Of a DNA stretch of 64,000 nt, positions 1 through 64,000 are shown in pieces (positions within the stretch are counted from its first letter, which is position 1; each line of letters begins with the position of its first letter). The notes under the pieces were generated by a model that worked only from the letters and a program-made list of their open reading frames with translations, had not been told where the DNA came from and made no database searches. Location of the stretch: contig JAATFP010000102.1 of the NCBI GenBank assembly GCA_015655125.1, positions 1 through 64,000 of the forward strand, read 5' to 3'. The translations under genes and the position numbers were made by a program. Source of the DNA: Chitinophagales bacterium (lineage in GTDB: Bacteria; Bacteroidota; Bacteroidia; Chitinophagales; Chitinophagaceae).

Positions 1-222
1 GCCGGCGATACATTTGCAGGCGGCTTTATCGGTCATCTTGCAAAAACAAAGGACATCAGTTTTGAAAATATGAAAACGGCAATCATCGTCGGAAGCGCAA
101 TGGCCAGTTTCTGCGTGGAAAAATTCGGTCCCGAAAGAATGAAGGAAATCACTAAAGATGATATCAACAAACGCATCGGCGAATTTGTGCAGCTCGTGAA
201 TTTTGATATTGATCTCGTTTAA
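1..222 (+). CDS. PfkB-family carbohydrate/nucleoside kinase, C-terminal end (partial)
   Basis: The window opens inside an open frame that reads AGDTFAGGF, the second PfkB signature, in which the Asp is the catalytic base and the Gly residues form the anion hole. About 73 residues remain and stop at a TAA. The family phosphorylates sugars or nucleosides (ribokinase, adenosine kinase, fructokinase types) with ATP. The rest of the protein, including the substrate-defining N-terminal half, lies outside the window, so the substrate cannot be named. A small membrane protein gene follows after 11 bases on the same strand and may be co-transcribed. Confidence 0.9.
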   Translation, partial: AGDTFAGGFIGHLAKTKDISFENMKTAIIVGSAMASFCVEKFGPERMKEITKDDINKRIGEFVQLVNFDIDLV

Positions 223-233
223 AAGACAATAAT

Positions 234-518
234 ATGCTGGAAATAATTGCCCTCGTTTTTCTTACAAGAAAGATCGGCTTAAAAGCCGAAGCAAAAGGTT
301 TGAAACCCGGGCCATGGAAGTTGTTTACGGTTCTCGCATGGATCATGGCTGAAATCATCGGAATGGTGATCGGCGTATCCTTGTTTGGAAACGAACTCGT
401 GCCGCTGATATTCTTCGGCTTGTTTTGTGCATTCGGAGGCTACCTGCTGGTACATTTCATCTTAAGCAATAAGCCCGACGTTGATCAACAGGAGCGAGAG
501 CCGGGCGATCTGCTATGA
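234..518 (+). CDS. small membrane protein, unknown function
   Basis: This 94-residue protein has two strong hydrophobic stretches at about residues 31-50 and 53-78, with a short polar N-terminus and a charged C-terminal tail. It therefore looks like a two-pass inner membrane protein. I do not recognise a family. It starts 11 bases after the PfkB kinase stop and is followed by a good intrinsic terminator, so it is probably the last gene of that transcript. Codon use matches the neighbours. Confidence 0.7.
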   Translation: MLEIIALVFLTRKIGLKAEAKGLKPGPWKLFTVLAWIMAEIIGMVIGVSLFGNELVPLIFFGLFCAFGGYLLVHFILSNKPDVDQQEREPGDLL

Positions 519-538
519 CATTAATTTATAATCTACAA

Positions 539-565
539 AGCCGGAGCAGCCGTTCCGGCTTTTTT
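539..565 (+). terminator. intrinsic terminator after the PfkB/membrane protein genes
   Basis: AGCCGGA pairs with TCCGGCT across an 8-base loop and is followed directly by TTTTT. It lies 20 bases after the stop codon at 518. Confidence 0.85.
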
Positions 566-668
566 GTGCCATTTAACGTAAATTACAGCAAACTATTAGC
601 ATTCCTTTAGTATTTACTATGACGCACAACCGTTTATTTTGAATCTCCAAAACCAACCTCTATCGCTC

Positions 669-3074
669 ATGCTCAGGCACTCTTTTTTACGTTTTTCTTT
701 TTTTATTTCATCCTTAATTGCAACGCAATCTCTGGTGGCGCAGCGGCTGGATTCCTTATCAGTGGCTACCGACGAAAAATACCCACAGGAAAAATTATAT
801 CTTCAATATGACCGCCCGTATTACAATCCGGGCGAAACGATCTGGTTCAAAGCATACCTAACATCGTCAAACCTGCCGTCGGAACTTAGCAAAACAGTTT
901 ATGCCGAATTACTAAACGACAAAGGCTCTATCCTGCAAAGAAAGATCATGCCGGTGATCGAATCCGGCGCGGCATCTTCATTTGAGGTTCCGGATAGCAT
1001 CAAAACATCGGTATTATATGTGAAAGCATATACTGCATGGATGACCAATTTCGATTCTTCGTTGTTATACATGAAACCCATCAGGATCATCAATACCAAT
1101 GCTCCCAAATCCGCACCGGCGAAGGCAGGGTGGTCGGTAACATTTTTCCCGGAAGGTGGCGATCTCATTGCCGGAACGCATTCCCGTGTCGCATTCAAGG
1201 CAACTGACCAGGATGCGGTTCCTTTTAATATCAGTGGAAACATCGTTGATAAGAAAGGGGCAAAGCAAACAGATTTCAACACGCTTCACGACGGAATGGG
1301 TTTCTTTTCATTGGCGCCCCTTGAAGACGAAGTTTACAAGGCAATATGGAAAGATAAAAAAGGCATCTCCCATGAAACACTTTTGCCGGCCGTAAAAAAA
1401 CAAGGCCTGGCATTAAGCATATTAAACGAAAACAGCAGCGTAAAATTTACCCTGGAACGTCCCGCAGCAGCAGATGAAAATTTCAAAAGTTTTTATGTGA
1501 TCGCTGAAATGCAGCAACAGCTTGTGTACAGCGCACGCATTAATATGAGTTCTAAAACACAGGTGACCGCTCCGATCCCGACAGACAGCCTGCCGGATGG
1601 CATTTTGAAAGTAACGGTTTTTAATGCACAACAGGTACCGGTTGCGGAGCGCATTACATTCATCAATCATGGAAATTATTTTTTCCTTACAGATTTGCAT
1701 GCTGTAGAACTGAATATGGAAAAGCGCAAGCACAATACTTTACAGATCGATGTGGGCGGAAACATTGTAAGCAACCTTTCCATTTCCGTAACGGATGAAG
1801 CATTAACAACACCGCCGGTAAATAAAGAAAGTATTTTTTCCGGCTTGTTACTTACTTCCGATCTCAAAGGAAATGTGTACAATGCTGCGCAATACTTTGC
1901 ATCAGACGAAGATTCTTTAAAACAACAGCTGGAACTGGTAATGCTTACCAATGGCTGGCGCCGCTTCAAATGGGAAGATATCCTTGCGGGGAAAATGCCC
2001 ACAATTATCAATAAACCGGAAAACAACCTGTCGATCAGCGGCCAGGTATTCGGTCCGCAAAAAAATGACCTGAAGGGAAAAGAGTTAACGGGTATTTTAA
2101 AAACGAAAAACGGCGGATCAGATATCTTCACCATTCCCGTGGATCCGGATGGAAAATTCAAAGTGGAACCGGTGATACTTTTTGATACCGCAAAGTTATA
2201 TTATCAATTCAACGCTGATAAGGACAAGCGCCTCACATCTATATCCAGCTTTACTTTCAACCCTTCTTACCTGCGCGCGCCGAAACAATCACCGGCATAT
2301 TTTTCCGCGCTCAATGCTCCGGCATCGCCGGATTCGGCCACTTTAAGAAAGAACAAAGTCATCAACAAATTATTGCTCGAACAATTTGTGGAAGGAAATA
2401 AGATTAAAGAACTGGGTACGGTAACGGTAAAGGCTAAAATAAAATCTCCGGAAGAAAAAATGGACGAGGAATATACATCGGGGTTTTTCACCGGTGGTGA
2501 TGGATATACTTTTCTTACGGAAAACGACCCGTTTGCAAAAACAGCTTTAACCGTGCTGGATTACCTGCAATCAAAAGTAGCAGGCATGCAGGTTTCCACG
2601 CAAGGGCAGGGTTCTATCACGTGGCGCGGAAGTGCAACGAGTATCTTTCTCAACGAATCGCAATCCGACATCAGTATGATCAAGAGCGTATCGATGAACG
2701 ATGTGGCGATGATCAAAGTGTTCCGTCCACCGTTTTTTGGGGCAACAGGGGGAGGTTCGGGCGGTGCCGTGGCTGTTTACATGAAAAAGGGAAGTGCGGC
2801 CAATGACAATGTAAAAGGTCTTGAGTTTACGAATATTGCCGGATACAGCGCCATCAAAGAATTCTATTCACCGGATTACGACAAGCCGCTGGATGCCGGC
2901 AATACCGACGATCTACGCATCACGTTGTATTGGAACCCGAACCTTATTTTCGACAGGACCAACCGCCGGCTGAAGATCCCTTTCTTCAATACTGATAACA
3001 CTAGAAAGATCCGCGTGGTGATCGAAGGCATCAATAAACTGGGGCAACTGACAAGAGAGGAGAAAGTTTTTTGA
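669..3074 (+). CDS. exported MG2-like / TonB plug-like protein without a barrel
   Basis: An 801-residue exported protein when started at the ATG at 669; a TTG at 639 would add ten residues in front of the signal peptide and is less likely. After a signal peptide ending near SLVAQ comes an MG2-type domain (YPQEKLYLQYDRPYYNPGE), as in alpha-2-macroglobulin-like proteins, then beta-rich repeats. Residues about 640-730 resemble a TonB receptor plug, with the sequence VLDYLQSKVAGMQV and a Gly-rich GATGGGSGG stretch, but no 22-strand barrel follows. Bacteroidota often carry such proteins, presumed periplasmic or outer-membrane associated. The plug may interact with a partner or be an adapted fold. 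Function is not known. Confidence 0.85.
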   Translation: MLRHSFLRFSFFISSLIATQSLVAQRLDSLSVATDEKYPQEKLYLQYDRPYYNPGETIWFKAYLTSSNLPSELSKTVYAELLNDKGSILQRKIMPVIESGAASSFEVPDSIKTSVLYVKAYTAWMTNFDSSLLYMKPIRIINTNAPKSAPAKAGWSVTFFPEGGDLIAGTHSRVAFKATDQDAVPFNISGNIVDKKGAKQTDFNTLHDGMGFFSLAPLEDEVYKAIWKDKKGISHETLLPAVKKQGLALSILNENSSVKFTLERPAAADENFKSFYVIAEMQQQLVYSARINMSSKTQVTAPIPTDSLPDGILKVTVFNAQQVPVAERITFINHGNYFFLTDLHAVELNMEKRKHNTLQIDVGGNIVSNLSISVTDEALTTPPVNKESIFSGLLLTSDLKGNVYNAAQYFASDEDSLKQQLELVMLTNGWRRFKWEDILAGKMPTIINKPENNLSISGQVFGPQKNDLKGKELTGILKTKNGGSDIFTIPVDPDGKFKVEPVILFDTAKLYYQFNADKDKRLTSISSFTFNPSYLRAPKQSPAYFSALNAPASPDSATLRKNKVINKLLLEQFVEGNKIKELGTVTVKAKIKSPEEKMDEEYTSGFFTGGDGYTFLTENDPFAKTALTVLDYLQSKVAGMQVSTQGQGSITWRGSATSIFLNESQSDISMIKSVSMNDVAMIKVFRPPFFGATGGGSGGAVAVYMKKGSAANDNVKGLEFTNIAGYSAIKEFYSPDYDKPLDAGNTDDLRITLYWNPNLIFDRTNRRLKIPFFNTDNTRKIRVVIEGINKLGQLTREEKVF

Positions 3075-3084
3075 TGAAGAAAAA

Positions 3085-3159
3085 TTGTCGGCAAAGCGGT
3101 AAGACGAAAAATAAGTGATCCACTTTTTCTGTATTTCCGTCTTCCCGCCTTCCCGGCAA
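3085..3159. repeat. long imperfect inverted repeat, likely terminator hairpin
   Basis: A 26-base arm starting TTGTCGGCAAAGCGG (3085-3110) pairs with 3134-3159 with five mismatches. Its core is GCGGtAAGACG against CGTCTTcCCGC. It fills most of the gap between two genes on the plus strand and probably ends transcription from the gene at 669. Confidence 0.65.
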
Positions 3160-3200
3160 ATAAGAACCGGCATATTTCTTACCTTTCAAAAAAATAACCC

Positions 3201-4784
3201 ATGAAAAAATGTTTTGTCGGCTTGTTGTTGTTGATCAATGGCGCTGTGTTTGCTCAAACAAATTATTGGCAGCAACATGTAAATTATTCCATCGATGTTT
3301 CATTGAATGACGTTGAAAAATCACTTTCCGGTTCCGAATCGATCGTTTATAAAAATAACTCGCCCTCCTCACTGGATTTCATCTGGTTCCATATCTGGCC
3401 AAATGCTTACAAGAATGAGTCGACCGCACTTTATCAGCAAATAAAAAACGATAGTTCCCGGAAAGAAAAACTAGGGGAATTTGTATCCGGTTATATTGAT
3501 GGGCTTAATTTTAAGGTAGACGGCAAAACCGCTGCCACAGAGCCTCACAGCAATCCGCAGTACATCGATATCATCAAAGTGAAATTGCCGGCACCGTTAA
3601 AGAGTGGCGATTCGGTAACCATCACAACGGATTTCAAAGTGAAATTGCCGGCGTATTTTTCCCGTTCCGGGTATGCTGACGGCGAATTCATGATCTGCCA
3701 ATGGTATCCAAAACCAGCAGTGTTTGATAAAGATGGCTGGCACGAATTTCCCTATCTTGACATGGGCGAATTTTACAGCGATTATGCAGATTTCAAAGTG
3801 AACATTACCATACCAAGCGATTATGTTGTAGGCGCAACAGGCACTTTACAGACCGCAGACGAATTGGCCATCTACAAAAGCACCGGTGCAAGAAACGCTC
3901 TTGCTAAAGAAAAATCACTGGTAGTTTATAAATCACCATCAAAATCATTAACGAAAAAGCTCACTTACACCGTCGAAAATGTACCGGATTTTGCATGGTT
4001 CGCAGACAAAAATTTTGTGGTTCAATATGATACCGTTCGCCTTTCCAGCGGCAAGGTAGTAGATGCTTTCAGCTATTATCACAACAAAAAAAATACTTTG
4101 TGGAACTACAGCATAGATTATGTAAAAGACGCTGCCAGACATTACAGCAACTGGCTGGGGGAATATGAATATCCCGTAGTTCAGGCGGTGGAGGGACCGA
4201 AAAATAATGCAAGCGGCGGGATGGAATATCCAACGATCACGTTGATCACCAGTCCGGATGAAAAGAAAGAGCGCCTCGATGCAGTGATTGCGCACGAAGT
4301 GGGCCACAACTGGTTCATGAGCATGCTGGGCAGCAATGAAAGAATGCACACGTGGATGGACGAAGGGTTGAATACATTCTTTCAGTTCCGCTATGAAGCG
4401 GAAAAATACCGCGCCAATTCTATTTTCGGCGACGCGATTCCGGCAGAAGTGAAAAAACTACCGGAAGATGATTTTCTTGCCACGATCTATAATGTTGTGT
4501 CTACCATTCCAATGGAATCTGCGATTGAAACTCCGGCAGCAAACTTCTCCACTTCGGAAGAATATGGGATCGTGTCGTATGTGAAAACTGCGTTTTGGAT
4601 GTATATGCTTGAAACGGTGGTGGGCAAAGAAAAGCTCGACAAAGCATTTCATGATTATTTCAACGACTGGAAGGACAAACATCCGCAACCCGAAGATTTT
4701 AAAAGATCGCTTGAAAAATCATTGGGTGCAGATCTTACGAAGTATTTTGAATTGCTGAATAAGAAAGGAGATCTGAGTAAATAG
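3201..4784 (+). CDS. M1-family metallopeptidase
   Basis: A 527-residue exported zinc peptidase. The signal peptide ends at NGAVFAQ. The catalytic region has GGMEYP (exopeptidase motif) and HEVGHNWF with a downstream Glu in WMDEGLNTF, giving the HExxH-x18-E zinc site of gluzincins. The N-terminal half is the beta-sandwich domain of M1 enzymes. There is no extra C-terminal HEAT domain and no type IX sorting signal, so it is a short form that probably stays in the periplasm. It removes N-terminal residues from peptides. A second, T9SS-tagged M1 enzyme is at 46354. Confidence 0.92.
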   Translation: MKKCFVGLLLLINGAVFAQTNYWQQHVNYSIDVSLNDVEKSLSGSESIVYKNNSPSSLDFIWFHIWPNAYKNESTALYQQIKNDSSRKEKLGEFVSGYIDGLNFKVDGKTAATEPHSNPQYIDIIKVKLPAPLKSGDSVTITTDFKVKLPAYFSRSGYADGEFMICQWYPKPAVFDKDGWHEFPYLDMGEFYSDYADFKVNITIPSDYVVGATGTLQTADELAIYKSTGARNALAKEKSLVVYKSPSKSLTKKLTYTVENVPDFAWFADKNFVVQYDTVRLSSGKVVDAFSYYHNKKNTLWNYSIDYVKDAARHYSNWLGEYEYPVVQAVEGPKNNASGGMEYPTITLITSPDEKKERLDAVIAHEVGHNWFMSMLGSNERMHTWMDEGLNTFFQFRYEAEKYRANSIFGDAIPAEVKKLPEDDFLATIYNVVSTIPMESAIETPAANFSTSEEYGIVSYVKTAFWMYMLETVVGKEKLDKAFHDYFNDWKDKHPQPEDFKRSLEKSLGADLTKYFELLNKKGDLSK

Positions 4785-4916
4785 TTTCGTGGTCTGGAAT
4801 CAGTGGTGGCGGTTTGCGTTAATTCGTTGTCGCCTTCACTTTCAAGAATTTTGTTTCGTGGCACACGATCCAACTACAATAAATCCATCTTCGAGTTCTG
4901 CGCCATCTCCGGACAA

Positions 4917-6491
4917 TTATCTAAAGTTGATTTTCAGAAATTCCAGCGCATTGTTGTAAAATATTCCTTCGAGTAATTCATCCACATTCACTTCACTTTT
5001 TTTGATGGAAAGCGGTTGCCAGAAAGAAGTTCGCCGTGTAAGTATTTGCCGCAAATAGCTTTTGAAGCCATCGAGTTCTTCTGCGGATTGACAGCAATCT
5101 AATGTATTGATGAGCCCGTCAAAATCGGAGCCGATACAGATCCTGCTGCTCGCTTCTTTTATGGAAATTCCGGCTTTTTTTGCGACCTGTAAAATGTGAA
5201 ATACCTGATTTAGAAAATAATAGTAGTGATATTCAACGCTGTTTTCGCCATGTACCTGCGCTTCATCGCCGGTGAGAATATTTTCACCGGGAACATAAAA
5301 CGGAACGTCGGCAGGATCATTGTAACCACGGAAAAATATTTCAGCTTCCGAATGTGAAATGTACTCCTGGTCGTATGGATAATCGTTCAGTTGATAGGCA
5401 ACACTGTCTGTTGGGAAACCGAGTATGCGTTGATCGAGCGAAATCCCGATCAATCCTTTTGAGCGGATAATGCGAACGACCTCGTCGTCATAAAGATTGA
5501 TGCTACTAAGATTGAACGCGGTGTCTTGCACGCTTCCTTTGAGTTTGTGATGTCGTATGCGCCATACGCCGTTCTGTAATTTCGGGCGCGTGTTGAGATA
5601 TTTGTATCGGTCATCGCTATGGCAGCCGGCCATTCCTGCGTGCGTGCAGATCAGCGGAACATCATCGAATCCCTGCAGGCCGCGCTGCGCAATAAGTTGC
5701 GTGCGGGCATAAAAACTCATGTGCTTGAGGTCGATGAGGATCTTTTCATCATACAGTTTTTTGATTAGCCGTTTTCCCCAATCCGTGAACCCGCTTCCGG
5801 TTGGATAAAACAATTCTTCTTTAATGATCTGCATCCCAAAAGCATGGTTGGCCGCCGGAAAATCCTGCATGTGTGGAATATTCACAGCAAATATTTTCGT
5901 GTTGTAACGTTGTTTAAAATCTTCAAAATTAATATTGAAGTCCGCTTCTGCTGTTGCACTGAAAGGATCATTGCAAAAATTATGAAGCCCTTCCAGTATT
6001 AATATTCCGTGAACTGTATTTGTATCTCCGGCATCATATTCGTTAATGTTATTGATAAACTTAAACGATGCATTTTTTGGAGCAATCCCGGCGGGCGGCG
6101 ACGGATTGTTCACCAAAGCATCCATGGTCGTTTTGGTCCAATCGTAATAGTGATCGCCTTTTTCCAAAGCATGAAACTTTACAGGATCCATGAGGTTGAT
6201 TTTACCCGAACTGGCTACCTTCCTTTCCATGATGCCTTGCGCAATTTTATTTTCGATGCTGTAAATAACTATGCCCGCAAGATTTACGCCGGCGCGTTGC
6301 ATCTGTTTAAGATTGCTTTGCGAATTGAATACATTATTAAAAAGCCCGTTGATGCCGATCTCGGTTTCGCGACCAAAAAGTTTGCCGATCTTAAGCTTGA
6401 CTTTCAGGTCGTGCCACGGCGTAAGATCTTCGCCTGCCGGCGACAACAATTGTTTTAACGAAGGATGACAATGGAAATCAAAAAAAGGCAT
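4917..6491 (-). CDS. membrane dipeptidase-like amidohydrolase (peptidase M19 family)
   Basis: A 524-residue protein opening with FDFHCHPS, the first metal-ligand motif of amidohydrolases. It also has ICTHAGMAGC and ends with the typical M19 motif GSDFDG. These motifs point to a binuclear zinc enzyme related to renal dipeptidase. It is longer than the usual 320-400 residues of M19 enzymes because of insertions around residues 150-330. There is no signal peptide, so it is probably cytoplasmic. It is convergent with the M1 peptidase gene. The substrate could be a dipeptide, but family members vary. Confidence 0.85.
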   Translation of the reverse strand: MPFFDFHCHPSLKQLLSPAGEDLTPWHDLKVKLKIGKLFGRETEIGINGLFNNVFNSQSNLKQMQRAGVNLAGIVIYSIENKIAQGIMERKVASSGKINLMDPVKFHALEKGDHYYDWTKTTMDALVNNPSPPAGIAPKNASFKFINNINEYDAGDTNTVHGILILEGLHNFCNDPFSATAEADFNINFEDFKQRYNTKIFAVNIPHMQDFPAANHAFGMQIIKEELFYPTGSGFTDWGKRLIKKLYDEKILIDLKHMSFYARTQLIAQRGLQGFDDVPLICTHAGMAGCHSDDRYKYLNTRPKLQNGVWRIRHHKLKGSVQDTAFNLSSINLYDDEVVRIIRSKGLIGISLDQRILGFPTDSVAYQLNDYPYDQEYISHSEAEIFFRGYNDPADVPFYVPGENILTGDEAQVHGENSVEYHYYYFLNQVFHILQVAKKAGISIKEASSRICIGSDFDGLINTLDCCQSAEELDGFKSYLRQILTRRTSFWQPLSIKKSEVNVDELLEGIFYNNALEFLKINFR

Positions 6492-6591
6492 GGGGATAGG
6501 AATTAATACACTAAGTTACTGATTCAGTTTTGTCGGACAGATTATATTTACGCGCTGCAATATCAGGCCCGCCCCCCGCCTTACATCCGTC

Positions 6592-6640
6592 TTCGACAAG
6601 CTCAGACTGACGACGGGTTGTCATGTTGAGCTTGTCGGAA
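6592..6640. repeat. REP-like palindromic element (TTCGACAAGCTCA type)
   Basis: CGACAAGCTCA (6594-6604) pairs perfectly with TGAGCTTGTCG (6627-6637), and inner bases also pair (TGAC with GTCA). Related elements lie at 9955-10008 and 39193-39244. It sits in the gap downstream of mtgA and upstream of the M19 gene. Confidence 0.75.
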
Positions 6641-6694
6641 TATAGAAGCACACGGATATCGTTTCAAATTTTTCTTTAGTATCACAACAACATA

Positions 6695-7594
6695 TTATTT
6701 TATCAATTCCGCCACATCCGGATCACCTTCGAGATTGGCCATCTGGCGCAGAATAGCATTTGAGATAAATGCCACATTTTTACTCAACGGCTTTACTGTA
6801 TATACTTTCGGGTTGCGGAGACACGCGGCGATCATTGCCGCTTCCTGGCGCGAAAGATCTTTTGCGTCTTTATTGAAATATGCTCTTGCTGCGGCCTGTG
6901 CGCCAAAAATACCACGGCCCATTTCTGCAATATTCAGGTATCGTTCGAGGATCGTTTTTTTGCTCCACACTTTTTCAATGCTGAATGTGAAATATACTTC
7001 CAGGCCTTTTCTTAAAAATCCGCCGTGTTGCCAGAGAAAAACATTCTTGGCCGTTTGCTGACTCAAAGTACTTCCCCCTTTTTGTTTTTCGGGATGACGT
7101 TTGTTGTATTTGATCGCTTTTTTGATCGCCTTTACATCAAAACCGTCATGATCAGGAAAAAGCTGATCTTCGGCCGCTATAACCGACAGCTTTATATTCG
7201 AACCCATATTTTCATAAGAAATGTAGTCGCGTTTGATACCATTTCCCTGCAATAAATTAACCGTTTGCGTGATCGTAATGGGTGGGTTGAAGACCGTTCC
7301 CAGCAGCAAATAAACAAAAGAGGAAATATAGAAAATGAAAAATGTTTCGCGTATAATCACACCGATCTTTTTTACAAAAGCGATGTGCCGCAACCAGAAA
7401 TAATAAACAAGCGATAATACCAAAATAACCGCACAAACGACCAGCACTTTCTTTTTAAGATTTACGACTACGAAATCAACTTCGGCAAATTTTTGAAAAA
7501 GGAAGATTATGAACCAGACGGTGTGAATGATAAAGATCACAAAAAATATTTTCTTCGTGATACTCCAGATCCTGGACGATTTGCTCTTTGCCAT
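6695..7594 (-). CDS. mtgA: monofunctional biosynthetic peptidoglycan transglycosylase (GT51)
   Basis: A 299-residue GT51 enzyme that polymerises lipid II into glycan strands. It contains the family motifs AAEDQLFPDHDGFD (catalytic Glu), KGGSTLSQQTAKN, ERYLNIAEMG and AAMIAACLRNP. There is no transpeptidase domain, so it is the monofunctional type. The N-terminus is unusual: about three hydrophobic stretches (near residues 12-31, 43-66 and 76-98) instead of the single anchor of E. coli MtgA. The gene is transcribed with the peroxidase gene upstream on the same strand, but a hairpin at 7681-7720 separates them. Confidence 0.93.
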   Translation of the reverse strand: MAKSKSSRIWSITKKIFFVIFIIHTVWFIIFLFQKFAEVDFVVVNLKKKVLVVCAVILVLSLVYYFWLRHIAFVKKIGVIIRETFFIFYISSFVYLLLGTVFNPPITITQTVNLLQGNGIKRDYISYENMGSNIKLSVIAAEDQLFPDHDGFDVKAIKKAIKYNKRHPEKQKGGSTLSQQTAKNVFLWQHGGFLRKGLEVYFTFSIEKVWSKKTILERYLNIAEMGRGIFGAQAAARAYFNKDAKDLSRQEAAMIAACLRNPKVYTVKPLSKNVAFISNAILRQMANLEGDPDVAELIK

Positions 7595-7680
7595 AGATGG
7601 TTGCTGTTAGGATTTTGGTGGAGCTTTAAAGAAACAACTTTTTTGTTTAACGGCAAAGACACCCATAGATCGGTGATTTA

Positions 7681-7720
7681 GGGGTTACGGGTTCTTGATT
7701 GTTTTCAAGCCCGTAACCCC
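7681..7720 (-). terminator. GGGGTTACGGG inverted repeat, likely terminator of the peroxidase gene
   Basis: GGGGTTACGGG (7681-7691) pairs perfectly with CCCGTAACCCC (7710-7720) around an 18-base loop. It starts 6 bases past the stop of the peroxidase gene and belongs to the group of word-like intergenic hairpins in this window. Confidence 0.7.
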
Positions 7721-7726
7721 TAACCC

Positions 7727-8575
7727 TTACTTAAACGGATCTGAGAATTTCACTTCCGTAGTGATCGTATTATCCGTTAAAGTATTGAGGAACGCCAGTA
7801 AATTCTGTACATCGGGCGGCGCCACCGTGTGATTCGGGATAGGTGGCCGGCCGGGTGCCGCCGTAAGCATAGCCTGCAGGTTGGCTACACTTCCGTTGTG
7901 AAATAAATTGGTGCGCGTACCGATATTTCTCAGGGAACCCGACTTGAACCTATTTTCGCTGTTGATGCCCGGATCGGCAGCATCCAGTAAGGCGAATGGC
8001 GTACCGGGTTCGCTTGTTAAAAACATGGGCGGTGTATGACAGCTCGCGCAGGTATTGGGAGCTGCTGCATTTAAAAATAATTGTTCACCCTGCACTTCCG
8101 CAGCCGTAAATGTGGCGAGGCCTTGTTTCACCTGATCGTATTTTGATTGATAGGTAACAATGCTTCGCTCGAATTGCGCCAATGCCATCGCGATCTTTAC
8201 TGAATCGATGCCGATGCTTCCAAATGCTCTTTGAAACAATACGGGATAATAGGTTTGAGCTTTCACTTTTGATTCTAGTTCTGCAAGAGAAAGGTTCATC
8301 TCAACATGATTTTGGATCGGCTGCAATGCTTGTTTTTCTAGTGTTGCAGCCCGTTCATCCCAAAACATTTTTCCGCTTTTATAAAAACGTACATTTAGGA
8401 TCGCCATGCTGTTGCGTGTCGTCAGGCCGCCTTCGAATCCTTTACTCAACGCCGCGTTATCATCGAATGAAAATTGCTGCTGGTGGCAGCTGCCGCAACT
8501 TACCGCGTTGTTTTTACTCAGGTTTTTATCATAAAACAACACTCTTCCCAGCGTGGCGCCATCGTTGGCGATCAC
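7727..8575 (-). pseudogene. di-heme cytochrome c peroxidase / MauG family, 5'-truncated
   Basis: 282 residues with two c-type heme sites, CGSCH near residue 23 and CASCH near residue 176, and the family sequence LGRVLFYDKNLS. Intact enzymes reduce hydrogen peroxide in the periplasm and need a signal peptide for heme attachment. Here the frame is only open for six codons before the GTG at 8575, upstream of which is an in-frame TAA. No signal peptide is present and some 40 or more N-terminal residues are missing. The sequence just upstream (8593-8636) resembles the non-coding GCAGAGA word found elsewhere in the window. This looks like a truncated or recently broken gene, but an assembly error remains possible. 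Confidence 0.75.
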
Positions 8576-8707
8576 ATTGTTCGCAGGCGAAAATTAATCT
8601 CTGCGTAAACTCCGCCCGTTTTTTCTCTGCGGTAAAAAGATCAGACACATTCCTATTGCTAAAAAATGCATGAAATCGAATAACCGGAAACTTGCAAATC
8701 CGTAACC

Positions 8708-9097
8708 CTAATGTTTATGGTGCGACGAACTACATTTATTTCTATTGCAAAGCCGGTAATTGTAATAATGCGCAAAAACGATCAGCGCTACAGCCGGCAA
8801 AAGGAAATACAACTCATGATCATGAAAAAATTGCTTGAGGATAAGAAATACAAATCCGGCAATAAACAAGAGGATCGGCACAAAAGAACGGTGATGTTTG
8901 ATATGACCATGAAACAACGCATAGGAGCCAACGCCAAAAGCGATCGCTATCATCGACCATTCAAAATAATTATTATGAATGATATTGACCCCAAATAAAG
9001 GCAGGCTGGTGGCTATCAGCGGCAGAATAGCACAATGGATAGCGCAAGCCAGTGAAGTAATGATGCCTAATCCGTCCCAGTTTGTTTTTATATTCAT
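8708..9097 (-). CDS. MerC-domain membrane protein
   Basis: A 129-residue protein with about four transmembrane helices and the MerC-type motif CAIHC in the first helix (residues 18-22). The C-terminus is rich in Cys and His (CNRNKCSSSHHKH). MerC proteins move mercuric or other soft metal ions across the inner membrane. In Bacteroidota chromosomes they often occur without a mer operon, so zinc or another metal is as likely. The promoter and a palindromic operator lie immediately upstream, and a Fur-family regulator gene is nearby. It is divergent from the Sco gene. Confidence 0.88.
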   Translation of the reverse strand: MNIKTNWDGLGIITSLACAIHCAILPLIATSLPLFGVNIIHNNYFEWSMIAIAFGVGSYALFHGHIKHHRSFVPILLFIAGFVFLILKQFFHDHELYFLLPAVALIVFAHYYNYRLCNRNKCSSSHHKH

Positions 9098-9105
9098 TCG
9101 GAGGA

Positions 9106-9137
9106 CAAAGATAACAATATTTGCAATATTGTTGCAA
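9106..9137 (-). promoter_or_regulatory. merC promoter with a palindromic operator in its spacer
   Basis: On the minus strand, TTG (9135-9137) and TATCTTTG (9106-9113) are separated by 21 bases, fitting the Bacteroidota promoter. Between them lies a perfect palindrome, arms AACAATATT and AATATTGTT with a 3-base centre (9113-9133). A repressor bound there would block RNA polymerase. The Fur-family protein encoded at 10022 is the obvious candidate, but this is inference. Confidence 0.75.
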
Positions 9138-9168
9138 GTTTTTCATTTGGTTAACGATTCATATTTTA

Positions 9169-9195
9169 TTGCCTGCCTTTAGTGGCGTAAATTTG
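9169..9195 (+). promoter_or_regulatory. promoter of the Sco gene
   Basis: TTG at 9169-9171, a 16-base spacer and TAAATTTG at 9188-9195 match the Bacteroidota promoter form, with a slightly short spacer. The start of transcription would fall near 9200, which favours the ATG at 9214. Confidence 0.6.
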
Positions 9196-9213
9196 CATAC
9201 TAAAATGGTGGTA

Positions 9214-9933
9214 ATGAAGAATAAGTTGCTGATTTACGTTGGATTTTTTGTGCTATTGCTGGCCGGGTTTTATTTTGCTGTTTTTAAAGATTATAATTTT
9301 TCGCAGAGCAAACTGGCGGTGATCAACAATGCGGTGCCGGCTTTCAGTTTTATTAACCAGGATGGAAAAATGATCACGCAGCGCGATACGGACGACAAAG
9401 TGTATGTGGCAGAGTATTTTTTTACAACGTGTAAAGGCATTTGCCCGAAAATGAATGCCAACATGCGCCGCGTTTTTGATGCCTATAAAGATGAACACAA
9501 TTTTATGATCATCTCACACACGTGCATGCCGGAAACGGATAGCGTTGCTTTATTAAAAGCTTACGAACAAAAAATGCTCAATGGAAAACTCGCAAAAAGA
9601 GATGATGGTTCTTATAAAATAGAAGATGGCGCCGGGCCGCTGACCAATACCAACTGGAACTTTGTGACCGGCGACAAAACTGAATTATATAAAATGGCGC
9701 GCGTCGGTTATATGATCGACAATGGTAAACCGGACAGTTCACAACAGATAAAGGATCAATTCATACATACGCAATTTTTTGCGCTGGTTGACAAATATCG
9801 TCGTGTACGTGGAATTTACGACGGATTGAAGGAAGATGAAATTCAAAAATTGTTGAAAGACATCGGAGAATTGTTGAAAGAAAAAGTGGACCATACGAGG
9901 TTCGTAAATGGTTTTGGCAATTCTCCAACCTAA
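9214..9933 (+). CDS. SCO1/SenC-family copper chaperone-like protein
   Basis: A 239-residue membrane-anchored thioredoxin-fold protein. One N-terminal hydrophobic helix (residues 4-24) is followed by the Sco motif CKGICP (CxxxC) and a later His in FIHTQFFALVD; these three residues bind copper. Sco proteins help assemble the CuA site of cytochrome oxidase or act as thiol-disulfide reductases. Candidate starts are ATG at 9205 and 9214; the promoter at 9188-9195 rules out the longer reading frame from 9121. The gene is flanked by a MerC-like gene and a Fur-family gene, suggesting metal homeostasis. Confidence 0.88.
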   Translation: MKNKLLIYVGFFVLLLAGFYFAVFKDYNFSQSKLAVINNAVPAFSFINQDGKMITQRDTDDKVYVAEYFFTTCKGICPKMNANMRRVFDAYKDEHNFMIISHTCMPETDSVALLKAYEQKMLNGKLAKRDDGSYKIEDGAGPLTNTNWNFVTGDKTELYKMARVGYMIDNGKPDSSQQIKDQFIHTQFFALVDKYRRVRGIYDGLKEDEIQKLLKDIGELLKEKVDHTRFVNGFGNSPT

Positions 9934-9954
9934 ACAAATTCACACATAATATAC

Positions 9955-10008
9955 CTGCCAGCCTGAGCTTGTGGAAGGCGGACGTCTTCAATGAACCCAG
10001 GCTGACAG
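9955..10008. repeat. degenerate REP-like palindromic element
   Basis: CTGCCAGCCTG (9955-9965) pairs with CAGGCTGACAG (9998-10008) with one mismatch, and it contains the CCTGAGCTTGT word shared with the elements at 6592 and 39193. It lies between the Sco gene and the Fur-family gene. Confidence 0.65.
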
Positions 10009-10021
10009 TAAATAACACACA

Positions 10022-10438
10022 ATGGAAACACAACTTGATATACTGAAACGCAACGGATTGAGCGTGACCGAAGGCAGGAAAAAGATTCTCGATCTTTTTC
10101 TTGCAACCGAAGGCGCACTCGCCCATGCCGATATTGAAAAAAACACTGACGCTGCATTTGACAGGGTAACCGTATACCGAACCCTTCAGACTTTTGTAGA
10201 CAAAGGCATCATCCATCAGATCCCGACAATCGACAACTCTGTACTGTACGCACTTTGCAAACACAATTGCGAGCAAGGGCACCATCACGACAATCATGTG
10301 CATTTTATTTGCGATGATTGTGACAAAACTATTTGTCTCGATGATGTAACCGTACCTACAGTGAAATTACCCCTTGGCTTTGAACCCAGTCATTCCGCGA
10401 TGATCGTTAGCGGAATCTGCAGCGATTGTAAAAAATAA
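10022..10438 (+). CDS. Fur-family metal-dependent transcriptional regulator
   Basis: A 138-residue regulator with an N-terminal winged helix (DRVTVYRTLQTFVDKGIIH is the recognition helix region) and a C-terminal dimer/metal domain containing HHHDNHVHFIC, CDDC and CSDC. The two CxxC pairs form the structural zinc site. The His-rich segment is the sensory site. I cannot tell Zur from Fur or PerR by eye; the MerC and Sco neighbours fit zinc or copper sensing. Its likely target is the palindrome at 9113-9133. The ATG lies shortly after a REP-like element. Confidence 0.92.
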   Translation: METQLDILKRNGLSVTEGRKKILDLFLATEGALAHADIEKNTDAAFDRVTVYRTLQTFVDKGIIHQIPTIDNSVLYALCKHNCEQGHHHDNHVHFICDDCDKTICLDDVTVPTVKLPLGFEPSHSAMIVSGICSDCKK

Positions 10439-10515
10439 GGCTGTCAACCTTTTATTGCATAATTCGTCTATTTAATGCACATTGTGCAATATTTCTCATC
10501 AATAAACCTACACTT

Positions 10516-11166
10516 ATGTTAGAAGAATTATTCAACCTTGTAAAAGGATCAGCCGAAGGAACCGTTGTAAATAATCCCGAAATTCCGATTGAGCACAATG
10601 ATGATATCGTTGCGGAAGCAACCAATACCGTCGCATCCGGAATGCGCAATATGGTTGCGGGCGGTGGTTTGCAGAACATCATTTCTTTGTTTAATAATAA
10701 CAGCAGCGGAAATCAGCAGCAAAACAGCAGTTCCGGTATCATGAGCAATCCGATCGTGAACATGATGATCGGCCATTTCGCCGATAAGCTGATGAGCAAG
10801 TTCAATATGAATGGATCGCAGGCAAGCAATGTAGCCAATGGTCTTATCCCGAGTGTGATCTCCAACCTGGTACAAAAAACGAACGATCCGAATAATGGTA
10901 GTTTTTCAATCGAAAGCTTGCTTAATTCAATCACGGGCGGGGGCGCCAACCAGGTAGTTCAACAGGAGCAGGAAAATGGTAACACTGGTTTTAATCTTTC
11001 GGACCTCATCAGCCAATTTACCGGTGGGGGAAACAGCACACAAAGCAACGGCGGTAGCGGTTTGATGGACATCGTTTCCCAACTTGCTGGTGGTGCGCAG
11101 GCACAGCAGCAAAAAAACGGAGGCGGTGGACTGATGGATATTATCCAGGGATTTCTAAAAAAATAA
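10516..11166 (+). CDS. DUF937-like Gly/Asn/Gln-rich protein
   Basis: A 216-residue cytoplasmic protein with an N-terminal segment MLEELFNLVKGSAEGTVV and low-complexity Asn/Gln/Gly linkers separating short hydrophobic helices of the LMDIVSQLAGG and LMDIIQGFLKK type. The layout resembles DUF937 proteins (YidB-like). It has no signal peptide. Function is unknown. It stands alone between the Fur-family gene and a VanZ gene and ends in a strong terminator. Confidence 0.7.
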   Translation: MLEELFNLVKGSAEGTVVNNPEIPIEHNDDIVAEATNTVASGMRNMVAGGGLQNIISLFNNNSSGNQQQNSSSGIMSNPIVNMMIGHFADKLMSKFNMNGSQASNVANGLIPSVISNLVQKTNDPNNGSFSIESLLNSITGGGANQVVQQEQENGNTGFNLSDLISQFTGGGNSTQSNGGSGLMDIVSQLAGGAQAQQQKNGGGGLMDIIQGFLKK

Positions 11167-11188
11167 AGCCGTAATGATAACATAAAAG

Positions 11189-11218
11189 AGCGTTCCGTTA
11201 AATGTCGGGACGCTTTTT
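11189..11218 (+). terminator. intrinsic terminator of the DUF937-like gene
   Basis: AGCGTTCCG pairs with CGGGACGCT (one wobble pair) and is followed by TTTTATTTTAT. It lies 23 bases after the stop. Confidence 0.85.
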
Positions 11219-11233
11219 ATTTTATATTCACAG

Positions 11234-11758
11234 ATGCAAAAAATCACGCGAACGGTAAAAATTTTTCTTTGGTTGCTGTTGGTTGCATGCATGCTGATCC
11301 TTTCAAAAAATATTCTGTTTAAAAATAACAAAGGTTATACCGCTTCGGATTTTAAAAAAGCTTTTACTACAAGAGGCATTAAAAAACGTTTCGCAAAAGC
11401 CAATCTGAAGCCATTCGCGACCATTAAATTATTTTATAATAGCCGGTCCCTTGGCACGGAATACAAAATGGGCAACCTGTTGGGGAACGTGGTCGGCTTC
11501 ATTCCGTTAGGCATTTTATTTCCGTTGCTGCTTGGCTGGAAACGCGGACCTGCAACGGTTTTCGCTGTTTTTTTGGTCAGCCTCGGATTTGAGTTTTCAC
11601 AACTTTTCTTCGCGTTGGGAGTGTTTGATGTGGACGACCTGATCCTTAATACTGCCGGTGGTGCTATTGGTTACGTTTTGTACTGGATAACGCGAACGGT
11701 AGTAAGGCGGAACCGCGAAGATCCAACCGGTAACAGCAGACCGGCAAACGGCGACTGA
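11234..11758 (+). CDS. VanZ-family membrane protein
   Basis: A 174-residue protein with about four membrane helices. The VanZ-type motifs are NLLGNVVGFIPLG, SLGFEFSQL and DVDDLILNTAGGAIGY, which include the conserved Asn-Gly-Pro and Glu-Gln residues. VanZ proteins are linked to teicoplanin resistance in enterococci, but most chromosomal members have no known role. It begins just after the terminator at 11189-11218 and probably has its own promoter in the AT-rich stretch. Confidence 0.88.
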   Translation: MQKITRTVKIFLWLLLVACMLILSKNILFKNNKGYTASDFKKAFTTRGIKKRFAKANLKPFATIKLFYNSRSLGTEYKMGNLLGNVVGFIPLGILFPLLLGWKRGPATVFAVFLVSLGFEFSQLFFALGVFDVDDLILNTAGGAIGYVLYWITRTVVRRNREDPTGNSRPANGD

Positions 11759-11796
11759 CAATTCCGCCGATGTTGCTCATTGCGGAGAATAAGGCC

Positions 11797-11842
11797 GCCA
11801 CCTGTACATTATAGGTGGCCGGAGACCCACACATATGGTGGG
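11797..11842. other. two small adjacent hairpins downstream of the VanZ gene
   Basis: GCCACCT (11797-11803) pairs with AGGTGGC (11813-11819), and CCCAC (11826-11830) with GTGGG (11838-11842). They have no T-run, so they may be a weak terminator or an RNA structure. There is no ORF here. Confidence 0.4.
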
Positions 11843-11926
11843 GACTTGTGGAATAAAAAATGGCATTTCATACTGGTTTCCGGCGCAAATGGGATATTTT
11901 GCACCCCAATTTAAAATTATTTTTTT

Positions 11927-12325
11927 TTGACACAGACATATATATATGCAGGGATAGCGCTGGTGATTGGTTTCGGCATTGCATGGATTATACAGATGAT
12001 CAACATTTCCAAAATCAAAAAGCAGAACAAAAGCCTGCAGGGCTTTTGGGAAAGTGAGAAACTGATGAAAGAAACAGTGCAGAAGGAAAATGCCCAGGTA
12101 CACCAGATGAAGCAAGTAGTGGAACTGGAGATGCAAAAAAAATTACAGGAAGTTATTCAGCTCAATAAAAGGATGGATGCGGATATTTTATTACTTCAGA
12201 AAAGCAATGAAGAAACCGAAGCACAGCTGGCAAGTGCACAACCCGAACTCCATGCAATCAAATTAAAGCTTATCGAAGCAAATAATACTATTGCCCGTTA
12301 CAAAGCGCAACTGGGGATAAAATAG
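11927..12325 (+). CDS. membrane-anchored coiled-coil protein
   Basis: A 132-residue protein with one N-terminal membrane helix (IYAGIALVIGFGIAWIIQMI) and then a long coiled coil over residues 30-130, rich in Gln, Glu and Lys. The frame has no ATG near its start: TTG at 11927 inside a run of eight T is the only common start before an in-frame stop 15 bases upstream. The topology recalls RmuC or small coiled-coil anchors, but no catalytic domain is present. Function is unknown and the start is uncertain. Confidence 0.65.
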   Translation: MTQTYIYAGIALVIGFGIAWIIQMINISKIKKQNKSLQGFWESEKLMKETVQKENAQVHQMKQVVELEMQKKLQEVIQLNKRMDADILLLQKSNEETEAQLASAQPELHAIKLKLIEANNTIARYKAQLGIK

Positions 12326-12404
12326 TTTTATGCTTAGGTTCGATATCTTTAATTGTTTAACAGAATCATAAACGTAAAACCATCATACGTTCCTGCCAAA
12401 CACA

Positions 12405-12437
12405 TTGCTGATACCTCGCGCCTTATCTGTAAATTTG
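12405..12437 (+). promoter_or_regulatory. promoter of the cyclophilin gene
   Basis: TTG (12405-12407), 22 bases, then TAAATTTG (12430-12437) matches the Bacteroidota promoter. It overlaps the upstream TTG that could be mistaken for a start codon, so the gene starts at the ATG at 12456. Confidence 0.75.
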
Positions 12438-12455
12438 CAGCCTAAAATATTTTGT

Positions 12456-12908
12456 ATGAGCGAAACAAAACTTACGACGGGGCAGATCCAGACAAACAAA
12501 GGAATTTTGTCTTTTGAGTTATATGATGATGATGCGCCGATTGCGGTGGAGAATTTTAAAAAACTTGTAAACCAGGGTTATTACGATGGCGTAACATTTC
12601 ATCGCGTGATACCGAACTTCATGGTCCAAACGGGCGATCCTACCGGAACAGGCGCAGGCGGTCCTGGCTGGAGCATCAAATGTGAAACAACCGGCGCAAA
12701 GCAATTTCACGATCGTGGTGTAATGTCGATGGCACATCGCGGCAAAGATACCGGTGGTTCGCAATTCTTCATCTGTCACAACCGTGCCGGCACACAACAC
12801 CTGGATGGTGTTCATACCTGCTTCGGAAAAATAACAGCCGGGTTGGAGTTTCTCGACGATATCAAAGCTGGAGATAAAATGGAAAAGGTTTCTATCGATC
12901 AGGCGTAG
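12456..12908 (+). CDS. peptidyl-prolyl cis-trans isomerase, cyclophilin type
   Basis: A 150-residue cytoplasmic cyclophilin. Motifs FHRVIPNFMVQTGDPTGTG, GGSQFFIC and HLDGVHTCFG include the catalytic Arg, the Phe-Met-Gln of the active site and the C-terminal substrate loop; the usual Trp is His/other as in many small bacterial enzymes. It catalyses proline isomerisation during folding. Length fits the single-domain family. There is no signal peptide. A long hairpin terminator follows, so the gene is probably a single-gene unit. Confidence 0.92.
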   Translation: MSETKLTTGQIQTNKGILSFELYDDDAPIAVENFKKLVNQGYYDGVTFHRVIPNFMVQTGDPTGTGAGGPGWSIKCETTGAKQFHDRGVMSMAHRGKDTGGSQFFICHNRAGTQHLDGVHTCFGKITAGLEFLDDIKAGDKMEKVSIDQA

Positions 12909-12971
12909 AACAAGATTGAAAAGGTTCAGGATTTAAAAGGTCTACACGCTTTCCGGCCATTTAAAAAACTT

Positions 12972-13010
12972 AAGATGCCATGTAATTTATTTACATGGCA
13001 TCTTTGCTTT
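12972..13010 (+). terminator. 14-bp perfect hairpin terminator after the cyclophilin gene
   Basis: AAGATGCCATGTAA (12972-12985) pairs perfectly with TTACATGGCATCTT (12991-13004) around a 5-base loop, then TGCTTTT follows. Confidence 0.85.
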
Positions 13011-13159
13011 TAACAAGCCGGTTTTTCCTTAACCCTTTAAAGCTCTTGAGACCGCCCCGGGAACTCTTTAACAAAAACTTAGAGCAGGTATATTAATCTT
13101 CTTTGGAAAAATTTTCTCAGAGGCTTTGAACGGCTCTAAAATCCGCTTCCACCAGTCAC

Positions 13160-13825
13160 ATGAAAAATAAAATTTTACTTATCCTTTTTATTGGATTATC
13201 AACTTACACTTTCGCCCAGGCGCCCGTAAAACCCGGTATTCGCGCGGGCCTTTCCAGCACTACAATGCGCGGCGATGCCGTAAACAATCTCTCCGAACTT
13301 CTTGATTTTACAAATGGAATGGTCAAAACCAGCAGCAGGACCGGATTCTACGCCGGTGGTTATGTAAACGTTCCGCTTGACAATACGCTCTCCTTTGAAC
13401 CCGGATTATATTACACCCAAAAAGGTTACCAGCTGAAAGGCGAATTGAATATTAAAGGACTTGAGTTTTTAGGCGCAAATGCCAAGGCGCAATTACAGTC
13501 GCAATACCTCGATATACCTTTACTTCTGAAAGCGAATGTTGGCGGATTTCAAATCTTCGTCGGGCCGCAGTTTTCTTATCTTATGAAAGCAGACCTGCGC
13601 ACAACAGCCGGTGTATTAGGGTTTAGCTTATTAGATAAAAAACTGGATGCCACCAGCCAGTTCAATCGCTGGGACGCAGGCGTAACGGGCGGTATAGGAT
13701 TTAATCTTTCTAAAAATATAAATGTAACTGCGAGTTATGATTATGGATCACAGAAAGTGGATGCTAATAAAAATGTGAGCGCTTACAACAGCGGATTCAA
13801 AATAGGCATCGGTGTTGGGTTTTAG
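13160..13825 (+). CDS. PorT-family outer membrane beta-barrel protein
   Basis: A 221-residue exported protein. The signal peptide ends at YTFAQ. The rest is a series of amphipathic strands with the typical phrases GIRAGLSSTT, LSFEPGLYYTQKGYQ, YLDIPLLLKAN and a C-terminal strand FKIGIGVGF, ending in Phe as outer membrane barrels do. This matches the PorT-like/OmpW-like small barrel family (about eight strands) common in Bacteroidota. PorT itself is part of T9SS, but most family members have no known role. No linked secretion genes are present. Confidence 0.85.
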   Translation: MKNKILLILFIGLSTYTFAQAPVKPGIRAGLSSTTMRGDAVNNLSELLDFTNGMVKTSSRTGFYAGGYVNVPLDNTLSFEPGLYYTQKGYQLKGELNIKGLEFLGANAKAQLQSQYLDIPLLLKANVGGFQIFVGPQFSYLMKADLRTTAGVLGFSLLDKKLDATSQFNRWDAGVTGGIGFNLSKNINVTASYDYGSQKVDANKNVSAYNSGFKIGIGVGF

Positions 13826-13831
13826 TTTAGA

Positions 13832-13956
13832 GGTTAGGGTTTAGAGGTTAGGGTTTAGAGGTTAGCAGAATTTTCGGGTGACTTAAAAGTTTGCCAAATC
13901 AAAGTTGCTTTAGCAACTCAAGGCTTTAAATAACCTCTAATCCCTAAACCCTAACC
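13832..13956. repeat. telomere-like inverted repeat (GGTTAGGGTTTAG words)
   Basis: GGTTAGGGTTTAG occurs at 13832-13844 and again at 13846-13858 in tandem with a partial third copy. The complementary arm CTAAACCCTAACC is at 13944-13956. The right arm overlaps the last codons of the antiporter gene, so its C-terminus (RLGFRD) is encoded by this word. It probably acts as a bidirectional terminator between convergent genes. Confidence 0.8.
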
Positions 13957-16171
13957 TTTTCATTGCTTTTTCTTCGCCCACAATAAACACCACATCGTTT
14001 TCTTCAAAGACCAGGTTTGACTCCGGGTTCAGCATTCTTTTTCCATTTCTTTCAATACCTACTATAAGGCCATTGCTGTTTTCCCGGATACCCGACTCAC
14101 GGATAGCTTTACCCGAAAACGGAGAGTTTTGCCTGATGATTATTTTTTTCAAAACAATTTCCCCCGAACTGCTGACAGGTTTTTTGTCCTTATTTTTTGC
14201 CGGCCTGATGATAGCCATTAACCGCTTGATCTGAGCATCGGTTCCGAGAACGTGCAATTCGTCGCCCGGAAAGATCTTATCCTCACGCATTGGAAGAATA
14301 ATGTTTATCTCGCCGCGTTTAATAGATACAACATTGATCTCGAGCCTGTCCCGCCAGCGCAATTCACCCAATGTCTTTCCTCCTACCGGCGACAACGGAT
14401 GAATGCCTATCCTCACGATATGTGCATCCCACGGCGCCAGTTCCGAGCGGTTCTTCTTTGCATCATCAATTTCGCGCTGGTTGTAATTGGCGATGAACCT
14501 GCTTTCCAGTTTATCATAAAAAGCCTGGATCTTTTGTGCAAATACAAACAACAACATCAGCAACACGATCGCGCCTACGATACCTGCATAAATTGAAAAG
14601 AACCTGAACATCAGCAGGCAGATAAAAACGGCAGCCAAACACAATCTAAGAAAACGGATGATGTACAATATGCGTTTATATCTCTTTATTTTTACAACTT
14701 CCGTAAAAGCGGGCGAATAGTGCGTTCTGAGCGCCATTGCCCATAAAAATGGTGACATCAACAATAGCGTAACGATTGCGGTCGTCGCCTTTACCCAGGC
14801 TGCGCCGCTGAAATTTGCTGAAATAAAAGGCCATACGTATTCAGAAGAAAGCGCAACCAGGCTCAGTAAAATGATCGATAAAATAACAATATTGATGATC
14901 TTCGAACGCAGCACTTTTTGCCAGTTACTGTCGTTTGTATTTGCATTGTTTCCCGATTGCTGGTAATTGGAAAGCGATTCCACCCATTGTGCAGGTAATG
15001 TCTTTTCTATCCACTTTGAAAACGGCGCGCTGAATTTTACCAAAAACGGCGTTGTGAATGTAGTAACTGCCGAAACAGCCACCGCGATCGGATAAAGGAA
15101 CGAACTTGTTACTTTCAGGCTTAATCCAAGCGTGGCGATAATGAATGAGAACTCGCCGATCTGCGTAAGACTCATGCCCGTTTGCACGGATGTTTGCAGC
15201 GATTGACCCGACACCAGCGCACCTGATGTAGCACCGATGAATTTCCCGGATATAACGATTACACAAAATAAAATGATCGGCCCGGCATATTGCGCAATCA
15301 TCTGCGGATCGATCATCATGCCCACAGATACGAAAAACACTGCACCAAACAGGTCTTTTACAGGTTTTATAAGATGTTCGATCTTCTCCGCTTTCGTCGT
15401 TTCTGCCAATATCGACCCCATGATAAACGCTCCCAGGGCCGGCGAGAACCCAACTTTTACGGCGAAGACAACCATCAGCAAACAAAGCGATAAGGACACC
15501 ACCAGCAACGTTTCATCATTCATGAGATCCTTCGCTTTGCGCAACAACGTTGGTATAAAAAATATGCCGCACACGAACCATACGATCAGGAAAAAAACAA
15601 GTTTGAGTACAGAAAACAGCATTTCGCCTCCGGCGAATTGCTGGCTCACGGCCATGGTCGACAACAATACCATCAGCAAGATCGCCACGAGGTCTTCCAC
15701 GATCAATATGCCGAAAACGAGGTTGGCAAACAACTGCGTTTTCACATTCATCTCTTCAAAGGTGCGCATGATGATAGTGGTGGAAGAAATGGCAAGGATG
15801 CCGCCGAGAAATAAGCTATCGATATTTGTCCAGCCCAACAGCCTGCCAGTACCATATCCTGCTATCACCATGAACGAAACTTCCACGATTGCCGTGATGG
15901 AAGCCGATCCTCCGACCTTGAGGAGCTTTTTAAAACTGAATTCCAATCCAAGACTGAACAGTAAAAATATTACCCCGATATCTGCCCATATCTGTATGTT
16001 TTCTTTTTCCATCACTGTCGGAAGAAAATCAAAATAGGGTCCTACAATAAACCCCGCCATGATGTAGCCCAGCACCAGCGGTAATTTTATCTTCTTAAAT
16101 AAAAGTGTTACGCATCCTGCGGCGCCTAGTATCAGCGCGAGATCGTAAATAAGATTAGGTAAGTGCGTCAT
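13937..16171 (-). CDS. CPA2-family cation:proton antiporter with two RCK_C (TrkA_C) domains
   Basis: A 744-residue protein. Residues 1-380 form a Na/H exchanger domain of KefB type with about 12 membrane helices, including LLFSLGLEFS, ISSTTIIM and IVEDLVAI. Four further hydrophobic helices follow at about 420-560. The C-terminal third has two TrkA_C domains (near 590-660 and 680-744), of the type that sense ligands in potassium channels and transporters. There is no NAD-binding TrkA_N domain. It should exchange potassium or sodium for protons. The extra helices between the transport and regulatory domains are less common. Confidence 0.88.
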   Translation of the reverse strand: MTHLPNLIYDLALILGAAGCVTLLFKKIKLPLVLGYIMAGFIVGPYFDFLPTVMEKENIQIWADIGVIFLLFSLGLEFSFKKLLKVGGSASITAIVEVSFMVIAGYGTGRLLGWTNIDSLFLGGILAISSTTIIMRTFEEMNVKTQLFANLVFGILIVEDLVAILLMVLLSTMAVSQQFAGGEMLFSVLKLVFFLIVWFVCGIFFIPTLLRKAKDLMNDETLLVVSLSLCLLMVVFAVKVGFSPALGAFIMGSILAETTKAEKIEHLIKPVKDLFGAVFFVSVGMMIDPQMIAQYAGPIILFCVIVISGKFIGATSGALVSGQSLQTSVQTGMSLTQIGEFSFIIATLGLSLKVTSSFLYPIAVAVSAVTTFTTPFLVKFSAPFSKWIEKTLPAQWVESLSNYQQSGNNANTNDSNWQKVLRSKIINIVILSIILLSLVALSSEYVWPFISANFSGAAWVKATTAIVTLLLMSPFLWAMALRTHYSPAFTEVVKIKRYKRILYIIRFLRLCLAAVFICLLMFRFFSIYAGIVGAIVLLMLLFVFAQKIQAFYDKLESRFIANYNQREIDDAKKNRSELAPWDAHIVRIGIHPLSPVGGKTLGELRWRDRLEINVVSIKRGEINIILPMREDKIFPGDELHVLGTDAQIKRLMAIIRPAKNKDKKPVSSSGEIVLKKIIIRQNSPFSGKAIRESGIRENSNGLIVGIERNGKRMLNPESNLVFEENDVVFIVGEEKAMKRLGFRD

Positions 16172-16268
16172 AAAATAATATACGATAACATGAATGCATA
16201 TAAAACATTCATGTATAAAATGATTAAATGGTCCGTAGGAAGTTTAGCACATTTGCGCAAGGTCCGAT

Positions 16269-16583
16269 CTACCAGAAATGATGCTTGGGGCAGGCGCAAT
16301 GCAACACAGGAAAAGCAGGGCTGCCGTAATAAATATTTTGTGAAGAAACCTGCACCACAGAAGTCCCTGCAGCGTAAACCGCTGAAGGAAAAAGTGCAGG
16401 ATGTACCCGGTGCGAAACTTCCATCTGCATTGAAAACACAACGTCTTTTTTTGAGTCTCCCGCAACTAATTTGCTTTTAAAAAAAGTAAGCTTTGCGGCG
16501 CCCGGCTGCTCCTTGCCCAAACAAAATTTTGATGCAAAAAGCTGGATAAAAAAAAGACATAATATTAAGGAAAGTAGCCGCAT
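16269..16583 (-). CDS. possible small exported protein, unknown
   Basis: A 104-residue frame begins with a good signal-like stretch (MRLLSLILCLFFIQLFAS) and ends PVLHCACPKHHFW. Codon choice in this frame looks coding, but two other frames are also open across part of the same DNA and I recognise no family. It is divergent from the amidase gene and follows the upstream end of the antiporter gene. Real gene status is uncertain. Confidence 0.4.
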   Translation of the reverse strand: MRLLSLILCLFFIQLFASKFCLGKEQPGAAKLTFFKSKLVAGDSKKDVVFSMQMEVSHRVHPALFPSAVYAAGTSVVQVSSQNIYYGSPAFPVLHCACPKHHFW

Positions 16584-16712
16584 TGATTGAAGATACAAAA
16601 AGTTTAGGGTTTATAGATTTGCGGCTAGTATAAGTGTTAAGATTTACTATTTATCATCCGTCAATGGGGTTTTTATGATAATTTTAAACAACTCTTTATT
16701 AGAAATTCTTAC

Positions 16713-18449
16713 ATGAAAAAAAGTACCTTATTAATTCTTTCATTTTGTGGGTTGCTAAAGGTTTCTGCCCAGGAAAATCCGGTGATCCGATTGGTCAATC
16801 CTTTGAAAGCAGACAACAGTGTCCCGTCTTCAAAACAATTTATCATTGGCAGCACCTGTAAAAGCTGCACCGTTAATATCAATGCGCAACCGGTGAAAGT
16901 TTATTCTACAGGTGCATTTGCGCTGGAACTGAACCTTACGCCCGGCGACACGTCTTTCGTTATCACCTCTTCTTTGGGTGGAAGATCAGTTTCCAAAACG
17001 ATCACCTTTTCATATCGTTTACCGTTGCCAGCTGATACGGTAAAGACTGTTTCTATTGCAACCATCCAGACTTTTCCGGAGGGGAACCTGGTGCTTATGC
17101 CCGGCGATGCGATCCGGTTCAAAGTAAAGGGCCTGCCTAAAAGCACGGTCACAGTTTTGAACAATACCGTTTTATATGAAATGCCCGTGAGCCAAACCGG
17201 CGGCATGCCCGGCATTTACCAGGGTGAATATATTGTGCGGCCAACCGATGCTTTTTCCGCTACCAAAATGACGGTCACACTCGTGGCTTCCGACGGCCAA
17301 CGTGCCACTAAAGAAACAGGCAGCACATTTGCCGTGATGTCGTCGCTGGCATCGGATGTGGCGGTTACAAAAGGCAGGCTGGCACATCTCGAGTACGGAC
17401 TGGGCGACGACCGCCTGGGCGGCGCAAAGATCGGTTACCTCGACAGCCTGATACCTTTACGCATCATTGGTAAAGTGGGAACCGATTACAAAGTAAAACT
17501 CGCGGAAAACAGGGCCGCTTATATTCCCGATGATGTTATTACACTGGCACCGAAAGGAACTTTTGCCGGTTCTTCGCTTACCGGGCAGTGGCGCGTTTAC
17601 GGCGACAGCGCCTATGACTATGTAAATATCGGCCTCGGTTCCAGGTTGCCTTATCAATCTATGCAACTGGTCGATCCTTCCCGCATCGTGGTGGATATTT
17701 TTGGTGCAACAAATAATACCAACTGGATCACGCAATTGCAAAATGCAAAAGAGATCGCCAATGTTGATTACGAGCAATTACAGGATGACATTTTCAGGGT
17801 CACCATTCAATTAAAACATCACCAGCATTGGGGACACCAAATTTATTATAAAGGAAATTTACTGGTAATAAAGATCAAACAGCAGCCCGCGAACCTTTCT
17901 CTGAAAAATCTTACGATCGCCGTAGATGCCGGCCACGGCGGCAGCAACACCGGAGCTGGCGGAGCAACCGGCTCATCGGAAAAATCACTTGCGTTGTTGG
18001 TCTCTTTAAAACTTCAGAAAGCGCTCCAGAACGAAGGCACTAAGGTTTTGATGACCAGAACAACCGAAAAGTTTGTAGACAACAAAGAACGCATTCTACT
18101 CTATCGTGATAACGCTCCCGATCTTTTGGTAAGTATTCATCTTAATTCCGCAGCCGATCCTTTCAATGCCGGCGGCACAAGCAGCCTTTACCGCTATATC
18201 GGTTTCAGGCCGCTAAGTTTTTATATCAACAAAAGGATGCTGGAGCTTGGTTTGAAGGAATATGGCAATATCGGCTCTTTCAATTTTATGCTCAACAGTC
18301 CGACCGAATACCCGAATGCGCTGGTGGAAACTCTGTTTATAAGCAACCTGGAGGAAGAAGCTTTGATACTGGATGATGGCTTTCAACAAAAAATAGCGGA
18401 TAAGATCTTACTTGGCATTAAAGATTTCCTGGCCGCCGCAAAAGACTAG
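16713..18449 (+). CDS. N-acetylmuramoyl-L-alanine amidase (Amidase_3)
   Basis: A 578-residue periplasmic zinc amidase that cuts the amide bond between MurNAc and L-alanine in peptidoglycan. The signal peptide ends at LKVSAQ. Two beta-rich domains follow, the second (about 290-390) similar to AMIN domains that bind the cell wall. The catalytic Amidase_3 domain is at 395-578: VDAGHGG and SSEKSLAL give His and Glu zinc ligands, SIHLNS the second His, and ETLFISN the catalytic Glu. It likely takes part in daughter cell separation. It is the first of three genes on the plus strand with no close coupling. Confidence 0.93.
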   Translation: MKKSTLLILSFCGLLKVSAQENPVIRLVNPLKADNSVPSSKQFIIGSTCKSCTVNINAQPVKVYSTGAFALELNLTPGDTSFVITSSLGGRSVSKTITFSYRLPLPADTVKTVSIATIQTFPEGNLVLMPGDAIRFKVKGLPKSTVTVLNNTVLYEMPVSQTGGMPGIYQGEYIVRPTDAFSATKMTVTLVASDGQRATKETGSTFAVMSSLASDVAVTKGRLAHLEYGLGDDRLGGAKIGYLDSLIPLRIIGKVGTDYKVKLAENRAAYIPDDVITLAPKGTFAGSSLTGQWRVYGDSAYDYVNIGLGSRLPYQSMQLVDPSRIVVDIFGATNNTNWITQLQNAKEIANVDYEQLQDDIFRVTIQLKHHQHWGHQIYYKGNLLVIKIKQQPANLSLKNLTIAVDAGHGGSNTGAGGATGSSEKSLALLVSLKLQKALQNEGTKVLMTRTTEKFVDNKERILLYRDNAPDLLVSIHLNSAADPFNAGGTSSLYRYIGFRPLSFYINKRMLELGLKEYGNIGSFNFMLNSPTEYPNALVETLFISNLEEEALILDDGFQQKIADKILLGIKDFLAAAKD

Positions 18450-18496
18450 TTTAGGGTTTAAAGGTTAGATGCAGCCTCTAACCTCTAAACCCTAAA
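18450..18496. repeat. telomere-like inverted repeat hairpin (TTTAGGGTTTA)
   Basis: TTTAGGGTTTAAAGGTTAGA (18450-18469) pairs with 18477-18496 over 20 bases with one mismatch around a 7-base loop. It starts at the base after the amidase stop codon, so it is probably its terminator. Confidence 0.85.
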
Positions 18497-18569
18497 CCCT
18501 CTTATCAACTACGCGTAAGTGAGTATTTCATTTATTTCTTATTACATTATTTTTGATGGAATATTTATT

Positions 18570-19205
18570 ATGGCAGAAAAAAACAAGATCATTTGTATTG
18601 TAGAAGACAAGCCCGACCTGAGGGAAGGCATGAGCATGATGGTGCAATTTACCGATGGATACGAGTTGGGTGGCAGCTATGCAAATGCAGAGGAGGCTAT
18701 GGAAAAAATTCCGGACATTGTTCCGCATGCTGTTTTGATGGATATCAATTTGCCCGGTGCTACCGGAATAGATTGTGTAACGTCCCTAAAGACGATGTTT
18801 CCTGAAATGTTGTTTTTGATGTGTACGGCTTACGAAGACAATGATAAGATCTTCGATTCACTCAAGGCCGGCGCAAGCGGTTACATTCTGAAAACAGAAG
18901 GACCCGCCGGTATCATGGAAGCATTGGGCGAAATGCTCGAAGGAGGCAGCCCGATGAGCAGCAATATCGCGAGAAAAGTGGTGGCCAGTTTTGTAAACAT
19001 GGGTAAAGAAAACAAGCTCATTGAAACACTCAGCGATCGCGAAAAGATGGTGCTGGAGCAACTTGCAAAAGGGCTTATTGGTAAAGAAGTGGCCGATACC
19101 TTGCAGATAAGCGGTGGCACTGTGCGAAAGCACGTTCAGAACATTTATAAAAAACTACACGTCAATACAAGGGTGGAAGCAGTAAATTTGTATTTAAAAC
19201 GGTAA
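18570..19205 (+). CDS. LuxR/NarL-type response regulator
   Basis: A 211-residue two-domain regulator. The receiver domain (residues 5-120) has the acidic pair ED near residue 10, the phosphorylated Asp in VLMDINLPG, and Lys in ILKTEG. The C-terminal LuxR helix-turn-helix begins at LSDREKMVLEQLAKGL and includes GGTVRKHVQNIYKKL. The ATG at 18570 is used because the longer reading frame has a hydrophobic extension that does not belong to the fold. The histidine kinase gene follows 76 bases downstream, so the pair is likely a two-component system. Confidence 0.92.
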   Translation: MAEKNKIICIVEDKPDLREGMSMMVQFTDGYELGGSYANAEEAMEKIPDIVPHAVLMDINLPGATGIDCVTSLKTMFPEMLFLMCTAYEDNDKIFDSLKAGASGYILKTEGPAGIMEALGEMLEGGSPMSSNIARKVVASFVNMGKENKLIETLSDREKMVLEQLAKGLIGKEVADTLQISGGTVRKHVQNIYKKLHVNTRVEAVNLYLKR

Positions 19206-19281
19206 GGTGTAAGCGTTAGGTGTAAGGCTGATTACACGCAATTTGTTTTACCCTATGCCTAAACCAATGCTTTAAGCCTTA

Positions 19282-20619
19282 ATGATCAAATTCGACCAAT
19301 ATTTCATTCTGTTTTTTGAAAGTGTAGGGGCTTTCATGTTCATTTTCTTTTTGATACAATACACTATTATCAAAAGAAAGGAGTACCTCTATTATGCCAT
19401 TTATCTTTTCTGCCTGTCGGTTTATTATCTCGTTGCCATCCCGGATTTTTTCTTTGGCATTTCAATGTCCAACCTCCCGGAAGTGGCGAAATACGATCTT
19501 TTCAAAAGGCCGTTGCAATTTTTAAGCAGTGTCTTCTATACACTATTCATTATCTATTATCTCAACCTCGAAAAGCTCAGCAGCTACCTTTTTCGCTTTT
19601 TCAAATCGCTTATCCTCATGTATGTAGTGTTGGCCGCGATATGTTTTGTACTCAATTATCTTCACCTCAATTACGATAACGGATATTATATTTTCAGCCT
19701 CTTGCTCTTTCCTTTACAACTCTGGATCGTGATCGCACTGTTTCGTCATAAGGTTGCCTATTCAAATTATATCATATGGGGAAGCATCATCACATTGGTG
19801 GGAAGTTCCTGTACGCTGGTGTATTATATCTACCTGATTAAATATGACCCCGGCAATCCATTCGCAAATGCGCTTTCTTACTGGCCGGTTCAGGTAAGCA
19901 TTTTGGTAGACATGTTCCTGTTCACCATTGCGCTGCAGCGCAAAATCGCCGACAATGAGAAGTCGCTGATCAATGCTGCTTATTATCGCCAGCAGGCCAT
20001 TTTGCTGGAACGCGAACGTATCATCGCAGATCTTCATGATGATGTGGGCGGCGGATTGAGCAGCATCAGGATGATGAGTGACCTGATGGCACAAAAGGGA
20101 ACAAAGGAACAGTTGCCGGAATATGTAATGTTCGGACAAAAGATTTCGCATACCGCAAAAGACATTGCACAACGTATGCACACCATCATCTGGAGTTTAA
20201 ACGCAGAGAATGATACGGTGAATAATTTTGCAGAATACGTGAGGCAATACGGTGTTGCTTTTTTTGAAAATTCACCCATCCGGTTTATTTCAGATAATTT
20301 AAAAATGCCCGGTTCCGATATCGAGATCAGTGGCGTAAAAAGGAAGAATCTTTTCCTGATCATAAAGGAAGGATTTCATAACACCGTTAAGCATTCCTCC
20401 GCAACCGAAGCGAGCGTTCATATTTCTCTAAATAAAAACAACCTTCACATCAGCATAAAAGACAATGGCAAAGGCATCGCCGATGAAGACAACCCGGCTT
20501 CCATCCGTTTTGGTAACGGGTTAAAAAACATGCAGAAACGTATGGATGAGATCGGGGGAGATATTCACATTGATACCGGCAAAGGCACTTCGATTGAGAT
20601 AAACGTACCGATCAAATGA
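19282..20619 (+). CDS. sensor histidine kinase (HisKA_3 family)
   Basis: A 445-residue kinase with seven hydrophobic N-terminal helices (residues 10-235), then a HisKA_3 dimerisation domain containing the phospho-accepting His in IIADLHDDVGGGLSSIRMM. An HATPase_c domain follows, with EGFHNTVKHSSA, DNGKG and GNGLKNM boxes for ATP binding. This is the partner type of NarL/LuxR response regulators, matching the gene just upstream. The membrane module is not a known sensor domain, so the signal is unknown. A degenerate palindromic repeat follows the stop. Confidence 0.92.
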   Translation: MIKFDQYFILFFESVGAFMFIFFLIQYTIIKRKEYLYYAIYLFCLSVYYLVAIPDFFFGISMSNLPEVAKYDLFKRPLQFLSSVFYTLFIIYYLNLEKLSSYLFRFFKSLILMYVVLAAICFVLNYLHLNYDNGYYIFSLLLFPLQLWIVIALFRHKVAYSNYIIWGSIITLVGSSCTLVYYIYLIKYDPGNPFANALSYWPVQVSILVDMFLFTIALQRKIADNEKSLINAAYYRQQAILLERERIIADLHDDVGGGLSSIRMMSDLMAQKGTKEQLPEYVMFGQKISHTAKDIAQRMHTIIWSLNAENDTVNNFAEYVRQYGVAFFENSPIRFISDNLKMPGSDIEISGVKRKNLFLIIKEGFHNTVKHSSATEASVHISLNKNNLHISIKDNGKGIADEDNPASIRFGNGLKNMQKRMDEIGGDIHIDTGKGTSIEINVPIK

Positions 20620-20625
20620 TGTATT

Positions 20626-20687
20626 GTCATTGCGGGGCCGGCCATTATTTTTTTCAATCACATCACCAGATTGCCGCACTTCGCCCG
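20626..20687. repeat. degenerate GTCATTGCGGG...AGATTGCCGCACTTCGC element
   Basis: The stretch has the words GTCATTGCG and AGATTGCCGCACTTCGC, related to the element at 61951-62079. It is non-coding and lies between the kinase gene and the korB promoter. Pairing is imperfect. Confidence 0.45.
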
Positions 20688-20790
20688 TAATAATGAATGC
20701 GTATCTGCTCATCCGGGGCAAAACCAATTTACCGAAGGTGAAAAATCTGCAAAATCCTTCAATCATTTTAAATCTGCGGTCAAAATTGAA

Positions 20791-20798
20791 TAACTTTG
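20791..20798 (+). promoter_or_regulatory. korB promoter -7 element
   Basis: TAACTTTG matches TAnnTTTG, 18 bases before the ATG at 20817. A -33 TTG at the right distance is not obvious. The position excludes the alternative start at 20796, which would lie inside the promoter. Confidence 0.55.
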
Positions 20799-20816
20799 CC
20801 CACTAAGTTAAAAGCT

Positions 20817-21851
20817 ATGTCTACAGAAACTATAGAGAAACCGCTTCTTACGCCAAAAGATTTCGCCACCGACCAGGAAGTTCGGTGGTGCCCGGGCTGC
20901 GGCGATTATTCCATTCTCGCACAAGTGCAAAAGATCATGCCCACGCTGGGTATTCCGAAAGAAAATATCGTGATCGTATCCGGCATCGGCTGCAGCAGCC
21001 GCTTCCCTTATTATATGAATACATATGGAATGCACAGCATTCACGGCCGCGCAACTGCTATTGCAAGCGGGTTGAAGGCGTCGAGGCCCGAACTAAGCAT
21101 TTGGATCGTAACCGGTGATGGTGACGGATTAAGTATCGGAGGCAATCATACCATTCATTTGCTTCGCAGAAATTTCGATGTGAATGTGCTGTTGTTCAAC
21201 AACCAGATCTATGGCTTAACGAAAGGGCAATATTCACCCACTTCCGAAGAAAGAAAAGTGACGAAAAGTACGCCGATGGGAAGTATCGATCATCCGTTCA
21301 ACCCGTTGGCGCTGGCCATGGGCGCGGATGCAAGTTTTATCGCCCGTACCATGGATCGCGATCCTAAACATTTGCAGGCAATGTTGTTACGCAGCCAGGC
21401 GCATAAAGGATCCTCGTTTTTGGAAATCTATCAGAATTGCAACATTTTCAACGATGGCGCTTTTGAAATATTTACCGAAAAAAGCAGCAAGCCGGAAGAA
21501 GCATTATTTCTTGAACAGGGCAAGCCACTTGTTTTTGGCGCTACCCAAAACAAAGGCATCAAACTGGACGGCTTTAAACCGGTGATCGTAGAGCTGGCTG
21601 AAGGTATGTCAACAGATGATCTCTGGATACACGATGAAAGAGACTTTTACAAAGCACAAATACTTATCCGTATGTTTGACGATCCAACCCTTGTGGGGCA
21701 TCTGCCGCGGCCTTTCGGTGTTTTTTACGAAACCGAAAGGGCATGTTACGAAGATGTAATGGAAATGCAGCTGCAAGAGGCCATTGCTCAAAAAGGCAAC
21801 GGCGATCTCGATAAGCTACTCAAAGGACGAGAAACGTGGACGATCGCATAA
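20817..21851 (+). CDS. korB: 2-oxoacid:ferredoxin oxidoreductase, beta subunit
   Basis: A 344-residue TPP-binding subunit of a 2-oxoglutarate or pyruvate:ferredoxin oxidoreductase. Motifs WCPGCGDYSI and TGDGDGLSIGGNHTIHLLRR with LFNNQIYGLTKGQYSP form the TPP and magnesium site, and SGIGCSSRFP is the usual signature. The enzyme interconverts 2-oxoacid plus CoA with acyl-CoA, CO2 and reduced ferredoxin. The alpha subunit normally lies directly upstream; here there is a sensor kinase gene and a dedicated promoter instead, so the alpha gene must lie elsewhere or be absent from this locus. Confidence 0.92.
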   Translation: MSTETIEKPLLTPKDFATDQEVRWCPGCGDYSILAQVQKIMPTLGIPKENIVIVSGIGCSSRFPYYMNTYGMHSIHGRATAIASGLKASRPELSIWIVTGDGDGLSIGGNHTIHLLRRNFDVNVLLFNNQIYGLTKGQYSPTSEERKVTKSTPMGSIDHPFNPLALAMGADASFIARTMDRDPKHLQAMLLRSQAHKGSSFLEIYQNCNIFNDGAFEIFTEKSSKPEEALFLEQGKPLVFGATQNKGIKLDGFKPVIVELAEGMSTDDLWIHDERDFYKAQILIRMFDDPTLVGHLPRPFGVFYETERACYEDVMEMQLQEAIAQKGNGDLDKLLKGRETWTIA

Positions 21852-21931
21852 GAATCAAAAATAACAACCAAAGCCGCAATAAATCTTTTGTGGCTTTGTG
21901 TTTTTATTTATTGAATTAAAAAGTTTGCAGG

Positions 21932-22771
21932 ATGAAAACACTGTTCACTTTATTACTCCTTTTCTTTGCTTGCGCAACGGTTTTTTCGCAGGAGCCGCAA
22001 TTCCCTTTTTTTAAAAATGCCGATAGTTTGCTGATACGATCAGGCGTCAATTCGGAGAAAACATACTTGTCTTCTGATAAAAATAATGATTCAATTATAA
22101 CAGCCGCATGGCGCTATAACCGTCGCGCGCAATATGTGGCATACAATATTTATCAAAAAGGCAAACTCATACAATCACAACAGGCAGAATATAGTAACGA
22201 CGGGCATTTCCAAACAACGCATACCGATCGCTTTGTGAAAAAAGCTACAGAGAAAACTTTTGCAGAAACGATCTATGATTCATCGGGACGCAGAATAAAA
22301 ACGACCGTCACCGATCTTCAAACAAACGAAATGACCATATACGAGGAAGCTTATTTTGGAGATAGCCTTGCGGAAACTAAAATCACTTTACCGCAGCATT
22401 ACACATTCGTTGCATCGAGGGAATACTTTGCGGGCAAAAAATTAATCAGGGAAGACCGCTATAGTTCGGCGGGATTTTCTTCCTATGAATATGTTTATAA
22501 CAGCGATTCATCAGAAGTGACCATCTCATTGTTGTTCAACGGCAAAAGATATTTCAAAGAAAAAGACAGTTATGATGCACAAGGCAGGCTCGTTCAGGTT
22601 ATGCAAGCGATCGCAATAAAGAATGGTGGAATCACTAATGAAAAATGGAACAAGAACAACCCGCCGGTTATATTTCATTATTTTTATAATTCAGATGGCA
22701 GCCTTGCACAGAGAAACTATACCGATAAGAATGGCGTTGTATGGATCGAGAAAAGATATTATTCAAAATAA
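21932..22771 (+). CDS. exported protein of unknown function
   Basis: A 279-residue protein with signal peptide ending at TVFSQ. The body is beta-rich with YD-repeat-like phrases (SYDAQGRLVQVM, YDSSGRRIKTTV, YFYNSDGSLAQRNYTD), which recalls antiparallel beta-strand repeats of RHS/YD type or MORN-like proteins, but copies are few and irregular. No catalytic motif is seen. It is convergent with asd, and its terminator hairpin starts at the stop codon. Confidence 0.75.
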   Translation: MKTLFTLLLLFFACATVFSQEPQFPFFKNADSLLIRSGVNSEKTYLSSDKNNDSIITAAWRYNRRAQYVAYNIYQKGKLIQSQQAEYSNDGHFQTTHTDRFVKKATEKTFAETIYDSSGRRIKTTVTDLQTNEMTIYEEAYFGDSLAETKITLPQHYTFVASREYFAGKKLIREDRYSSAGFSSYEYVYNSDSSEVTISLLFNGKRYFKEKDSYDAQGRLVQVMQAIAIKNGGITNEKWNKNNPPVIFHYFYNSDGSLAQRNYTDKNGVVWIEKRYYSK

Positions 22772-22803
22772 AAGAGGTTTAAAAAATCTCTTTTAAACCT
22801 CTT
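22772..22803. terminator. bidirectional 13-bp perfect hairpin between convergent genes
   Basis: AAGAGGTTTAAAA (22772-22784) pairs with TTTTAAACCTCTT (22791-22803). A- and T-rich flanks on both sides allow it to serve the upstream plus-strand gene and asd on the minus strand. Confidence 0.85.
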
Positions 22804-22811
22804 GAATGTTT

Positions 22812-23801
22812 TTATGCTAATCCTTTTTCAACAAGATATTCTGCAATCTGTACCGCATTTGTCGCAGCTCCTTTTCTAAGGTTATCACTTACGATCCAGC
22901 AATTGAGCGTATTTGGCTGGGTTTCATCGCGGCGGATGCGGCCCACGAAAGTTTCGTCTTTGTCGTGAGCGTTCAATGGCATCGGGTATACAAAGTTGTC
23001 GATGTCGTCTTCCAGCACAATACCTTCGGAGGCACTGAGCAAAGATTTTACATCATCCATCTCAAAATCTTTTTCAAATTCAATGTTTACGCTTTCGCTA
23101 TGACCGCCAATAGTCGGAATACGGACGCAGGTGGCCGTTACGCGGATAGAATCATCTTCCATGATCTTTTTTGTTTCGTTTACCATTTTCATTTCTTCTT
23201 TGGTGTAGCCGTTGGGCGTAAATACATCTATCTGCGGGATCGCATTCATATCGATCTGGTATTTGTATGCCATGTCGCCTTTTATTCCCTTTCGTTCGTT
23301 CATCATCTGATCCACGGCTTTAACGCCGGTACCGGTAACGCTCTGGTAAGTACTCACCACCACACGTTTGATGGTATATCTTTCATGAAGCGGCTTAAGC
23401 ACGAGTACCATCTGGATGGTACTGCAGTTAGGATTAGCGATGATCTTATCTGCCGCTGTTAACACATGGGCATTAACTTCCGGGACAACAAGTTTTTTTT
23501 CCGGATCCATTCTCCACGCGCTGGAATTATCGATTACCGTAATTCCTGCTGCTGCAAATTTGGGCGCCCATTGAAGTGATGTACCGCCGCCGGCGGAGAA
23601 AATTGCAATGGCGGGTTTGGCATCGATGGCTTCCTGCATACTTACAATCGTATATTTCGAACCTTTAAAATCCACCTGCTTCCCAACCGATTTTTCGGAA
23701 GCCACCGGTACCAGTTCTGTTACCGGGAAGTTTCTTTGTTCCAATACCTCCAGCATTTTTGTACCTACCAGGCCCGTAGCGCCTACGACTGCAATTTTCA
23801 T
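22812..23801 (-). CDS. asd: aspartate-semialdehyde dehydrogenase
   Basis: A 329-residue enzyme that converts aspartyl phosphate with NADPH to aspartate semialdehyde, the branch point for Thr, Met, Lys, Ile and diaminopimelate. The N-terminus MKIAVVGATGLVGTKML is the NADP-binding Rossmann motif; IANPNCSTIQM carries the active-site Cys, and IPTIGGHSESVNIE carries the catalytic His. The start at 23801 is fixed by the Rossmann motif. Upstream are a terminator, an aspartate-family leader peptide and a promoter, so transcription is likely controlled by attenuation. Confidence 0.95.
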   Translation of the reverse strand: MKIAVVGATGLVGTKMLEVLEQRNFPVTELVPVASEKSVGKQVDFKGSKYTIVSMQEAIDAKPAIAIFSAGGGTSLQWAPKFAAAGITVIDNSSAWRMDPEKKLVVPEVNAHVLTAADKIIANPNCSTIQMVLVLKPLHERYTIKRVVVSTYQSVTGTGVKAVDQMMNERKGIKGDMAYKYQIDMNAIPQIDVFTPNGYTKEEMKMVNETKKIMEDDSIRVTATCVRIPTIGGHSESVNIEFEKDFEMDDVKSLLSASEGIVLEDDIDNFVYPMPLNAHDKDETFVGRIRRDETQPNTLNCWIVSDNLRKGAATNAVQIAEYLVEKGLA

Positions 23802-23820
23802 TTGTTTTGTTTTAAAGCGT

Positions 23821-23851
23821 AAAAAATAAGCCTCCCGGTTTGCGGAAGGCT
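23821..23851 (-). terminator. transcription attenuator upstream of asd
   Basis: On the minus strand AGCCTTCCG pairs with CGGGAGGCT (one wobble) around a 5-base loop, then TATTTTTT follows. It ends 20 bases before the asd start. The base segment GAAGG just after the leader peptide stop (TAGCAGAAGG) can pair with CCTTC of the first arm and so form an antiterminator. Confidence 0.85.
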
Positions 23852-23891
23852 CTTAAAATATGTGGTTACAATATAAGAATGATACCTTCTG

Positions 23892-23936
23892 CTAAGTGGT
23901 ATGCGTGGTCTTAATTGTATGTTTCATCATTGTCAT
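23892..23936 (-). CDS. asd leader peptide, Thr-rich (MTMMKHTIKTTHTT)
   Basis: A 14-codon frame, ATG at 23936 and TAG at 23892, encodes MTMMKHTIKTTHTT: six Thr, three Met, two Lys, one Ile and two His. All but His are amino acids of the aspartate pathway that asd serves. It follows a promoter-like TAATTTTG by 20 bases and precedes the attenuator. In the E. coli thr operon a Thr/Ile-rich leader works the same way: a ribosome stalled at scarce aminoacyl-tRNA lets the antiterminator form. Translation here is inferred, not shown. Confidence 0.8.
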   Translation of the reverse strand: MTMMKHTIKTTHTT

Positions 23937-23956
23937 ATCGGAACCGAAATTAATTA

Positions 23957-23964
23957 CAAAATTA
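23957..23964 (-). promoter_or_regulatory. likely asd promoter -7 element
   Basis: TAATTTTG on the minus strand matches TAnnTTTG and lies 20 bases before the leader peptide ATG. A -33 TTG at the expected distance is not clear. Confidence 0.55.
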
Positions 23965-24183
23965 TTAGGCTCCAAATTTTTTACCCGGAAGAGAACAGAT
24001 AATATCCGGATGGTATTGGGTTGCGCCCGAACGGGGCCTTTTATATATTATTGCTTACGAAAATGCCGGTTATTTTTGATGTTGTTTTCCGCGCAAGAAT
24101 ATCAGAATAAAACTAATCATTTCCGGTGCTTTTCCCCAGTTTACCTCACCGGCACTATCTAGTTTTACAGAAATAATCCGGTT

Positions 24184-25905
24184 ATGAAAACTATCTTTAT
24201 TTTTCTCCTGGCAACTGGTTTGATTCATGCTGATTGTATCGCGCAACAATCGAGGCCCTATAGTGTTGTAATAAACGAGATATTCGCTGACCCGTCTCCG
24301 CAGGTTTCTCTTCCGGAAAAAGAATGGATCGAATTATATAATACGTCCACGGAAGATATTCTTCTTCAAAACTGGCGGATCGGTTATGCCGCCGGTCTTT
24401 CCGGTCCAATGCCATCTTATATTCTTAAACCCGACAGCTTTGTAATCGTTTGTACGGCCAGTTCCGTTCCTTCCTTAAATAGTTTCGGAAATATTATATC
24501 CGTTACCTCTTTTCCGTCATTGGGTAATGAAGAAGAAACGCTCTGGCTCCGCGCGCCGGATGGCAACGTTGTACATGCCGTTCATTACACAAACAACTGG
24601 TACCACAATGAACTGAAGAAAGCCGGTGGCTGGACACTGGAAATGATCGATGTCCGCAATCCCTGTGGTAGTATGGAAAACTGGACGGCCAGTATCGACC
24701 CTTCAGGTGGAACTCCTGGCAGAATAAATTCTGTTGCGGTATTGAACCCGGACAGTAAAGCCCCAAAACTCATCAGCGCCTTTGCTTTGACACCCACATC
24801 TGTCACCCTCTTTTTCAACGAACCTGTCGATAGCCTGAATGCAATTAATCCTGACTTCTATACACTAAGTGAGGGCATCGGAAAACCCATTGCAGCAAAA
24901 CCTGTGGGGCCGATATATGATCAGGTTATTCTCACATTGGCAACGCCATTGATCGAAAATAAAATATATCTCGCCACAGCCACTTCGCTCACCGATTGTA
25001 GCGGAAACATCATTAGTGCCGGTTCAAATTCGGCAAGGGTAGGAACAATTTCCCGCGCGAATCGATTTGATGCGATTGTAAATGAAATACTATTCAATCC
25101 CACACCATCTTCCGTGGATTATGTTGAGTTGTATAATCGCGGTAACAAGATCCTTGATCTCCACGATCTTTATCTTGCCAACAGGAATTCAATAAACGAT
25201 ATCAATAGTCTTACCCGGATAAGCAACAACCATCGTTCATTTTTCCCGGGAGATTTTATCGTAGCTACATCCGATATTGGTGCTGTAAAAAATGCTTATG
25301 TGTCGGAAAATCCGGAAGCATTTATAGAGGTTGCCATCCCATCTTACAACAACGATAAAGGTAATGTGATCCTTTTAAATGTACAAGGCATCGTTTTAGA
25401 TGAAATAGCGTACAGGGATGACTGGCATTTTGCGCTCATCAGTAATCCGGAAGGTGTTGCATTGGAGCGGATCAGCTATACCGATACATCCATATTACCT
25501 GAAAAGCAAAGACTAAACTGGCACTCGGCCGCCAGCAGTGTTCATTACGGCACACCGGGATATAAGAACTCCCAATCTCAAAACGACACCGTCGTCAATG
25601 GAACTATTATAGTCGACCCTAAGGTCGTTAGTCCGGACAACGATGGACATGATGATATGGCAACCATCAATTATACATTTCCCGAACCTGGCTATGTTGC
25701 CAATATCACGATTTTTGATGCATCCGGAAGACCCATTCGCTACCTGCTAAAAAATGGATTGTGCGGAACAGAAGGATTTTATCGCTGGGATGGATTGAAT
25801 GAAAAAAAACAACGCCCGGGCCCCGGGATCTATATCATTTTCACGGAGGTATTCAACCTGAAAGGTAAAGTGAAGCGGTTTAAAAATGTGATCGTGGTTG
25901 CATAA
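24184..25905 (+). CDS. Lamin-Tail domain protein, probably secreted
   Basis: A 573-residue exported protein, signal peptide ending at DCIAQ. It has two Lamin-Tail (LTD) domains with the phrases VVINEIFADPSP...EWIELYN (residues about 25-175) and AIVNEILFNPTPSSVDYVELYN (about 295-400), with an SbsA-like Ig domain between them. The C-terminal domain (VVSPDNDGHDDMATINY, RWDGLNEKKQRPGPGIYI) resembles FlgD-like/CHU_C C-terminal Ig folds in proteins exported by T9SS. LTD proteins are found on cell surfaces and next to extracellular nucleases. No nuclease domain is present here. Role unknown, perhaps adhesion. Confidence 0.85.
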   Translation: MKTIFIFLLATGLIHADCIAQQSRPYSVVINEIFADPSPQVSLPEKEWIELYNTSTEDILLQNWRIGYAAGLSGPMPSYILKPDSFVIVCTASSVPSLNSFGNIISVTSFPSLGNEEETLWLRAPDGNVVHAVHYTNNWYHNELKKAGGWTLEMIDVRNPCGSMENWTASIDPSGGTPGRINSVAVLNPDSKAPKLISAFALTPTSVTLFFNEPVDSLNAINPDFYTLSEGIGKPIAAKPVGPIYDQVILTLATPLIENKIYLATATSLTDCSGNIISAGSNSARVGTISRANRFDAIVNEILFNPTPSSVDYVELYNRGNKILDLHDLYLANRNSINDINSLTRISNNHRSFFPGDFIVATSDIGAVKNAYVSENPEAFIEVAIPSYNNDKGNVILLNVQGIVLDEIAYRDDWHFALISNPEGVALERISYTDTSILPEKQRLNWHSAASSVHYGTPGYKNSQSQNDTVVNGTIIVDPKVVSPDNDGHDDMATINYTFPEPGYVANITIFDASGRPIRYLLKNGLCGTEGFYRWDGLNEKKQRPGPGIYIIFTEVFNLKGKVKRFKNVIVVA

Positions 25906-26138
25906 AGACTAAGAACCAGTAATTGTGACCAAGTGTACATCTGTTGTACTCAAATTAATTTACTAATATAAAGTTCTCCCGGTTGGCTCAAAGAGCAAAA
26001 AATAAAAGTTTTAGGCTTATAAGTATCATTATGAAAAAGAGTTACAGGAAGTGGGTTTTATTGAAAAACCCCGCATGCACCTTGCAGCGAGAATCCGGTT
26101 AAAAAGTCAGCAGCGGCCTCAATCTATTGCTTTTCATT

Positions 26139-26672
26139 TCAGGTGATCGCTTCCACGGCCGCAAGAGCCTGTGCAAACCTGTCCTCATATTTTTCCCCGC
26201 TTATCAGCACCCAGGGCGTATGTTGGTTCACAAGGAGATCATGATAATAGTGAAATAATTTTTGGCGGTTCGCGAGATCCGGATACTCCCGCAATTCATC
26301 TTTTACCCAGGGCAGGTCCGTATTGCAAAGCAAATAAAGATCATAACTGCGATTGGCTATAGTTGTGAGTATTCGATTATCGCATTTATCAAAAACAAAT
26401 TCACTCCATACTTTCATTACGTACATATCCGTATCGATGAACAGAAGATCGTTGTTTCCAAGAGCAAGTTTCCCCACGCCCGCATCTTCATTTTTTAGTT
26501 GACCCTGCGCAATCGAAAAAAGATCCTCGTATGTATAACCCGTTCCGTTGGTAAGCAAATATTCCCTTGCATATTCTTTTACCCAAATCGTTTTAAAATG
26601 AGCGGCAAGCATTTCGCACAGTGTACTTTTACCTGTACTTTCGGGGCCGACTATCACTATTTTTTTAATCAT
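26139..26672 (-). CDS. nadR: NadR-like ribosylnicotinamide kinase (AAA_28 ATPase)
   Basis: A 177-residue P-loop protein with Walker A GPESTGKST, FIDTDMYVMKVWSE and DLYLLCNTDLPW, as in the C-terminal kinase domain of NadR. It phosphorylates nicotinamide riboside to nicotinamide mononucleotide. The N-terminal adenylyltransferase domain of full NadR is absent; the protein is a single-domain kinase. The pnuC transporter gene lies upstream on the same strand, so the pair makes a nicotinamide riboside uptake and trapping unit in NAD salvage. The ATG directly precedes the P-loop. Confidence 0.88.
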   Translation of the reverse strand: MIKKIVIVGPESTGKSTLCEMLAAHFKTIWVKEYAREYLLTNGTGYTYEDLFSIAQGQLKNEDAGVGKLALGNNDLLFIDTDMYVMKVWSEFVFDKCDNRILTTIANRSYDLYLLCNTDLPWVKDELREYPDLANRQKLFHYYHDLLVNQHTPWVLISGEKYEDRFAQALAAVEAIT

Positions 26673-26773
26673 AGCTTTTGTTTAATGGCAATAAAGAGTT
26701 TTTTCAACACGAAATGATTCACAATTAATTTTAGCCAATTGCCCATCATCCATTCTAAATTATCCGTTATTAT

Positions 26774-27406
26774 TTATTCTCTATCGGCAGTGCGTACGCG
26801 CCTCCTCCATTCTATCAACCCAAATACAGCCATCACAAGCAGAACAAAGTAGTATACACTGGTAAGCACGTAATGCTTAACAAAGTATAATGGGATAGAG
26901 GCGACATTGGTTGCAATCCACCAGTACCAGCTTTCCACTTTCTTTTTTGTCATCAGCCACATACCGGTAAATGCCGTTGCGCTTGCAAATGCATCGGCCC
27001 ATGGAATTATGCCATCGGAAAAAGTCTTTTTGAAATAAGTAAGCGAAAAGAAAATAGCAAAATAAAATGCCGCAAAAAACAGCAGCTGTTCCAGCCATTG
27101 CTTTTGAGAAGAATAGGTGATATGTAATATCAATTCCTGCCGATTGTTTCGCTTGGTCCACATTATCCAGCCAAGAATACTCATGACGGTATAATATAAA
27201 TTTACGGTTGCTTCGCCAAGTAAATGTCCCCTCACACTGATATAGATATAGATGACCGTATTGATGAGCCCGGTAGGATACACCAGCACATTTTCTTTGC
27301 GGCTGTACCATACGCTTACAATACCCGAAAACACCGCCAGGTATTCATACCAGGTCGTGTGCCTGATATCCGATAAAAACTGTTGAAGAAGATCGTAGAC
27401 GTGCAA
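26774..27406 (-). CDS. pnuC: PnuC-family nicotinamide riboside transporter
   Basis: An inner membrane protein with seven hydrophobic helices. The family phrases are TTWYEYLAVFSGIVSVWYS, NVLVYPTGLINTVIYIYI, GEATVNLYYTVMSILGW and WYWWIATNVASIPLY. PnuC moves nicotinamide riboside by facilitated diffusion, pulled by phosphorylation inside. The frame is open further upstream to 27514, but that extension looks unlike the family; TTG at 27406 gives 210 residues, near the usual size. The start is therefore uncertain. It is 101 bases upstream of the nadR-like kinase gene, in the same direction. Confidence 0.88.
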   Translation of the reverse strand: MHVYDLLQQFLSDIRHTTWYEYLAVFSGIVSVWYSRKENVLVYPTGLINTVIYIYISVRGHLLGEATVNLYYTVMSILGWIMWTKRNNRQELILHITYSSQKQWLEQLLFFAAFYFAIFFSLTYFKKTFSDGIIPWADAFASATAFTGMWLMTKKKVESWYWWIATNVASIPLYFVKHYVLTSVYYFVLLVMAVFGLIEWRRRVRTADRE

Positions 27407-27599
27407 TTGCTTTTTTACGAAAATAATCCAATATCGTGAAGGTGTCGTGGAAAATGATCTGCAACTTTGCCAATAGCGTATCGGGCAAAATAAACCGTCG
27501 CTACGGGTTGTCAATTTTTGTGCTGTATCTGATTGGAAAATCAGGCTGATTACAATTGTTCACTCCCCGATAACGTAAAATTATTCCTCTTCAGTAAAA

Positions 27600-27626
27600 T
27601 AGAAAAACGCCCTCAAAAGAAGGCGT
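27600..27626 (-). terminator. intrinsic terminator of the nfu gene
   Basis: On the minus strand AACGCC pairs with GGCGTT and is followed by TTTCTATTTTAC. It lies 42 bases past the nfu stop. Confidence 0.8.
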
Positions 27627-27667
27627 TGTATAGTATTTTGAAATGCACGGAACACTTAAGCCCGGGC

Positions 27668-28267
27668 TTATTCTGCTTCTGCTACTACTTCTTTCACTTC
27701 CGGTATCATCCTTTTCATCATACCTTCAATACCAGCTTTCAACGTGATGGTGGAAGAAGGGCAGCCACTGCAACTTCCCTGCATGGCCAGATTCACGGTG
27801 CCATTTTCGTAACTTTTAAATTGTATGGCGCCGCCGTCCATTTCAACGGCCGGCTTTACATAGTTTTCCAGCAATTCTTTGATACGCTTTACCACATCGT
27901 CATCGTCTGCACTTACTTCGTTACTGCTTTCGCTTTTCATTACAGACACTTCTTCGTCATTCACCACCGGTTTGCCGTCTTCAAGGTATTCCTTCAAAAA
28001 CTGTTTGATGGTCGGGATCACATCCTGCCAATCGTCTGTTTCGTTCGTTTTAGTAAGCGTGATAAAATTGCTTGCAATGAAAACAGAACGGATGAATGGA
28101 AAAGTGAAGAGCTCCTGCGCGAGGGGCGAAGGCTTTGCACTTGCTTCATCGGCAAAATCAATGCTTTTCCCGGGATAAAGCAGCTTATTTGCCACAAACT
28201 TCATCGTTTCCGGGTTTGGTGTCATTTCTGTATATATACTGATAACGGGATTGCCTGTTTTGATCAT
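27668..28267 (-). CDS. Nfu-type iron-sulfur scaffold protein
   Basis: A 199-residue protein with an N-terminal Nfu_N domain (YTEMTPNPETMKFVANKLLYPGK) and a C-terminal NifU domain containing GSCSGCPSSTITLK, whose CxxC binds a [4Fe-4S] cluster. It carries clusters to target proteins. An acidic linker (residues 118-132) joins the domains. It is a single gene with a terminator and no suf genes nearby. Confidence 0.93.
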   Translation of the reverse strand: MIKTGNPVISIYTEMTPNPETMKFVANKLLYPGKSIDFADEASAKPSPLAQELFTFPFIRSVFIASNFITLTKTNETDDWQDVIPTIKQFLKEYLEDGKPVVNDEEVSVMKSESSNEVSADDDDVVKRIKELLENYVKPAVEMDGGAIQFKSYENGTVNLAMQGSCSGCPSSTITLKAGIEGMMKRMIPEVKEVVAEAE

Positions 28268-28470
28268 TTTATCTGATTTATGGATACAAATTTAGCTTAA
28301 TTTAAGTAATATTAGAGCCAATTATACACGCTGGTAACCATTTTTTGATCATTATTTCTAATCTCGAAACCTGAACAAATGACCCGGCGTCTTTATAAAT
28401 GAATAATTATCTTTATTTATATTTCCACGATATCCTCCAGAAGCCTGATTTATAAATTAAACCTCATTTT

Positions 28471-29277
28471 ATGAAAGGAATTATTATGGCTTTGGGAATA
28501 CTGAGCTTGACGGCAAATACTTTCGCACAACGGGTAAAGAGAAAAGGCACCACACCCATTGAAATGAATCCCAATGCTCCGGTAAAAAAGGGCGATGAGA
28601 AACATTTGCAGTTCACGCTGGCACAGATACAGGGAAAATGGCAGGAACACGGGCGGTCCGAAAGCGATACGCATCATAAACTTACTTATTCAGACACGTT
28701 GATGCTCAATATAAAAAATAACCAGGCCGAATTACGGGAAGGGAAAAGCATGAACATGAAAGGCGATGTGGCCATTGAAAATGGCGATGACCTCGAAATA
28801 GCCGGTGATTCTTACGTGATCAGAAGCATTTCGAATGGCTGGATGGTATTGGACGACGGCGAATTTTTGCGCGCTCTTCAACAGGTCGATAAATTTTATC
28901 TTGAAACGGTCGGAAAAGATTCCATTAACCAGGCAATTTATAAAACGCCGCAACCTATTTTGCTCGCGAATGTGACCGGCAAATGGCTCGTGTATCGCCG
29001 CGAAGCCAAGCCTGGTGCTGTTACAAACGATACCGAGCTCGTAAAATCGATCCTGGTCGCAGGTCCGAAAGATTCAGCCAATGTTTCTGCCGGCGAGATC
29101 GTAGTATACCAAAACGATATTTCAGAAAAACTGAACTGTGTGATCACCATTAAAGAAACCAACATGCTGATCACCGCCGGCAAAAGATCGTGGACATTTG
29201 ATACCTTCCTTGCGGATAAAAATGAATTTGTTTTTGGAAAGGCCGGAGAGTTGATTCATTATGCAAAGAAGCTTTGA
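28471..29277 (+). CDS. exported protein with two lipocalin-like halves, unknown
   Basis: A 268-residue protein with signal peptide ending at NTFAQ. Two similar halves start with the phrases LAQIQGKWQEHGR and LLANVTGKWLVYRRE and run through beta strands (INNQAEL / GEIVVYQND and a closing GWMVLDD / RSWTFDT), which suggests a duplicated lipocalin-like or calycin domain. Such exported proteins are common in Bacteroidota. No known role. It is convergent with pcrA and ends in a shared hairpin. Confidence 0.75.
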   Translation: MKGIIMALGILSLTANTFAQRVKRKGTTPIEMNPNAPVKKGDEKHLQFTLAQIQGKWQEHGRSESDTHHKLTYSDTLMLNIKNNQAELREGKSMNMKGDVAIENGDDLEIAGDSYVIRSISNGWMVLDDGEFLRALQQVDKFYLETVGKDSINQAIYKTPQPILLANVTGKWLVYRREAKPGAVTNDTELVKSILVAGPKDSANVSAGEIVVYQNDISEKLNCVITIKETNMLITAGKRSWTFDTFLADKNEFVFGKAGELIHYAKKL

Positions 29278-29321
29278 CTTAACAGATAATTTTATAATGG
29301 ATAACTGACAATTCGCGAAAC

Positions 29322-29351
29322 AAAACGGCCATCTAGGTAGCTGGCCGTTTT
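29322..29351. terminator. bidirectional terminator between the exported protein and pcrA
   Basis: AAAACGGCCA (29322-29331) pairs with TGGCCGTTTT (29342-29351), and CTA/TAG extend the stem. It has A- and T-rich flanks on both sides. Outer flanks ATGGATAA and TTATCCAT also pair. Confidence 0.85.
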
Positions 29352-29377
29352 GAATATAAAACATTATCAATTATCCA

Positions 29378-31720
29378 TTACTCAACGATTCGCAGTTTCG
29401 CATAATTAAGCATGATCTTTTTCTCGCCATTGTTTTCAAATAAGATCGTTGCGATCGGATTGTGCGCCGCCCCTTCCGTTTTGATCACTTCGCCGAAACC
29501 AAATTTCTGGTGTTCTACTTTTTGTCCGGACTGTAAATTGCTGGTGTCGCTGGCTGTGAAATTTTCCGAAGGTGTATGCTCTTTTACCGTAGCGCGTGCA
29601 GTAGGCGTAACATAAGCTGGTTTACTTTTTTCTGCCAGTTCATGCGGCCTTGGAACGCCGCCGCTATTTCCAAAGCCTCTGCTCATCCTTTCAAATGCAC
29701 TGCCTTTTGCCCAGCCTGAAGTGGGATTATTTTTGGCCTGACCGCCGGCATAGCTGCGATCAAGATGCTGCTCCGGGATTTCGTCGATGAACCGGCTCGG
29801 ATCATTTTGCTGCAACTGACCGAACCGATATCGCGCATTGCTGAAACTCAGGTATAAATTTGATTTGGCACGAGTGATGGCCACGTAAAACAATCTTCGC
29901 TCTTCTTCCAGTTCTTCGCGCGTATTAATGCTCATAGCGTTTGGAAAAAGCGTTTCTTCCAATCCGCCTACAAAGACCACCGGAAATTCCAGTCCTTTTG
30001 CGGCATGTATGGTCATCAGTTTTACTACGTCCTGGTTTTCTTTATCCTCGCCATCTGCATCGGTTAACAACACAATTTGCTGGAGGTAAGTACCCAGGCT
30101 TTTATCGCCCACTTCCCCATCTTCTTCATTCATCGGTGTTTCGATGAATTCTTTGATGGAATTGAGTAACTCCTGCACGTTCTCGTACCGCGCCAGTCCT
30201 TCCGTTGTTTTATCGTTGAACAATTCCTTTACGATGCCGGTGCTTTTTCCAACGATCACTGCAAGGTCGTATGCGTTCTTTTTTCCAAGCTCGCTCTGGA
30301 ACATTTTGACCGTGGTAACGAAATTGTCGATGCTTTCCAACGTGCCGCTGCGAAAGCCGTACATGCCGGCGTTGCTCAGCACTTCCCAAAGTGTGAGATT
30401 GTTTTCGTTTGCCAGCAATACCGCCTTGTCGATCGTGGTTTTCCCGATCCCTCTTGCAGGATAATTGATGATGCGTTTCAACGCTTCCTCATCCCGCGTA
30501 TTTACGATCAGCCTGAGATACGCTATGAAGTCCTTCACCTCTTTGCGTTGGTAAAAACTCATACCCCCATAAATGCGATAGGCAATCCCCATCCTCCGAA
30601 GTGCCTCTTCAAAACTGCGGCTCTGTGCATTGGTACGGTATAAAATGGCAAAATCTTTATTGAAAAAATGGTTGCGCAGTTTTTGTTCTTTGATCGTATC
30701 AGCTACCATTTTCCCTTCATCGTTATCGGTCATGGTGCGCACGAGTTTGATCTTTTCACCTTCTTCCTGATCGGTGAACAATGTTTTGTCGATCTGATTC
30801 TTATTGTTGCTGATCACTTCATTGGCAACACTGAGAATATTTTTCGAACTGCGGTAATTCTGTTCCAGCTTCACCACTTTTACATCGTCGTAATCTTTTT
30901 GAAACTGCAGAATGTTTTCAATCGTGGCGCCGCGGAAACTATAGATACTTTGGGCGTCATCGCCTACTACACAAACATTTTCATGCATCGCACCCAGTAA
31001 TTTGATGATCTCGTACTGCGCAGGATTGGTATCCTGATACTCATCAATCAAAATGTATTTGAACTTGTGCTGGTATTTGCTAAGCGATTCGGGATTGTTC
31101 TTTAAAAGAATATAAAATTTAAATAAAAGGTCATCAAAATCCATGGCGCCGTTCTTAAAACAACGGTTTGCATATGCGGCATATATCTGGCCCAGCATCG
31201 GGCGGTTGGCCCGCGCGTCTTCCTGTTGTAACATACCATCGTTGGCATATTCTGCAGGGCCGATCAATGCGTTTTTTGCTGCCGAAATACGATTGTACAC
31301 AACATTGGGCTTGTATACCTTGTCGTCAAGATTTAATTCATTGATGACGGTTTTTACCACGCTTTTCGCGTCGTCTGTATCATAAATGGTAAAATTGTTC
31401 GGGTAGCCGATCCTGCCGGCTTCGGAGCGAAGTATCCGTGCAAAAACACTATGGAAAGTTCCGACATATAAATTCCTGGCCTCCCTGTTTCCCAGGATCT
31501 TTTCGATCCTTTCTCTCATTTCAGCCGCAGCCTTATTGGTAAAAGTAAGCGCAAGGATGTTGAAAGAATCTATTTTATGGGCAGTCATCAGGTGAGTGAT
31601 ACGTGTAGTAAGTACTTTGGTTTTGCCGCTTCCCGCGCCCGCTATGATCATGATCGGTCCATCCTTATGCAGCACTGCTTCTTTCTGCGGCCCATTGAGT
31701 CCGTCTAAATAATTCGCCAT
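29378..31720 (-). CDS. pcrA: PcrA/UvrD-type ATP-dependent DNA helicase
   Basis: A 780-residue superfamily 1A helicase. Motif I is AGAGSGKTKVLTTR, motif II DEYQDTNPAQY, motif III VVGDDAQSIYSFRGA, motif V TIHAAKGLEFPVVF and motif VI VAITRAK. The C-terminal segment ends in a Tudor-like domain (HQKFGFGEVIKTEG), typical of PcrA, which links to RNA polymerase. It unwinds DNA 3'-5' in nucleotide excision repair and replication. Length matches the family. It is monocistronic. Confidence 0.95.
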   Translation of the reverse strand: MANYLDGLNGPQKEAVLHKDGPIMIIAGAGSGKTKVLTTRITHLMTAHKIDSFNILALTFTNKAAAEMRERIEKILGNREARNLYVGTFHSVFARILRSEAGRIGYPNNFTIYDTDDAKSVVKTVINELNLDDKVYKPNVVYNRISAAKNALIGPAEYANDGMLQQEDARANRPMLGQIYAAYANRCFKNGAMDFDDLLFKFYILLKNNPESLSKYQHKFKYILIDEYQDTNPAQYEIIKLLGAMHENVCVVGDDAQSIYSFRGATIENILQFQKDYDDVKVVKLEQNYRSSKNILSVANEVISNNKNQIDKTLFTDQEEGEKIKLVRTMTDNDEGKMVADTIKEQKLRNHFFNKDFAILYRTNAQSRSFEEALRRMGIAYRIYGGMSFYQRKEVKDFIAYLRLIVNTRDEEALKRIINYPARGIGKTTIDKAVLLANENNLTLWEVLSNAGMYGFRSGTLESIDNFVTTVKMFQSELGKKNAYDLAVIVGKSTGIVKELFNDKTTEGLARYENVQELLNSIKEFIETPMNEEDGEVGDKSLGTYLQQIVLLTDADGEDKENQDVVKLMTIHAAKGLEFPVVFVGGLEETLFPNAMSINTREELEEERRLFYVAITRAKSNLYLSFSNARYRFGQLQQNDPSRFIDEIPEQHLDRSYAGGQAKNNPTSGWAKGSAFERMSRGFGNSGGVPRPHELAEKSKPAYVTPTARATVKEHTPSENFTASDTSNLQSGQKVEHQKFGFGEVIKTEGAAHNPIATILFENNGEKKIMLNYAKLRIVE

Positions 31721-31738
31721 CTTACAAAAATACGAATT

Positions 31739-31926
31739 TAGTTTAGTGTTTAGAGATTAGAGCTCAGGGCGTTTAGATGTTTAGTGTTGAACACACTATT
31801 CAATTCATCTTTTTATTTATCTGGCTGCTCATGCCTGAATTATCTACACTTCTAAACCAAAATTTTTTTTATTGACGAACAACAAATTATCCACCAACTA
31901 ACCTCTAATTGCTAAACCCTAAATTA
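31739..31926. repeat. telomere-like inverted repeat with a 140-base spacer
   Basis: Arm 31739-31762 (TAGTTTAGTGTTTAGAGATT...) pairs with 31903-31926 (CTCTAATTGCTAAACCCTAA...) with four mismatches in 24. It belongs to the TTAGGGTTTAG family and lies upstream of pcrA and of the lipoprotein gene. Confidence 0.7.
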
Positions 31927-31967
31927 GTTTTCTAAACTTTTTTGTATTTTGTACCCTTAATACCAAA

Positions 31968-32327
31968 ATGATGAAGAAACGCCTTACTTTTTGCGCCATA
32001 GCTGCATTGGGAACATTCCTTTTTTCTTCGTGTTCAAAAGATGTGAACCGCGATGCCAAGGGGGGCGACCTGCCAACAAATTATATCGCCGTTAAAGACA
32101 GTTCATTTTTGCCTGCGGCTTTGAGCGTTGTGAGTGGATCTTCGATCACTTTTGTAAATAACACTACCACCGCAAAATCCATCATTACTACCGATAGCGT
32201 AACGATCAGGTCGGTAACGATTGCGCCGAATTCTTCTTATATATTTAAAAAAGACACGCTGGGTGTCTTTTATTATCATCTGACAGATAAACTTTCTGCA
32301 GCGGGTGTATTTGAATTGACGCCGTAA
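31968..32327 (+). CDS. lipoprotein with cupredoxin-like fold, copper ligands apparently absent
   Basis: A 119-residue lipoprotein with lipobox LFSSC. The remainder has the layout of a plastocyanin-like domain: IAVKDSSFLPAALSVVSGSSITFVNNTTTAKSI and GVFYYHLTDKLSAAGVFEL. In true cupredoxins a His follows the TTT-like position and Cys-His-Met occur near the C-terminus; here only one His is visible, in YYHLTD, and no Cys, so copper binding is doubtful. The stop codon abuts that of the convergent gene without a spacer. Confidence 0.75.
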   Translation: MMKKRLTFCAIAALGTFLFSSCSKDVNRDAKGGDLPTNYIAVKDSSFLPAALSVVSGSSITFVNNTTTAKSIITTDSVTIRSVTIAPNSSYIFKKDTLGVFYYHLTDKLSAAGVFELTP

Positions 32328-32537
32328 TTAAACACGCGTGTCATCAAACTCCTGGTCTGCCTGATCCTTATTTGACCACTCCTGTAAAGCATCTTTCACT
32401 TTATCAATAAGAGGCTCTTGTTCAGTTGATGCACCTTCTTCGGGCGAAGCTTCCGCTTTTTTCGGATCCTGTGGAACATCAGCGGGTTTGTTCTTATCAT
32501 CGGGGTCGCGCATCAGGCGATTGTTTTTGATGATCAT
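32328..32537 (-). CDS. small acidic protein of unknown function
   Basis: A 69-residue protein rich in Asp, Glu, Lys and Pro, with EPLIDKVKDALQEWSNKDQADQEF as a possible helix. No signal or membrane segment. Probably a disordered cytoplasmic protein. Its stop codon ends exactly next to the stop of the convergent lipoprotein gene at 32327. I do not recognise a family. Confidence 0.6.
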   Translation of the reverse strand: MIIKNNRLMRDPDDKNKPADVPQDPKKAEASPEEGASTEQEPLIDKVKDALQEWSNKDQADQEFDDTRV

Positions 32538-32691
32538 AAAATTTATTTTTAAAATGATGAGATAGCTACAACAGTAGCCTTTTTTTGTATAGCAAAATGA
32601 ATACCATTCCCCAATTTAACAACCTTTGAGCGCATAGCATTATTTTTGGACGATAATTGCGCAATTTTGCACTTCTTTCTTATAACTATCT

Positions 32692-33918
32692 ATGCACCAG
32701 AAAAACAAGGCCGCCATTGGTTTTATTTTTATCACGCTTATGATCGACGTTACCGGCCTGGGGCTCATTATACCCGTGATGCCCAAATTGATCGAGCAAC
32801 TCATCCAGGGAAGTGTGAGCAAAGCGGCAGCTATTGGCGGCTGGCTCACATTTGCATACGCATTCATGCAATTTTTGTTTTCGCCCATCCTGGGCGGACT
32901 AAGCGATAAATACGGACGTCGTCCCGTTTTGTTGTTTTCGCTCTTAGGCTTCGGACTCGATTATATTTTCCTTTCATTTGCGCCGTCCGTTGGTTGGCTC
33001 TTCGTGGGAAGATCGATCGCAGGTATAACGGGGGCAAGTTTTACAACCGCCACGGCCTATATCGCCGATATAAGTAATGACGAAAACCGGGCACAAAATT
33101 TCGGTATGGTCGGCGCTGCATTCGGACTTGGTTTTATCATCGGGCCTGTTATAGGCGGGTTACTGGGTTCATTCGGACCACGCGTTCCTTTTATGGTGGC
33201 CGCAGCGCTTACTTTCATCAACTGCATCTATGGATACTTCGTGTTGCCGGAATCCCTGGCCAAAGAGAATCGCAGGCCATTTAGCTGGTCCACGGCGATT
33301 CCGGGTAAATCATTGATGCAGCTGAAAAAATATTCCGGTCTTGGTGGTTTGATTTTCGCATTCATGCTCATCTACCTTGCTTCACAGGCAGTGCAAAGTC
33401 ACTGGGGATTTTTCGTGATCGAGAAATTCGGCTGGAGCGAAAAGATGATAGGTATTTCACTCGGCGTAGTGGGCTTGTTGGTGGGCGGCGTGCAAGGCGG
33501 ACTGATAAGAGTGGTTAACCCATGGCTCGGCAATGAAAAAAGCGTCTACATAGGCTTTGCTTTTTATGCAGTGGGGTTGTTATTGTTCGCTTTTGCTTCA
33601 CAAAGCTGGATGATGTTTGTTTTCCTCATTCCATATTGCCTGGGCGGAATTTCCGGACCGGCACTCCAATCGATCATTTCGGGCAATGTGCCTTCCAATG
33701 AGCAAGGCGAGCTGCAGGGCGCATTGACGAGTCTTATCAGCCTTACTTCTATTATCGGTCCGCCGATGATGACCAATCTTTTTGCCTATTTCACCGGGCC
33801 GAAAGCGCCGGTACATTTTTCGGGCGCGGCGTTTTTGTTGGGCTCGGTGTTGATGTTCGCAAGTGTTTTTATCGCCTATAAAGCACTGCATACGAAAGGA
33901 TCCAAAGTGCATGCGTAG
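32692..33918 (+). CDS. TetA-type MFS exporter (TCR/Tet family)
   Basis: A 408-residue 12-helix major facilitator transporter. Family motifs are IDVTGLGLIIPVMPKLIEQ in the first helix, LGGLSDKYGRRPVLLFSLLG (motif A with DRxGRR-type charge), and GASFTTATAYIADIS in the fourth. These match the TCR/Tet branch of drug:H+ antiporters. It may export drugs or another compound; chromosomal members often do not give tetracycline resistance. It has no neighbouring regulator of TetR type. A long AT-rich non-coding region follows. Confidence 0.88.
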   Translation: MHQKNKAAIGFIFITLMIDVTGLGLIIPVMPKLIEQLIQGSVSKAAAIGGWLTFAYAFMQFLFSPILGGLSDKYGRRPVLLFSLLGFGLDYIFLSFAPSVGWLFVGRSIAGITGASFTTATAYIADISNDENRAQNFGMVGAAFGLGFIIGPVIGGLLGSFGPRVPFMVAAALTFINCIYGYFVLPESLAKENRRPFSWSTAIPGKSLMQLKKYSGLGGLIFAFMLIYLASQAVQSHWGFFVIEKFGWSEKMIGISLGVVGLLVGGVQGGLIRVVNPWLGNEKSVYIGFAFYAVGLLLFAFASQSWMMFVFLIPYCLGGISGPALQSIISGNVPSNEQGELQGALTSLISLTSIIGPPMMTNLFAYFTGPKAPVHFSGAAFLLGSVLMFASVFIAYKALHTKGSKVHA

Positions 33919-33997
33919 TGAATAGTCAATGGTGAAATCTTCAAAAGAATTTTCCGAATAGCTTGCTTTTAGATTCTTTGTCGCTTCGGGTTTTATC

Positions 33998-34079
33998 GCA
34001 GAGAACAGAGAAAATGGACATTTCGAGGAGATTTTTAAATCGTTCTCTGCTAAATTTCCATTTTCTCTTTTTTCTCTGC
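33998..34079. repeat. inverted repeat of the GCAGAGAA word
   Basis: GCAGAGAacaGAGAAAATGGA (33998-34018) pairs with TCCATTTTCTC and TCTCTGC (34057-34079), with a short bulge. Related unpaired word copies are in front of the truncated peroxidase gene (8593-8636). Confidence 0.7.
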
Positions 34080-34638
34080 AGCTTATGTTTTAATAACAAC
34101 CAGCAGCTATTATAAAATCGCTGACAAAGATTTCACCATTCACTAAAGTATTTTTACGTGCTACATTTACCATCTCCGCACGTGTTCTTTCGCATTTTTT
34201 ATTTGATTGAAAACCAGAAAAAAAATTTGTAGTAATTCGGCTCTTTTAAAAGAAATTATGAAAGAAAAAAAACGGAATTATTAAAAACAGAAAAATATTT
34301 TCTTCTGAAATTCTTTATTGAAGGGCCTTTCAGGCACCTTTATATATGAATGATCTTTTGTGGGAATTTTACTACAAAAAAATAAATATGATTTGTACAG
34401 ATGTTTTGCACAATAAAAATTTGCTATAAACGCTTAATATACATCACAGTAATTTAATAACAATTACGGGATACAAGCCAAGAAACCGAAACTTATTGCT
34501 AACCTCTGAAACACCTTTTTCCGGCAAGTAATTTTCCTTCTTGATATTTTAAAGTAGAACGAATAACAACTCATAGTAAAAACACGAAAGCGTATTTACT
34601 GCGGGACTAAGATTTTTTGTTAGGCACTACAGGACAAC

Positions 34639-34668
34639 AAGAGGCCCCGATATTGGACGGGGCTTCTT
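34639..34668 (+). terminator. terminator-like hairpin without an upstream gene
   Basis: AAGAGGCCCCG (34639-34649) pairs with CGGGGCTTCTT (34658-34668), one wobble, followed by ACTTTTAATC. The nearest plus-strand gene ends 720 bases upstream. It could also end transcription of the minus-strand gene at 34782, but no T-run follows on that strand. Confidence 0.6.
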
Positions 34669-34781
34669 ACTTTTAATCACTGATTTATTTTTTGCCTTCA
34701 GCAAATGATTAGAAGGATTACACAGATCGGGTGATTCGGATTCTTCCGTCTTCGGCGCGAAACAGATAACCACTATTGCAC

Positions 34782-35468
34782 CTACGCAGAGACCACAAAT
34801 GCTGCAATAAATTGCGCGAGAACGCCAATAAATAAACCAGAATAAATTTCCTTTTGCGTATGATCGCTCACCAGCAAACGGGATGTACAAACGAGTCCGG
34901 CAATTAAGAATGCGGTACTCAACGGCCATGTCATCAACATGCTGTTTGACCTTGCGATGATGATAAAAAGTCCGATCAATCCACCAGCGCCGATAGCATG
35001 CATGCTTATTTTAAAATAGATATTTGCCAGCAATGCGCCGCTTGACGCCAGGAACATGCCCAATATAAAAGAAGAAATGATCACAGGATACATATCCTGC
35101 GATTTGAAAATTGTATAGCCCCAAAAAAAGAAGATCCCGCAGGCCATGTACGGAATGATCCTGTCTTTCTGCGTTTTTAAAAAAATGGATTTGATAAAAC
35201 CAACCGCCTTTAGCAGAAGAATAGTAAAAAGCGGATAAAATACCAGGTTTACGGCTGCTATAAGGATCGTTTGTTTTTTTGCCGCCAACGACACGCCTGA
35301 AAAATAAGATGGGTGTACAAACACCAAAAACCAAACGATGTAAATTGGTATGAAGATCGGGTGAAATACATAAGATATCAATTGCGCCGGCCACTTTAAA
35401 AAGGGATGAATTATTGGTTCCGGACGCTCTCCGGTTATCTTTAATTCAGTCAGTATATCACTCGTCAT
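34782..35468 (-). CDS. divergent PAP2-like membrane phosphatase
   Basis: A 228-residue membrane protein with about six helices. Residues KTQKDRIIPY, SMHAIGAGGLIG and SRLLVSDHTQKEIYSG correspond to the three PAP2 boxes (KxxxxxxRP, PSGH, SRxxxxxHxxxD), but each is altered: the PSGH is SMHAIG and the final Asp is Glu. The catalytic His of box 2 and box 3 are present. PAP2 enzymes remove phosphate from lipid phosphates such as undecaprenyl pyrophosphate. Activity needs proof. The start overlaps nothing; rpoN lies 10 bases upstream on the same strand. Confidence 0.75.
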   Translation of the reverse strand: MTSDILTELKITGERPEPIIHPFLKWPAQLISYVFHPIFIPIYIVWFLVFVHPSYFSGVSLAAKKQTILIAAVNLVFYPLFTILLLKAVGFIKSIFLKTQKDRIIPYMACGIFFFWGYTIFKSQDMYPVIISSFILGMFLASSGALLANIYFKISMHAIGAGGLIGLFIIIARSNSMLMTWPLSTAFLIAGLVCTSRLLVSDHTQKEIYSGLFIGVLAQFIAAFVVSA

Positions 35469-35478
35469 ACAAAATAAT

Positions 35479-36960
35479 TTAGAGAATTTTCCTGAGGCGC
35501 GCCACCGGGATATTCAACTGCTCCCTGTATTTAGCTACGGTTCGACGTGCAATATTATAACCTTTTTCCTGAAGCATCTCGGTGAGCTTTTCATCGCTGT
35601 AAGGGTGTTTCTTGCTTTCTTCTTCAATAAGATCGGTAAGGATCTTTTTTACTTCACGTGTACTCACTTCTTCACCACTGTCGGTTTGCAGGCTTTCGCT
35701 GAAAAAGAACTTCAGACGGTAGGTGCCGAATTCTGTCTGAACAAATTTACTGTTGGCTACGCGGCTCACCGTAGAGATATCGAGGTTGGTGCGCTCCGCA
35801 ATGTCTTTCAGGATCATCGGGCGAAGGTCGGTTTCATCTCCGGTCAAAAAGAAGTCATGCTGGTAATCCATAATCGCTTCCATAGTATTGAGCAACGTAT
35901 TTTGTCGTTGCTTGATGGCATCGATGAACCATTTCGCAGAATCGATTTTTTGCTTGATAAACAATACGGCTTCCTTTTGTTGCTTATCTTTCTTGGTACC
36001 TTTGTCGTAATCTTTCAGCATATCACGATAACCCTCGCTGATACGCAGATCCGGCGCATTCTTGCTGTTAAGCGTCAACTCCAGTTTGCCATTGTTATTT
36101 ACAATAAAAAAGTCGGGGATAATATAATTACCGCCTTTGCCACTTTCGGTTACAATACCACCCGGCTTTGGGTTGAGCTTTACGATCTGCGCGATGATGG
36201 CACGAAGATCTTCATCGGTAAGATTCAGCGCCCGTTGAATTTTTTCGTAATGCTTTTTTGTAAATTCATCGAAATATTTTTCCAAAACTTTGATGGCAAG
36301 TTCAACGGATTTTTCATCGCCTGATTTTCTTTCCAGCTGTAGCAACAGGCATTCCTGGAGGTTTCTGGCACACACTCCCGCAGGATCAAACTGCTGTATT
36401 TGCAGGATCAGGTCGCTGATCTCTTCTTCATCCGTATTGATATTTTGCCTGAAGGCAAGATCATCAATGATTGAGGAGATCTCTCTCCGCAGATAGCCAT
36501 CGTCATCCAGGCTGCCTACTATCTGTTCCGCAATTTTTTTCTGGTGATCCGTGAGCGGCAACATACCAACCTGTTGTAGCATCAGCTCTATAAAACTTAC
36601 TTCTACTTTATGCGGGATGGTTTTATTGTCGTCCTGTTCCGGGTAATTATCATCGCGAAGGCGGTAATCGCCAATATCGTCGTCGCCTTCGTGAACATAT
36701 TCACTGATGTCGATATTATCATATTCCTCGGCACTGCCGTCTTTTTCGAAATCATCTTCTCCCGATTCTGCAAATTCGTCATTTTCAAATTCATCTTCAT
36801 GTCCCTCTTCACCCTGTTCAAGCGCCGGATTCTCTTCCATTTCCTCCTTTATACGCTCGTCGAGGATTGCCGTTGGCACCTGCAGTAACTTCATTAGCTG
36901 AATCTGCTGCGGAGAAAGTTTCTGCAGTAACTTTTGCTGTAAACTTTGATGTAGTGCCAT
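35479..36960 (-). CDS. rpoN: RNA polymerase sigma-54 factor
   Basis: A 493-residue sigma-54. Region I opens with MALHQSLQQKLLQKLSPQQIQLMKLLQ, the activator-interaction region; a very acidic region II follows (about 45-105); the core-binding region and the C-terminal DNA-binding domain end with the RpoN box ARRTVAKYR. It directs RNA polymerase to -24/-12 promoters and needs AAA+ activators. It is followed by the PAP2-like gene only 10 bases downstream, so they probably share a transcript. Confidence 0.96.
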   Translation of the reverse strand: MALHQSLQQKLLQKLSPQQIQLMKLLQVPTAILDERIKEEMEENPALEQGEEGHEDEFENDEFAESGEDDFEKDGSAEEYDNIDISEYVHEGDDDIGDYRLRDDNYPEQDDNKTIPHKVEVSFIELMLQQVGMLPLTDHQKKIAEQIVGSLDDDGYLRREISSIIDDLAFRQNINTDEEEISDLILQIQQFDPAGVCARNLQECLLLQLERKSGDEKSVELAIKVLEKYFDEFTKKHYEKIQRALNLTDEDLRAIIAQIVKLNPKPGGIVTESGKGGNYIIPDFFIVNNNGKLELTLNSKNAPDLRISEGYRDMLKDYDKGTKKDKQQKEAVLFIKQKIDSAKWFIDAIKQRQNTLLNTMEAIMDYQHDFFLTGDETDLRPMILKDIAERTNLDISTVSRVANSKFVQTEFGTYRLKFFFSESLQTDSGEEVSTREVKKILTDLIEEESKKHPYSDEKLTEMLQEKGYNIARRTVAKYREQLNIPVARLRKIL

Positions 36961-37070
36961 GAGCTGCGAAATTGGTTAAATTAAGGAAAAGCCACCGGAT
37001 AATTTTTATAATCTTAATTACATCCGGCCAACAATTTAAAGCGTAAATTTACAATCATTACACTTCAAAA

Positions 37071-37388
37071 ATGAAAAAAAGCAGCCAAATTTTATTTTTT
37101 TGCATGATTTTTGATATTAATAGCACCTTCGCTCAAACGAATTCTTTGAAAAGCAATGTCAGTAAGGATTCTGCAATTTTCTCCTTCCGGCAACAGCTTC
37201 CTAAAACGAGTAATTTGTCGGCAATCCGGGTAATACCGGCAAATTTTTATTCCACAAATCTTGGATTTTTTTGTAAACAAGAATGGAGGCTGGAGTCGGC
37301 TACCAAAATACCGTTCCGCTTCAGGCTCGGCTCTGTGCAATACGTAAATCATCTGGAAGGGAAGCCGAATACCTTCTGGGGACGTTGA
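37071..37388 (+). CDS. small exported protein, conserved type of unknown function
   Basis: A 105-residue protein with a hydrophobic start (QILFFCMIFDINSTFAQ) that looks like a signal peptide. The C-terminal part IPANFYSTNLGFFCKQEWRLESATKIPFRFRLGS is the kind of small exported protein I have met in Chitinophagaceae genomes. Role unknown. It is divergent from rpoN, with TAAATTTA (37043-37050) as a possible but imperfect -7 element. Confidence 0.7.
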   Translation: MKKSSQILFFCMIFDINSTFAQTNSLKSNVSKDSAIFSFRQQLPKTSNLSAIRVIPANFYSTNLGFFCKQEWRLESATKIPFRFRLGSVQYVNHLEGKPNTFWGR

Positions 37389-37450
37389 TTCTCTTATTTA
37401 TCCAGCCATCGCTTCACTCTTAGCAATGGCGGAAAAAGGCAGCCGACCCT

Positions 37451-38644
37451 TTAACGAATAGCAGGTGTTGGGGCTGGCGTAGCAAAATAGTTCAGTCGCA
37501 GACTATCGCTCCAGCCATTGGGGTTTTTTTCAAATATTTTGCTGCTGTAGAAGATCATCCCGTTGATAGCCGGTGTATTTCTGATCTTTTCGATCTGGCG
37601 CGGAAGCTGGGTCTTATCTTTCCAGGCCTCATTGCTGCCGGCACGATAAATGCCGATCCCGATGTAGCAATTTTTGCCATAAGTATTTTTTGCCCACCAA
37701 TCTACGAGGGTTTCAAAAGGGGCGGCCTTATGGCCAAACTCCCAATACAATTGCGGCGCCACGTAGTCGATCCAGCCCTTTTGGAGCCACAGCAAAATAT
37801 CGGCATAGAGGTCGTCATAATTCGTTTGGCCAGCTTTGGTTTCGCTTCCGCGCGGATCTTTATCGGAATTTCGCCAAACGCCAAACGGGCTGATCCCGAA
37901 CTGGCACTTCGGATTGATTTCTTTGATTGCTTTGCTGAGCATTACTATAATAGAATCCGTATTGCTGCGGCGCCAATCGTCTTTATTCATGCCGTTTCCA
38001 TACTGGCGGTATTTAGCATCATCCGGAAATTCTTTGCCTGCAATGCGATAGGGATAAAAGTAATCGTCGAAATGAATGGCATCGATATTATATCGTTTCA
38101 CGACATCTTTTACAACATTGGTCACATATTGCTGAACTTCTTTATTTCCGGGATCGAAATATTTTTTATCGCCGTAGGTGAGGAACCACTCAGGGTGAAT
38201 ACGCGTAATGTGCGTAGGTGCTATGGAAGAGCCATTGATATTAAATACCGCGCGATAAGGGTTCATCCATGCATGAAATTCCATGCCGCGCTTGTGTGTT
38301 TCTTCTATCATGAACCGAAGCGGATCATACAGCGGAAACGGCGGCAGGCCCTGCTTTCCGGTAAGCCACTGGCTCCATGGTTCGTATGGAGAAGGATAAA
38401 ACGCATCAGCTGCGGGACGAATCTGCACAATAAGTGCGTTCATGCCGTTACGCTTATGCATCTCCAGCAACTTGATGAATTCGGCTTTTTGAATTTCGCT
38501 GTAAACGGTTGGAAAACTTGGCCAGTCGATGTTGCTCACCGTAGCCACCCAGGCGGCTCTCAACTCCGGCCGGGATGTTTGTTGGGCGACCGCAGCAGGT
38601 AATAAAAAATAAACAGCTACAGCTGCACACAACAGTTTCTTCAT
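37451..38644 (-). CDS. GHL10-type glycosyl hydrolase (DUF187), exported
   Basis: A 397-residue exported protein of the GHL10/DUF187 family (family-10-like glycosylhydrolase). Signal peptide ends at AAVAQQ. Family phrases are RPELRAAWVATVSNIDWPS, NALIVQIRPAADAFYPS, EFHAWMNPYRA and AIHFDDYFYP with acidic residues as candidate catalysts, and FGISPFGVWRN. E. coli DigH of this family cuts denuded peptidoglycan glycans. A start at 38653 is also possible: its ATG overlaps the MarR stop by four bases (ATGA). The MarR-type gene immediately upstream suggests co-regulation. Confidence 0.88.
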   Translation of the reverse strand: MKKLLCAAVAVYFLLPAAVAQQTSRPELRAAWVATVSNIDWPSFPTVYSEIQKAEFIKLLEMHKRNGMNALIVQIRPAADAFYPSPYEPWSQWLTGKQGLPPFPLYDPLRFMIEETHKRGMEFHAWMNPYRAVFNINGSSIAPTHITRIHPEWFLTYGDKKYFDPGNKEVQQYVTNVVKDVVKRYNIDAIHFDDYFYPYRIAGKEFPDDAKYRQYGNGMNKDDWRRSNTDSIIVMLSKAIKEINPKCQFGISPFGVWRNSDKDPRGSETKAGQTNYDDLYADILLWLQKGWIDYVAPQLYWEFGHKAAPFETLVDWWAKNTYGKNCYIGIGIYRAGSNEAWKDKTQLPRQIEKIRNTPAINGMIFYSSKIFEKNPNGWSDSLRLNYFATPAPTPAIR

Positions 38645-38649
38645 AAAAA

Positions 38650-39102
38650 TCATTTATCTGCGCGGATCTTATCCAGCATTTTATTCAGTGCTTTGGCATC
38701 AGCGGGCGTAAGATTTCCGAGGACGGCTTCCATTTCATCTTCGGATTTATCCATTTTTTCCAGTAATTTCTTTCCTTTCAGAGTAATGACAACGTCTACC
38801 AGGCGCTTGTCGTTTTCGCAGATATTTTTCTTTGCGTAATCCTTTGCTACCAGCCTGTCCACAATCCTGCTGGTATCGCTCATCTTGTCCAGCATGCTCT
38901 GGCGGATCTGTAAAGTGGAAATTGGTTTACCTGCACCTCGTAATATCCGCAATATATTGAACTGCTGCGGCGTAATGTCTTCCTTTTCGAAAAACGTTTT
39001 CGTCCGCTCGTTTATCCAGTTATACGTGTAGATAAGGTTGATCATCGCTTTCTGATGATCGTTCCTGAATTTGGTCTGGTTGATGTCGTTTTCTATTCCC
39101 AT
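38650..39102 (-). CDS. MarR-family transcriptional regulator
   Basis: A 150-residue winged-helix regulator: ITPQQFNILRILRGAGKPISTLQI is the helix-turn-helix region and DKMSDTSRIVDRLVAKDYAKK the recognition helix with wing. MarR proteins are repressors relieved by small phenolic or other ligands. The ATG at 39102 is chosen; a longer frame to 39246 would read through the palindromic element. It is translationally close to the GHL10 gene (ATGA overlap), so it may regulate it or itself. Confidence 0.9.
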   Translation of the reverse strand: MGIENDINQTKFRNDHQKAMINLIYTYNWINERTKTFFEKEDITPQQFNILRILRGAGKPISTLQIRQSMLDKMSDTSRIVDRLVAKDYAKKNICENDKRLVDVVITLKGKKLLEKMDKSEDEMEAVLGNLTPADAKALNKMLDKIRADK

Positions 39103-39192
39103 GGCTTTGCGAAAATATAATAATAAAAAAAGTCTGCCAACAACTTTATTGCGGCAGACCGGTTTACAACAGGATTTTAAGGTGTTTTTTAA

Positions 39193-39244
39193 GTCTGTCG
39201 GCCTGGGCTTGTCGAATGCCTTCGACAAGCCCAGGCCGACAGAC
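39193..39244. repeat. perfect 24-bp palindrome of the REP-like family
   Basis: Arms 39193-39216 and 39221-39244 (starting GTCTGTCGGCCTGGGC, ending with the complementary GACAGAC) pair over 24 bases without mismatch around loop TGCC. It sits between the SnoaL-like and MarR genes on the minus strand, ending 5 bases from the SnoaL stop, so it likely ends that transcript. Confidence 0.9.
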
Positions 39245-39249
39245 AACGA

Positions 39250-39603
39250 TTAGTTATTATAATAAAACTTTTCTTCCACGATCTTGCCATTTTTCCAGCG
39301 TTGCACCGAAACCTGGGTATAATTGCGAACGCCATATTCTGTGTGCGTGTAATCAAACCACCATTCCACCACTGCAATTCCGTCGCTGATGATGGTGTTT
39401 ACCACTCTTGCTCCGCGAAATTCCGTTAAACCATTCACGAAAGTTTCTTCATATTGCCTGTTCACATCTTTTCCAACACGCGCAGGATAATCGTTGTCTT
39501 GCATCACCACATCGTCGGCATAAAATTTTTCAAAAGCATCCAGTATTTTACCTTCCAGGATCATCTGGTTCAATTCGTCCACCAACGTTCTTAAGTCTAA
39601 CAT
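39250..39603 (-). CDS. SnoaL-like (NTF2-fold) protein
   Basis: A 117-residue cytoplasmic protein with the cone-like NTF2 fold: MLDLRTLVDELNQMILEGKILDAFEKFYADDVVMQDND and later strands VVEWWFDYTHTEYG and QVSVQRWKNGKIVEEKFYY. This is the SnoaL-like polyketide-cyclase type. Most such small proteins bind or isomerise small hydrophobic compounds, and this one has no assigned substrate. It has no close operon partner. Confidence 0.85.
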   Translation of the reverse strand: MLDLRTLVDELNQMILEGKILDAFEKFYADDVVMQDNDYPARVGKDVNRQYEETFVNGLTEFRGARVVNTIISDGIAVVEWWFDYTHTEYGVRNYTQVSVQRWKNGKIVEEKFYYNN

Positions 39604-39769
39604 AATTGTATTTTTTAATTATTAAAGACCAAAGTTAATGTTTAAACATTGAATTGGAAAATTTAAAGGATAATGAATGGTTAATAATGAAAAAATTTTT
39701 GGCGCTACAGGTTAAAAGCAATAGAAGGCAAGAGTTGACTTGGAAAAAACAGGCATTGTTCACTATTAG

Positions 39770-40852
39770 CTATTCATTGCGCTGTTTTTTCGCAGGATCT
39801 TCTGTTTGCTCAATCGTCATCATCTCCGGAATGATTTCGCCGCTGGCGGAAAATTCATTGATATATATTTTTACCAGGATAAGGAAATAACTCACGAGCA
39901 GCGGGCCGAAAACAAGGCCGATAAACCCGAAGAGATTCAAACCCACAATCACGCCCAATACTGTGATCATCGGGTGAACGTTCCCCATTTTTTTAAGTAA
40001 GGTGATTCTGGAAAGATAATCCACGTTTCCGGTAACAATCACGCTATAGATGGTAAGCCCGATAGCCGGACCAGTATGTTGTGTAGAAAACATCACGATT
40101 ACAAGCGGCACCCATACGATCATCGTACCAACGATGGGAAAGAAAGCGAATACGCCCGTTACAAAGCCCCACATTCCCCAATCTTTCACTCCGAATATCC
40201 AATAGCCCAATGCTGCCGTCAATCCCTGTATGATGCAAATTACGGGTATTCCCAAAGCATTGGCTTTGATCATCATCCTCGATTCGCTGGCAAGCATCCT
40301 GATATTGTCGGGCTTCAGCGGAATCAGCTGGCCCATCTTTTTTTCCACGTCACGGCCACTGACCAGTAAATAATACAACAGGAAAAACATCATAATCAGG
40401 TTGGTAAGAATATTCGCTGTACTATTGATTACAGAAGGAATGAAGGATGCGATCTTTTGTGAAAGGTTTTTGGTATTTTCTTCAGACAATATCTGGATAC
40501 CGGTTGCATTTTTCACTTTTTCGGAGAATGCCTGCAAATTGGTCATGATCTGCTCCTGGTTGTTGATCAGAGAATTGATCTTCGGCGATATCATCGTTAC
40601 GGCAAAATAAATAGGGATGGCAATGATGACGATGTAACCCATCATAAATAAAAACGCGGTCCATCCTTTTTTCCATTTCCTTTTAAAAATAAGTTTGAAG
40701 AACCATGTACGACTCAGGATATAGAGTGTTATACCTCCAAGCAATCCGGGTAAGAACGAGGTCATTTGAGTAATGCACGCCCAACCCAGAATAATAATAA
40801 ATATCAGCAGCACGATCTGCCTGATCCTGTCATTGAATACTTGTTGCGTCAT
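39770..40852 (-). CDS. AI-2E family permease (YdiK/PerM type)
   Basis: A 360-residue membrane protein with about eight helices and the typical stretch of hydrophobic segments with PxK and LLYY motifs: FLPGLLGGITLYILSR, IYFAVTMISPKIN, FFLLYYLLVSGRDVEKK and GVFAFFPIVGTMIVWVPL. The family is named for TqsA (AI-2 export) but most members are of unknown substrate. A single gene, no linked quorum genes. Confidence 0.88.
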   Translation of the reverse strand: MTQQVFNDRIRQIVLLIFIIILGWACITQMTSFLPGLLGGITLYILSRTWFFKLIFKRKWKKGWTAFLFMMGYIVIIAIPIYFAVTMISPKINSLINNQEQIMTNLQAFSEKVKNATGIQILSEENTKNLSQKIASFIPSVINSTANILTNLIMMFFLLYYLLVSGRDVEKKMGQLIPLKPDNIRMLASESRMMIKANALGIPVICIIQGLTAALGYWIFGVKDWGMWGFVTGVFAFFPIVGTMIVWVPLVIVMFSTQHTGPAIGLTIYSVIVTGNVDYLSRITLLKKMGNVHPMITVLGVIVGLNLFGFIGLVFGPLLVSYFLILVKIYINEFSASGEIIPEMMTIEQTEDPAKKQRNE

Positions 40853-40891
40853 GTAGAGCAGTTTGCTGTAAATAAGGGATAAAACGGGAAT

Positions 40892-41920
40892 TTACTTCCA
40901 CACGGAAGCGCCCTCGCTGCAGTTGGCGCAGATATCAATGTTCTTCCTGCTCTGCATCAACTCAGACCTGAACTGTTTATAGTTAGAATTGTGCCAAATT
41001 TCCTTGAACGATTCGTTCTTCAGATTGCCGAGGCGATGCATGGCATCTTTGTCAAAACAACACGGAACGACCAGCCCGTCCCAGGTGATCACATTTGCGT
41101 GCTGCAATTTCCAGCACCGGTTGGATAATTTATTTTTTGCGGTGTAAGTGCCGTCTTCATTTTTTTTGTAGCGGCTGAATTTTTCGTTTTCCGGGATGAG
41201 CTTGTTAGGATCGGTTTCATAATCATACACCTGGGCAGTTTTAAAGCGCACCTGGTCCACGCCGATCTCTTTAGCCAACCGCTTAATATCTTCAATCTGA
41301 TGTTCATTGGGTTTTACCACCAAAAACTGGAAGAATACAAACGGCGTTTTGCTATTAAGTTCTTTTTTCCATTTAACAATGTTCCTGGCGCCTTGTATCA
41401 CTTTGTCGAGATTTCCTCCTACACGATAAGAGCGATATACATCGTTGGTAGTACCATCGATGGAAATGATGAGCCTGTCAAGGCCGCTTTCTACAGTTTG
41501 ACGGGCTGCTTCATCCGTCAGAAAATGAGCATTGGTGGATGTAGCGGTATAAATACCTTTGGAAGAAGCATATTTCACCATCTGCAAAAAATCGGTATTC
41601 AGGTAGGGTTCCCCCTGAAAATAGAAAATGAGATATAAGAGTTCTTTGTGGATCTCATCGATCGTTTTGGTAAAAAAATCCTTCTTCAACATTCCTGTTG
41701 GCCGTGTAAATGCCCGCAACCCGCTCGGGCATTCGGGGCATCGAAGGTTACAGCTCGTTGTCGGTTCAAAAGAGATAGAAACGGGGTAGCCCCATTGCAC
41801 GGGTTTTTTCAGCAACCGGCTGGTATAAAAGCTGGCCAGCACTTTCAATCCGTTCCACATTCTGCGTGGCGTAAGCTTGCTTGCTAAATTGAGCGTATCG
41901 TTTAAATTAAAATCCGGCAT
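40892..41920 (-). CDS. radical SAM/SPASM protein
   Basis: A 342-residue enzyme with the radical SAM cluster motif CNLRCPEC (CxxxCxxC) near residue 57 and a C-terminal SPASM-type domain with CWKL, PCCFDKD and CANCSEG, giving auxiliary cluster ligands. Such enzymes modify peptides or proteins, or mature enzymes, using an adenosyl radical. There is no precursor peptide gene visible next to it; the flanking DNA on the upstream side is non-coding. Substrate unknown. Confidence 0.9.
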   Translation of the reverse strand: MPDFNLNDTLNLASKLTPRRMWNGLKVLASFYTSRLLKKPVQWGYPVSISFEPTTSCNLRCPECPSGLRAFTRPTGMLKKDFFTKTIDEIHKELLYLIFYFQGEPYLNTDFLQMVKYASSKGIYTATSTNAHFLTDEAARQTVESGLDRLIISIDGTTNDVYRSYRVGGNLDKVIQGARNIVKWKKELNSKTPFVFFQFLVVKPNEHQIEDIKRLAKEIGVDQVRFKTAQVYDYETDPNKLIPENEKFSRYKKNEDGTYTAKNKLSNRCWKLQHANVITWDGLVVPCCFDKDAMHRLGNLKNESFKEIWHNSNYKQFRSELMQSRKNIDICANCSEGASVWK

Positions 41921-42257
41921 TGCTACAAAGGTAATCAGGATGGAACAAAGATTTGAAATTGATTGTGTGATTACATCGACTTATATACGAAGTTTTCGGA
42001 TTGCGTAACCGTATCACAATTTTACTACTTATCCGATGTACCGGTTATAGCCCATTGCAAACCATGTCCGGCGGAGCCGTAAGTGAACCGAAATTATCGA
42101 AGGGTCAGTTCGGTGAATTTTTGTAGTGGCGCAGAAACCTTCTTTCTTTGAAATGTCGCGTTAAAGAAAATGGTTTCAGGCAATTGGGAACGGATAAAAA
42201 GTTTGGCCGATGATCAAAAAATCATCGGCCAACACTAATTAAATTCTCCAGCTAATC
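41921..42257. other. 337-base spacer
   Basis: No coding signal. It holds the terminator of the minus-strand gene at 42203-42232, and otherwise short imperfect palindromes (for instance CCGAAATTATCG.. around 42100). It marks the left edge of the AT-richer accessory stretch. Confidence 0.6.
42203..42232 (-). terminator. 12-bp perfect hairpin terminator
   Basis: TTGGCCGATGAT (42203-42214) pairs with ATCATCGGCCAA (42221-42232). On the minus strand AACTTTTTAT follows, so it ends the gene at 42258. Confidence 0.85.
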
Positions 42258-42707
42258 TCAATCAAAAACCAAACTTAATGGTTGTTCAATATCATGAGGA
42301 ATTCCCTTTTGAGCTTCAATTCCTGGAAGTATATCTAAGAGAAAAGCTACCGCATTATCTCCACCGTGCATCGCCATCTCGAGATTTTCATTTTTTTTCC
42401 TGAGTAGTATATTAAAAATAATGATTTTATCTTCGAGATTTTTGGAGAGCTTCACATTCGATAGACTCCATCGTCCGTTTGCACTTTGAAAAATTTTGGT
42501 TAGATATTCCTTGCCTACGGAATCCAAAGGAAGTCCGGGCATCTCAAGGTATTCTACGTTTTTTAGTTGATTGGTACTTCCTATGGTCACTAAAGCCACA
42601 GTAAAGTTACTTCTTGTGATCTTAACGGTAGATTTACTTGCAGCATGAATGTTTGCGAAATACTGTTCATACGGCATGAAGATTTTGTCTTGAGCCTTAC
42701 AATCCAC
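42258..42707 (-). CDS. secreted protein of unknown function, probably with a frameshifted start
   Basis: The frame from GTG 42707 gives 149 residues, beginning VDCKAQDK. Upstream of it, the same frame reads a hydrophobic IIAIALFIIP, clearly the core of a signal peptide ending at CKAQ, but it has no ATG. An ATG (42756) starts MKHF in another frame and would connect if one T of a four-T run (42745-42748) were removed: MKHL-IYIIAIALFIIPVDCKAQ. The gene therefore appears to have a single-base frameshift, by error, decay or phase variation. The rest shows no known domain (VEYLEMPGLPLDSVGKEYL). Confidence 0.6.
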   Translation of the reverse strand: MDCKAQDKIFMPYEQYFANIHAASKSTVKITRSNFTVALVTIGSTNQLKNVEYLEMPGLPLDSVGKEYLTKIFQSANGRWSLSNVKLSKNLEDKIIIFNILLRKKNENLEMAMHGGDNAVAFLLDILPGIEAQKGIPHDIEQPLSLVFD

Positions 42708-42854
42708 AGGAATTATAAACAGTGCGATTGCAATTATATAAATTAAAATGTTTCATAGTTTGACGAATTTTCTTTGCTTCCTTTTGGGCACCGCCTGTTA
42801 TATGCAGACCGTAAATATTGATAACCTATTCAAAAAGGTAATTCGCTTTCATCT

Positions 42855-43370
42855 TCATTCTCTTTCTCCTCTTGTCTCTCCCCACAAATTAAATTTACAA
42901 GTAGATAAATATTCAAGAATTTCTATCATTTCTTGTTGCGACTCTGTTTCAAAAGCTTCCTCAATTTCTTGAATCCAATTGTCGACATTATATTCCTGTA
43001 AACGTTGGTCATAATTCCAACTGGATTTTTCTTCTTTTGAGATGCTTTGATATTTGTCCTGCAATTCGTACATGTCCGTTATGAGTTCTTTACAGTCATA
43101 AAAAGTCTGAGAGAGAAAAGAACTAATTTCTGGGTCAAAACCCTGAAAAATTTCCCTGTCAGCCTTAGTTAGAATCAATATGTCATGTTCTTCTATTTCT
43201 TCACATTTTTCCCAATCTCTTACTAAGTCACTATAACTTATCTGCCAGGCATCATCTCTTTTGGCATCTTCAGTTTTTGCCATCTCTTGCATATGATGCT
43301 GGATAAACTCATTGCAAAAGCCGACCGATGAATAAATCACTTTTTTTAAAAATTCTTTATTATAATTCAT
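42855..43370 (-). CDS. orphan protein of unknown function
   Basis: A 171-residue acidic, mostly helical cytoplasmic protein (EEIEEHDILILTKADREIF, NWIQEIEEAFETESQQEM). I recognise no family. It is AT-rich relative to the core genes and lies in the accessory stretch 41.9-44.5 kb. It has its own upstream non-coding element (43371-43664) that shares words with the GNAT-cassette flanks. Confidence 0.55.
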   Translation of the reverse strand: MNYNKEFLKKVIYSSVGFCNEFIQHHMQEMAKTEDAKRDDAWQISYSDLVRDWEKCEEIEEHDILILTKADREIFQGFDPEISSFLSQTFYDCKELITDMYELQDKYQSISKEEKSSWNYDQRLQEYNVDNWIQEIEEAFETESQQEMIEILEYLSTCKFNLWGETRGERE

Positions 43371-43664
43371 CGTCTATTTGTCATTTATAAAATTGCTTTA
43401 TGAAATAAGCTTCATGTGTGATGCCACTTAGGTTGCATATTACGAACGGGCTTGGAGAAGTACGGGAATAGTAGCTGGTCATGGCCGGAACAAATGCTGA
43501 TTAAAAACTTTTTGATGAAAAGAACAACTAAAAGCTAAATAGTAAACGTCCCGCCCCGAACCAAAGCACAACAGAATTACAAATGCTGAAGATAACTTTC
43601 GTCCGCCCATATTTTACCAAACCCCGTGTTGGCGGTTCGTGCTTGTTAGGAGAGGATGTTCAAA
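43371..43664. other. 294-base non-coding element, cassette-like
   Basis: No ORF. It carries GTTGGCGGTTCGTGC near 43628, a run GGGCGGACG, and CGAACCAAAGCACAACAG near 43557. These words resemble stretches I recall flanking accessory genes in other Bacteroidota. No integron integrase is in the window, and a clean RYYYAAC/GTTRRRY site was not found. Confidence 0.4.
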
Positions 43665-43838
43665 CTAAGTTGTCACCCACTTTTTGCTGTTGGCAGATTT
43701 TGCTTTGCGAAGCTTTAGCCTTGCGATTTTCTCTTTGTCTGCCTTAATAAATTCGCTGATAGCTTTTCTTTCTTTGTCTGTCAAAGGTTTTCCGCTAATT
43801 ATAAAGTCTATTCCATCTGGTTCTTTAATGTGTCCCAT
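43665..43838 (-). CDS. 57-residue partner protein next to a GNAT gene
   Basis: Starts at ATG 43838, one base after the GNAT stop codon. The protein contains DGIDFIISGKPLTDKERKAI and EFIKADKEKIARLKLRKAKS: a short hydrophobic core, then a basic helix. It is the size of a small antitoxin or regulator, but no known antitoxin fold is recognised. Tight coupling with the GNAT gene is the only evidence for a shared role. The reading frame extends upstream into the GNAT gene, but the shorter start is chosen. Confidence 0.55.
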   Translation of the reverse strand: MGHIKEPDGIDFIISGKPLTDKERKAISEFIKADKEKIARLKLRKAKSANSKKWVTT

Positions 43839-43839
43839 T

Positions 43840-44370
43840 TTATATGCTTTTAAAATATTGGTCAATAAGTTTGTTTGCTGCAATTGTGCTTATTATCATT
43901 AAGTGTCCGCCAAAATGATATGCTCCTAAAGTTTTAACGTAATGGTCAATAAGTTTAGTTTTTGCGGAGAAAGAAAGATAGCCGTCAAAACCATTTTGAA
44001 ACGAAATTTTACAAGCATACGCAACTAGGTTTCCTGAAACCCCTTCGTACAATTTATTTTTTCCTCTATTAAAAGGAGCACTTTCCAATAAGTCCATATA
44101 AACATGGTCAGGCTCAATAGTAAGACTTAAAATACCTTGAATAATATTTGGGTTATTGCTAATTGTCAATTTGTACACTTCCCTTGTATTGTCGTCAAGT
44201 TCAGTTTTCCAATTAAAAGCCCAGCCATTTTTCTTGGTAACCTGCTTCAGGTCTGCTTTTATCAAACGACTAACTTCTGTCGGGAAACTGTCCCCTGAAA
44301 TGGTATTCTGGATTGAATTTGTAAGTTTATCAACCTCAAAGCCAAGTGCTGTTTTTGCGCGTTTTTCCAC
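43840..44370 (-). CDS. GNAT-like acetyltransferase in an accessory cassette
   Basis: A 176-residue protein with C-terminal phrases NLVAYACKISFQNGFDGYLSF, TKLIDHYVKTLGAYHFGG and HLMIIST, as in GNAT folds that bind acetyl-CoA, though the usual QxxGxG loop is not clear. The first codon is GTG (44370). A TTG-N20-TAATTTCG sequence upstream is a fair promoter. It is bracketed by inverted GTTGGCGGT copies and coupled to a 57-residue gene, like a toxin-antitoxin pair but with the larger gene first. Confidence 0.6.
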   Translation of the reverse strand: MEKRAKTALGFEVDKLTNSIQNTISGDSFPTEVSRLIKADLKQVTKKNGWAFNWKTELDDNTREVYKLTISNNPNIIQGILSLTIEPDHVYMDLLESAPFNRGKNKLYEGVSGNLVAYACKISFQNGFDGYLSFSAKTKLIDHYVKTLGAYHFGGHLMIISTIAANKLIDQYFKSI

Positions 44371-44512
44371 TTTGCGAAATTACGAAAAATCAAACTATTA
44401 GTCAAATGGTTTTAGTACGTGAAAGGTGTCCGATAGCATGACCGCCAACGCAGAAATTGCGGTAAGAAATTCTTTGGTGATTCAGTTTATAAATTTAGTG
44501 ACTTCCCAATAA

Positions 44513-45232
44513 TCACAATTTCACCCCTCTTATATTCGACATTTTTATGAAACCTACGTAACGCGAATCCAGCGCCACGCTTCTGTTGTCGCCCAACACG
44601 AAGCAACAACCTTTTGGTACGGTCAACGGACCGAAATCATCGGTTGTCCAGCCCTGCGGATTTCCACTGTCCCACATAAAGATCCCGTACCTGGAAGTGT
44701 CGGACGGAACATGGTATTTTTTGAGAATGATGCTGTCCGGGATCTGCTTCACCATATGATCTGCGATGTTTACGATAGTAGTGGAATCTCCCGTCCGATA
44801 GTCGTTGTAAACATCGGCATTGATCGTTTTGTCCATTGCCATCAACACCGAAAGGTCCTTTTTACGGGCAAGATAATAATGGGAAAGGTTGCGGCCGGAA
44901 TCGAAATTTTTGCCATTTACAAATAAAACGCTTTGCTGCATTTCCACCACGTCGTTTTCGCGGGCGCAAAGACGATATACATATTGCAGCACCAGCGACC
45001 TGTTTGTAAACGCCATCAGCGTATCCGAATATGGATTTACGAATGCTACAAAATCTCCCTTTGCAGGCTTTTTAAATCTGGTGATGAATATACGCTGATC
45101 GCGGTTAATATTGGGGGAATTTGCTGCCGTAGGAATGGTGTAAAGCTGAACGGCACCGGAAAACACGCCAATCAGTATCAACCCGATCGCGCTGCCGGAA
45201 AAGATCAGAAGCAGCCGTATCAATTTACCCAT
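44513..45232 (-). CDS. signal peptidase I-like (S26) protein lacking catalytic residues
   Basis: A 239-residue membrane-anchored S26 homologue. The C-terminal box E (VLGDNRSVALDSRYVGFI) is intact, and PAKGDFVAF fits box C. But box B, where the catalytic Ser sits in SMxPT, reads IPTAANSPNI, aligning Ala with the Ser; box D, normally YxKRxxGLPGD, reads YVYRLCARENDVV, aligning Tyr with the catalytic Lys. Both members of the Ser-Lys dyad thus seem to be gone. It is probably a non-proteolytic paralogue of LepB; a normal LepB is expected elsewhere. Unless a non-canonical nucleophile is used, it could bind signal peptides or a partner. Confidence 0.75.
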   Translation of the reverse strand: MGKLIRLLLIFSGSAIGLILIGVFSGAVQLYTIPTAANSPNINRDQRIFITRFKKPAKGDFVAFVNPYSDTLMAFTNRSLVLQYVYRLCARENDVVEMQQSVLFVNGKNFDSGRNLSHYYLARKKDLSVLMAMDKTINADVYNDYRTGDSTTIVNIADHMVKQIPDSIILKKYHVPSDTSRYGIFMWDSGNPQGWTTDDFGPLTVPKGCCFVLGDNRSVALDSRYVGFIKMSNIRGVKL

Positions 45233-45272
45233 GAAAAATTTTTTTCCGAAGATACAAAACCTTCGTTTAGAG

Positions 45273-45334
45273 GTTTAGATGTTTAGGCTGAAATTAAAAA
45301 CTTCAAATCTCCTGCTTCAACTAAACGTCTAAAC
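45273..45334. repeat. telomere-like inverted repeat hairpin
   Basis: GTTTAGATGTTTAG (45273-45286) pairs with CTAAACGTCTAAAC (45321-45334) with one wobble. It lies after the lytic transglycosylase stop (minus strand) and before the S26-like gene. Confidence 0.75.
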
Positions 45335-45349
45335 TTTTCGACGCAGCTG

Positions 45350-46204
45350 CTACTCTTGCGTAATTTCCTTCTTCGAAACCACCACATCTTTGAAACAAAG
45401 TTCGTCGCCGGCGAATTTCTCATAATTATTAAAGATCACATTCATGGCGATAAAGTTCATCACGTAACTCCGCGTTTCTGCCGGAAGATAATTTTTGATA
45501 TCCCAGAACGTAGGATTGCTTTTGCCACAACGTTCCATTGCGTTCCACACATTTCCCACGCCACAGTTGTAACTTGCCGTGATCAATAACCAGTCGCCGT
45601 TAAGGTTACGATGGCGGTCGCGCAAATATTTTGCGGCGGCATACGTTGATTTGATAAAATCTTTACGGTCATCAACTGGTTTTTTTGCTTTGGCAACAGC
45701 CTTGCCTTTTTTACCGGCCGCTCTCTTGTTTTTTTTTGAAACAGCCGCCACTTTTGTAGCGATCCGCAAACCATATTCCTGCGCCACTTCATCCATGATC
45801 TGCCAATAGCCCACTGCGCCGGCCCTGGAAACGGCATTACCATTGAATCCGCTTTCCAACGCTATCAACGCCGCAAACTCTGATGGAATATTATATTTTT
45901 TTAAAATGGCGATCGCCTTTGGAAAATATTTCCGGCTCCGGTTGAATGTCCGGATAAGATAATCCTTTCTTTTTTCTGAAAATTTTTCAACATAATCAAG
46001 CGATTCTTCCTCGCTGCCGGACAATATTTCCGGGTACAAAACATTTGCTTTAAGGATTACCTTCGGCTCGCTCCCTTTTTTAACAATGGCCAGTAACGGC
46101 TTCCGGATCCTGGAACTGTCTTCCGTTGCGGAAGCAAATAAATAACCAGAAAAAAATGTGCAGAGAAGTGCTGTGGAAAGGGTTTTCAGGAAAGTATTTT
46201 TCAA
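45350..46204 (-). CDS. lytic transglycosylase (SLT/MltD-type) with a Lys-rich insertion
   Basis: A 284-residue exported enzyme. The signal peptide ends near LFASA. The SLT domain has catalytic Glu117 in IALESGFN, GAVGYWQIM and ASYNCGVGNV, the standard signatures. It cleaves the MurNAc-GlcNAc bond in peptidoglycan by a lytic reaction. Unlike MltD relatives, about 28 residues rich in Lys and Ala (KKNKRAAGKKGKAVAKAKK, near residues 149-177) interrupt the domain between the QIM motif and the DRKDFIKST segment. The insertion is histone-H1-like and may bind acidic wall polymers. Confidence 0.9.
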   Translation of the reverse strand: MKNTFLKTLSTALLCTFFSGYLFASATEDSSRIRKPLLAIVKKGSEPKVILKANVLYPEILSGSEEESLDYVEKFSEKRKDYLIRTFNRSRKYFPKAIAILKKYNIPSEFAALIALESGFNGNAVSRAGAVGYWQIMDEVAQEYGLRIATKVAAVSKKNKRAAGKKGKAVAKAKKPVDDRKDFIKSTYAAAKYLRDRHRNLNGDWLLITASYNCGVGNVWNAMERCGKSNPTFWDIKNYLPAETRSYVMNFIAMNVIFNNYEKFAGDELCFKDVVVSKKEITQE

Positions 46205-46353
46205 ATCTTATTATTAATTATGGTGATAAAATAATAACACGCCTACAGCGTTTCAATAAAAGCTACTGTCTTTAACGCAGAAAATAGCTGCGGTATTGCC
46301 GGGTTAACATACATTTAGCTTTTATAGCTAGCTTTACTTTTAAATAAATCCTA

Positions 46354-48288
46354 ATGCGTTATCTGCTTTCCCTTGCGATTTTTTTTAGCTGGTCGTCTTA
46401 CGCTCAAACAATTAACTACAATGAAGTAAGGGAGATTTCGCAGGTGGAAAGAACGGCCCGCCAACATTATACGCAACGTGGAGATCAAACCAGCCTGGCT
46501 TCGGATAATTTCGATGCCCGCTATTACCGATGTGAATGGGAAATAGATCCTTCCGTGCGATTTATCAAAGGGAAAGTAACAATGTATTTTTTTGTTCCGG
46601 CTGTGGTAACATCCATCACGCTTGATCTGGCGAGCCAGCTTATCACCGACAGTGTGCAATATCATGCTGCAAATATTGCATTCACTAGACCAACGGACGC
46701 ATTGCAGATCACTTTTCCGCAAGCGATCAACGCCGGAACGTTAGATTCTATAACTATTTCTTACCAGGGAATTCCCCCAAGTACCGGCTTTGGTTCATTT
46801 ATCCAGGACAGCCATTCCGGAACACCTGTTGCATGGTCGTTGAGCGAACCTTATGGCTCCAAAGACTGGTGGCCATGCAAAACAAATCTTGGCGACAAAG
46901 CCGATTCCCTCGATGTCTTTATCACCCATCCTTCTATTTACAAAGCTGCCAGCAACGGCCTGTTTCAATACGAAAATGCTGTTGGCAGCGGAAAAAGCAT
47001 CACATATTGGAAACATCGCTATCCGATAGCGAGTTACCTCGTTTGTTTTGCCGTGACCAATTATTCGGTCTTCAATAATTCGGTGCAGCTGGGAAATACT
47101 TTGTTGCCGATGCAAACATATTGCTATCCGGAAAACCTGGCGACCTTTGAGGAGAACACGCCGAAAGTGCTGGAAGCATTGAAATTATTTCATAACACAT
47201 TTGGCGATTACCCCTTTATCAGAGAGAAATACGGGCATGTTCAGTTTGGCTGGGGCGGCGGAATGGAACACCAGACATCCACTTTTATCATTGTGCCGGA
47301 TGAATCCCTTATGGCACACGAATTAGGGCACCAATGGTTCGGCGACAAGATCACCACCAACAGTTGGGCAGATATCTGGCTGAATGAAGGTTTTGCCACC
47401 TTCCTCGCAGCATATTATATGGAAAACGCACATCCTGAAAACCGGCTCATCAACAGGCAGGCGGTGCTGAACAACATTACCGGCTTACCAAACGGCTCGG
47501 TAAAGGTAGATGACACCACTAATCTCGGGAGGATCTTCGATGGCCGGCTTTCGTATAACAAGGGTTCGTATTTGTTGAATATGCTTCGTTTTAAATTAGG
47601 TGACAGTACCTTTTTTAATGGAATTCGCCGTTATCAGAGAGACAGCAGCGTGATCTATGGCTTTGCCCGCACCGCCGACCTGAAAAGAAATCTCGAAGCT
47701 ATAAGTGGTATTGATCTTACAACTTTTTTTAATAATTGGTACCTCGGGCAAGGCTATCCGTCTTATCACGTTTCCTGGAGCCAGGTGGGAGCTGGTAATG
47801 TTCAGATAAAAATGAATCAAACTACTTCCGATCCGTCTGTAGCCTTTTTTGAAATGCCGGTGGCCTTGAAATTTAAGAACACCACTCAGGAAGCCACGGT
47901 GATCGTGAACAATACGTTTAACGGACAAAGTTTCATCCGCAATATCGGCTTCATCGCCGACACGGTTTTTGTTGATCCGCAATTGTGGCTCATCAGCAAA
48001 AACAATACAACTCAGAAAGTGGCCATCACCAACAGTGGCAATGGCGCGGTGGAGATCTACCCTAATCCCGTAACGGTGCCGCTCACGATCTATCTTCACG
48101 ACTTTAATGCAACAGCTTCCCATGTGAATATTTACAATGCTGCAGGACAACTGATGTTTAAAAAAGATATCGCCCTGGTGAACGGCACCGAAATTTTGCA
48201 GGTAAACATGGCCGCATGGGCGAAAGGCATGTATGTAATAAAAGTTAAAACGGGAGGCAATATCATTACGCGGCAAATTGTAAAATAG
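46354..48288 (+). CDS. M1-family peptidase with a type IX sorting domain
   Basis: A 644-residue exported zinc peptidase. Signal peptide ends at SSYAQ. The catalytic motif is HELGHQWFGD with Glu in WLNEGFATF; the exopeptidase motif GGGMEHQTS is slightly different from GxMEN. The C-terminal 70 residues (AVEIYPNPVTVPLTIYL to GNIITRQIVK) form a T9SS type A C-terminal domain, so it should be moved to the surface or medium. It degrades peptides outside the cell. Confidence 0.93.
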   Translation: MRYLLSLAIFFSWSSYAQTINYNEVREISQVERTARQHYTQRGDQTSLASDNFDARYYRCEWEIDPSVRFIKGKVTMYFFVPAVVTSITLDLASQLITDSVQYHAANIAFTRPTDALQITFPQAINAGTLDSITISYQGIPPSTGFGSFIQDSHSGTPVAWSLSEPYGSKDWWPCKTNLGDKADSLDVFITHPSIYKAASNGLFQYENAVGSGKSITYWKHRYPIASYLVCFAVTNYSVFNNSVQLGNTLLPMQTYCYPENLATFEENTPKVLEALKLFHNTFGDYPFIREKYGHVQFGWGGGMEHQTSTFIIVPDESLMAHELGHQWFGDKITTNSWADIWLNEGFATFLAAYYMENAHPENRLINRQAVLNNITGLPNGSVKVDDTTNLGRIFDGRLSYNKGSYLLNMLRFKLGDSTFFNGIRRYQRDSSVIYGFARTADLKRNLEAISGIDLTTFFNNWYLGQGYPSYHVSWSQVGAGNVQIKMNQTTSDPSVAFFEMPVALKFKNTTQEATVIVNNTFNGQSFIRNIGFIADTVFVDPQLWLISKNNTTQKVAITNSGNGAVEIYPNPVTVPLTIYLHDFNATASHVNIYNAAGQLMFKKDIALVNGTEILQVNMAAWAKGMYVIKVKTGGNIITRQIVK

Positions 48289-48330
48289 GATTTGTTACAT
48301 TCGCAGCACGGCTGTTGATTGCCGGTATCC

Positions 48331-49098
48331 ATGGCACGAAAGAAAAAGAAACGGCGGCTGCGGCCGGCGCTCATCATCATCTCCCTACTTACTGTTTTAA
48401 CGGCTGCGGGATTTTACCTGTTTATACATTTTTCAAAATCACGTTTTGTTCATTATACAGAATTCGGGATCGATATACCCGTCAATTATTCCATGCACGG
48501 CATCGATGTAAGCAAGCACCAAAGCACCATTGAATGGGATGAAGTGCGACAAATGAAAGTAAATAACATCCATCTTGATTTTGCATTTATGAAAGCAACA
48601 GAGGGCGTGGATGATATGGACCGGCAATTTAAACGCAACTGGAAAATGTGCGGACAGGAGCAAATTACGCGGGGCGCCTATCATTTTTTTATCGCCAGCA
48701 AGAGCGGTAAGGCTCAGGCGCTCAATTTTATTCGCATAGTCGATCTTCAACCCGGCGACCTGCCGCCGGTACTGGATGTGGAGCAGACTTTCAACGTTTC
48801 TTTGGCTGATCTTCAACAAAGGGTTTCCGATTGGCTGCAGATCGTAGAACGCGAATACGGCGTAAAGCCAATCATTTATACAAACGCCGATTTTTACAAG
48901 AATTACCTCGCAGGAAAATTTGACAACTACCCATTATGGGTGGCCCACTACCTGGTAAAAGACAAACCACGAATCAGTCGCGACTGGACCTTCTGGCAGC
49001 ACAGCGAGAGTGGCCACGTGAACGGCATCGATGCTTTTGTGGACTTTAATGTATTCAATGGGGACAGTGCCGATTTTGAAGCATTAAAGGTAAAATGA
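48331..49098 (+). CDS. GH25 lysozyme-like glycosyl hydrolase, membrane-anchored
   Basis: A 255-residue protein with a basic N-terminus (MARKKKKRR) and one membrane helix (LIIISLLTVLTAAGFYLFI), then a GH25 domain: MHGIDVSKHQSTIEW, AFMKATEGVD, PPVLDVEQ and WVAHYL. The Asp-Glu pair of the family is at DVEQ. It cuts beta-1,4 bonds of peptidoglycan. The ATG at 48331 is chosen, since the TTG 12 bases earlier is less likely. It is one of several peptidoglycan-active enzymes in this window. Confidence 0.9.
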   Translation: MARKKKKRRLRPALIIISLLTVLTAAGFYLFIHFSKSRFVHYTEFGIDIPVNYSMHGIDVSKHQSTIEWDEVRQMKVNNIHLDFAFMKATEGVDDMDRQFKRNWKMCGQEQITRGAYHFFIASKSGKAQALNFIRIVDLQPGDLPPVLDVEQTFNVSLADLQQRVSDWLQIVEREYGVKPIIYTNADFYKNYLAGKFDNYPLWVAHYLVKDKPRISRDWTFWQHSESGHVNGIDAFVDFNVFNGDSADFEALKVK

Positions 49099-49176
49099 TG
49101 TATGGTGTTTTTAATATTGCTTAAATTTGAAAAAGATCACAGATCATACATCTCAGATCATTAGATTAGATTCATT

Positions 49177-49389
49177 ATGGAAGAAGAAACCCGGGCTTTC
49201 CTGGTGCTTATTGTAAATACCATCGCATTGATCCTGATCTGGATGATAGCGAATGTATTGATCGGCATTTTTTTCGGGCTGGCATTTTTTAAAGATCGCC
49301 CGGGAACCTGGAACGTCGTTTATTATGTTTTTGCGTTAACGACTTTGTTGTGGATCATGAAACACCTGAAGAAAAAATGGGGGCTTTGA
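49177..49389 (+). CDS. small two-helix membrane protein
   Basis: A 70-residue protein with two hydrophobic helices (LIVNTIALILIWMIANVLIGIFFGLAFF and VVYYVFALTTLLWIM) and a basic C-terminus. It is probably a real gene given its length and coding pattern, but its function is unknown. It stands alone after the GH25 gene. Confidence 0.65.
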   Translation: MEEETRAFLVLIVNTIALILIWMIANVLIGIFFGLAFFKDRPGTWNVVYYVFALTTLLWIMKHLKKKWGL

Positions 49390-49563
49390 CGGAATTCCGG
49401 CCACCGATGGATCATAATAATTTAAAGATCTATTTGATCTTAGAGAATCATTTTATCAGCGGAATTCACCTGTTAATTCATTCACTTATTGGCCAGGCTT
49501 AAAAAACTTTACCTCATTCCGAAAATGCCTGTGGAGATGTGAGCATTTACTATTCACCATTCA

Positions 49564-50112
49564 CTACTTCGAAACGCCCATATATTGCAAATGATATCCG
49601 CGCTTTCCGATCACCGTTCCCTTGCTGCCGGATTTACTCATGAAATAACCCAGGGTTCCAAGTCCAACAGCCGCACCGAGAAGGCCCGGACTAAATTTAT
49701 CTTTGTCGATCAAATAAGATATTCCGCTGGCGAAAGTGAGCAGTATTCCACCGCCAAGTAAAGCTGCACCACTACCGGAAACGTTGAATCCCTTCTGTTC
49801 TTTTCCAAACGCTTTTATTTCTTTGTAATGATACACATAGCGGAAACTTCCGGCCGTATCTAAGATATAGGTACCAAATGTGGTGGGAATGCGGCGAACC
49901 ACAAATTCCTGCATGTAGATGCTATCGTGTTTGATGGAGTTGATGAGGCCGTTCCTGTATGCGCCGCTGGTAGTGATGAATTCGATATTGCTTCCCGTAT
50001 AATACGTTTGCAGGGTATGGTTTCTCTTTTTTAGCATGATAAAATCCGAACCTTGTGCAATCATGTCCACAGGATAAAATAAGATGACCAGAATAAAAAA
50101 ACAGCGGCCCAT
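49564..50112 (-). CDS. small exported/membrane protein, unknown
   Basis: A 182-residue protein with a signal-like start (MGRCFFILVILFYPVDMIAQ) and one further hydrophobic stretch (GAALLGGGILLTFASGISYLI, GAAVGLGTLGYFM). It starts one base after the LysE-family gene stops, so they are co-transcribed. No family recognised. Confidence 0.7.
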   Translation of the reverse strand: MGRCFFILVILFYPVDMIAQGSDFIMLKKRNHTLQTYYTGSNIEFITTSGAYRNGLINSIKHDSIYMQEFVVRRIPTTFGTYILDTAGSFRYVYHYKEIKAFGKEQKGFNVSGSGAALLGGGILLTFASGISYLIDKDKFSPGLLGAAVGLGTLGYFMSKSGSKGTVIGKRGYHLQYMGVSK

Positions 50113-50113
50113 G

Positions 50114-50749
50114 TTACGTGTGTTTAGCAGTAGTATAAAAAACGCCGATGATCAGCGCCACGCCAAAAATAAGAAACAACAGCCCGGATATTTTGTTAAC
50201 GATTGTTATATTTTTATCGTCGAGTTTGTTTCGGAGTTTCCCGGCAAGATTTATTTTTAAAAAATCTGCAGCGATATTCATTCCTAAACAAACCGAGAAA
50301 GTGGCAACGATATATTCTACAGGTTTACCAGCCGAATTTGTTGCCGCAGCCAACCACAACGCAATCACCCCGGGATTTAACGTGTTAAGCAAAAAGCCGG
50401 TAACGAACAATCTTGCGTGTGTGGAACTCTTGATCTTAACACCTTCATCCAGTTCGGATTTGGAATGATACTTTTTGAAGAAAAGATAATACGTACCCAG
50501 CGCGATCAAAAAAATACCGCCGGCAGTCCCGATCTGTACTTTGTAAAACTCGAGTGTTTCAAGTAAAGCACCGGCGAGGTTGGCCGTGATCACCCAAAGC
50601 ACATCGCTGAGCCATACCCCGGAAATAAAATAAAATGCGCTTGCCAGTCCGTAATTGATACGAAGCTTAATGATGGTGAAGATCACCGGCCCGACAGAAA
50701 AGACCAATGCCAATCCCAATAAAAATCCAGAAATGATGGCTTGTGTCAT
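50114..50749 (-). CDS. LysE-family amino acid exporter
   Basis: A 211-residue protein with six hydrophobic helices and the LysE/RhtB motif GPVIFTIIKLRINYGLASAF near the N-terminus, and LNPGVIALWLAA in the middle. The family exports amino acids or their derivatives. Its gene leads a two-gene unit with the exported protein at 49564 (one-base gap). Confidence 0.88.
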   Translation of the reverse strand: MTQAIISGFLLGLALVFSVGPVIFTIIKLRINYGLASAFYFISGVWLSDVLWVITANLAGALLETLEFYKVQIGTAGGIFLIALGTYYLFFKKYHSKSELDEGVKIKSSTHARLFVTGFLLNTLNPGVIALWLAAATNSAGKPVEYIVATFSVCLGMNIAADFLKINLAGKLRNKLDDKNITIVNKISGLLFLIFGVALIIGVFYTTAKHT

Positions 50750-50857
50750 TCAACTCAGATTAGTTTCTTAAACCAACCGGCAATTGCAAATCGGCTGTTG
50801 ATAAAAGACAAAAGTAACGATTTGGATTGCATATTGTTCATTGCCAATTGTTTATTG

Positions 50858-52390
50858 TCAATAACCTCTTTTTCTCAGAAACGCTTTCCATTCTTCAAAC
50901 ATCTTGCCTTTCACCACTCGCGGAAATTTATGCTGGCCGCCGACCTTGCCTTTGGAATTCATAAAATCCATGAAAACATGTTCCGGCAAAACGTTTACCG
51001 TAACGGCTTTCAGCGCATGCTTGCGTTCCACCTCGTAATCGTCGTTCAGGATCTTTAATTTGGCGTCAATCACTTCCGCAAGTTTTACCGGATCTACTTT
51101 ATCATCCGTGGCCACGTACCATTCGTGTGCAAAGAACGAGCCGTGCGGTACACCGGCCACGGTAAATTCCGGAATGGAAATGTTCAGTTCCCCGGACGCC
51201 ATTTCGATGGCGCCGTTCATATTGTCCACACTTAAATGTTCTCCTACCAGGCTCAGGAAATGTTTGGTGCGGCCGGTGATGATGATCTCACTGCGTTCTT
51301 TATCAACCAACCGAACGGTATCGCCGATGGCATACCGCCACGCGCCGGCATTGGTGCTGATGAGAATAGAATAGTCTTTGTTTTCTTCTATCTCATGGAT
51401 CATGTACACTTCCGGATCCTCCACCATATTTCCTTCGCTGTCAAAGTTGTTGTCGTCAAACGGAACAAATTCGAAGAATATATTATTGTTAAGCGAAAGC
51501 TGCATGCCTCGGGTTTCCTGTCTGCTCTGATAAGCCAGAAAGCCTTCGCTTGCAAGGTAGGTTTCGATATAAGTAAGCGGCTTTCCAAGTAATTTCTCAA
51601 AACCTTTCTTGTACGGTTCCATCGCTACGCCACCATGAACGTAAAAGGAGAGATTGGGCCACATCTCGTGAATGTTGTTGAGATTGTATCGCTCAATCAC
51701 TTTTTCAATACAAAGCTGCAGCCATGCAGGCACGCCAACGATGAATCCGATGTCCCAATTGGGCGCATTTTCCACTACCTCTTCCAGTTTTTTGCTCCAG
51801 TCGCGCTCCCGCGCAATTTTTTTTCCGGGCTTATACAAACCCAGTCCCAAAAACCAGAAAGGAATATTTTTTTGCTGAATGCCACTCAGGTCTCCGGCAT
51901 AATAGGTTGGTCCTTTCTGAAGTTGGGTGCTTCCGCCAAGCATCAGCCAGCCTTTTCCGATTGCACTCTTATTGATATTTTCGTAGCGCGTCAGGCTCAG
52001 CAATTGTTTGAAGCTGGTGACGGTATTGCTACGGATAAGATCCTTGGTAATGGGAATGTATTTACTGGCGGCTTCGCTCGTGCCGCTGCTAAGCGCAAAA
52101 TATTTTATCACGCCGGGCCAGCAAACGTCCGGAATTCCTTCGAGCGTTTTATACCACCAGTCGTTGTATATTTTAGTATAGTTATAGGTAGGCACCAATT
52201 GTTGAAATCTTTTGCCCGGATGGCGGCTCAACAAGATTTCATCGAACTTATATAATTGACCGAACTGCGTAAATCTCGCTTTGCGAAGCAATTTCTTCAA
52301 CACTTTGAGCTGCTGCCTTCTCGCATCGCTCACCGGAAGATTGAGCGCCCTTGCAATCGATTTGGGAAGTTTAATGTCGAAAATGGCCAT
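50858..52390 (-). CDS. GH3-family (auxin-conjugase-like) adenylating protein
   Basis: A 510-residue protein of the GH3 family, known from plants as acyl-adenylate-forming amido synthetases. Phrases ALSSGTSEAASKYIPI (ATP-binding P-loop type STGTS), YLASEGFLAY and YAIGDTVRL are typical. Bacterial members are widespread in Bacteroidota but their substrates are not established here. It shares clear similarity with the second GH3 gene at 62108. Confidence 0.88.
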   Translation of the reverse strand: MAIFDIKLPKSIARALNLPVSDARRQQLKVLKKLLRKARFTQFGQLYKFDEILLSRHPGKRFQQLVPTYNYTKIYNDWWYKTLEGIPDVCWPGVIKYFALSSGTSEAASKYIPITKDLIRSNTVTSFKQLLSLTRYENINKSAIGKGWLMLGGSTQLQKGPTYYAGDLSGIQQKNIPFWFLGLGLYKPGKKIARERDWSKKLEEVVENAPNWDIGFIVGVPAWLQLCIEKVIERYNLNNIHEMWPNLSFYVHGGVAMEPYKKGFEKLLGKPLTYIETYLASEGFLAYQSRQETRGMQLSLNNNIFFEFVPFDDNNFDSEGNMVEDPEVYMIHEIEENKDYSILISTNAGAWRYAIGDTVRLVDKERSEIIITGRTKHFLSLVGEHLSVDNMNGAIEMASGELNISIPEFTVAGVPHGSFFAHEWYVATDDKVDPVKLAEVIDAKLKILNDDYEVERKHALKAVTVNVLPEHVFMDFMNSKGKVGGQHKFPRVVKGKMFEEWKAFLRKRGY

Positions 52391-52438
52391 TAAATAAACA
52401 TTATTTTGTCTGGCAAATATAAGGGTGGATGTTTAGTG

Positions 52439-52555
52439 AATGGATAATTTTATAATGGATAATAAGATAACGCCAGAAAATTAAACCAGATATTGGTTTT
52501 AAAAATTACATTTTGTGAAGGATTTATTCATTGTTCATAATCAAAATTATCCATT
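52439..52555. repeat. inverted repeat of the AATGGATAATTTT word
   Basis: AATGGATAATTTT (52439-52451) pairs with AAAATTATCCATT (52543-52555). The gap 52391-52691 (301 bases) holds it and no gene. Confidence 0.7.
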
Positions 52556-52691
52556 ATTACTTTTAGGATTAAAAAAGAGTTTTTACAGCGCAATAATCTC
52601 CGCTACCTTTTCCATGAGATTAATATTTAGTTTGGTCAGAAAATATTTTACGCCAGAAAAAACCACAGCTCGTAATCCGCTAACCCGCAAC

Positions 52692-53246
52692 TCAAAACGC
52701 TGCTTTCATGGCCGTTTCCCGGAGGAGCTGCATATACGCAAGGCCTTTTTTTGTAGCAAAATCAATATTTCGTTGCGGAATATCATCTACATCCGGATAA
52801 CTTTCAATTGCTTTGGTTACGCTTTCTTCCCTCAATAGGTGCAGCATTGGGTAGGGTGAACGATTGGTATAATTTGCAGGGTCATCATTACTCACGCCAG
52901 CGAAGATATAGGCGGGATGAAAACTGGCCAGCTGGTATATACCTTCATATCCCTCGTCGTCGAGCAGTGTTTCTGCCAGATCGAGCAGTTGGAGATAGGC
53001 GGTGAAAGAAGCCGCACCGGATGGTAAAATCAGTAAAGATGTTTCGATGGTGTTGTCCTCGTCCATTTTTGAAAACAATGTGACCAATGCTTCCAGCGCC
53101 TCTTTGCGTCCTGCGGCTTCCACCACTTCATAATGGATAGTACCGCGTTTCAACTCCCGGGCGGCAAACGGACAAAAATTGCATCCCACCACTACATCTG
53201 TGATCCATTGTTTTGTTTGTAATATAATTGCTTCTGTGGATGGCAT
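52692..53246 (-). CDS. DUF1415-family protein
   Basis: A 184-residue cytoplasmic protein. The DUF1415 phrases are IVVGCNFCPFA (CxxC-type) and PSPYPMLHLLREESV, with QLASFHPAYIFAGV. Function unknown. The next gene (VF530 type) ends 4 bases upstream of it on the same strand. Confidence 0.85.
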   Translation of the reverse strand: MPSTEAIILQTKQWITDVVVGCNFCPFAARELKRGTIHYEVVEAAGRKEALEALVTLFSKMDEDNTIETSLLILPSGAASFTAYLQLLDLAETLLDDEGYEGIYQLASFHPAYIFAGVSNDDPANYTNRSPYPMLHLLREESVTKAIESYPDVDDIPQRNIDFATKKGLAYMQLLRETAMKAAF

Positions 53247-53250
53247 GTTA

Positions 53251-53457
53251 TTATAAAATACTTATGTAGAGTTCTTCCACTTTCTTGCGCGCCCATGGCG
53301 TTTTGCGTAAAAAAGTAAGGCTCGATTTTATACCCGGGTTATTGTTAAAACAATTGATGCGGATAATTTTTCCCAGTTCTTCCCACCCAAAGTGAGCCAC
53401 AAGATGCATTAGGATGGCTTCAAGTGTTTTGCCGTGAAGAGGATCGTTGGAAAGCAT
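53251..53457 (-). CDS. VF530-family small DNA-binding-like protein
   Basis: A 68-residue protein with the VF530 signature: [24 protein letters not shown] and [18 protein letters not shown]. It is a small helical protein presumed to bind nucleic acid, with no role established. It overlaps nothing and leads into the DUF1415 gene. Confidence 0.85.
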
Positions 53458-53590
53458 TTCGTTTTTTACAAAGATAGGTATAGGGTGTCAGGTATAGGGT
53501 TTGCTGATAAAATTAAAATGTAACCAATTCAATGGTTTGAACCAGAGTGAAGGTTTTGTATATTGCCTGACACCTAAAACTTGAATCTGT

Positions 53591-54085
53591 ATGAAAACCT
53601 TACTCGTAGTACGACATGCAAAAAGCAGCTGGGCAAATTTTGGTGAAGCCGATTTTGATCGCAGCCTGAATGACCGGGGTAAGCGGGATGCGCCGGAAAT
53701 GGCCATGCGGCTCGTCAATAGAAATATCAGGGTCGATGCGTTTGTAAGCAGCCCCGCGAAAAGAGCAAAAATGACGTGTGAAGCTTTTTGCGAGGTTTAC
53801 CGGGCCGATAAATCTGCCATAGTTTTAATCGACAAATTATATCATGCACCCGGGCATGTGTTTTATGAAGTAATCAGCGAACTGGAAACGATTGCCAACA
53901 GCGTCGCTATTTTTTCCCATAATCCTGGAATTACGGATTTTGTAAATACTCTCACCAATACGAGTATCGACAATATGCCAACTTGTGCCGTGTTTGCGGT
54001 TCAGGCCGATGTGAAAGAGTGGAAAGATTTTGATCGGGCCGGGAAAAAATTCTTATTTTTTGATTCCCCGAAAAGCAATCGATAA
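53591..54085 (+). CDS. sixA: SixA-type histidine phosphatase
   Basis: A 164-residue histidine phosphatase with RHAKSSW at the N-terminus (catalytic His in RHG/RHA) and the second catalytic His in FSHNPG. The family removes phosphate from phosphohistidine or small molecules. Divergent from the VF530 gene. Standard length for SixA. Confidence 0.9.
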   Translation: MKTLLVVRHAKSSWANFGEADFDRSLNDRGKRDAPEMAMRLVNRNIRVDAFVSSPAKRAKMTCEAFCEVYRADKSAIVLIDKLYHAPGHVFYEVISELETIANSVAIFSHNPGITDFVNTLTNTSIDNMPTCAVFAVQADVKEWKDFDRAGKKFLFFDSPKSNR

Positions 54086-54214
54086 AACGAATAGCGAAAG
54101 GGTTATTATTCAAAGACTATATTTAACTAAATTTCTGTTGAAAAATTTAAACTTTAAGTTATTGAAAGGAGAGCGCATTCTATACAGTTCGCTGAAATTT
54201 CATTGCTGGCGTTT

Positions 54215-54676
54215 TTATATTGACTTTTGAAAATATACAACCGTTTTATTGGGATTGTGGTAATAAGCGGGTGTTTCAACAAAACCAAATTTCTGGTACA
54301 ATTTCATGGCCGGCTTCATTGTATTTAATGTATCTAATCTCACAGAATTATAGTCACATTTCTTTGCAAGCTGCAATGCCCGCTTCACAAGTTCGCTGCC
54401 TATTTTTTCACCGCGATATTCCGGCTTTACGTACATTCTCTTGATTTCCGCTGTTAGTTGGTTCAACTTACGTATACCAATACAGGCAATATATTCGTGT
54501 TTATCCTTGCACAAAACAATTCCGCCTACTGGTCCGGCATACATTGTTTGGAGTTGCTCTAATTCTTCGTCAAAATTCTGAAACGAAAGGTCTATATCGA
54601 GTCCGGCCGCGTATTCTTTAAAAAGAAGAATTGCGGCATCATAATCCTCCTTTTTATCTGCTACAATGTATTCCAT
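54215..54676 (-). CDS. GNAT-family N-acetyltransferase
   Basis: A 153-residue single-domain acetyltransferase with the acetyl-CoA binding segment VKPEYRGEKIGSELVKRAL (motif Q/RxxGxG/A) and KLYQKFGFVE. Substrate unknown. It is core-like in composition, unlike the GNAT gene at 43840. Confidence 0.9.
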   Translation of the reverse strand: MEYIVADKKEDYDAAILLFKEYAAGLDIDLSFQNFDEELEQLQTMYAGPVGGIVLCKDKHEYIACIGIRKLNQLTAEIKRMYVKPEYRGEKIGSELVKRALQLAKKCDYNSVRLDTLNTMKPAMKLYQKFGFVETPAYYHNPNKTVVYFQKSI

Positions 54677-54772
54677 CGTACTATTTGAATTTTATTGTGC
54701 TTCTTATATCAAGGCAACATCCACATTTTTCTTTCACGAGTACTAAAAAATAATTTTTCCAAAAGTAAATGC

Positions 54773-54803
54773 AAAAAACCGTCCTTAGAAAAAGACGGTT
54801 TTT
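54773..54803. terminator. bidirectional terminator
   Basis: AAAAAACCGTC pairs with GACGGTTTTT over ten bases, with A- and T-runs on both sides. It lies between the recA stop side and the GNAT start side. Confidence 0.8.
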
Positions 54804-54938
54804 AATACTTAATAACCCAACTTAAAAAATAGTTCAAGGGTTAAGGGGTTAGTTGGTTAAACAAGTTATCCCTTTACCGGATCTCTTTCGTCGCATAGTC
54901 TTTGATCGATCGTTTGTGTTATTTATCTCGAATTAAAA

Positions 54939-55949
54939 CTAGCTCCCCTGGTTTTCTTTTATCTTTTCCCTGATTTTGGTTTCGATCTCATTGGCCATTT
55001 CAGGATTATCGATCATCAGTTGCTTTACCGACTCACGCCCCTGGCCGAGCTTGTCGCCATTGTAGCTGAACCAGCTACCGCTTTTTTGAACAATGCCGAG
55101 TTCGACGCCCATATCGATGATCTCGCCCACCTTGGAAATACCTTCTCCATAAATGATGTCAAATTCCGCCTGGCGGAATGGTGGTGCCACTTTATTTTTT
55201 ACAACTTTTACTTTGATATGGTTCCCTATTACTTCATCGCCGTCTTTCAATTGCGCCTGGCGACGGATATCCAACCTTACGGAGGCATAAAATTTCAGCG
55301 CATTACCGCCCGTAGTGGTTTCCGGGTTGCCGAACATCACACCGATCTTTTCGCGAAGCTGGTTGATGAAAATACAACAGCTGTTTGTTTTGGAAATAGT
55401 TGCTGTTAATTTACGAAGTGCCTGGCTCATCAATCTTGCCTGAAGGCCCATTTTGCTATCCCCCATTTCGCCTTCCAATTCACCTTTGGGTACGAGTGCG
55501 GCCACAGAATCTATCACTACCACATCCAATGCACCGGAAAGGATCAGCCTGTCTGCAATTTCCAGTGCCTGCTCACCGTAATCAGGCTGTGATATCAATA
55601 AATTATCTATATCTACGCCGAGTTTCTGCGCATAGTTGCTGTCGAATGCATGTTCCGCATCTATAAAGGCACACATTCCGCCTTTTTTCTGCGCTTCTGC
55701 AATTACATGTATTGCCAACGTTGTTTTACCGGAAGATTCCGGACCATAAATTTCCACCACCCTTCCTTTGGGTAAACCACCAATGCCCAATGCCATATCT
55801 AACCCGATTGAGCCGGTAGAGATTGCTTCCTGTTCCACAACTCCTTTGTCGCTCATCATCATTACCGACCCCTTGCCGAAATCCTTGTCGATCTTGTCCA
55901 TCGTTAATTTCAGCGCCTTGAATTTTTCTGATTTTTCTGTGTTGCTCAT
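54939..55949 (-). CDS. recA: RecA recombinase
   Basis: A 336-residue RecA: Walker [11 protein letters not shown], Walker [12 protein letters not shown]1 [14 protein letters not shown] and the L2 region [16 protein letters not shown]. It forms filaments on single-stranded DNA, drives strand exchange and induces the SOS response. Length fits. The promoter is at 56003-56031 and no LexA-type palindrome is evident in it. Confidence 0.98.
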
Positions 55950-56002
55950 TTTTGTTTTTTTAAGTGATGTATCTGAATTTGCGTACTAAAATTGGTAGAA
56001 GA

Positions 56003-56031
56003 CAAATGTAAAACTTTTTATTTGAAACCAA
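56003..56031 (-). promoter_or_regulatory. recA promoter
   Basis: On the minus strand TTG (56029-56031), 18 bases, TACATTTG (56003-56010): a near-textbook Bacteroidota promoter. The 5' UTR would be about 50 bases. Confidence 0.8.
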
Positions 56032-56083
56032 CTAATTTATTTAGCATTATTTTGATAATTTCTTTAGCGTTTATTTTCAAGGC

Positions 56084-56116
56084 AAAAAAAAGCCCATTCC
56101 GAAGAATCGGAACGGG
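56084..56116 (-). terminator. strong terminator upstream of the recA promoter
   Basis: On the minus strand CCCGTTCCG pairs with CGGAATGGG (one wobble allowed) and is followed by CTTTTTTTT. It lies upstream of the recA promoter, so it does not end recA transcription but ends something transcribed leftward from the 56117-56380 interval. Confidence 0.85.
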
Positions 56117-56260
56117 AGTGTGTTCAAGCATGAGAATAAATAAGTTGTTTTCGTAGTGCCCCGGGGATTAAGCCGGGAGGAGTTAAACGGGCCTATAATC
56201 AGATTGTTTATTTCTGGATACAAAGAGAACCAAATTATATTATCGGAACAATACCCTAAA
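56117..56260 (-). ncRNA. candidate small RNA upstream of recA
   Basis: About 150-200 bases on the minus strand end in the terminator at 56084-56116. There is no ORF in the stretch. The sequence contains a stable hairpin (CCCGGcttaatccCCGGG) and a loose -7 like TATAATTTG near 56231-56239. No known RNA family is recognised. The 5' end is uncertain. The claim rests on the orphan terminator. Confidence 0.4.
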
Positions 56261-56267
56261 TAGGGTA
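56252..56267. promoter_or_regulatory. palindrome TACCCTA-aa-TAGGGTA
   Basis: Perfect seven-base half-sites separated by two bases, upstream of the MHS-type transporter gene at 56381 (115 bases) and the candidate RNA. Possible operator; no cognate regulator is identified. Confidence 0.4.
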
Positions 56268-56380
56268 ATTTTTGGTATGCCTTTTAAAAAATTTAAAAAG
56301 TAAGGCAATAAAACTATGTATTTAAAACCCGCAGGATAAGTTTCCATTAACTTTAAAGAAACATTCAATCAAAAGGCCAT

Positions 56381-57943
56381 ATGAATAATTCGGAAAAAAG
56401 CGGTATCGGCAAGATCATATTTTCGTCTTCGCTGGGTACGCTGATAGAGTGGTACGACTTTTATATTTTCGGGAGTCTCGCCACTGTTATTTCGCAACAG
56501 TTTTTCCCGGAAGGGCAGGGAACGGCCGCGCTGCTTTCCACGCTTGCAATCTTCGCTGCAGGGTTTATCGTGCGCCCCTTTGGTGCGCTGGTCTTTGGTC
56601 GCATCGGCGATCTGATCGGCCGTAAATACACTTTCCTGTTAACTTTGGTTTTAATGGGTGGCTCCACTTTTTTGATCGGGCTCATCCCTGGTTATAAAAC
56701 CATCGGTATGCTCGCGCCAATACTTGTATTGTTACTTCGCCTGGTTCAAGGACTTGCGCTCGGCGGTGAATATGGCGGCGCGGCCACTTATGTAGCCGAA
56801 CATGCGCCTGCAGGCAAACGCGGTTACTATACCAGCTGGATACAAACAACGGCAACGCTTGGTTTGTTTGTTTCGCTGGGCGTAATACTGCTCACCAAAA
56901 GCAGCATGAGCAATGAGGCCTTCAATGCGGAGTGGGGTGGCTGGCGCTACCCGTTCTGGATCAGCATCCTGCTGGTGGTGGTATCTATATATATAAGAAT
57001 GAAAATGAGCGAATCGCCCGTTTTTGCAAAATTGAAAAGCGAAGGCAAGACTTCTAAAAATCCGTTGCGGGAAAGTTTTGGCCACAAGGCGAACCTCAAG
57101 ATGGTATTGCTTGCCTTGTTTGGCGCCGTGATGGGGCAAGGCGTGATCTGGTACACCGGACAATTTTATGCGCAGAGTTTTTTGGAAAATGTAGTGAAGA
57201 TCGAATTTTCGCAAAACCGCGAGATCGTTTTATGGGCAATCGCTTTGGCCACGCCTTTCTTTTTGGTCTTTGGCGCGCTGAGCGATAAGATCGGGAGGAA
57301 GTGGATCATGCTCACGGGCATGTTGCTCGGCGTAATTTTTTACCGGCCGATATTTGGAACGTTGTTGAAAGATGCGAATGCAAAAGAATGGATGCAGCAT
57401 CTGGAAGACGATCACACAGAAAAAAAATTAAGCTTTGCCGAAAAAGATGAAGTATTAAAAACTGACACGATAATCACCGGACACGAGATGGTTATTAAAA
57501 GTGAAATAAAAAGTGTTTATAAATTTCAGGGAAGCCTGTTTACAAAAAACTGGTCCGTTGCTGCGCAGGTAGCGGGATTCCGGCAGATAGGAGAAGCTCA
57601 ATACGGCCCGGTTAAATATTCAAATATCATTCTAAATCCGTCGCTCAAAATAAAATTCATTGCCCTCATCTGGATTATGATTCTCTTCGTCACCATGGTA
57701 TACGGACCAATCGCGGCTTTTTTAGTCGAGCTTTTTCCAACGAAGATCAGATACACTTCGATGAGTTTGCCGTATCATATCGGCAACGGTGTTTTTGGCG
57801 GATTGGTTCCGTTTATCGCCACGTTGATCACTACTTTCAAAGGTTCTACGCCGCTGTCCGGCTTGTGGTACCCGATCGGCGTTGCTGCCGTTTGCTTTGT
57901 TATCGGCGCAATTTATTTAAACAATAAAAACATCCACGATTGA
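56381..57943 (+). CDS. MHS-family MFS transporter with a soluble insertion
   Basis: A 520-residue transporter with the metabolite:H+ symporter features: LIEWYDFYIFGSLATV, FGRIGDLIGRK and LALGGEYGGAATYVAEHA. It imports an organic acid or osmolyte with protons. About 90 residues (roughly 335-430), soluble and charged, separate the helices in the second half, longer than in ProP or KgtP. The gene at 57964 follows immediately (20 bases after the stop). Confidence 0.88.
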   Translation: MNNSEKSGIGKIIFSSSLGTLIEWYDFYIFGSLATVISQQFFPEGQGTAALLSTLAIFAAGFIVRPFGALVFGRIGDLIGRKYTFLLTLVLMGGSTFLIGLIPGYKTIGMLAPILVLLLRLVQGLALGGEYGGAATYVAEHAPAGKRGYYTSWIQTTATLGLFVSLGVILLTKSSMSNEAFNAEWGGWRYPFWISILLVVVSIYIRMKMSESPVFAKLKSEGKTSKNPLRESFGHKANLKMVLLALFGAVMGQGVIWYTGQFYAQSFLENVVKIEFSQNREIVLWAIALATPFFLVFGALSDKIGRKWIMLTGMLLGVIFYRPIFGTLLKDANAKEWMQHLEDDHTEKKLSFAEKDEVLKTDTIITGHEMVIKSEIKSVYKFQGSLFTKNWSVAAQVAGFRQIGEAQYGPVKYSNIILNPSLKIKFIALIWIMILFVTMVYGPIAAFLVELFPTKIRYTSMSLPYHIGNGVFGGLVPFIATLITTFKGSTPLSGLWYPIGVAAVCFVIGAIYLNNKNIHD

Positions 57944-57963
57944 TCATCGTAAAAAATATTTGT

Positions 57964-58236
57964 ATGAACGCAGTAAAAAAATATTTGGGAATCATCTGGA
58001 TCATCTCAGGCCCGGCTGTGATCGTCTTCATGATCCTGCAGGCCATCGAAAAGATCGGCGCAGCAAACAACAAAGCAGCCGGCATTACCGACGCCGTGCT
58101 GAAAGCAGCCGCTACCTGCGAGGCGCACAATACCCTGCTTCAATGGAGCATCATTATCCTCATCTTTTTACCGATCGCCATCGGGATGATGATATTCGGG
58201 AAGTATTGCTTGTCGGGGGAATATGCCGATGATTAA
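57964..58236 (+). CDS. small two-helix membrane protein, transporter partner candidate (DUF6814-like)
   Basis: A 90-residue protein with two membrane helices (YLGIIWIISGPAVIVFMILQ and LLQWSIIILIFLPIAIGMMIF) and a polar loop between them. It starts 20 bases after the MHS transporter stop. I recall small proteins of this kind next to such transporters (DUF6814-like), but the family name is from memory. Possibly a small subunit. The start at MNAVKK is preferred. Confidence 0.7.
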   Translation: MNAVKKYLGIIWIISGPAVIVFMILQAIEKIGAANNKAAGITDAVLKAAATCEAHNTLLQWSIIILIFLPIAIGMMIFGKYCLSGEYADD

Positions 58237-58239
58237 ACG

Positions 58240-58266
58240 TAGGAACGCGCCACAGGCACGTTCCTA
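58240..58266. terminator. TAGGAACG hairpin between convergent genes
   Basis: TAGGAACG (58240-58247) pairs with CGTTCCTA (58259-58266), with CC/GG in the loop. It starts 3 bases after the small membrane protein gene and lies 8 bases from the carbonic anhydrase stop, so it can serve both. Confidence 0.75.
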
Positions 58267-58274
58267 TGAAAAGA

Positions 58275-58907
58275 TTACAGATTATCATATTCATATAACG
58301 GGTCAATTTTTGATTCATGATCCATTTCACAAACAGGTTTAATGATGCCGTCGCCCAAACCGTACACCCAACCGTGTAATTGCGGGCGCTGATCCTGTTT
58401 CCAGGCTTTTTGAATGATGGATGTTTTTGCGAGATTGAACACCTGTTCAATCACGTTCAATTCAACGAGTTTGTCCACGCGCTCTTCTTCCGTTGGCAAC
58501 ACATCCACCACATCGCGCTGGTGACGATACGTATCTTTGATTTCTTTCAGCCAATGATTGATGATGCCGTAATGGTGATTATGCATGGCTGCCTTTACGC
58601 CACCACAACCATGATGACCGCAAACGATCACGTGTTCTACTTTCAACACTTCCACAGCATATTGCAAAACGCTCAGCATGTTTATATCGGTATTTACCAC
58701 CAGATTGGCAATGTTCCTATGCACGAAGATCTCACCCGGTTCGGTGCCTGTGATCTTATCTGCAGGAACGCGGCTATCGGCACAGCCGATCCATAAAAAC
58801 TTGGGCGATTGCTGACGCGATAACCTTTCAAAAAATTCCGGGTCCGTCTTTTTTTGTTCTATGGCCCAGGCTTTGTTCTCCAATAATAATTTTTCGTAAG
58901 GGAGCAT
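58275..58907 (-). CDS. can: beta-class carbonic anhydrase
   Basis: A 210-residue enzyme with zinc ligands Cys in WIGCADSRVP (Cys-Asp-Arg triad), His and Cys in VCGHHGCGG. It converts CO2 and bicarbonate. The SulP-type transporter lies upstream on the same strand (94 bases), so bicarbonate made or taken up may be handled together. Confidence 0.95.
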   Translation of the reverse strand: MLPYEKLLLENKAWAIEQKKTDPEFFERLSRQQSPKFLWIGCADSRVPADKITGTEPGEIFVHRNIANLVVNTDINMLSVLQYAVEVLKVEHVIVCGHHGCGGVKAAMHNHHYGIINHWLKEIKDTYRHQRDVVDVLPTEEERVDKLVELNVIEQVFNLAKTSIIQKAWKQDQRPQLHGWVYGLGDGIIKPVCEMDHESKIDPLYEYDNL

Positions 58908-59001
58908 AAAATGTTTTTTTATTTTAATTAATTAGTTCTTTGAGCGATACTTATTTTGTTTTTTGCTTTAAGGCTATAAGATATCGTATTGCCCCATTTA
59001 C

Positions 59002-60579
59002 TCAGTGCGCCGAATCATCTACGTAAGGCTTCCCCGGATCGATCAGCTTGTGCGACTCGTTATACGTACTCTTATTCAGCGTTACATCAATGTTCTTGTG
59101 TGCCGCATGCGACATGAATTCATTGATGGTTTCGATGATATCCTTGTCGATGAATTCCGCTTTCGTAAGATCGATCATCAGTTTGCTGTTTTCGGGAATA
59201 TCTTCCAAAACCTTTTTGAGCTTGGGTTTACTGAAAAATGAAATGTCCTTCCTCAGTCTTACCAGGTAATAATCTTTATCTTTCACCGTGAATATCGCCG
59301 TACGGAAGTTACTGCGGATGATATAAAATATCCCGGCCGCAATACCAATGAGTACGCCTTTTAAAAGGTCCGTAAGAACAATTGCCACGATCGTGATTAC
59401 AAAAGGCATGAACTGGTCCCAGCCGCGTTTATAGTAATCGACAAATAAAGGGAGTTTCGCCAGTTTATACCCGGTGAATACCAATATTGCAGCCAACGCG
59501 GCAAGCGGAATAAGATTGAGAAGATCAGGCACAAAAAACACGCAGAGCAAAATCAGTACCCCATGTAAGATTGTACTGGTCTTTGTTTTGGCACCCGCAT
59601 TTACATTGGCACTGCTTCGCACAATCACGCTTGTCAAAGGAAGTCCGCCCAATAACCCACTCACGATATTTCCAGTTCCCTGCGCCACCAGTTCACGGTT
59701 GGAAGGGGTTGCTCTTTTCAACGGATCGAGTTTGTCTACCGCTTCTATACCCAGCAACGTTTCCAGCGACGCCACCAATGCCAGTGTTACTGCTGTGATC
59801 CATACATCTGCATTTGTAATAAACGACCAATCCGGCAATTTGAAAAAAGAAAGAAATTCCGATAGTGAACCCGCTACCGGAATATTCACCAGCTGTGCAT
59901 TGGAGCTGGTGAGTTTATGATCGAAATCACTGAGAAACATATTAGTCAGAACGCCCATCACCACTACTACCAACGGGCCGCTGAGCACATTAAAGATTTT
60001 CTTGCTCTTGACCCATTTTGTTTCAAAAACGATCAATGTGATAAGGCCAAAAATACCGATGAACATCGCTATCGGCGTAAGATGGTTGAGTGAATGCAAT
60101 ACAGATGAAAAAGTGTTTTCGCCGGTAGCTTCGATAAAAGTTTCATCACCTTCAAAACTGGTCTTGTACCCTACCAGGTACGGCACTTGTTTAAGGATAA
60201 GAATAATACCGATAGCAGCCAGCATCCCTTTGATCACGCTGTTGGGTATATAATCACCTATTACGCCGAGTTTGCAAACGCCCATCAAAATCTGGAAGAT
60301 CCCGGCTAATACAACCGCCAGGAAAAACGCTTCCACAACCGGCATCTTTAATACTGCAGCGGCCACAATTGCCGTAAGGCCCGCAGCAGGGCCGCTTACG
60401 CTCAAGTGACTTTTGCTAACCAGCCCTACTATTATACCTCCCGTCATGCCGGCAATCAGGCCGGAAAACGGAGGGAGGCCACTTGCTACGGCCACGCCAA
60501 GGCACAGCGGTACGGCCACGAGAAATACTACGATGGATGCAGGAAAATCCGAGCCCACACCCTGAAAATATTTTTTCAT
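59002..60579 (-). CDS. SulP-family anion (bicarbonate/sulfate) transporter
   Basis: A 525-residue transporter. A membrane domain of about 12-14 helices begins DFPASIVVFLVAVPLCLGVA, and GGIIVGLVSKSHLSVSGPAAGL is the SulP signature; a C-terminal STAS domain (LMIDLTKAEFIDKDIIETI) follows. SulP members transport sulfate, bicarbonate or other anions. The pairing with carbonic anhydrase suggests bicarbonate. The start MKKYFQG lies just upstream of the membrane domain. Confidence 0.92.
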   Translation of the reverse strand: MKKYFQGVGSDFPASIVVFLVAVPLCLGVAVASGLPPFSGLIAGMTGGIIVGLVSKSHLSVSGPAAGLTAIVAAAVLKMPVVEAFFLAVVLAGIFQILMGVCKLGVIGDYIPNSVIKGMLAAIGIILILKQVPYLVGYKTSFEGDETFIEATGENTFSSVLHSLNHLTPIAMFIGIFGLITLIVFETKWVKSKKIFNVLSGPLVVVVMGVLTNMFLSDFDHKLTSSNAQLVNIPVAGSLSEFLSFFKLPDWSFITNADVWITAVTLALVASLETLLGIEAVDKLDPLKRATPSNRELVAQGTGNIVSGLLGGLPLTSVIVRSSANVNAGAKTKTSTILHGVLILLCVFFVPDLLNLIPLAALAAILVFTGYKLAKLPLFVDYYKRGWDQFMPFVITIVAIVLTDLLKGVLIGIAAGIFYIIRSNFRTAIFTVKDKDYYLVRLRKDISFFSKPKLKKVLEDIPENSKLMIDLTKAEFIDKDIIETINEFMSHAAHKNIDVTLNKSTYNESHKLIDPGKPYVDDSAH

Positions 60580-60645
60580 TGAAATGCTTTAAAAATTAAC
60601 AGGAATAACAGGCACACGAACACATGTGCTGAGAAATTTCGTTAA

Positions 60646-60927
60646 TCAGGCATTCGGCGGTGGAGCGATGATATCGGTGATGGGAGGTTTGTGCAATGCA
60701 ATCTTTCTGATACAGAACTGCTGACGTTCAACATAAACATATTGCGGCGCAAAGTCAAGGAAAATGAGATCTTTTCCGGGTTCGAGAGATTTGCATTTCT
60801 CGATCTTTGCTTTACATACTTCTTCCTCTACAAACTGGTTGTCAAACAAAGCCTTTCCCATTTGCTTGATGGGCAAAAACTGGATACTTACGATGAAAAG
60901 GAATAATATGGTAAAGAATTTCCGCAT
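60646..60927 (-). CDS. small exported protein next to the SulP gene
   Basis: A 93-residue exported-looking protein with a hydrophobic start (MRKFFTILFLFIVSIQF) and three Cys residues. No family seen. It is upstream of the SulP/carbonic anhydrase genes on the same strand. The start at 60927 is used because the longer frame includes part of an intergenic repeat. A -7-like TATTTTCG lies just upstream. Confidence 0.65.
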   Translation of the reverse strand: MRKFFTILFLFIVSIQFLPIKQMGKALFDNQFVEEEVCKAKIEKCKSLEPGKDLIFLDFAPQYVYVERQQFCIRKIALHKPPITDIIAPPPNA

Positions 60928-61026
60928 TGAACACTGCGAAAATAGCGAAAAATGAGAAATAAGAAATACGAAATGAGGAATAAGAAAGGAAAAGTTCAGA
61001 GGTGCAGGAGTGTAGAAGTTGGTTGG

Positions 61027-61143
61027 AACGGATAATTTTATAACGGATAATAGATAATTTTCCCATTTTGAAAAAGTGGATGTTTTTGCAAACAATTCTT
61101 CGGTTGAACGAATTAGCCGTTATCCGTTATAAAATTATCCATT
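61027..61143. repeat. long inverted repeat of the GGATAATTTTATAA word
   Basis: Arm 61027-61050 (AACGGATAATTTTATAACGG...) pairs with 61120-61143 with one mismatch in 24 bases. It starts 4 bases from the fabG stop (minus strand) and likely ends that transcript. Confidence 0.85.
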
Positions 61144-61146
61144 ACG

Positions 61147-61899
61147 TCAGATGTTCAATCCTCCGCAGGCGCTGATGGTTTGCCCGGTGATATAGCTGCT
61201 CAGATCGCTTGCAAGAAACAGGGTAACATTGGCGATATCTTCCGTGCTGGCAAATCTTCCCAACGGAATCCCGGCCTTGTATTTTTCCGCACCTTCGCCT
61301 TCTTTTAAATAACTTGTCATGTCCGTTTCTACAAAACCCGGCGCTATGGCGTTGCTGCGGATATTGCGGCTGCCTAATTCTTTGGCCACACTTTTCGTGA
61401 ACCCGATGATGCCGGCTTTACTGGCTGCATAGCTGCTTTGGCCCGCATTTCCCATTTCACCAATCACGCTGCTCATATTGATAATGCTACCGCTTTTTGC
61501 TTTCATCATCGGGCGGATCACTTGCTTCGTCATATTAAAGACGCTTTTCAGGTTCACTGTCATCACTTCGTCCCATTGTTCGGGTGTCATGCGCAGCAAC
61601 AAATTATCTTTTGAAATACCGGCATTGTTTACACAGGTATCGATTTTTCCAAATTCTTTCAATACATCATTTACAAAAACTTCGCAGGCCGCAAAATCTG
61701 CCGCATTTGTTTTATACCCTTTCACCACTACGCCATTCGTGTTAAGCTTTTGCTCAATGGCCACAGCTTTTTCGGCGCTGCTGTCGCTTACATAACTGAA
61801 GGCCACTTTTGCCCCGTGTTCTGCGAATTTCATTACGATGGCCTCTCCGATGCCGCGCGCGGCGCCTGTTACAATAGCAACTTTTCCTTCTAATAACAT
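61147..61899 (-). CDS. fabG: 3-oxoacyl-[acyl-carrier-protein] reductase
   Basis: A 250-residue short-chain dehydrogenase: TGAARGIGEAI (NADP binding), NNAGISKDN, catalytic Ser-Tyr-Lys in SSYAASKAG (with SSVIGEMG), and ending GQTISACGGLNI. FabG reduces 3-oxoacyl-ACP in each elongation cycle of fatty acid synthesis. No other fab genes are adjacent, so specificity is from similarity. Confidence 0.92.
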   Translation of the reverse strand: MLLEGKVAIVTGAARGIGEAIVMKFAEHGAKVAFSYVSDSSAEKAVAIEQKLNTNGVVVKGYKTNAADFAACEVFVNDVLKEFGKIDTCVNNAGISKDNLLLRMTPEQWDEVMTVNLKSVFNMTKQVIRPMMKAKSGSIINMSSVIGEMGNAGQSSYAASKAGIIGFTKSVAKELGSRNIRSNAIAPGFVETDMTSYLKEGEGAEKYKAGIPLGRFASTEDIANVTLFLASDLSSYITGQTISACGGLNI

Positions 61900-61950
61900 G
61901 ATGATCGTTTTAGTTTATATAATGGGCGGTAAAAGTAAATAAATATTCGT

Positions 61951-62079
61951 GTCACTGCGAGTGAATTACGGCGATTTATTGCCGTACTGCGAGGAAGATA
62001 CGTCGCGCAGAAGACTGAGAGCAATCTCATCATGTTTTCCTTCCGCTCAGGAGATTTGCCGCGCTTCGCTCTCATTGAC
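61951..62079. repeat. degenerate CACTGCGAG...CAATCTC palindromic element
   Basis: A 129-base stretch that starts GTCACTGCGAG and ends CTCTCATTGAC, with GAGATTTGCCGCGCTTCGC inside, related to 20626-20687 and to a widely distributed bacterial element of the type TGCGAGGAGCGAAGC...GCAATCTC. Non-coding. Confidence 0.5.
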
Positions 62080-62107
62080 CAATGCCGATCTGCGCATCGG
62101 CGGCAAT

Positions 62108-63622
62108 TTACACCAACTCCCGAATCGCAATAATTTCTTCAACGATCTTGCGGTCATTACTCAATCGCGGTACCTTGTGTTGCCCGCCGATCTTGCCTTT
62201 GCTTTGCAGCCAGGCAGAAAAAACACCATGTGGCAGATCATGCACTTTAGGCAAAGTGAGTGCGATATTGCGGTAACGTTTTGCTTCGTAATCACTGTTT
62301 ACATTTTTAAGCGCATTATCAAGTTCTATTGCAAACTCCTGAATATCCCGGGGCGGCACATCAAATTCGATCAGCCATTCGTGGCAGCCGTTTTCACCTT
62401 CGCTGAAATATACCGGCGCGGCAGTGTAATCGTTTACCACGCTGTTTGTTTTGGCGCAAGCTGCGGCAATCGCATGATCGGTATTATCCACGATCACTTC
62501 TTCGCCAAATGCATTTATGTAGTGTTTGAGCCGGCCGCTCACCTTTATCTGGTAAGGATTTAAAGAAGTAAATTGAATTGTGTCACCGATCAGGTATCGC
62601 CATAAGCCGCCCGTGGTGCTGATTACAAGTGCATAGTTTTTATTCAGCTGTACTTCCTTCAAGCCGATCGTTTTGGGATCCACCTTACCATATTCTTCGA
62701 CCGGCATAAATTCATAGAATACGCCATGTTCGGTATACAGTGTCATGCCTTCATCTTCGGGCCTTTCCTGCGCAGCAAAAAAACCTTCGCTCGCATTATA
62801 CACTTCAAGATAGTTGATGGGCTTGCCGATGATCTTTTCAAATTGCTCGCGGTAAGGCACAAATGAAACTCCCCCGTTGATATACAGCTCTAGATTGGGC
62901 CACACTTCGGCAATGGTTTTTTTATTTTTTATTTCAAGAATTCTTTTTAGTAAGATCAGCGTCCACGTGGGAACACCCGCAAGGGATGTAACATTTTCGT
63001 TGGAGGTGGTTTGCGCCAGTTTTTCAATTTTGTTTTCCCATTCGTCGAGCAGTGCAATGCTGAGTTCAGGCGTGCGCAGCCATTGGCCCCAAAACGGGGA
63101 ATTCTGCATCAGTACCGCGCTCAGGTCGCCATATTGAATGTCGTCGCTGACCTTGCTGATCTGGTGCGAACCGCCCACCACAAGCCCCTTGCCGGTAAGA
63201 AGGTCGCTGCCCGGAAAGTTGTTGTAGTAATTTGTAAGAACGTCTTTATTGGCTTTGTAGTGATTATTTTGCAAACTTTCGTTGCTGATCGGAATGTATT
63301 TGCTCTTATCACTGGTGGTGCCGGAAGATTTGGCGAACCAGTTTACGGGTTCGTTCCAAAGCACGTTTTCTTCACCTTCCATCATTCGGTTGATGTAAGG
63401 TTTCAGATCATCATAATCATGGATCGGCACTTTTGCCTTAAACTCCCTGACCGTAAATAATCTTGTAAAATTGTATTTTTTACCAAACTCCGTGTATTGC
63501 GCCGCAGTGATAAGATGTTGCAAAACGTGGCGCTGCGAGGCCACCGGATGATTTTTCCAGTTTGCAATGCGCCAAAAACGCATGCGTGCCAGTTTGGATA
63601 TGGCTGGAGAAAGCAGCTTCAT
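62108..63622 (-). CDS. GH3-family (auxin-conjugase-like) adenylating protein, second copy
   Basis: A 504-residue GH3 protein with SSGTTSDKSKYIPI, EVYNASEGFFAAQ and WRYLIGDTIQF. It resembles the GH3 protein at 50858 in layout and length but differs over most positions, so it is a distinct paralogue. Substrates are unknown; acyl-adenylate formation and amide ligation are inferred from the plant family. Confidence 0.88.
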   Translation of the reverse strand: MKLLSPAISKLARMRFWRIANWKNHPVASQRHVLQHLITAAQYTEFGKKYNFTRLFTVREFKAKVPIHDYDDLKPYINRMMEGEENVLWNEPVNWFAKSSGTTSDKSKYIPISNESLQNNHYKANKDVLTNYYNNFPGSDLLTGKGLVVGGSHQISKVSDDIQYGDLSAVLMQNSPFWGQWLRTPELSIALLDEWENKIEKLAQTTSNENVTSLAGVPTWTLILLKRILEIKNKKTIAEVWPNLELYINGGVSFVPYREQFEKIIGKPINYLEVYNASEGFFAAQERPEDEGMTLYTEHGVFYEFMPVEEYGKVDPKTIGLKEVQLNKNYALVISTTGGLWRYLIGDTIQFTSLNPYQIKVSGRLKHYINAFGEEVIVDNTDHAIAAACAKTNSVVNDYTAAPVYFSEGENGCHEWLIEFDVPPRDIQEFAIELDNALKNVNSDYEAKRYRNIALTLPKVHDLPHGVFSAWLQSKGKIGGQHKVPRLSNDRKIVEEIIAIRELV

Positions 63623-63763
63623 TGGAGCAAATTAATAATTAATAATTAAGAAATAAGAAATATTCCCGGGTTAGTGAGTTTCGGTGTGCCCCGCAGAGGC
63701 ACCGCATCATCCCGTTATTAATTATTCATTATTAGTTATTAGCTAAAGAAATCGGCTTTTTTC

Positions 63764-64000
63764 TCAAGAGAAATCTCCGGCTCTTTTCTCCGCAGCTTCA
63801 TGTAAATAATCCTTTCGTTTTAATTCAAAATTGCGCCCGAGATACAAACGACGCACCTGTTCATCCCCCGCAAGTTCTTCTGCGGTGCCGTGTTTGAAAA
63901 TGCTGCCGTCGATCAGGAGATAAGCGCGGTCGCAGATGGAAAGCGTTTCGTTCACATTGTGATCGGTGATGAGGATACCGATATTTTTATATTTCAATTT
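63764..64000 (-). CDS. lptB: LPS export ABC transporter ATP-binding protein, C-terminal part
   Basis: The frame continues beyond the window edge. The visible end reads ILITDHNVNETLSICDRAYLL (His switch), HGTAEELAGDEQVRRLYLG and NFELKRKDYL, typical of the LptB C-terminus. With LptF/G it powers LPS extraction. Partial at its 5' end. Confidence 0.9.
   Translation of the reverse strand, partial: KLKYKNIGILITDHNVNETLSICDRAYLLIDGSIFKHGTAEELAGDEQVRRLYLGRNFELKRKDYLHEAAEKRAGDFS

Follow-up and report, generated by a model that had tools for sequence, protein, structure and literature searches.

A predicted leader-peptide transcription attenuator upstream of asd in the Chitinophagaceae

The thr operon attenuator of enterobacteria, represented in Rfam as Thr_leader (RF00506), possesses a leader rich in Thr (and Ile), and the his operon attenuator is represented there as His_leader (RF00514). 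In Sinorhizobium meliloti, a small ORF named SEP5 contains six Thr and three Lys codons and lies within the 5′ UTR of what its authors call an aspartate dehydrogenase gene; they describe it as conserved only in Sinorhizobium and suggest that it encodes a leader peptide (PMC10117765). Within the Bacteroidota, ‘strong clues’ for leader-peptide attenuation upstream of amino-acid operons are mentioned for Flavobacterium psychrophilum, in an article whose main text contains neither ‘asd’ nor ‘threonine’ (PMC9723704). The literature searched yielded no report of asd attenuation in Bacteroidota and none of Lys-coded leaders on dapA, lysA or aspartokinase; a 2010 analysis (Lopatovskaya et al.) may cover the phylum. 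A first-pass annotation of the DNA described below had known of no description at this gene in this group, which agrees with the search as far as asd is concerned, but hints of attenuation in the phylum were already in print (PMC9723704). The kind of attenuation is classic; it is the setting, asd in the Chitinophagaceae, for which no report was found.

The window analysed here is a stretch of 64,000 nucleotides from a member of this family, in which asd, encoding an aspartate-semialdehyde dehydrogenase of 329 aa, occupies positions 22812–23801 of the minus strand, starting with an ATG at 23801. The protein scores above the cut-offs of both TIGR01296 (420 bits, cut-off 324) and NF011456 (445, cut-off 223). 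Ahead of it on the same strand lies a short ORF, MTMMKHTIKTTHTT, with the stop codon TAG (23892–23936, minus strand), identified by its sequence and by homologous leaders in relatives. It reads M T M M K H T I K T T H T T stop, that is six Thr, three Met (initiator included), two Lys, two His and one Ile, the very counts on which the first-pass annotation had proposed a leader peptide before asd. As judged from sequence comparison and folding, this element is a ribosome-mediated (leader-peptide) transcription attenuator of asd with a probability of roughly 0.86.

The leader is preceded on the minus strand by TTTG (23973–23976), a −33-type element located 20 nt ahead of the −7-type box TAATTTCG (23945–23952), and the combination TTTG-N20-TAATTTCG is taken here to be a Bacteroidota −33/−7 promoter. 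Among 90 family leaders, 76 have a TAnnTT[T/C]G box ending 4–16 nt before the ATG, compared with 1.6% of shuffles, and the spacing from TTG/TTTG to the −7 box peaks at 19–20 nt. The promoter-like sequence named at first, TAATTTTG, does exist at 23964–23957, but it is TAATTTCG that corresponds to the box conserved in these 76 leaders. Because the box ends 8 nt before the leader ATG, the leader would be almost without a 5′ UTR, with the mRNA predicted to start a few bases before the ATG.

Between leader and asd stands, as had been proposed, an intrinsic terminator (23821–23852, minus strand), a hairpin GAGCCTTCCG-CAAAC-CGGGAGGCTT with a T-run, recognised from its predicted fold and from covariation in a 44-element alignment. 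The stem covers 23852–23828 and the T-run 23826–23821, leaving 19 bases to the asd ATG. The neighbouring gene upstream of asd (24184–25905) is on the plus strand and divergent from asd, so that the terminator does not represent the end of that gene. The first arm of the terminator includes CCTTC at 23849–23845, and GAAGG is found at 23889–23885, two bases past the leader stop, within a predicted antiterminator segment, GCAGAAGG (23885–23892, minus strand), able to pair with CCTTCCGC of the first arm. The pairing of GAAGG with CCTTC pointed out in the first-pass annotation extends to six contiguous pairs, and seven of eight positions of GCAGAAGG and CCTTCCGC match by eye; since about 25% of letter shuffles of such segments also reach at least six contiguous pairs, the pairing is not significant in the window alone and the case rests on relatives. 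In the MFE structure, segment 1 (23925–23945, minus strand), made up of bases before the ATG and the first codons, pairs with segment 2 (23864–23884, minus strand), and the two segments coevolve in relatives. This helix, termed helix 1:2, is built in the window from the bases before the ATG and codons 1–4, and in the family consensus register from the KHTKR codons. The structure prediction suggested together with the original proposal shows that the leader–terminator region folds better than dinucleotide shuffles (z −3.46, one of 200 shuffles being as good).

Regions upstream of asd were gathered from 80 named loci, from the family and from the class. Those of the family were taken by asd similarity, not randomly, and comprise 110 loci from 282 genomes with asd, 103 of them unique. 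A CCTTC-type terminator is present in 93 of these 103 unique regions, another kind of terminator in 3 and none in 7. ATG leaders in range were found in 122 elements (92 from the family), of which 118 (90 from the family) were retained with an antiterminator motif. Regions lacking an ATG ORF in range were excluded before counting, as were L053, L113, L159 and L215, which have no antiterminator motif; two GTG-start leaders seen by eye (L153, L167) stand outside the counts, and L116, a family member, is grouped with the class loci. In family leaders, the start of the GRAGG motif ranges from 15 nt ahead of the first base of the stop codon to 6 nt past it. Within the genus, the element occurs in five of six genomes (L001, L084, L086, L088, G193), and the remaining member (L082, genome G281) has no such element before asd. 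Culturable strains with the element include Niastella yeongjuensis DSM 17621 (L026) and Limnovirga soli KCS-6 (L005). In other families of the class, leader and antiterminator are found together at 7 of 24 unique loci. Many family elements, for example L002 and L094, also show a conserved AAnATA(A) stretch located between segment 2 of helix 1:2 and the terminator.

A covariance model was constructed from 44 elements, the window and 42 other family elements included. It finds the window at an E-value of 4.6e-12, a match that arises by construction because the window is among the model sequences. At an E-value of 0.01, the model has a match in 98 of 117 evenly drawn family genomes, some of these not at asd, and none in the other 19. 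In the family genomes with a listed asd position, which are the more similar ones, 57 of 62 have a match no more than 330 nt upstream of asd and five have none at asd; recovery is partly by construction, given that 43 of the 90 family leaders are also in the model alignment. A further 24 strong matches do not correspond to a listed asd position; of these, 13 were read as non-asd and 4 lie at asd (L234, L246, L247, L253). The leader codons and the hairpin are thus conserved in the comparison of asd upstream regions that the first-pass annotation had suggested, and the lack of conservation it had named as counting against its proposal is not what is seen.

In most family elements, helix 1:2 can form between the codons AAACATACAAACG and a CGTTTGTGTATG-like segment following GGAAGG, and GGAAGG itself can pair with CCTTCC of the terminator. 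No clear column-wise covariation emerges for helix 1:2, the MAFFT alignment aligning segment 2 poorly, and for this reason an alignment-free swap test was adopted in which matched segments of 118 elements are compared with segments swapped between genomes. Helix 1:2 scores −12.31 kcal/mol for matched and −9.34 kcal/mol for swapped segments, and is stronger when matched in 99 of 118 elements (p 4e-17). The antiterminator gives −13.48 versus −12.17 kcal/mol, the matched pairing being stronger in 81 of 118 (p 1.6e-7). Controls show no difference, whether reversed (helix 1:2, 60 of 118, p 0.46; antiterminator, p 0.15), shuffled (p 0.96) or made from two unrelated segment pairs (p 0.19 and 0.88). 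Relatedness was handled through the swap test and a non-redundant subset, the counts being made without a tree; the 48 non-redundant elements agree for both helix 1:2 (p 1.2e-7) and the antiterminator (p 0.0009). In the terminator alignment of 44 elements, 93.9% of cells are paired, with 23 double-change cells versus 7.8 in shuffles; the number of pairs showing such a change, 4 against 2.6 in shuffles, is not exceptional, being reached in 63 of 500 shuffles. The thr-type layout first suggested for asd is accordingly conserved in its leader, antiterminator and terminator, with helices that co-vary.

Family leaders share the consensus MxxxKHTKR[T/I]KK followed by a short tail. Relative to shuffled nucleotides, the 90 family leaders are enriched in Lys (1.69×, z 14.7), Met (3.05×, z 10.6), His (2.13×, z 9.3) and Thr (1.44×, z 6.1), the z values treating related leaders as independent, and Ile is not significantly enriched (1.13×, z 1.4). 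Lys occurs in 90 of 90, Thr in 82, Ile in 72 and Met beyond the start in 59. Codons for the end products of the pathway are thus over-represented in the case of Lys, Thr and Met. At the conserved columns for K, T and T/I it is the third codon base that varies most freely, as selection on the amino acid would predict, although A/G third-base changes at Lys codons would preserve pairing too. The His column varies mainly at its first base (CAT 59, TAT 9, AAT 5 of 89), as pairing predicts, and the conserved His is for this reason probably structural, reflecting an RNA-pairing constraint visible as conservation at the nucleotide level.

No other of the 90 leaders compared has as many Thr as the window leader, and few are as poor in Lys: just 3 of 90, itself included, have so few Lys codons (two). 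It also lacks the KK motif that most relatives keep. The Thr/Met/Lys/Ile list of the first-pass annotation therefore fits the leader of the window, but family-wide it is Lys that comes first, followed by Thr/Ile. All seven leaders from other families of the class contain KK and two Thr, and the more ancient signal appears to be Lys, with Thr/Ile added in the Chitinophagaceae. We lean towards Thr being the main signal in the window species, with Lys together with Thr/Ile as the family norm.

For the working of the element, we infer the start site, the translation of the leader, the stalling and the direction of the response. RNA polymerase would start a few bases ahead of the leader ATG. Shortage of Thr-tRNA, or in most relatives of Lys- or Thr-tRNA and possibly of those for Met or Ile, would cause the ribosome to stall within codons 5–13, so that GCAGAAGG could capture the first arm of the terminator while the second arm is still to be transcribed, upon which transcription would continue into asd. 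When charged tRNAs are plentiful, a ribosome at the stop codon would cover GCAGAAGG, the terminator would form and transcription would end before asd. Helix 1:2, uniting the leader with the segment after GAAGG, may keep the antiterminator from forming as long as no ribosome translates the leader.

These steps were modelled with ribosomes placed along a transcript ending in the terminator loop, assuming a 30-nt footprint. In the window, the modelled antiterminator probability is at least 0.98 with the A site at any of codons 3–13, then drops to 0.13 for codon 14 and to 0.00 for the stop. Each of the 90 family leaders reaches at least 0.5 with the ribosome at the conserved Thr and Lys columns, and none of them (0/90) does so at the stop; the values for the stop codon, in the window as in the family, derive largely from the assumed footprint. 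Equilibrium folding in this form supports the choice between a stalled and a terminating ribosome. When no ribosome is placed, the antiterminator reaches 0.91 in the window, at least 0.91 in four of six elements examined (window included) and 0.5 or more in 65 of 90 family elements. Folding at equilibrium thus backs helix 1:2 as a protector, giving an OFF state without translation, in a minority of elements only. Kinetics could give helix 1:2 such a role, since it is made first.

The element accordingly has a short ORF with start and stop between a consensus-based promoter and a structural gene, and an intrinsic terminator between that ORF and the gene. To these are added a predicted antiterminator excluding the terminator, indicated by coevolution over 118 elements, and, in the simple fold model, masking of this antiterminator by a ribosome at the stop and not by one at the control codons.

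The same architecture is encountered at other genes. Model matches not at asd were read in 33 cases, the 13 mentioned above and the next 20 by E-value, and 27 of these lie upstream of hisG (16), dapA (6), lysA (2) or the aspartokinase group (3), the latter meaning an aspartokinase or an aminotransferase followed by one. The remaining six have no amino-acid gene in the stretch read, L285 being cut at a contig end. Downstream genes were identified by checking representatives against NCBIfam, by the neighbouring aspartokinase for L279, and from N-termini for the rest. Leaders of hisG contain HHH or HHHH in 15 of 15 listed, L288 (hisG, GTG start) being left out. The genome of the window carries a hisG leader of its own, MQNFIHIHHHHTLPHGKLC, reading HIHHHH (contig C82, L278), followed by GGGCTTACTGAAAAGTGAGCCC and a T-run in the same layout as the asd element. 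Leaders of dapA in relatives are rich in Lys (L257, L258, L260, L263, L265, L267), and Lys-rich leaders forming predicted attenuators are likewise found at lysA (L272, L296) and aspartokinase (L271, L279, L282). For L258 and L272 the position model took the wrong ORF, which lowers its values for the dapA and the lysA/aspartokinase groups. No such leader is present at dapA in the window's own genome. Of the indirect evidence, this match between leader codons and downstream genes speaks most strongly for the predicted attenuation mechanism.

A Thr/Ile-rich leader ORF also precedes thrA, encoding a bifunctional aspartokinase/homoserine dehydrogenase, at 27 of 30 loci (L221/L299, from the window's own genome on contig C89, and L300–L328). 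One such leader ends TSTIITTTTIITTR. Most of them have a CAACCCG-UUAA-GGGUUG-like hairpin, with CAUAUUAnCC after it, whose loop holds the stop codon. When the 110 nt before thrA are scanned for terminators under relaxed settings, 6 of 30 loci are positive, mostly through this hairpin itself, and seven thrA loci scanned gave no convincing Rfam match. The thrA leaders possibly use a different attenuation mechanism.

Three other explanations of the asd element have to be weighed against leader-peptide attenuation. According to one, the terminator is controlled by a metabolite-binding RNA or a protein-binding attenuator, such as a lysine riboswitch, and the small ORF has no part in the control. 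Riboswitches that bind lysine can serve lysine control in other bacteria, and AAACATACAAA is strongly conserved at the nucleotide level; against this, the codon signature changes with the gene, unlike an aptamer, the third codon bases are the freest, and a scan of the window at gathering score gave no match to any of 4227 Rfam families, among them Thr_leader, His_leader, the lysine riboswitch and T-box. This explanation is hence very unlikely. At eight loci of relatives, three Rfam matches reach between roughly a half and two thirds of the gathering score, one of them a weak Phe_leader match overlying the asd leader region of L012. In all, 18 loci scanned at a permissive threshold gave four weak matches, these included, which were below cut-off and taken as chance.

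Another possibility is that the attenuator responds to the general state of translation and not to a specific amino acid, for which it can be said that a modelled stall at any of codons 3–13 frees the antiterminator. The enrichment of K, T and M at asd, the His runs at hisG and the Thr/Ile runs at thrA speak against it, leaving it with little credibility. The least likely of the three, a constitutive terminator or one belonging to another gene beside a small ORF arisen by chance, can point to the six matches without an amino-acid gene and to the Flavobacterium loci looked at, where by eye the terminator upstream of asd comes directly after the preceding gene, but is contradicted in the window by the divergent neighbour and the promoter just before the leader, and in relatives by leader codons and helices which are conserved and co-vary. 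The Flavobacterium terminators, owing to this position, were rejected as attenuators.

With leader-peptide attenuation retained as the preferred reading at asd, a wider one may be considered, namely that the Chitinophagaceae run a leader-peptide regulon in which one RNA architecture is recoded for each gene. In our estimation the evidence leaves this evenly poised. Were it true, hisG would be coded with His, the three genes dapA, lysA and aspartokinase with Lys, and asd with Lys plus Thr/Ile/Met. Running short of any one of the aspartate-family end products would then open the branch-point gene asd, and species would retune the codon mix, as the window species would have done in shifting from Lys towards Thr. 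In any case, a classic form of attenuation is predicted where the routes to Lys, Thr, Met and Ile diverge, in bacteria whose control of amino-acid synthesis has received little attention, and the family-wide leaders can now be tested. A near-absent 5′ UTR together with a leader stop only a few codons away from the antiterminator also provides a simple signature for the annotation of such switches in Bacteroidota.

Compared with the described systems, the element resembles the thr operon attenuator in its short Thr-rich leader, its terminator, its alternative antiterminator and the aspartate-family gene downstream. Unlike the thr operon attenuator, which targets thrABC, it targets asd, includes Lys and Met codons and has a nearly leaderless ORF, and the window has no Rfam match to Thr_leader. 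The hisG leaders of relatives and of the window's own genome share a His run, a terminator and the same layout with the his operon attenuator, differing in that they belong to another phylum and that L278 does not match the Rfam His_leader model. SEP5 of Sinorhizobium meliloti is similar to the window leader in its Thr and Lys codons and unlike it in coming from an Alphaproteobacterium (PMC10117765). The clues from Flavobacterium psychrophilum, given as a general statement, concern the same phylum and likewise operons of amino-acid biosynthesis (PMC9723704).
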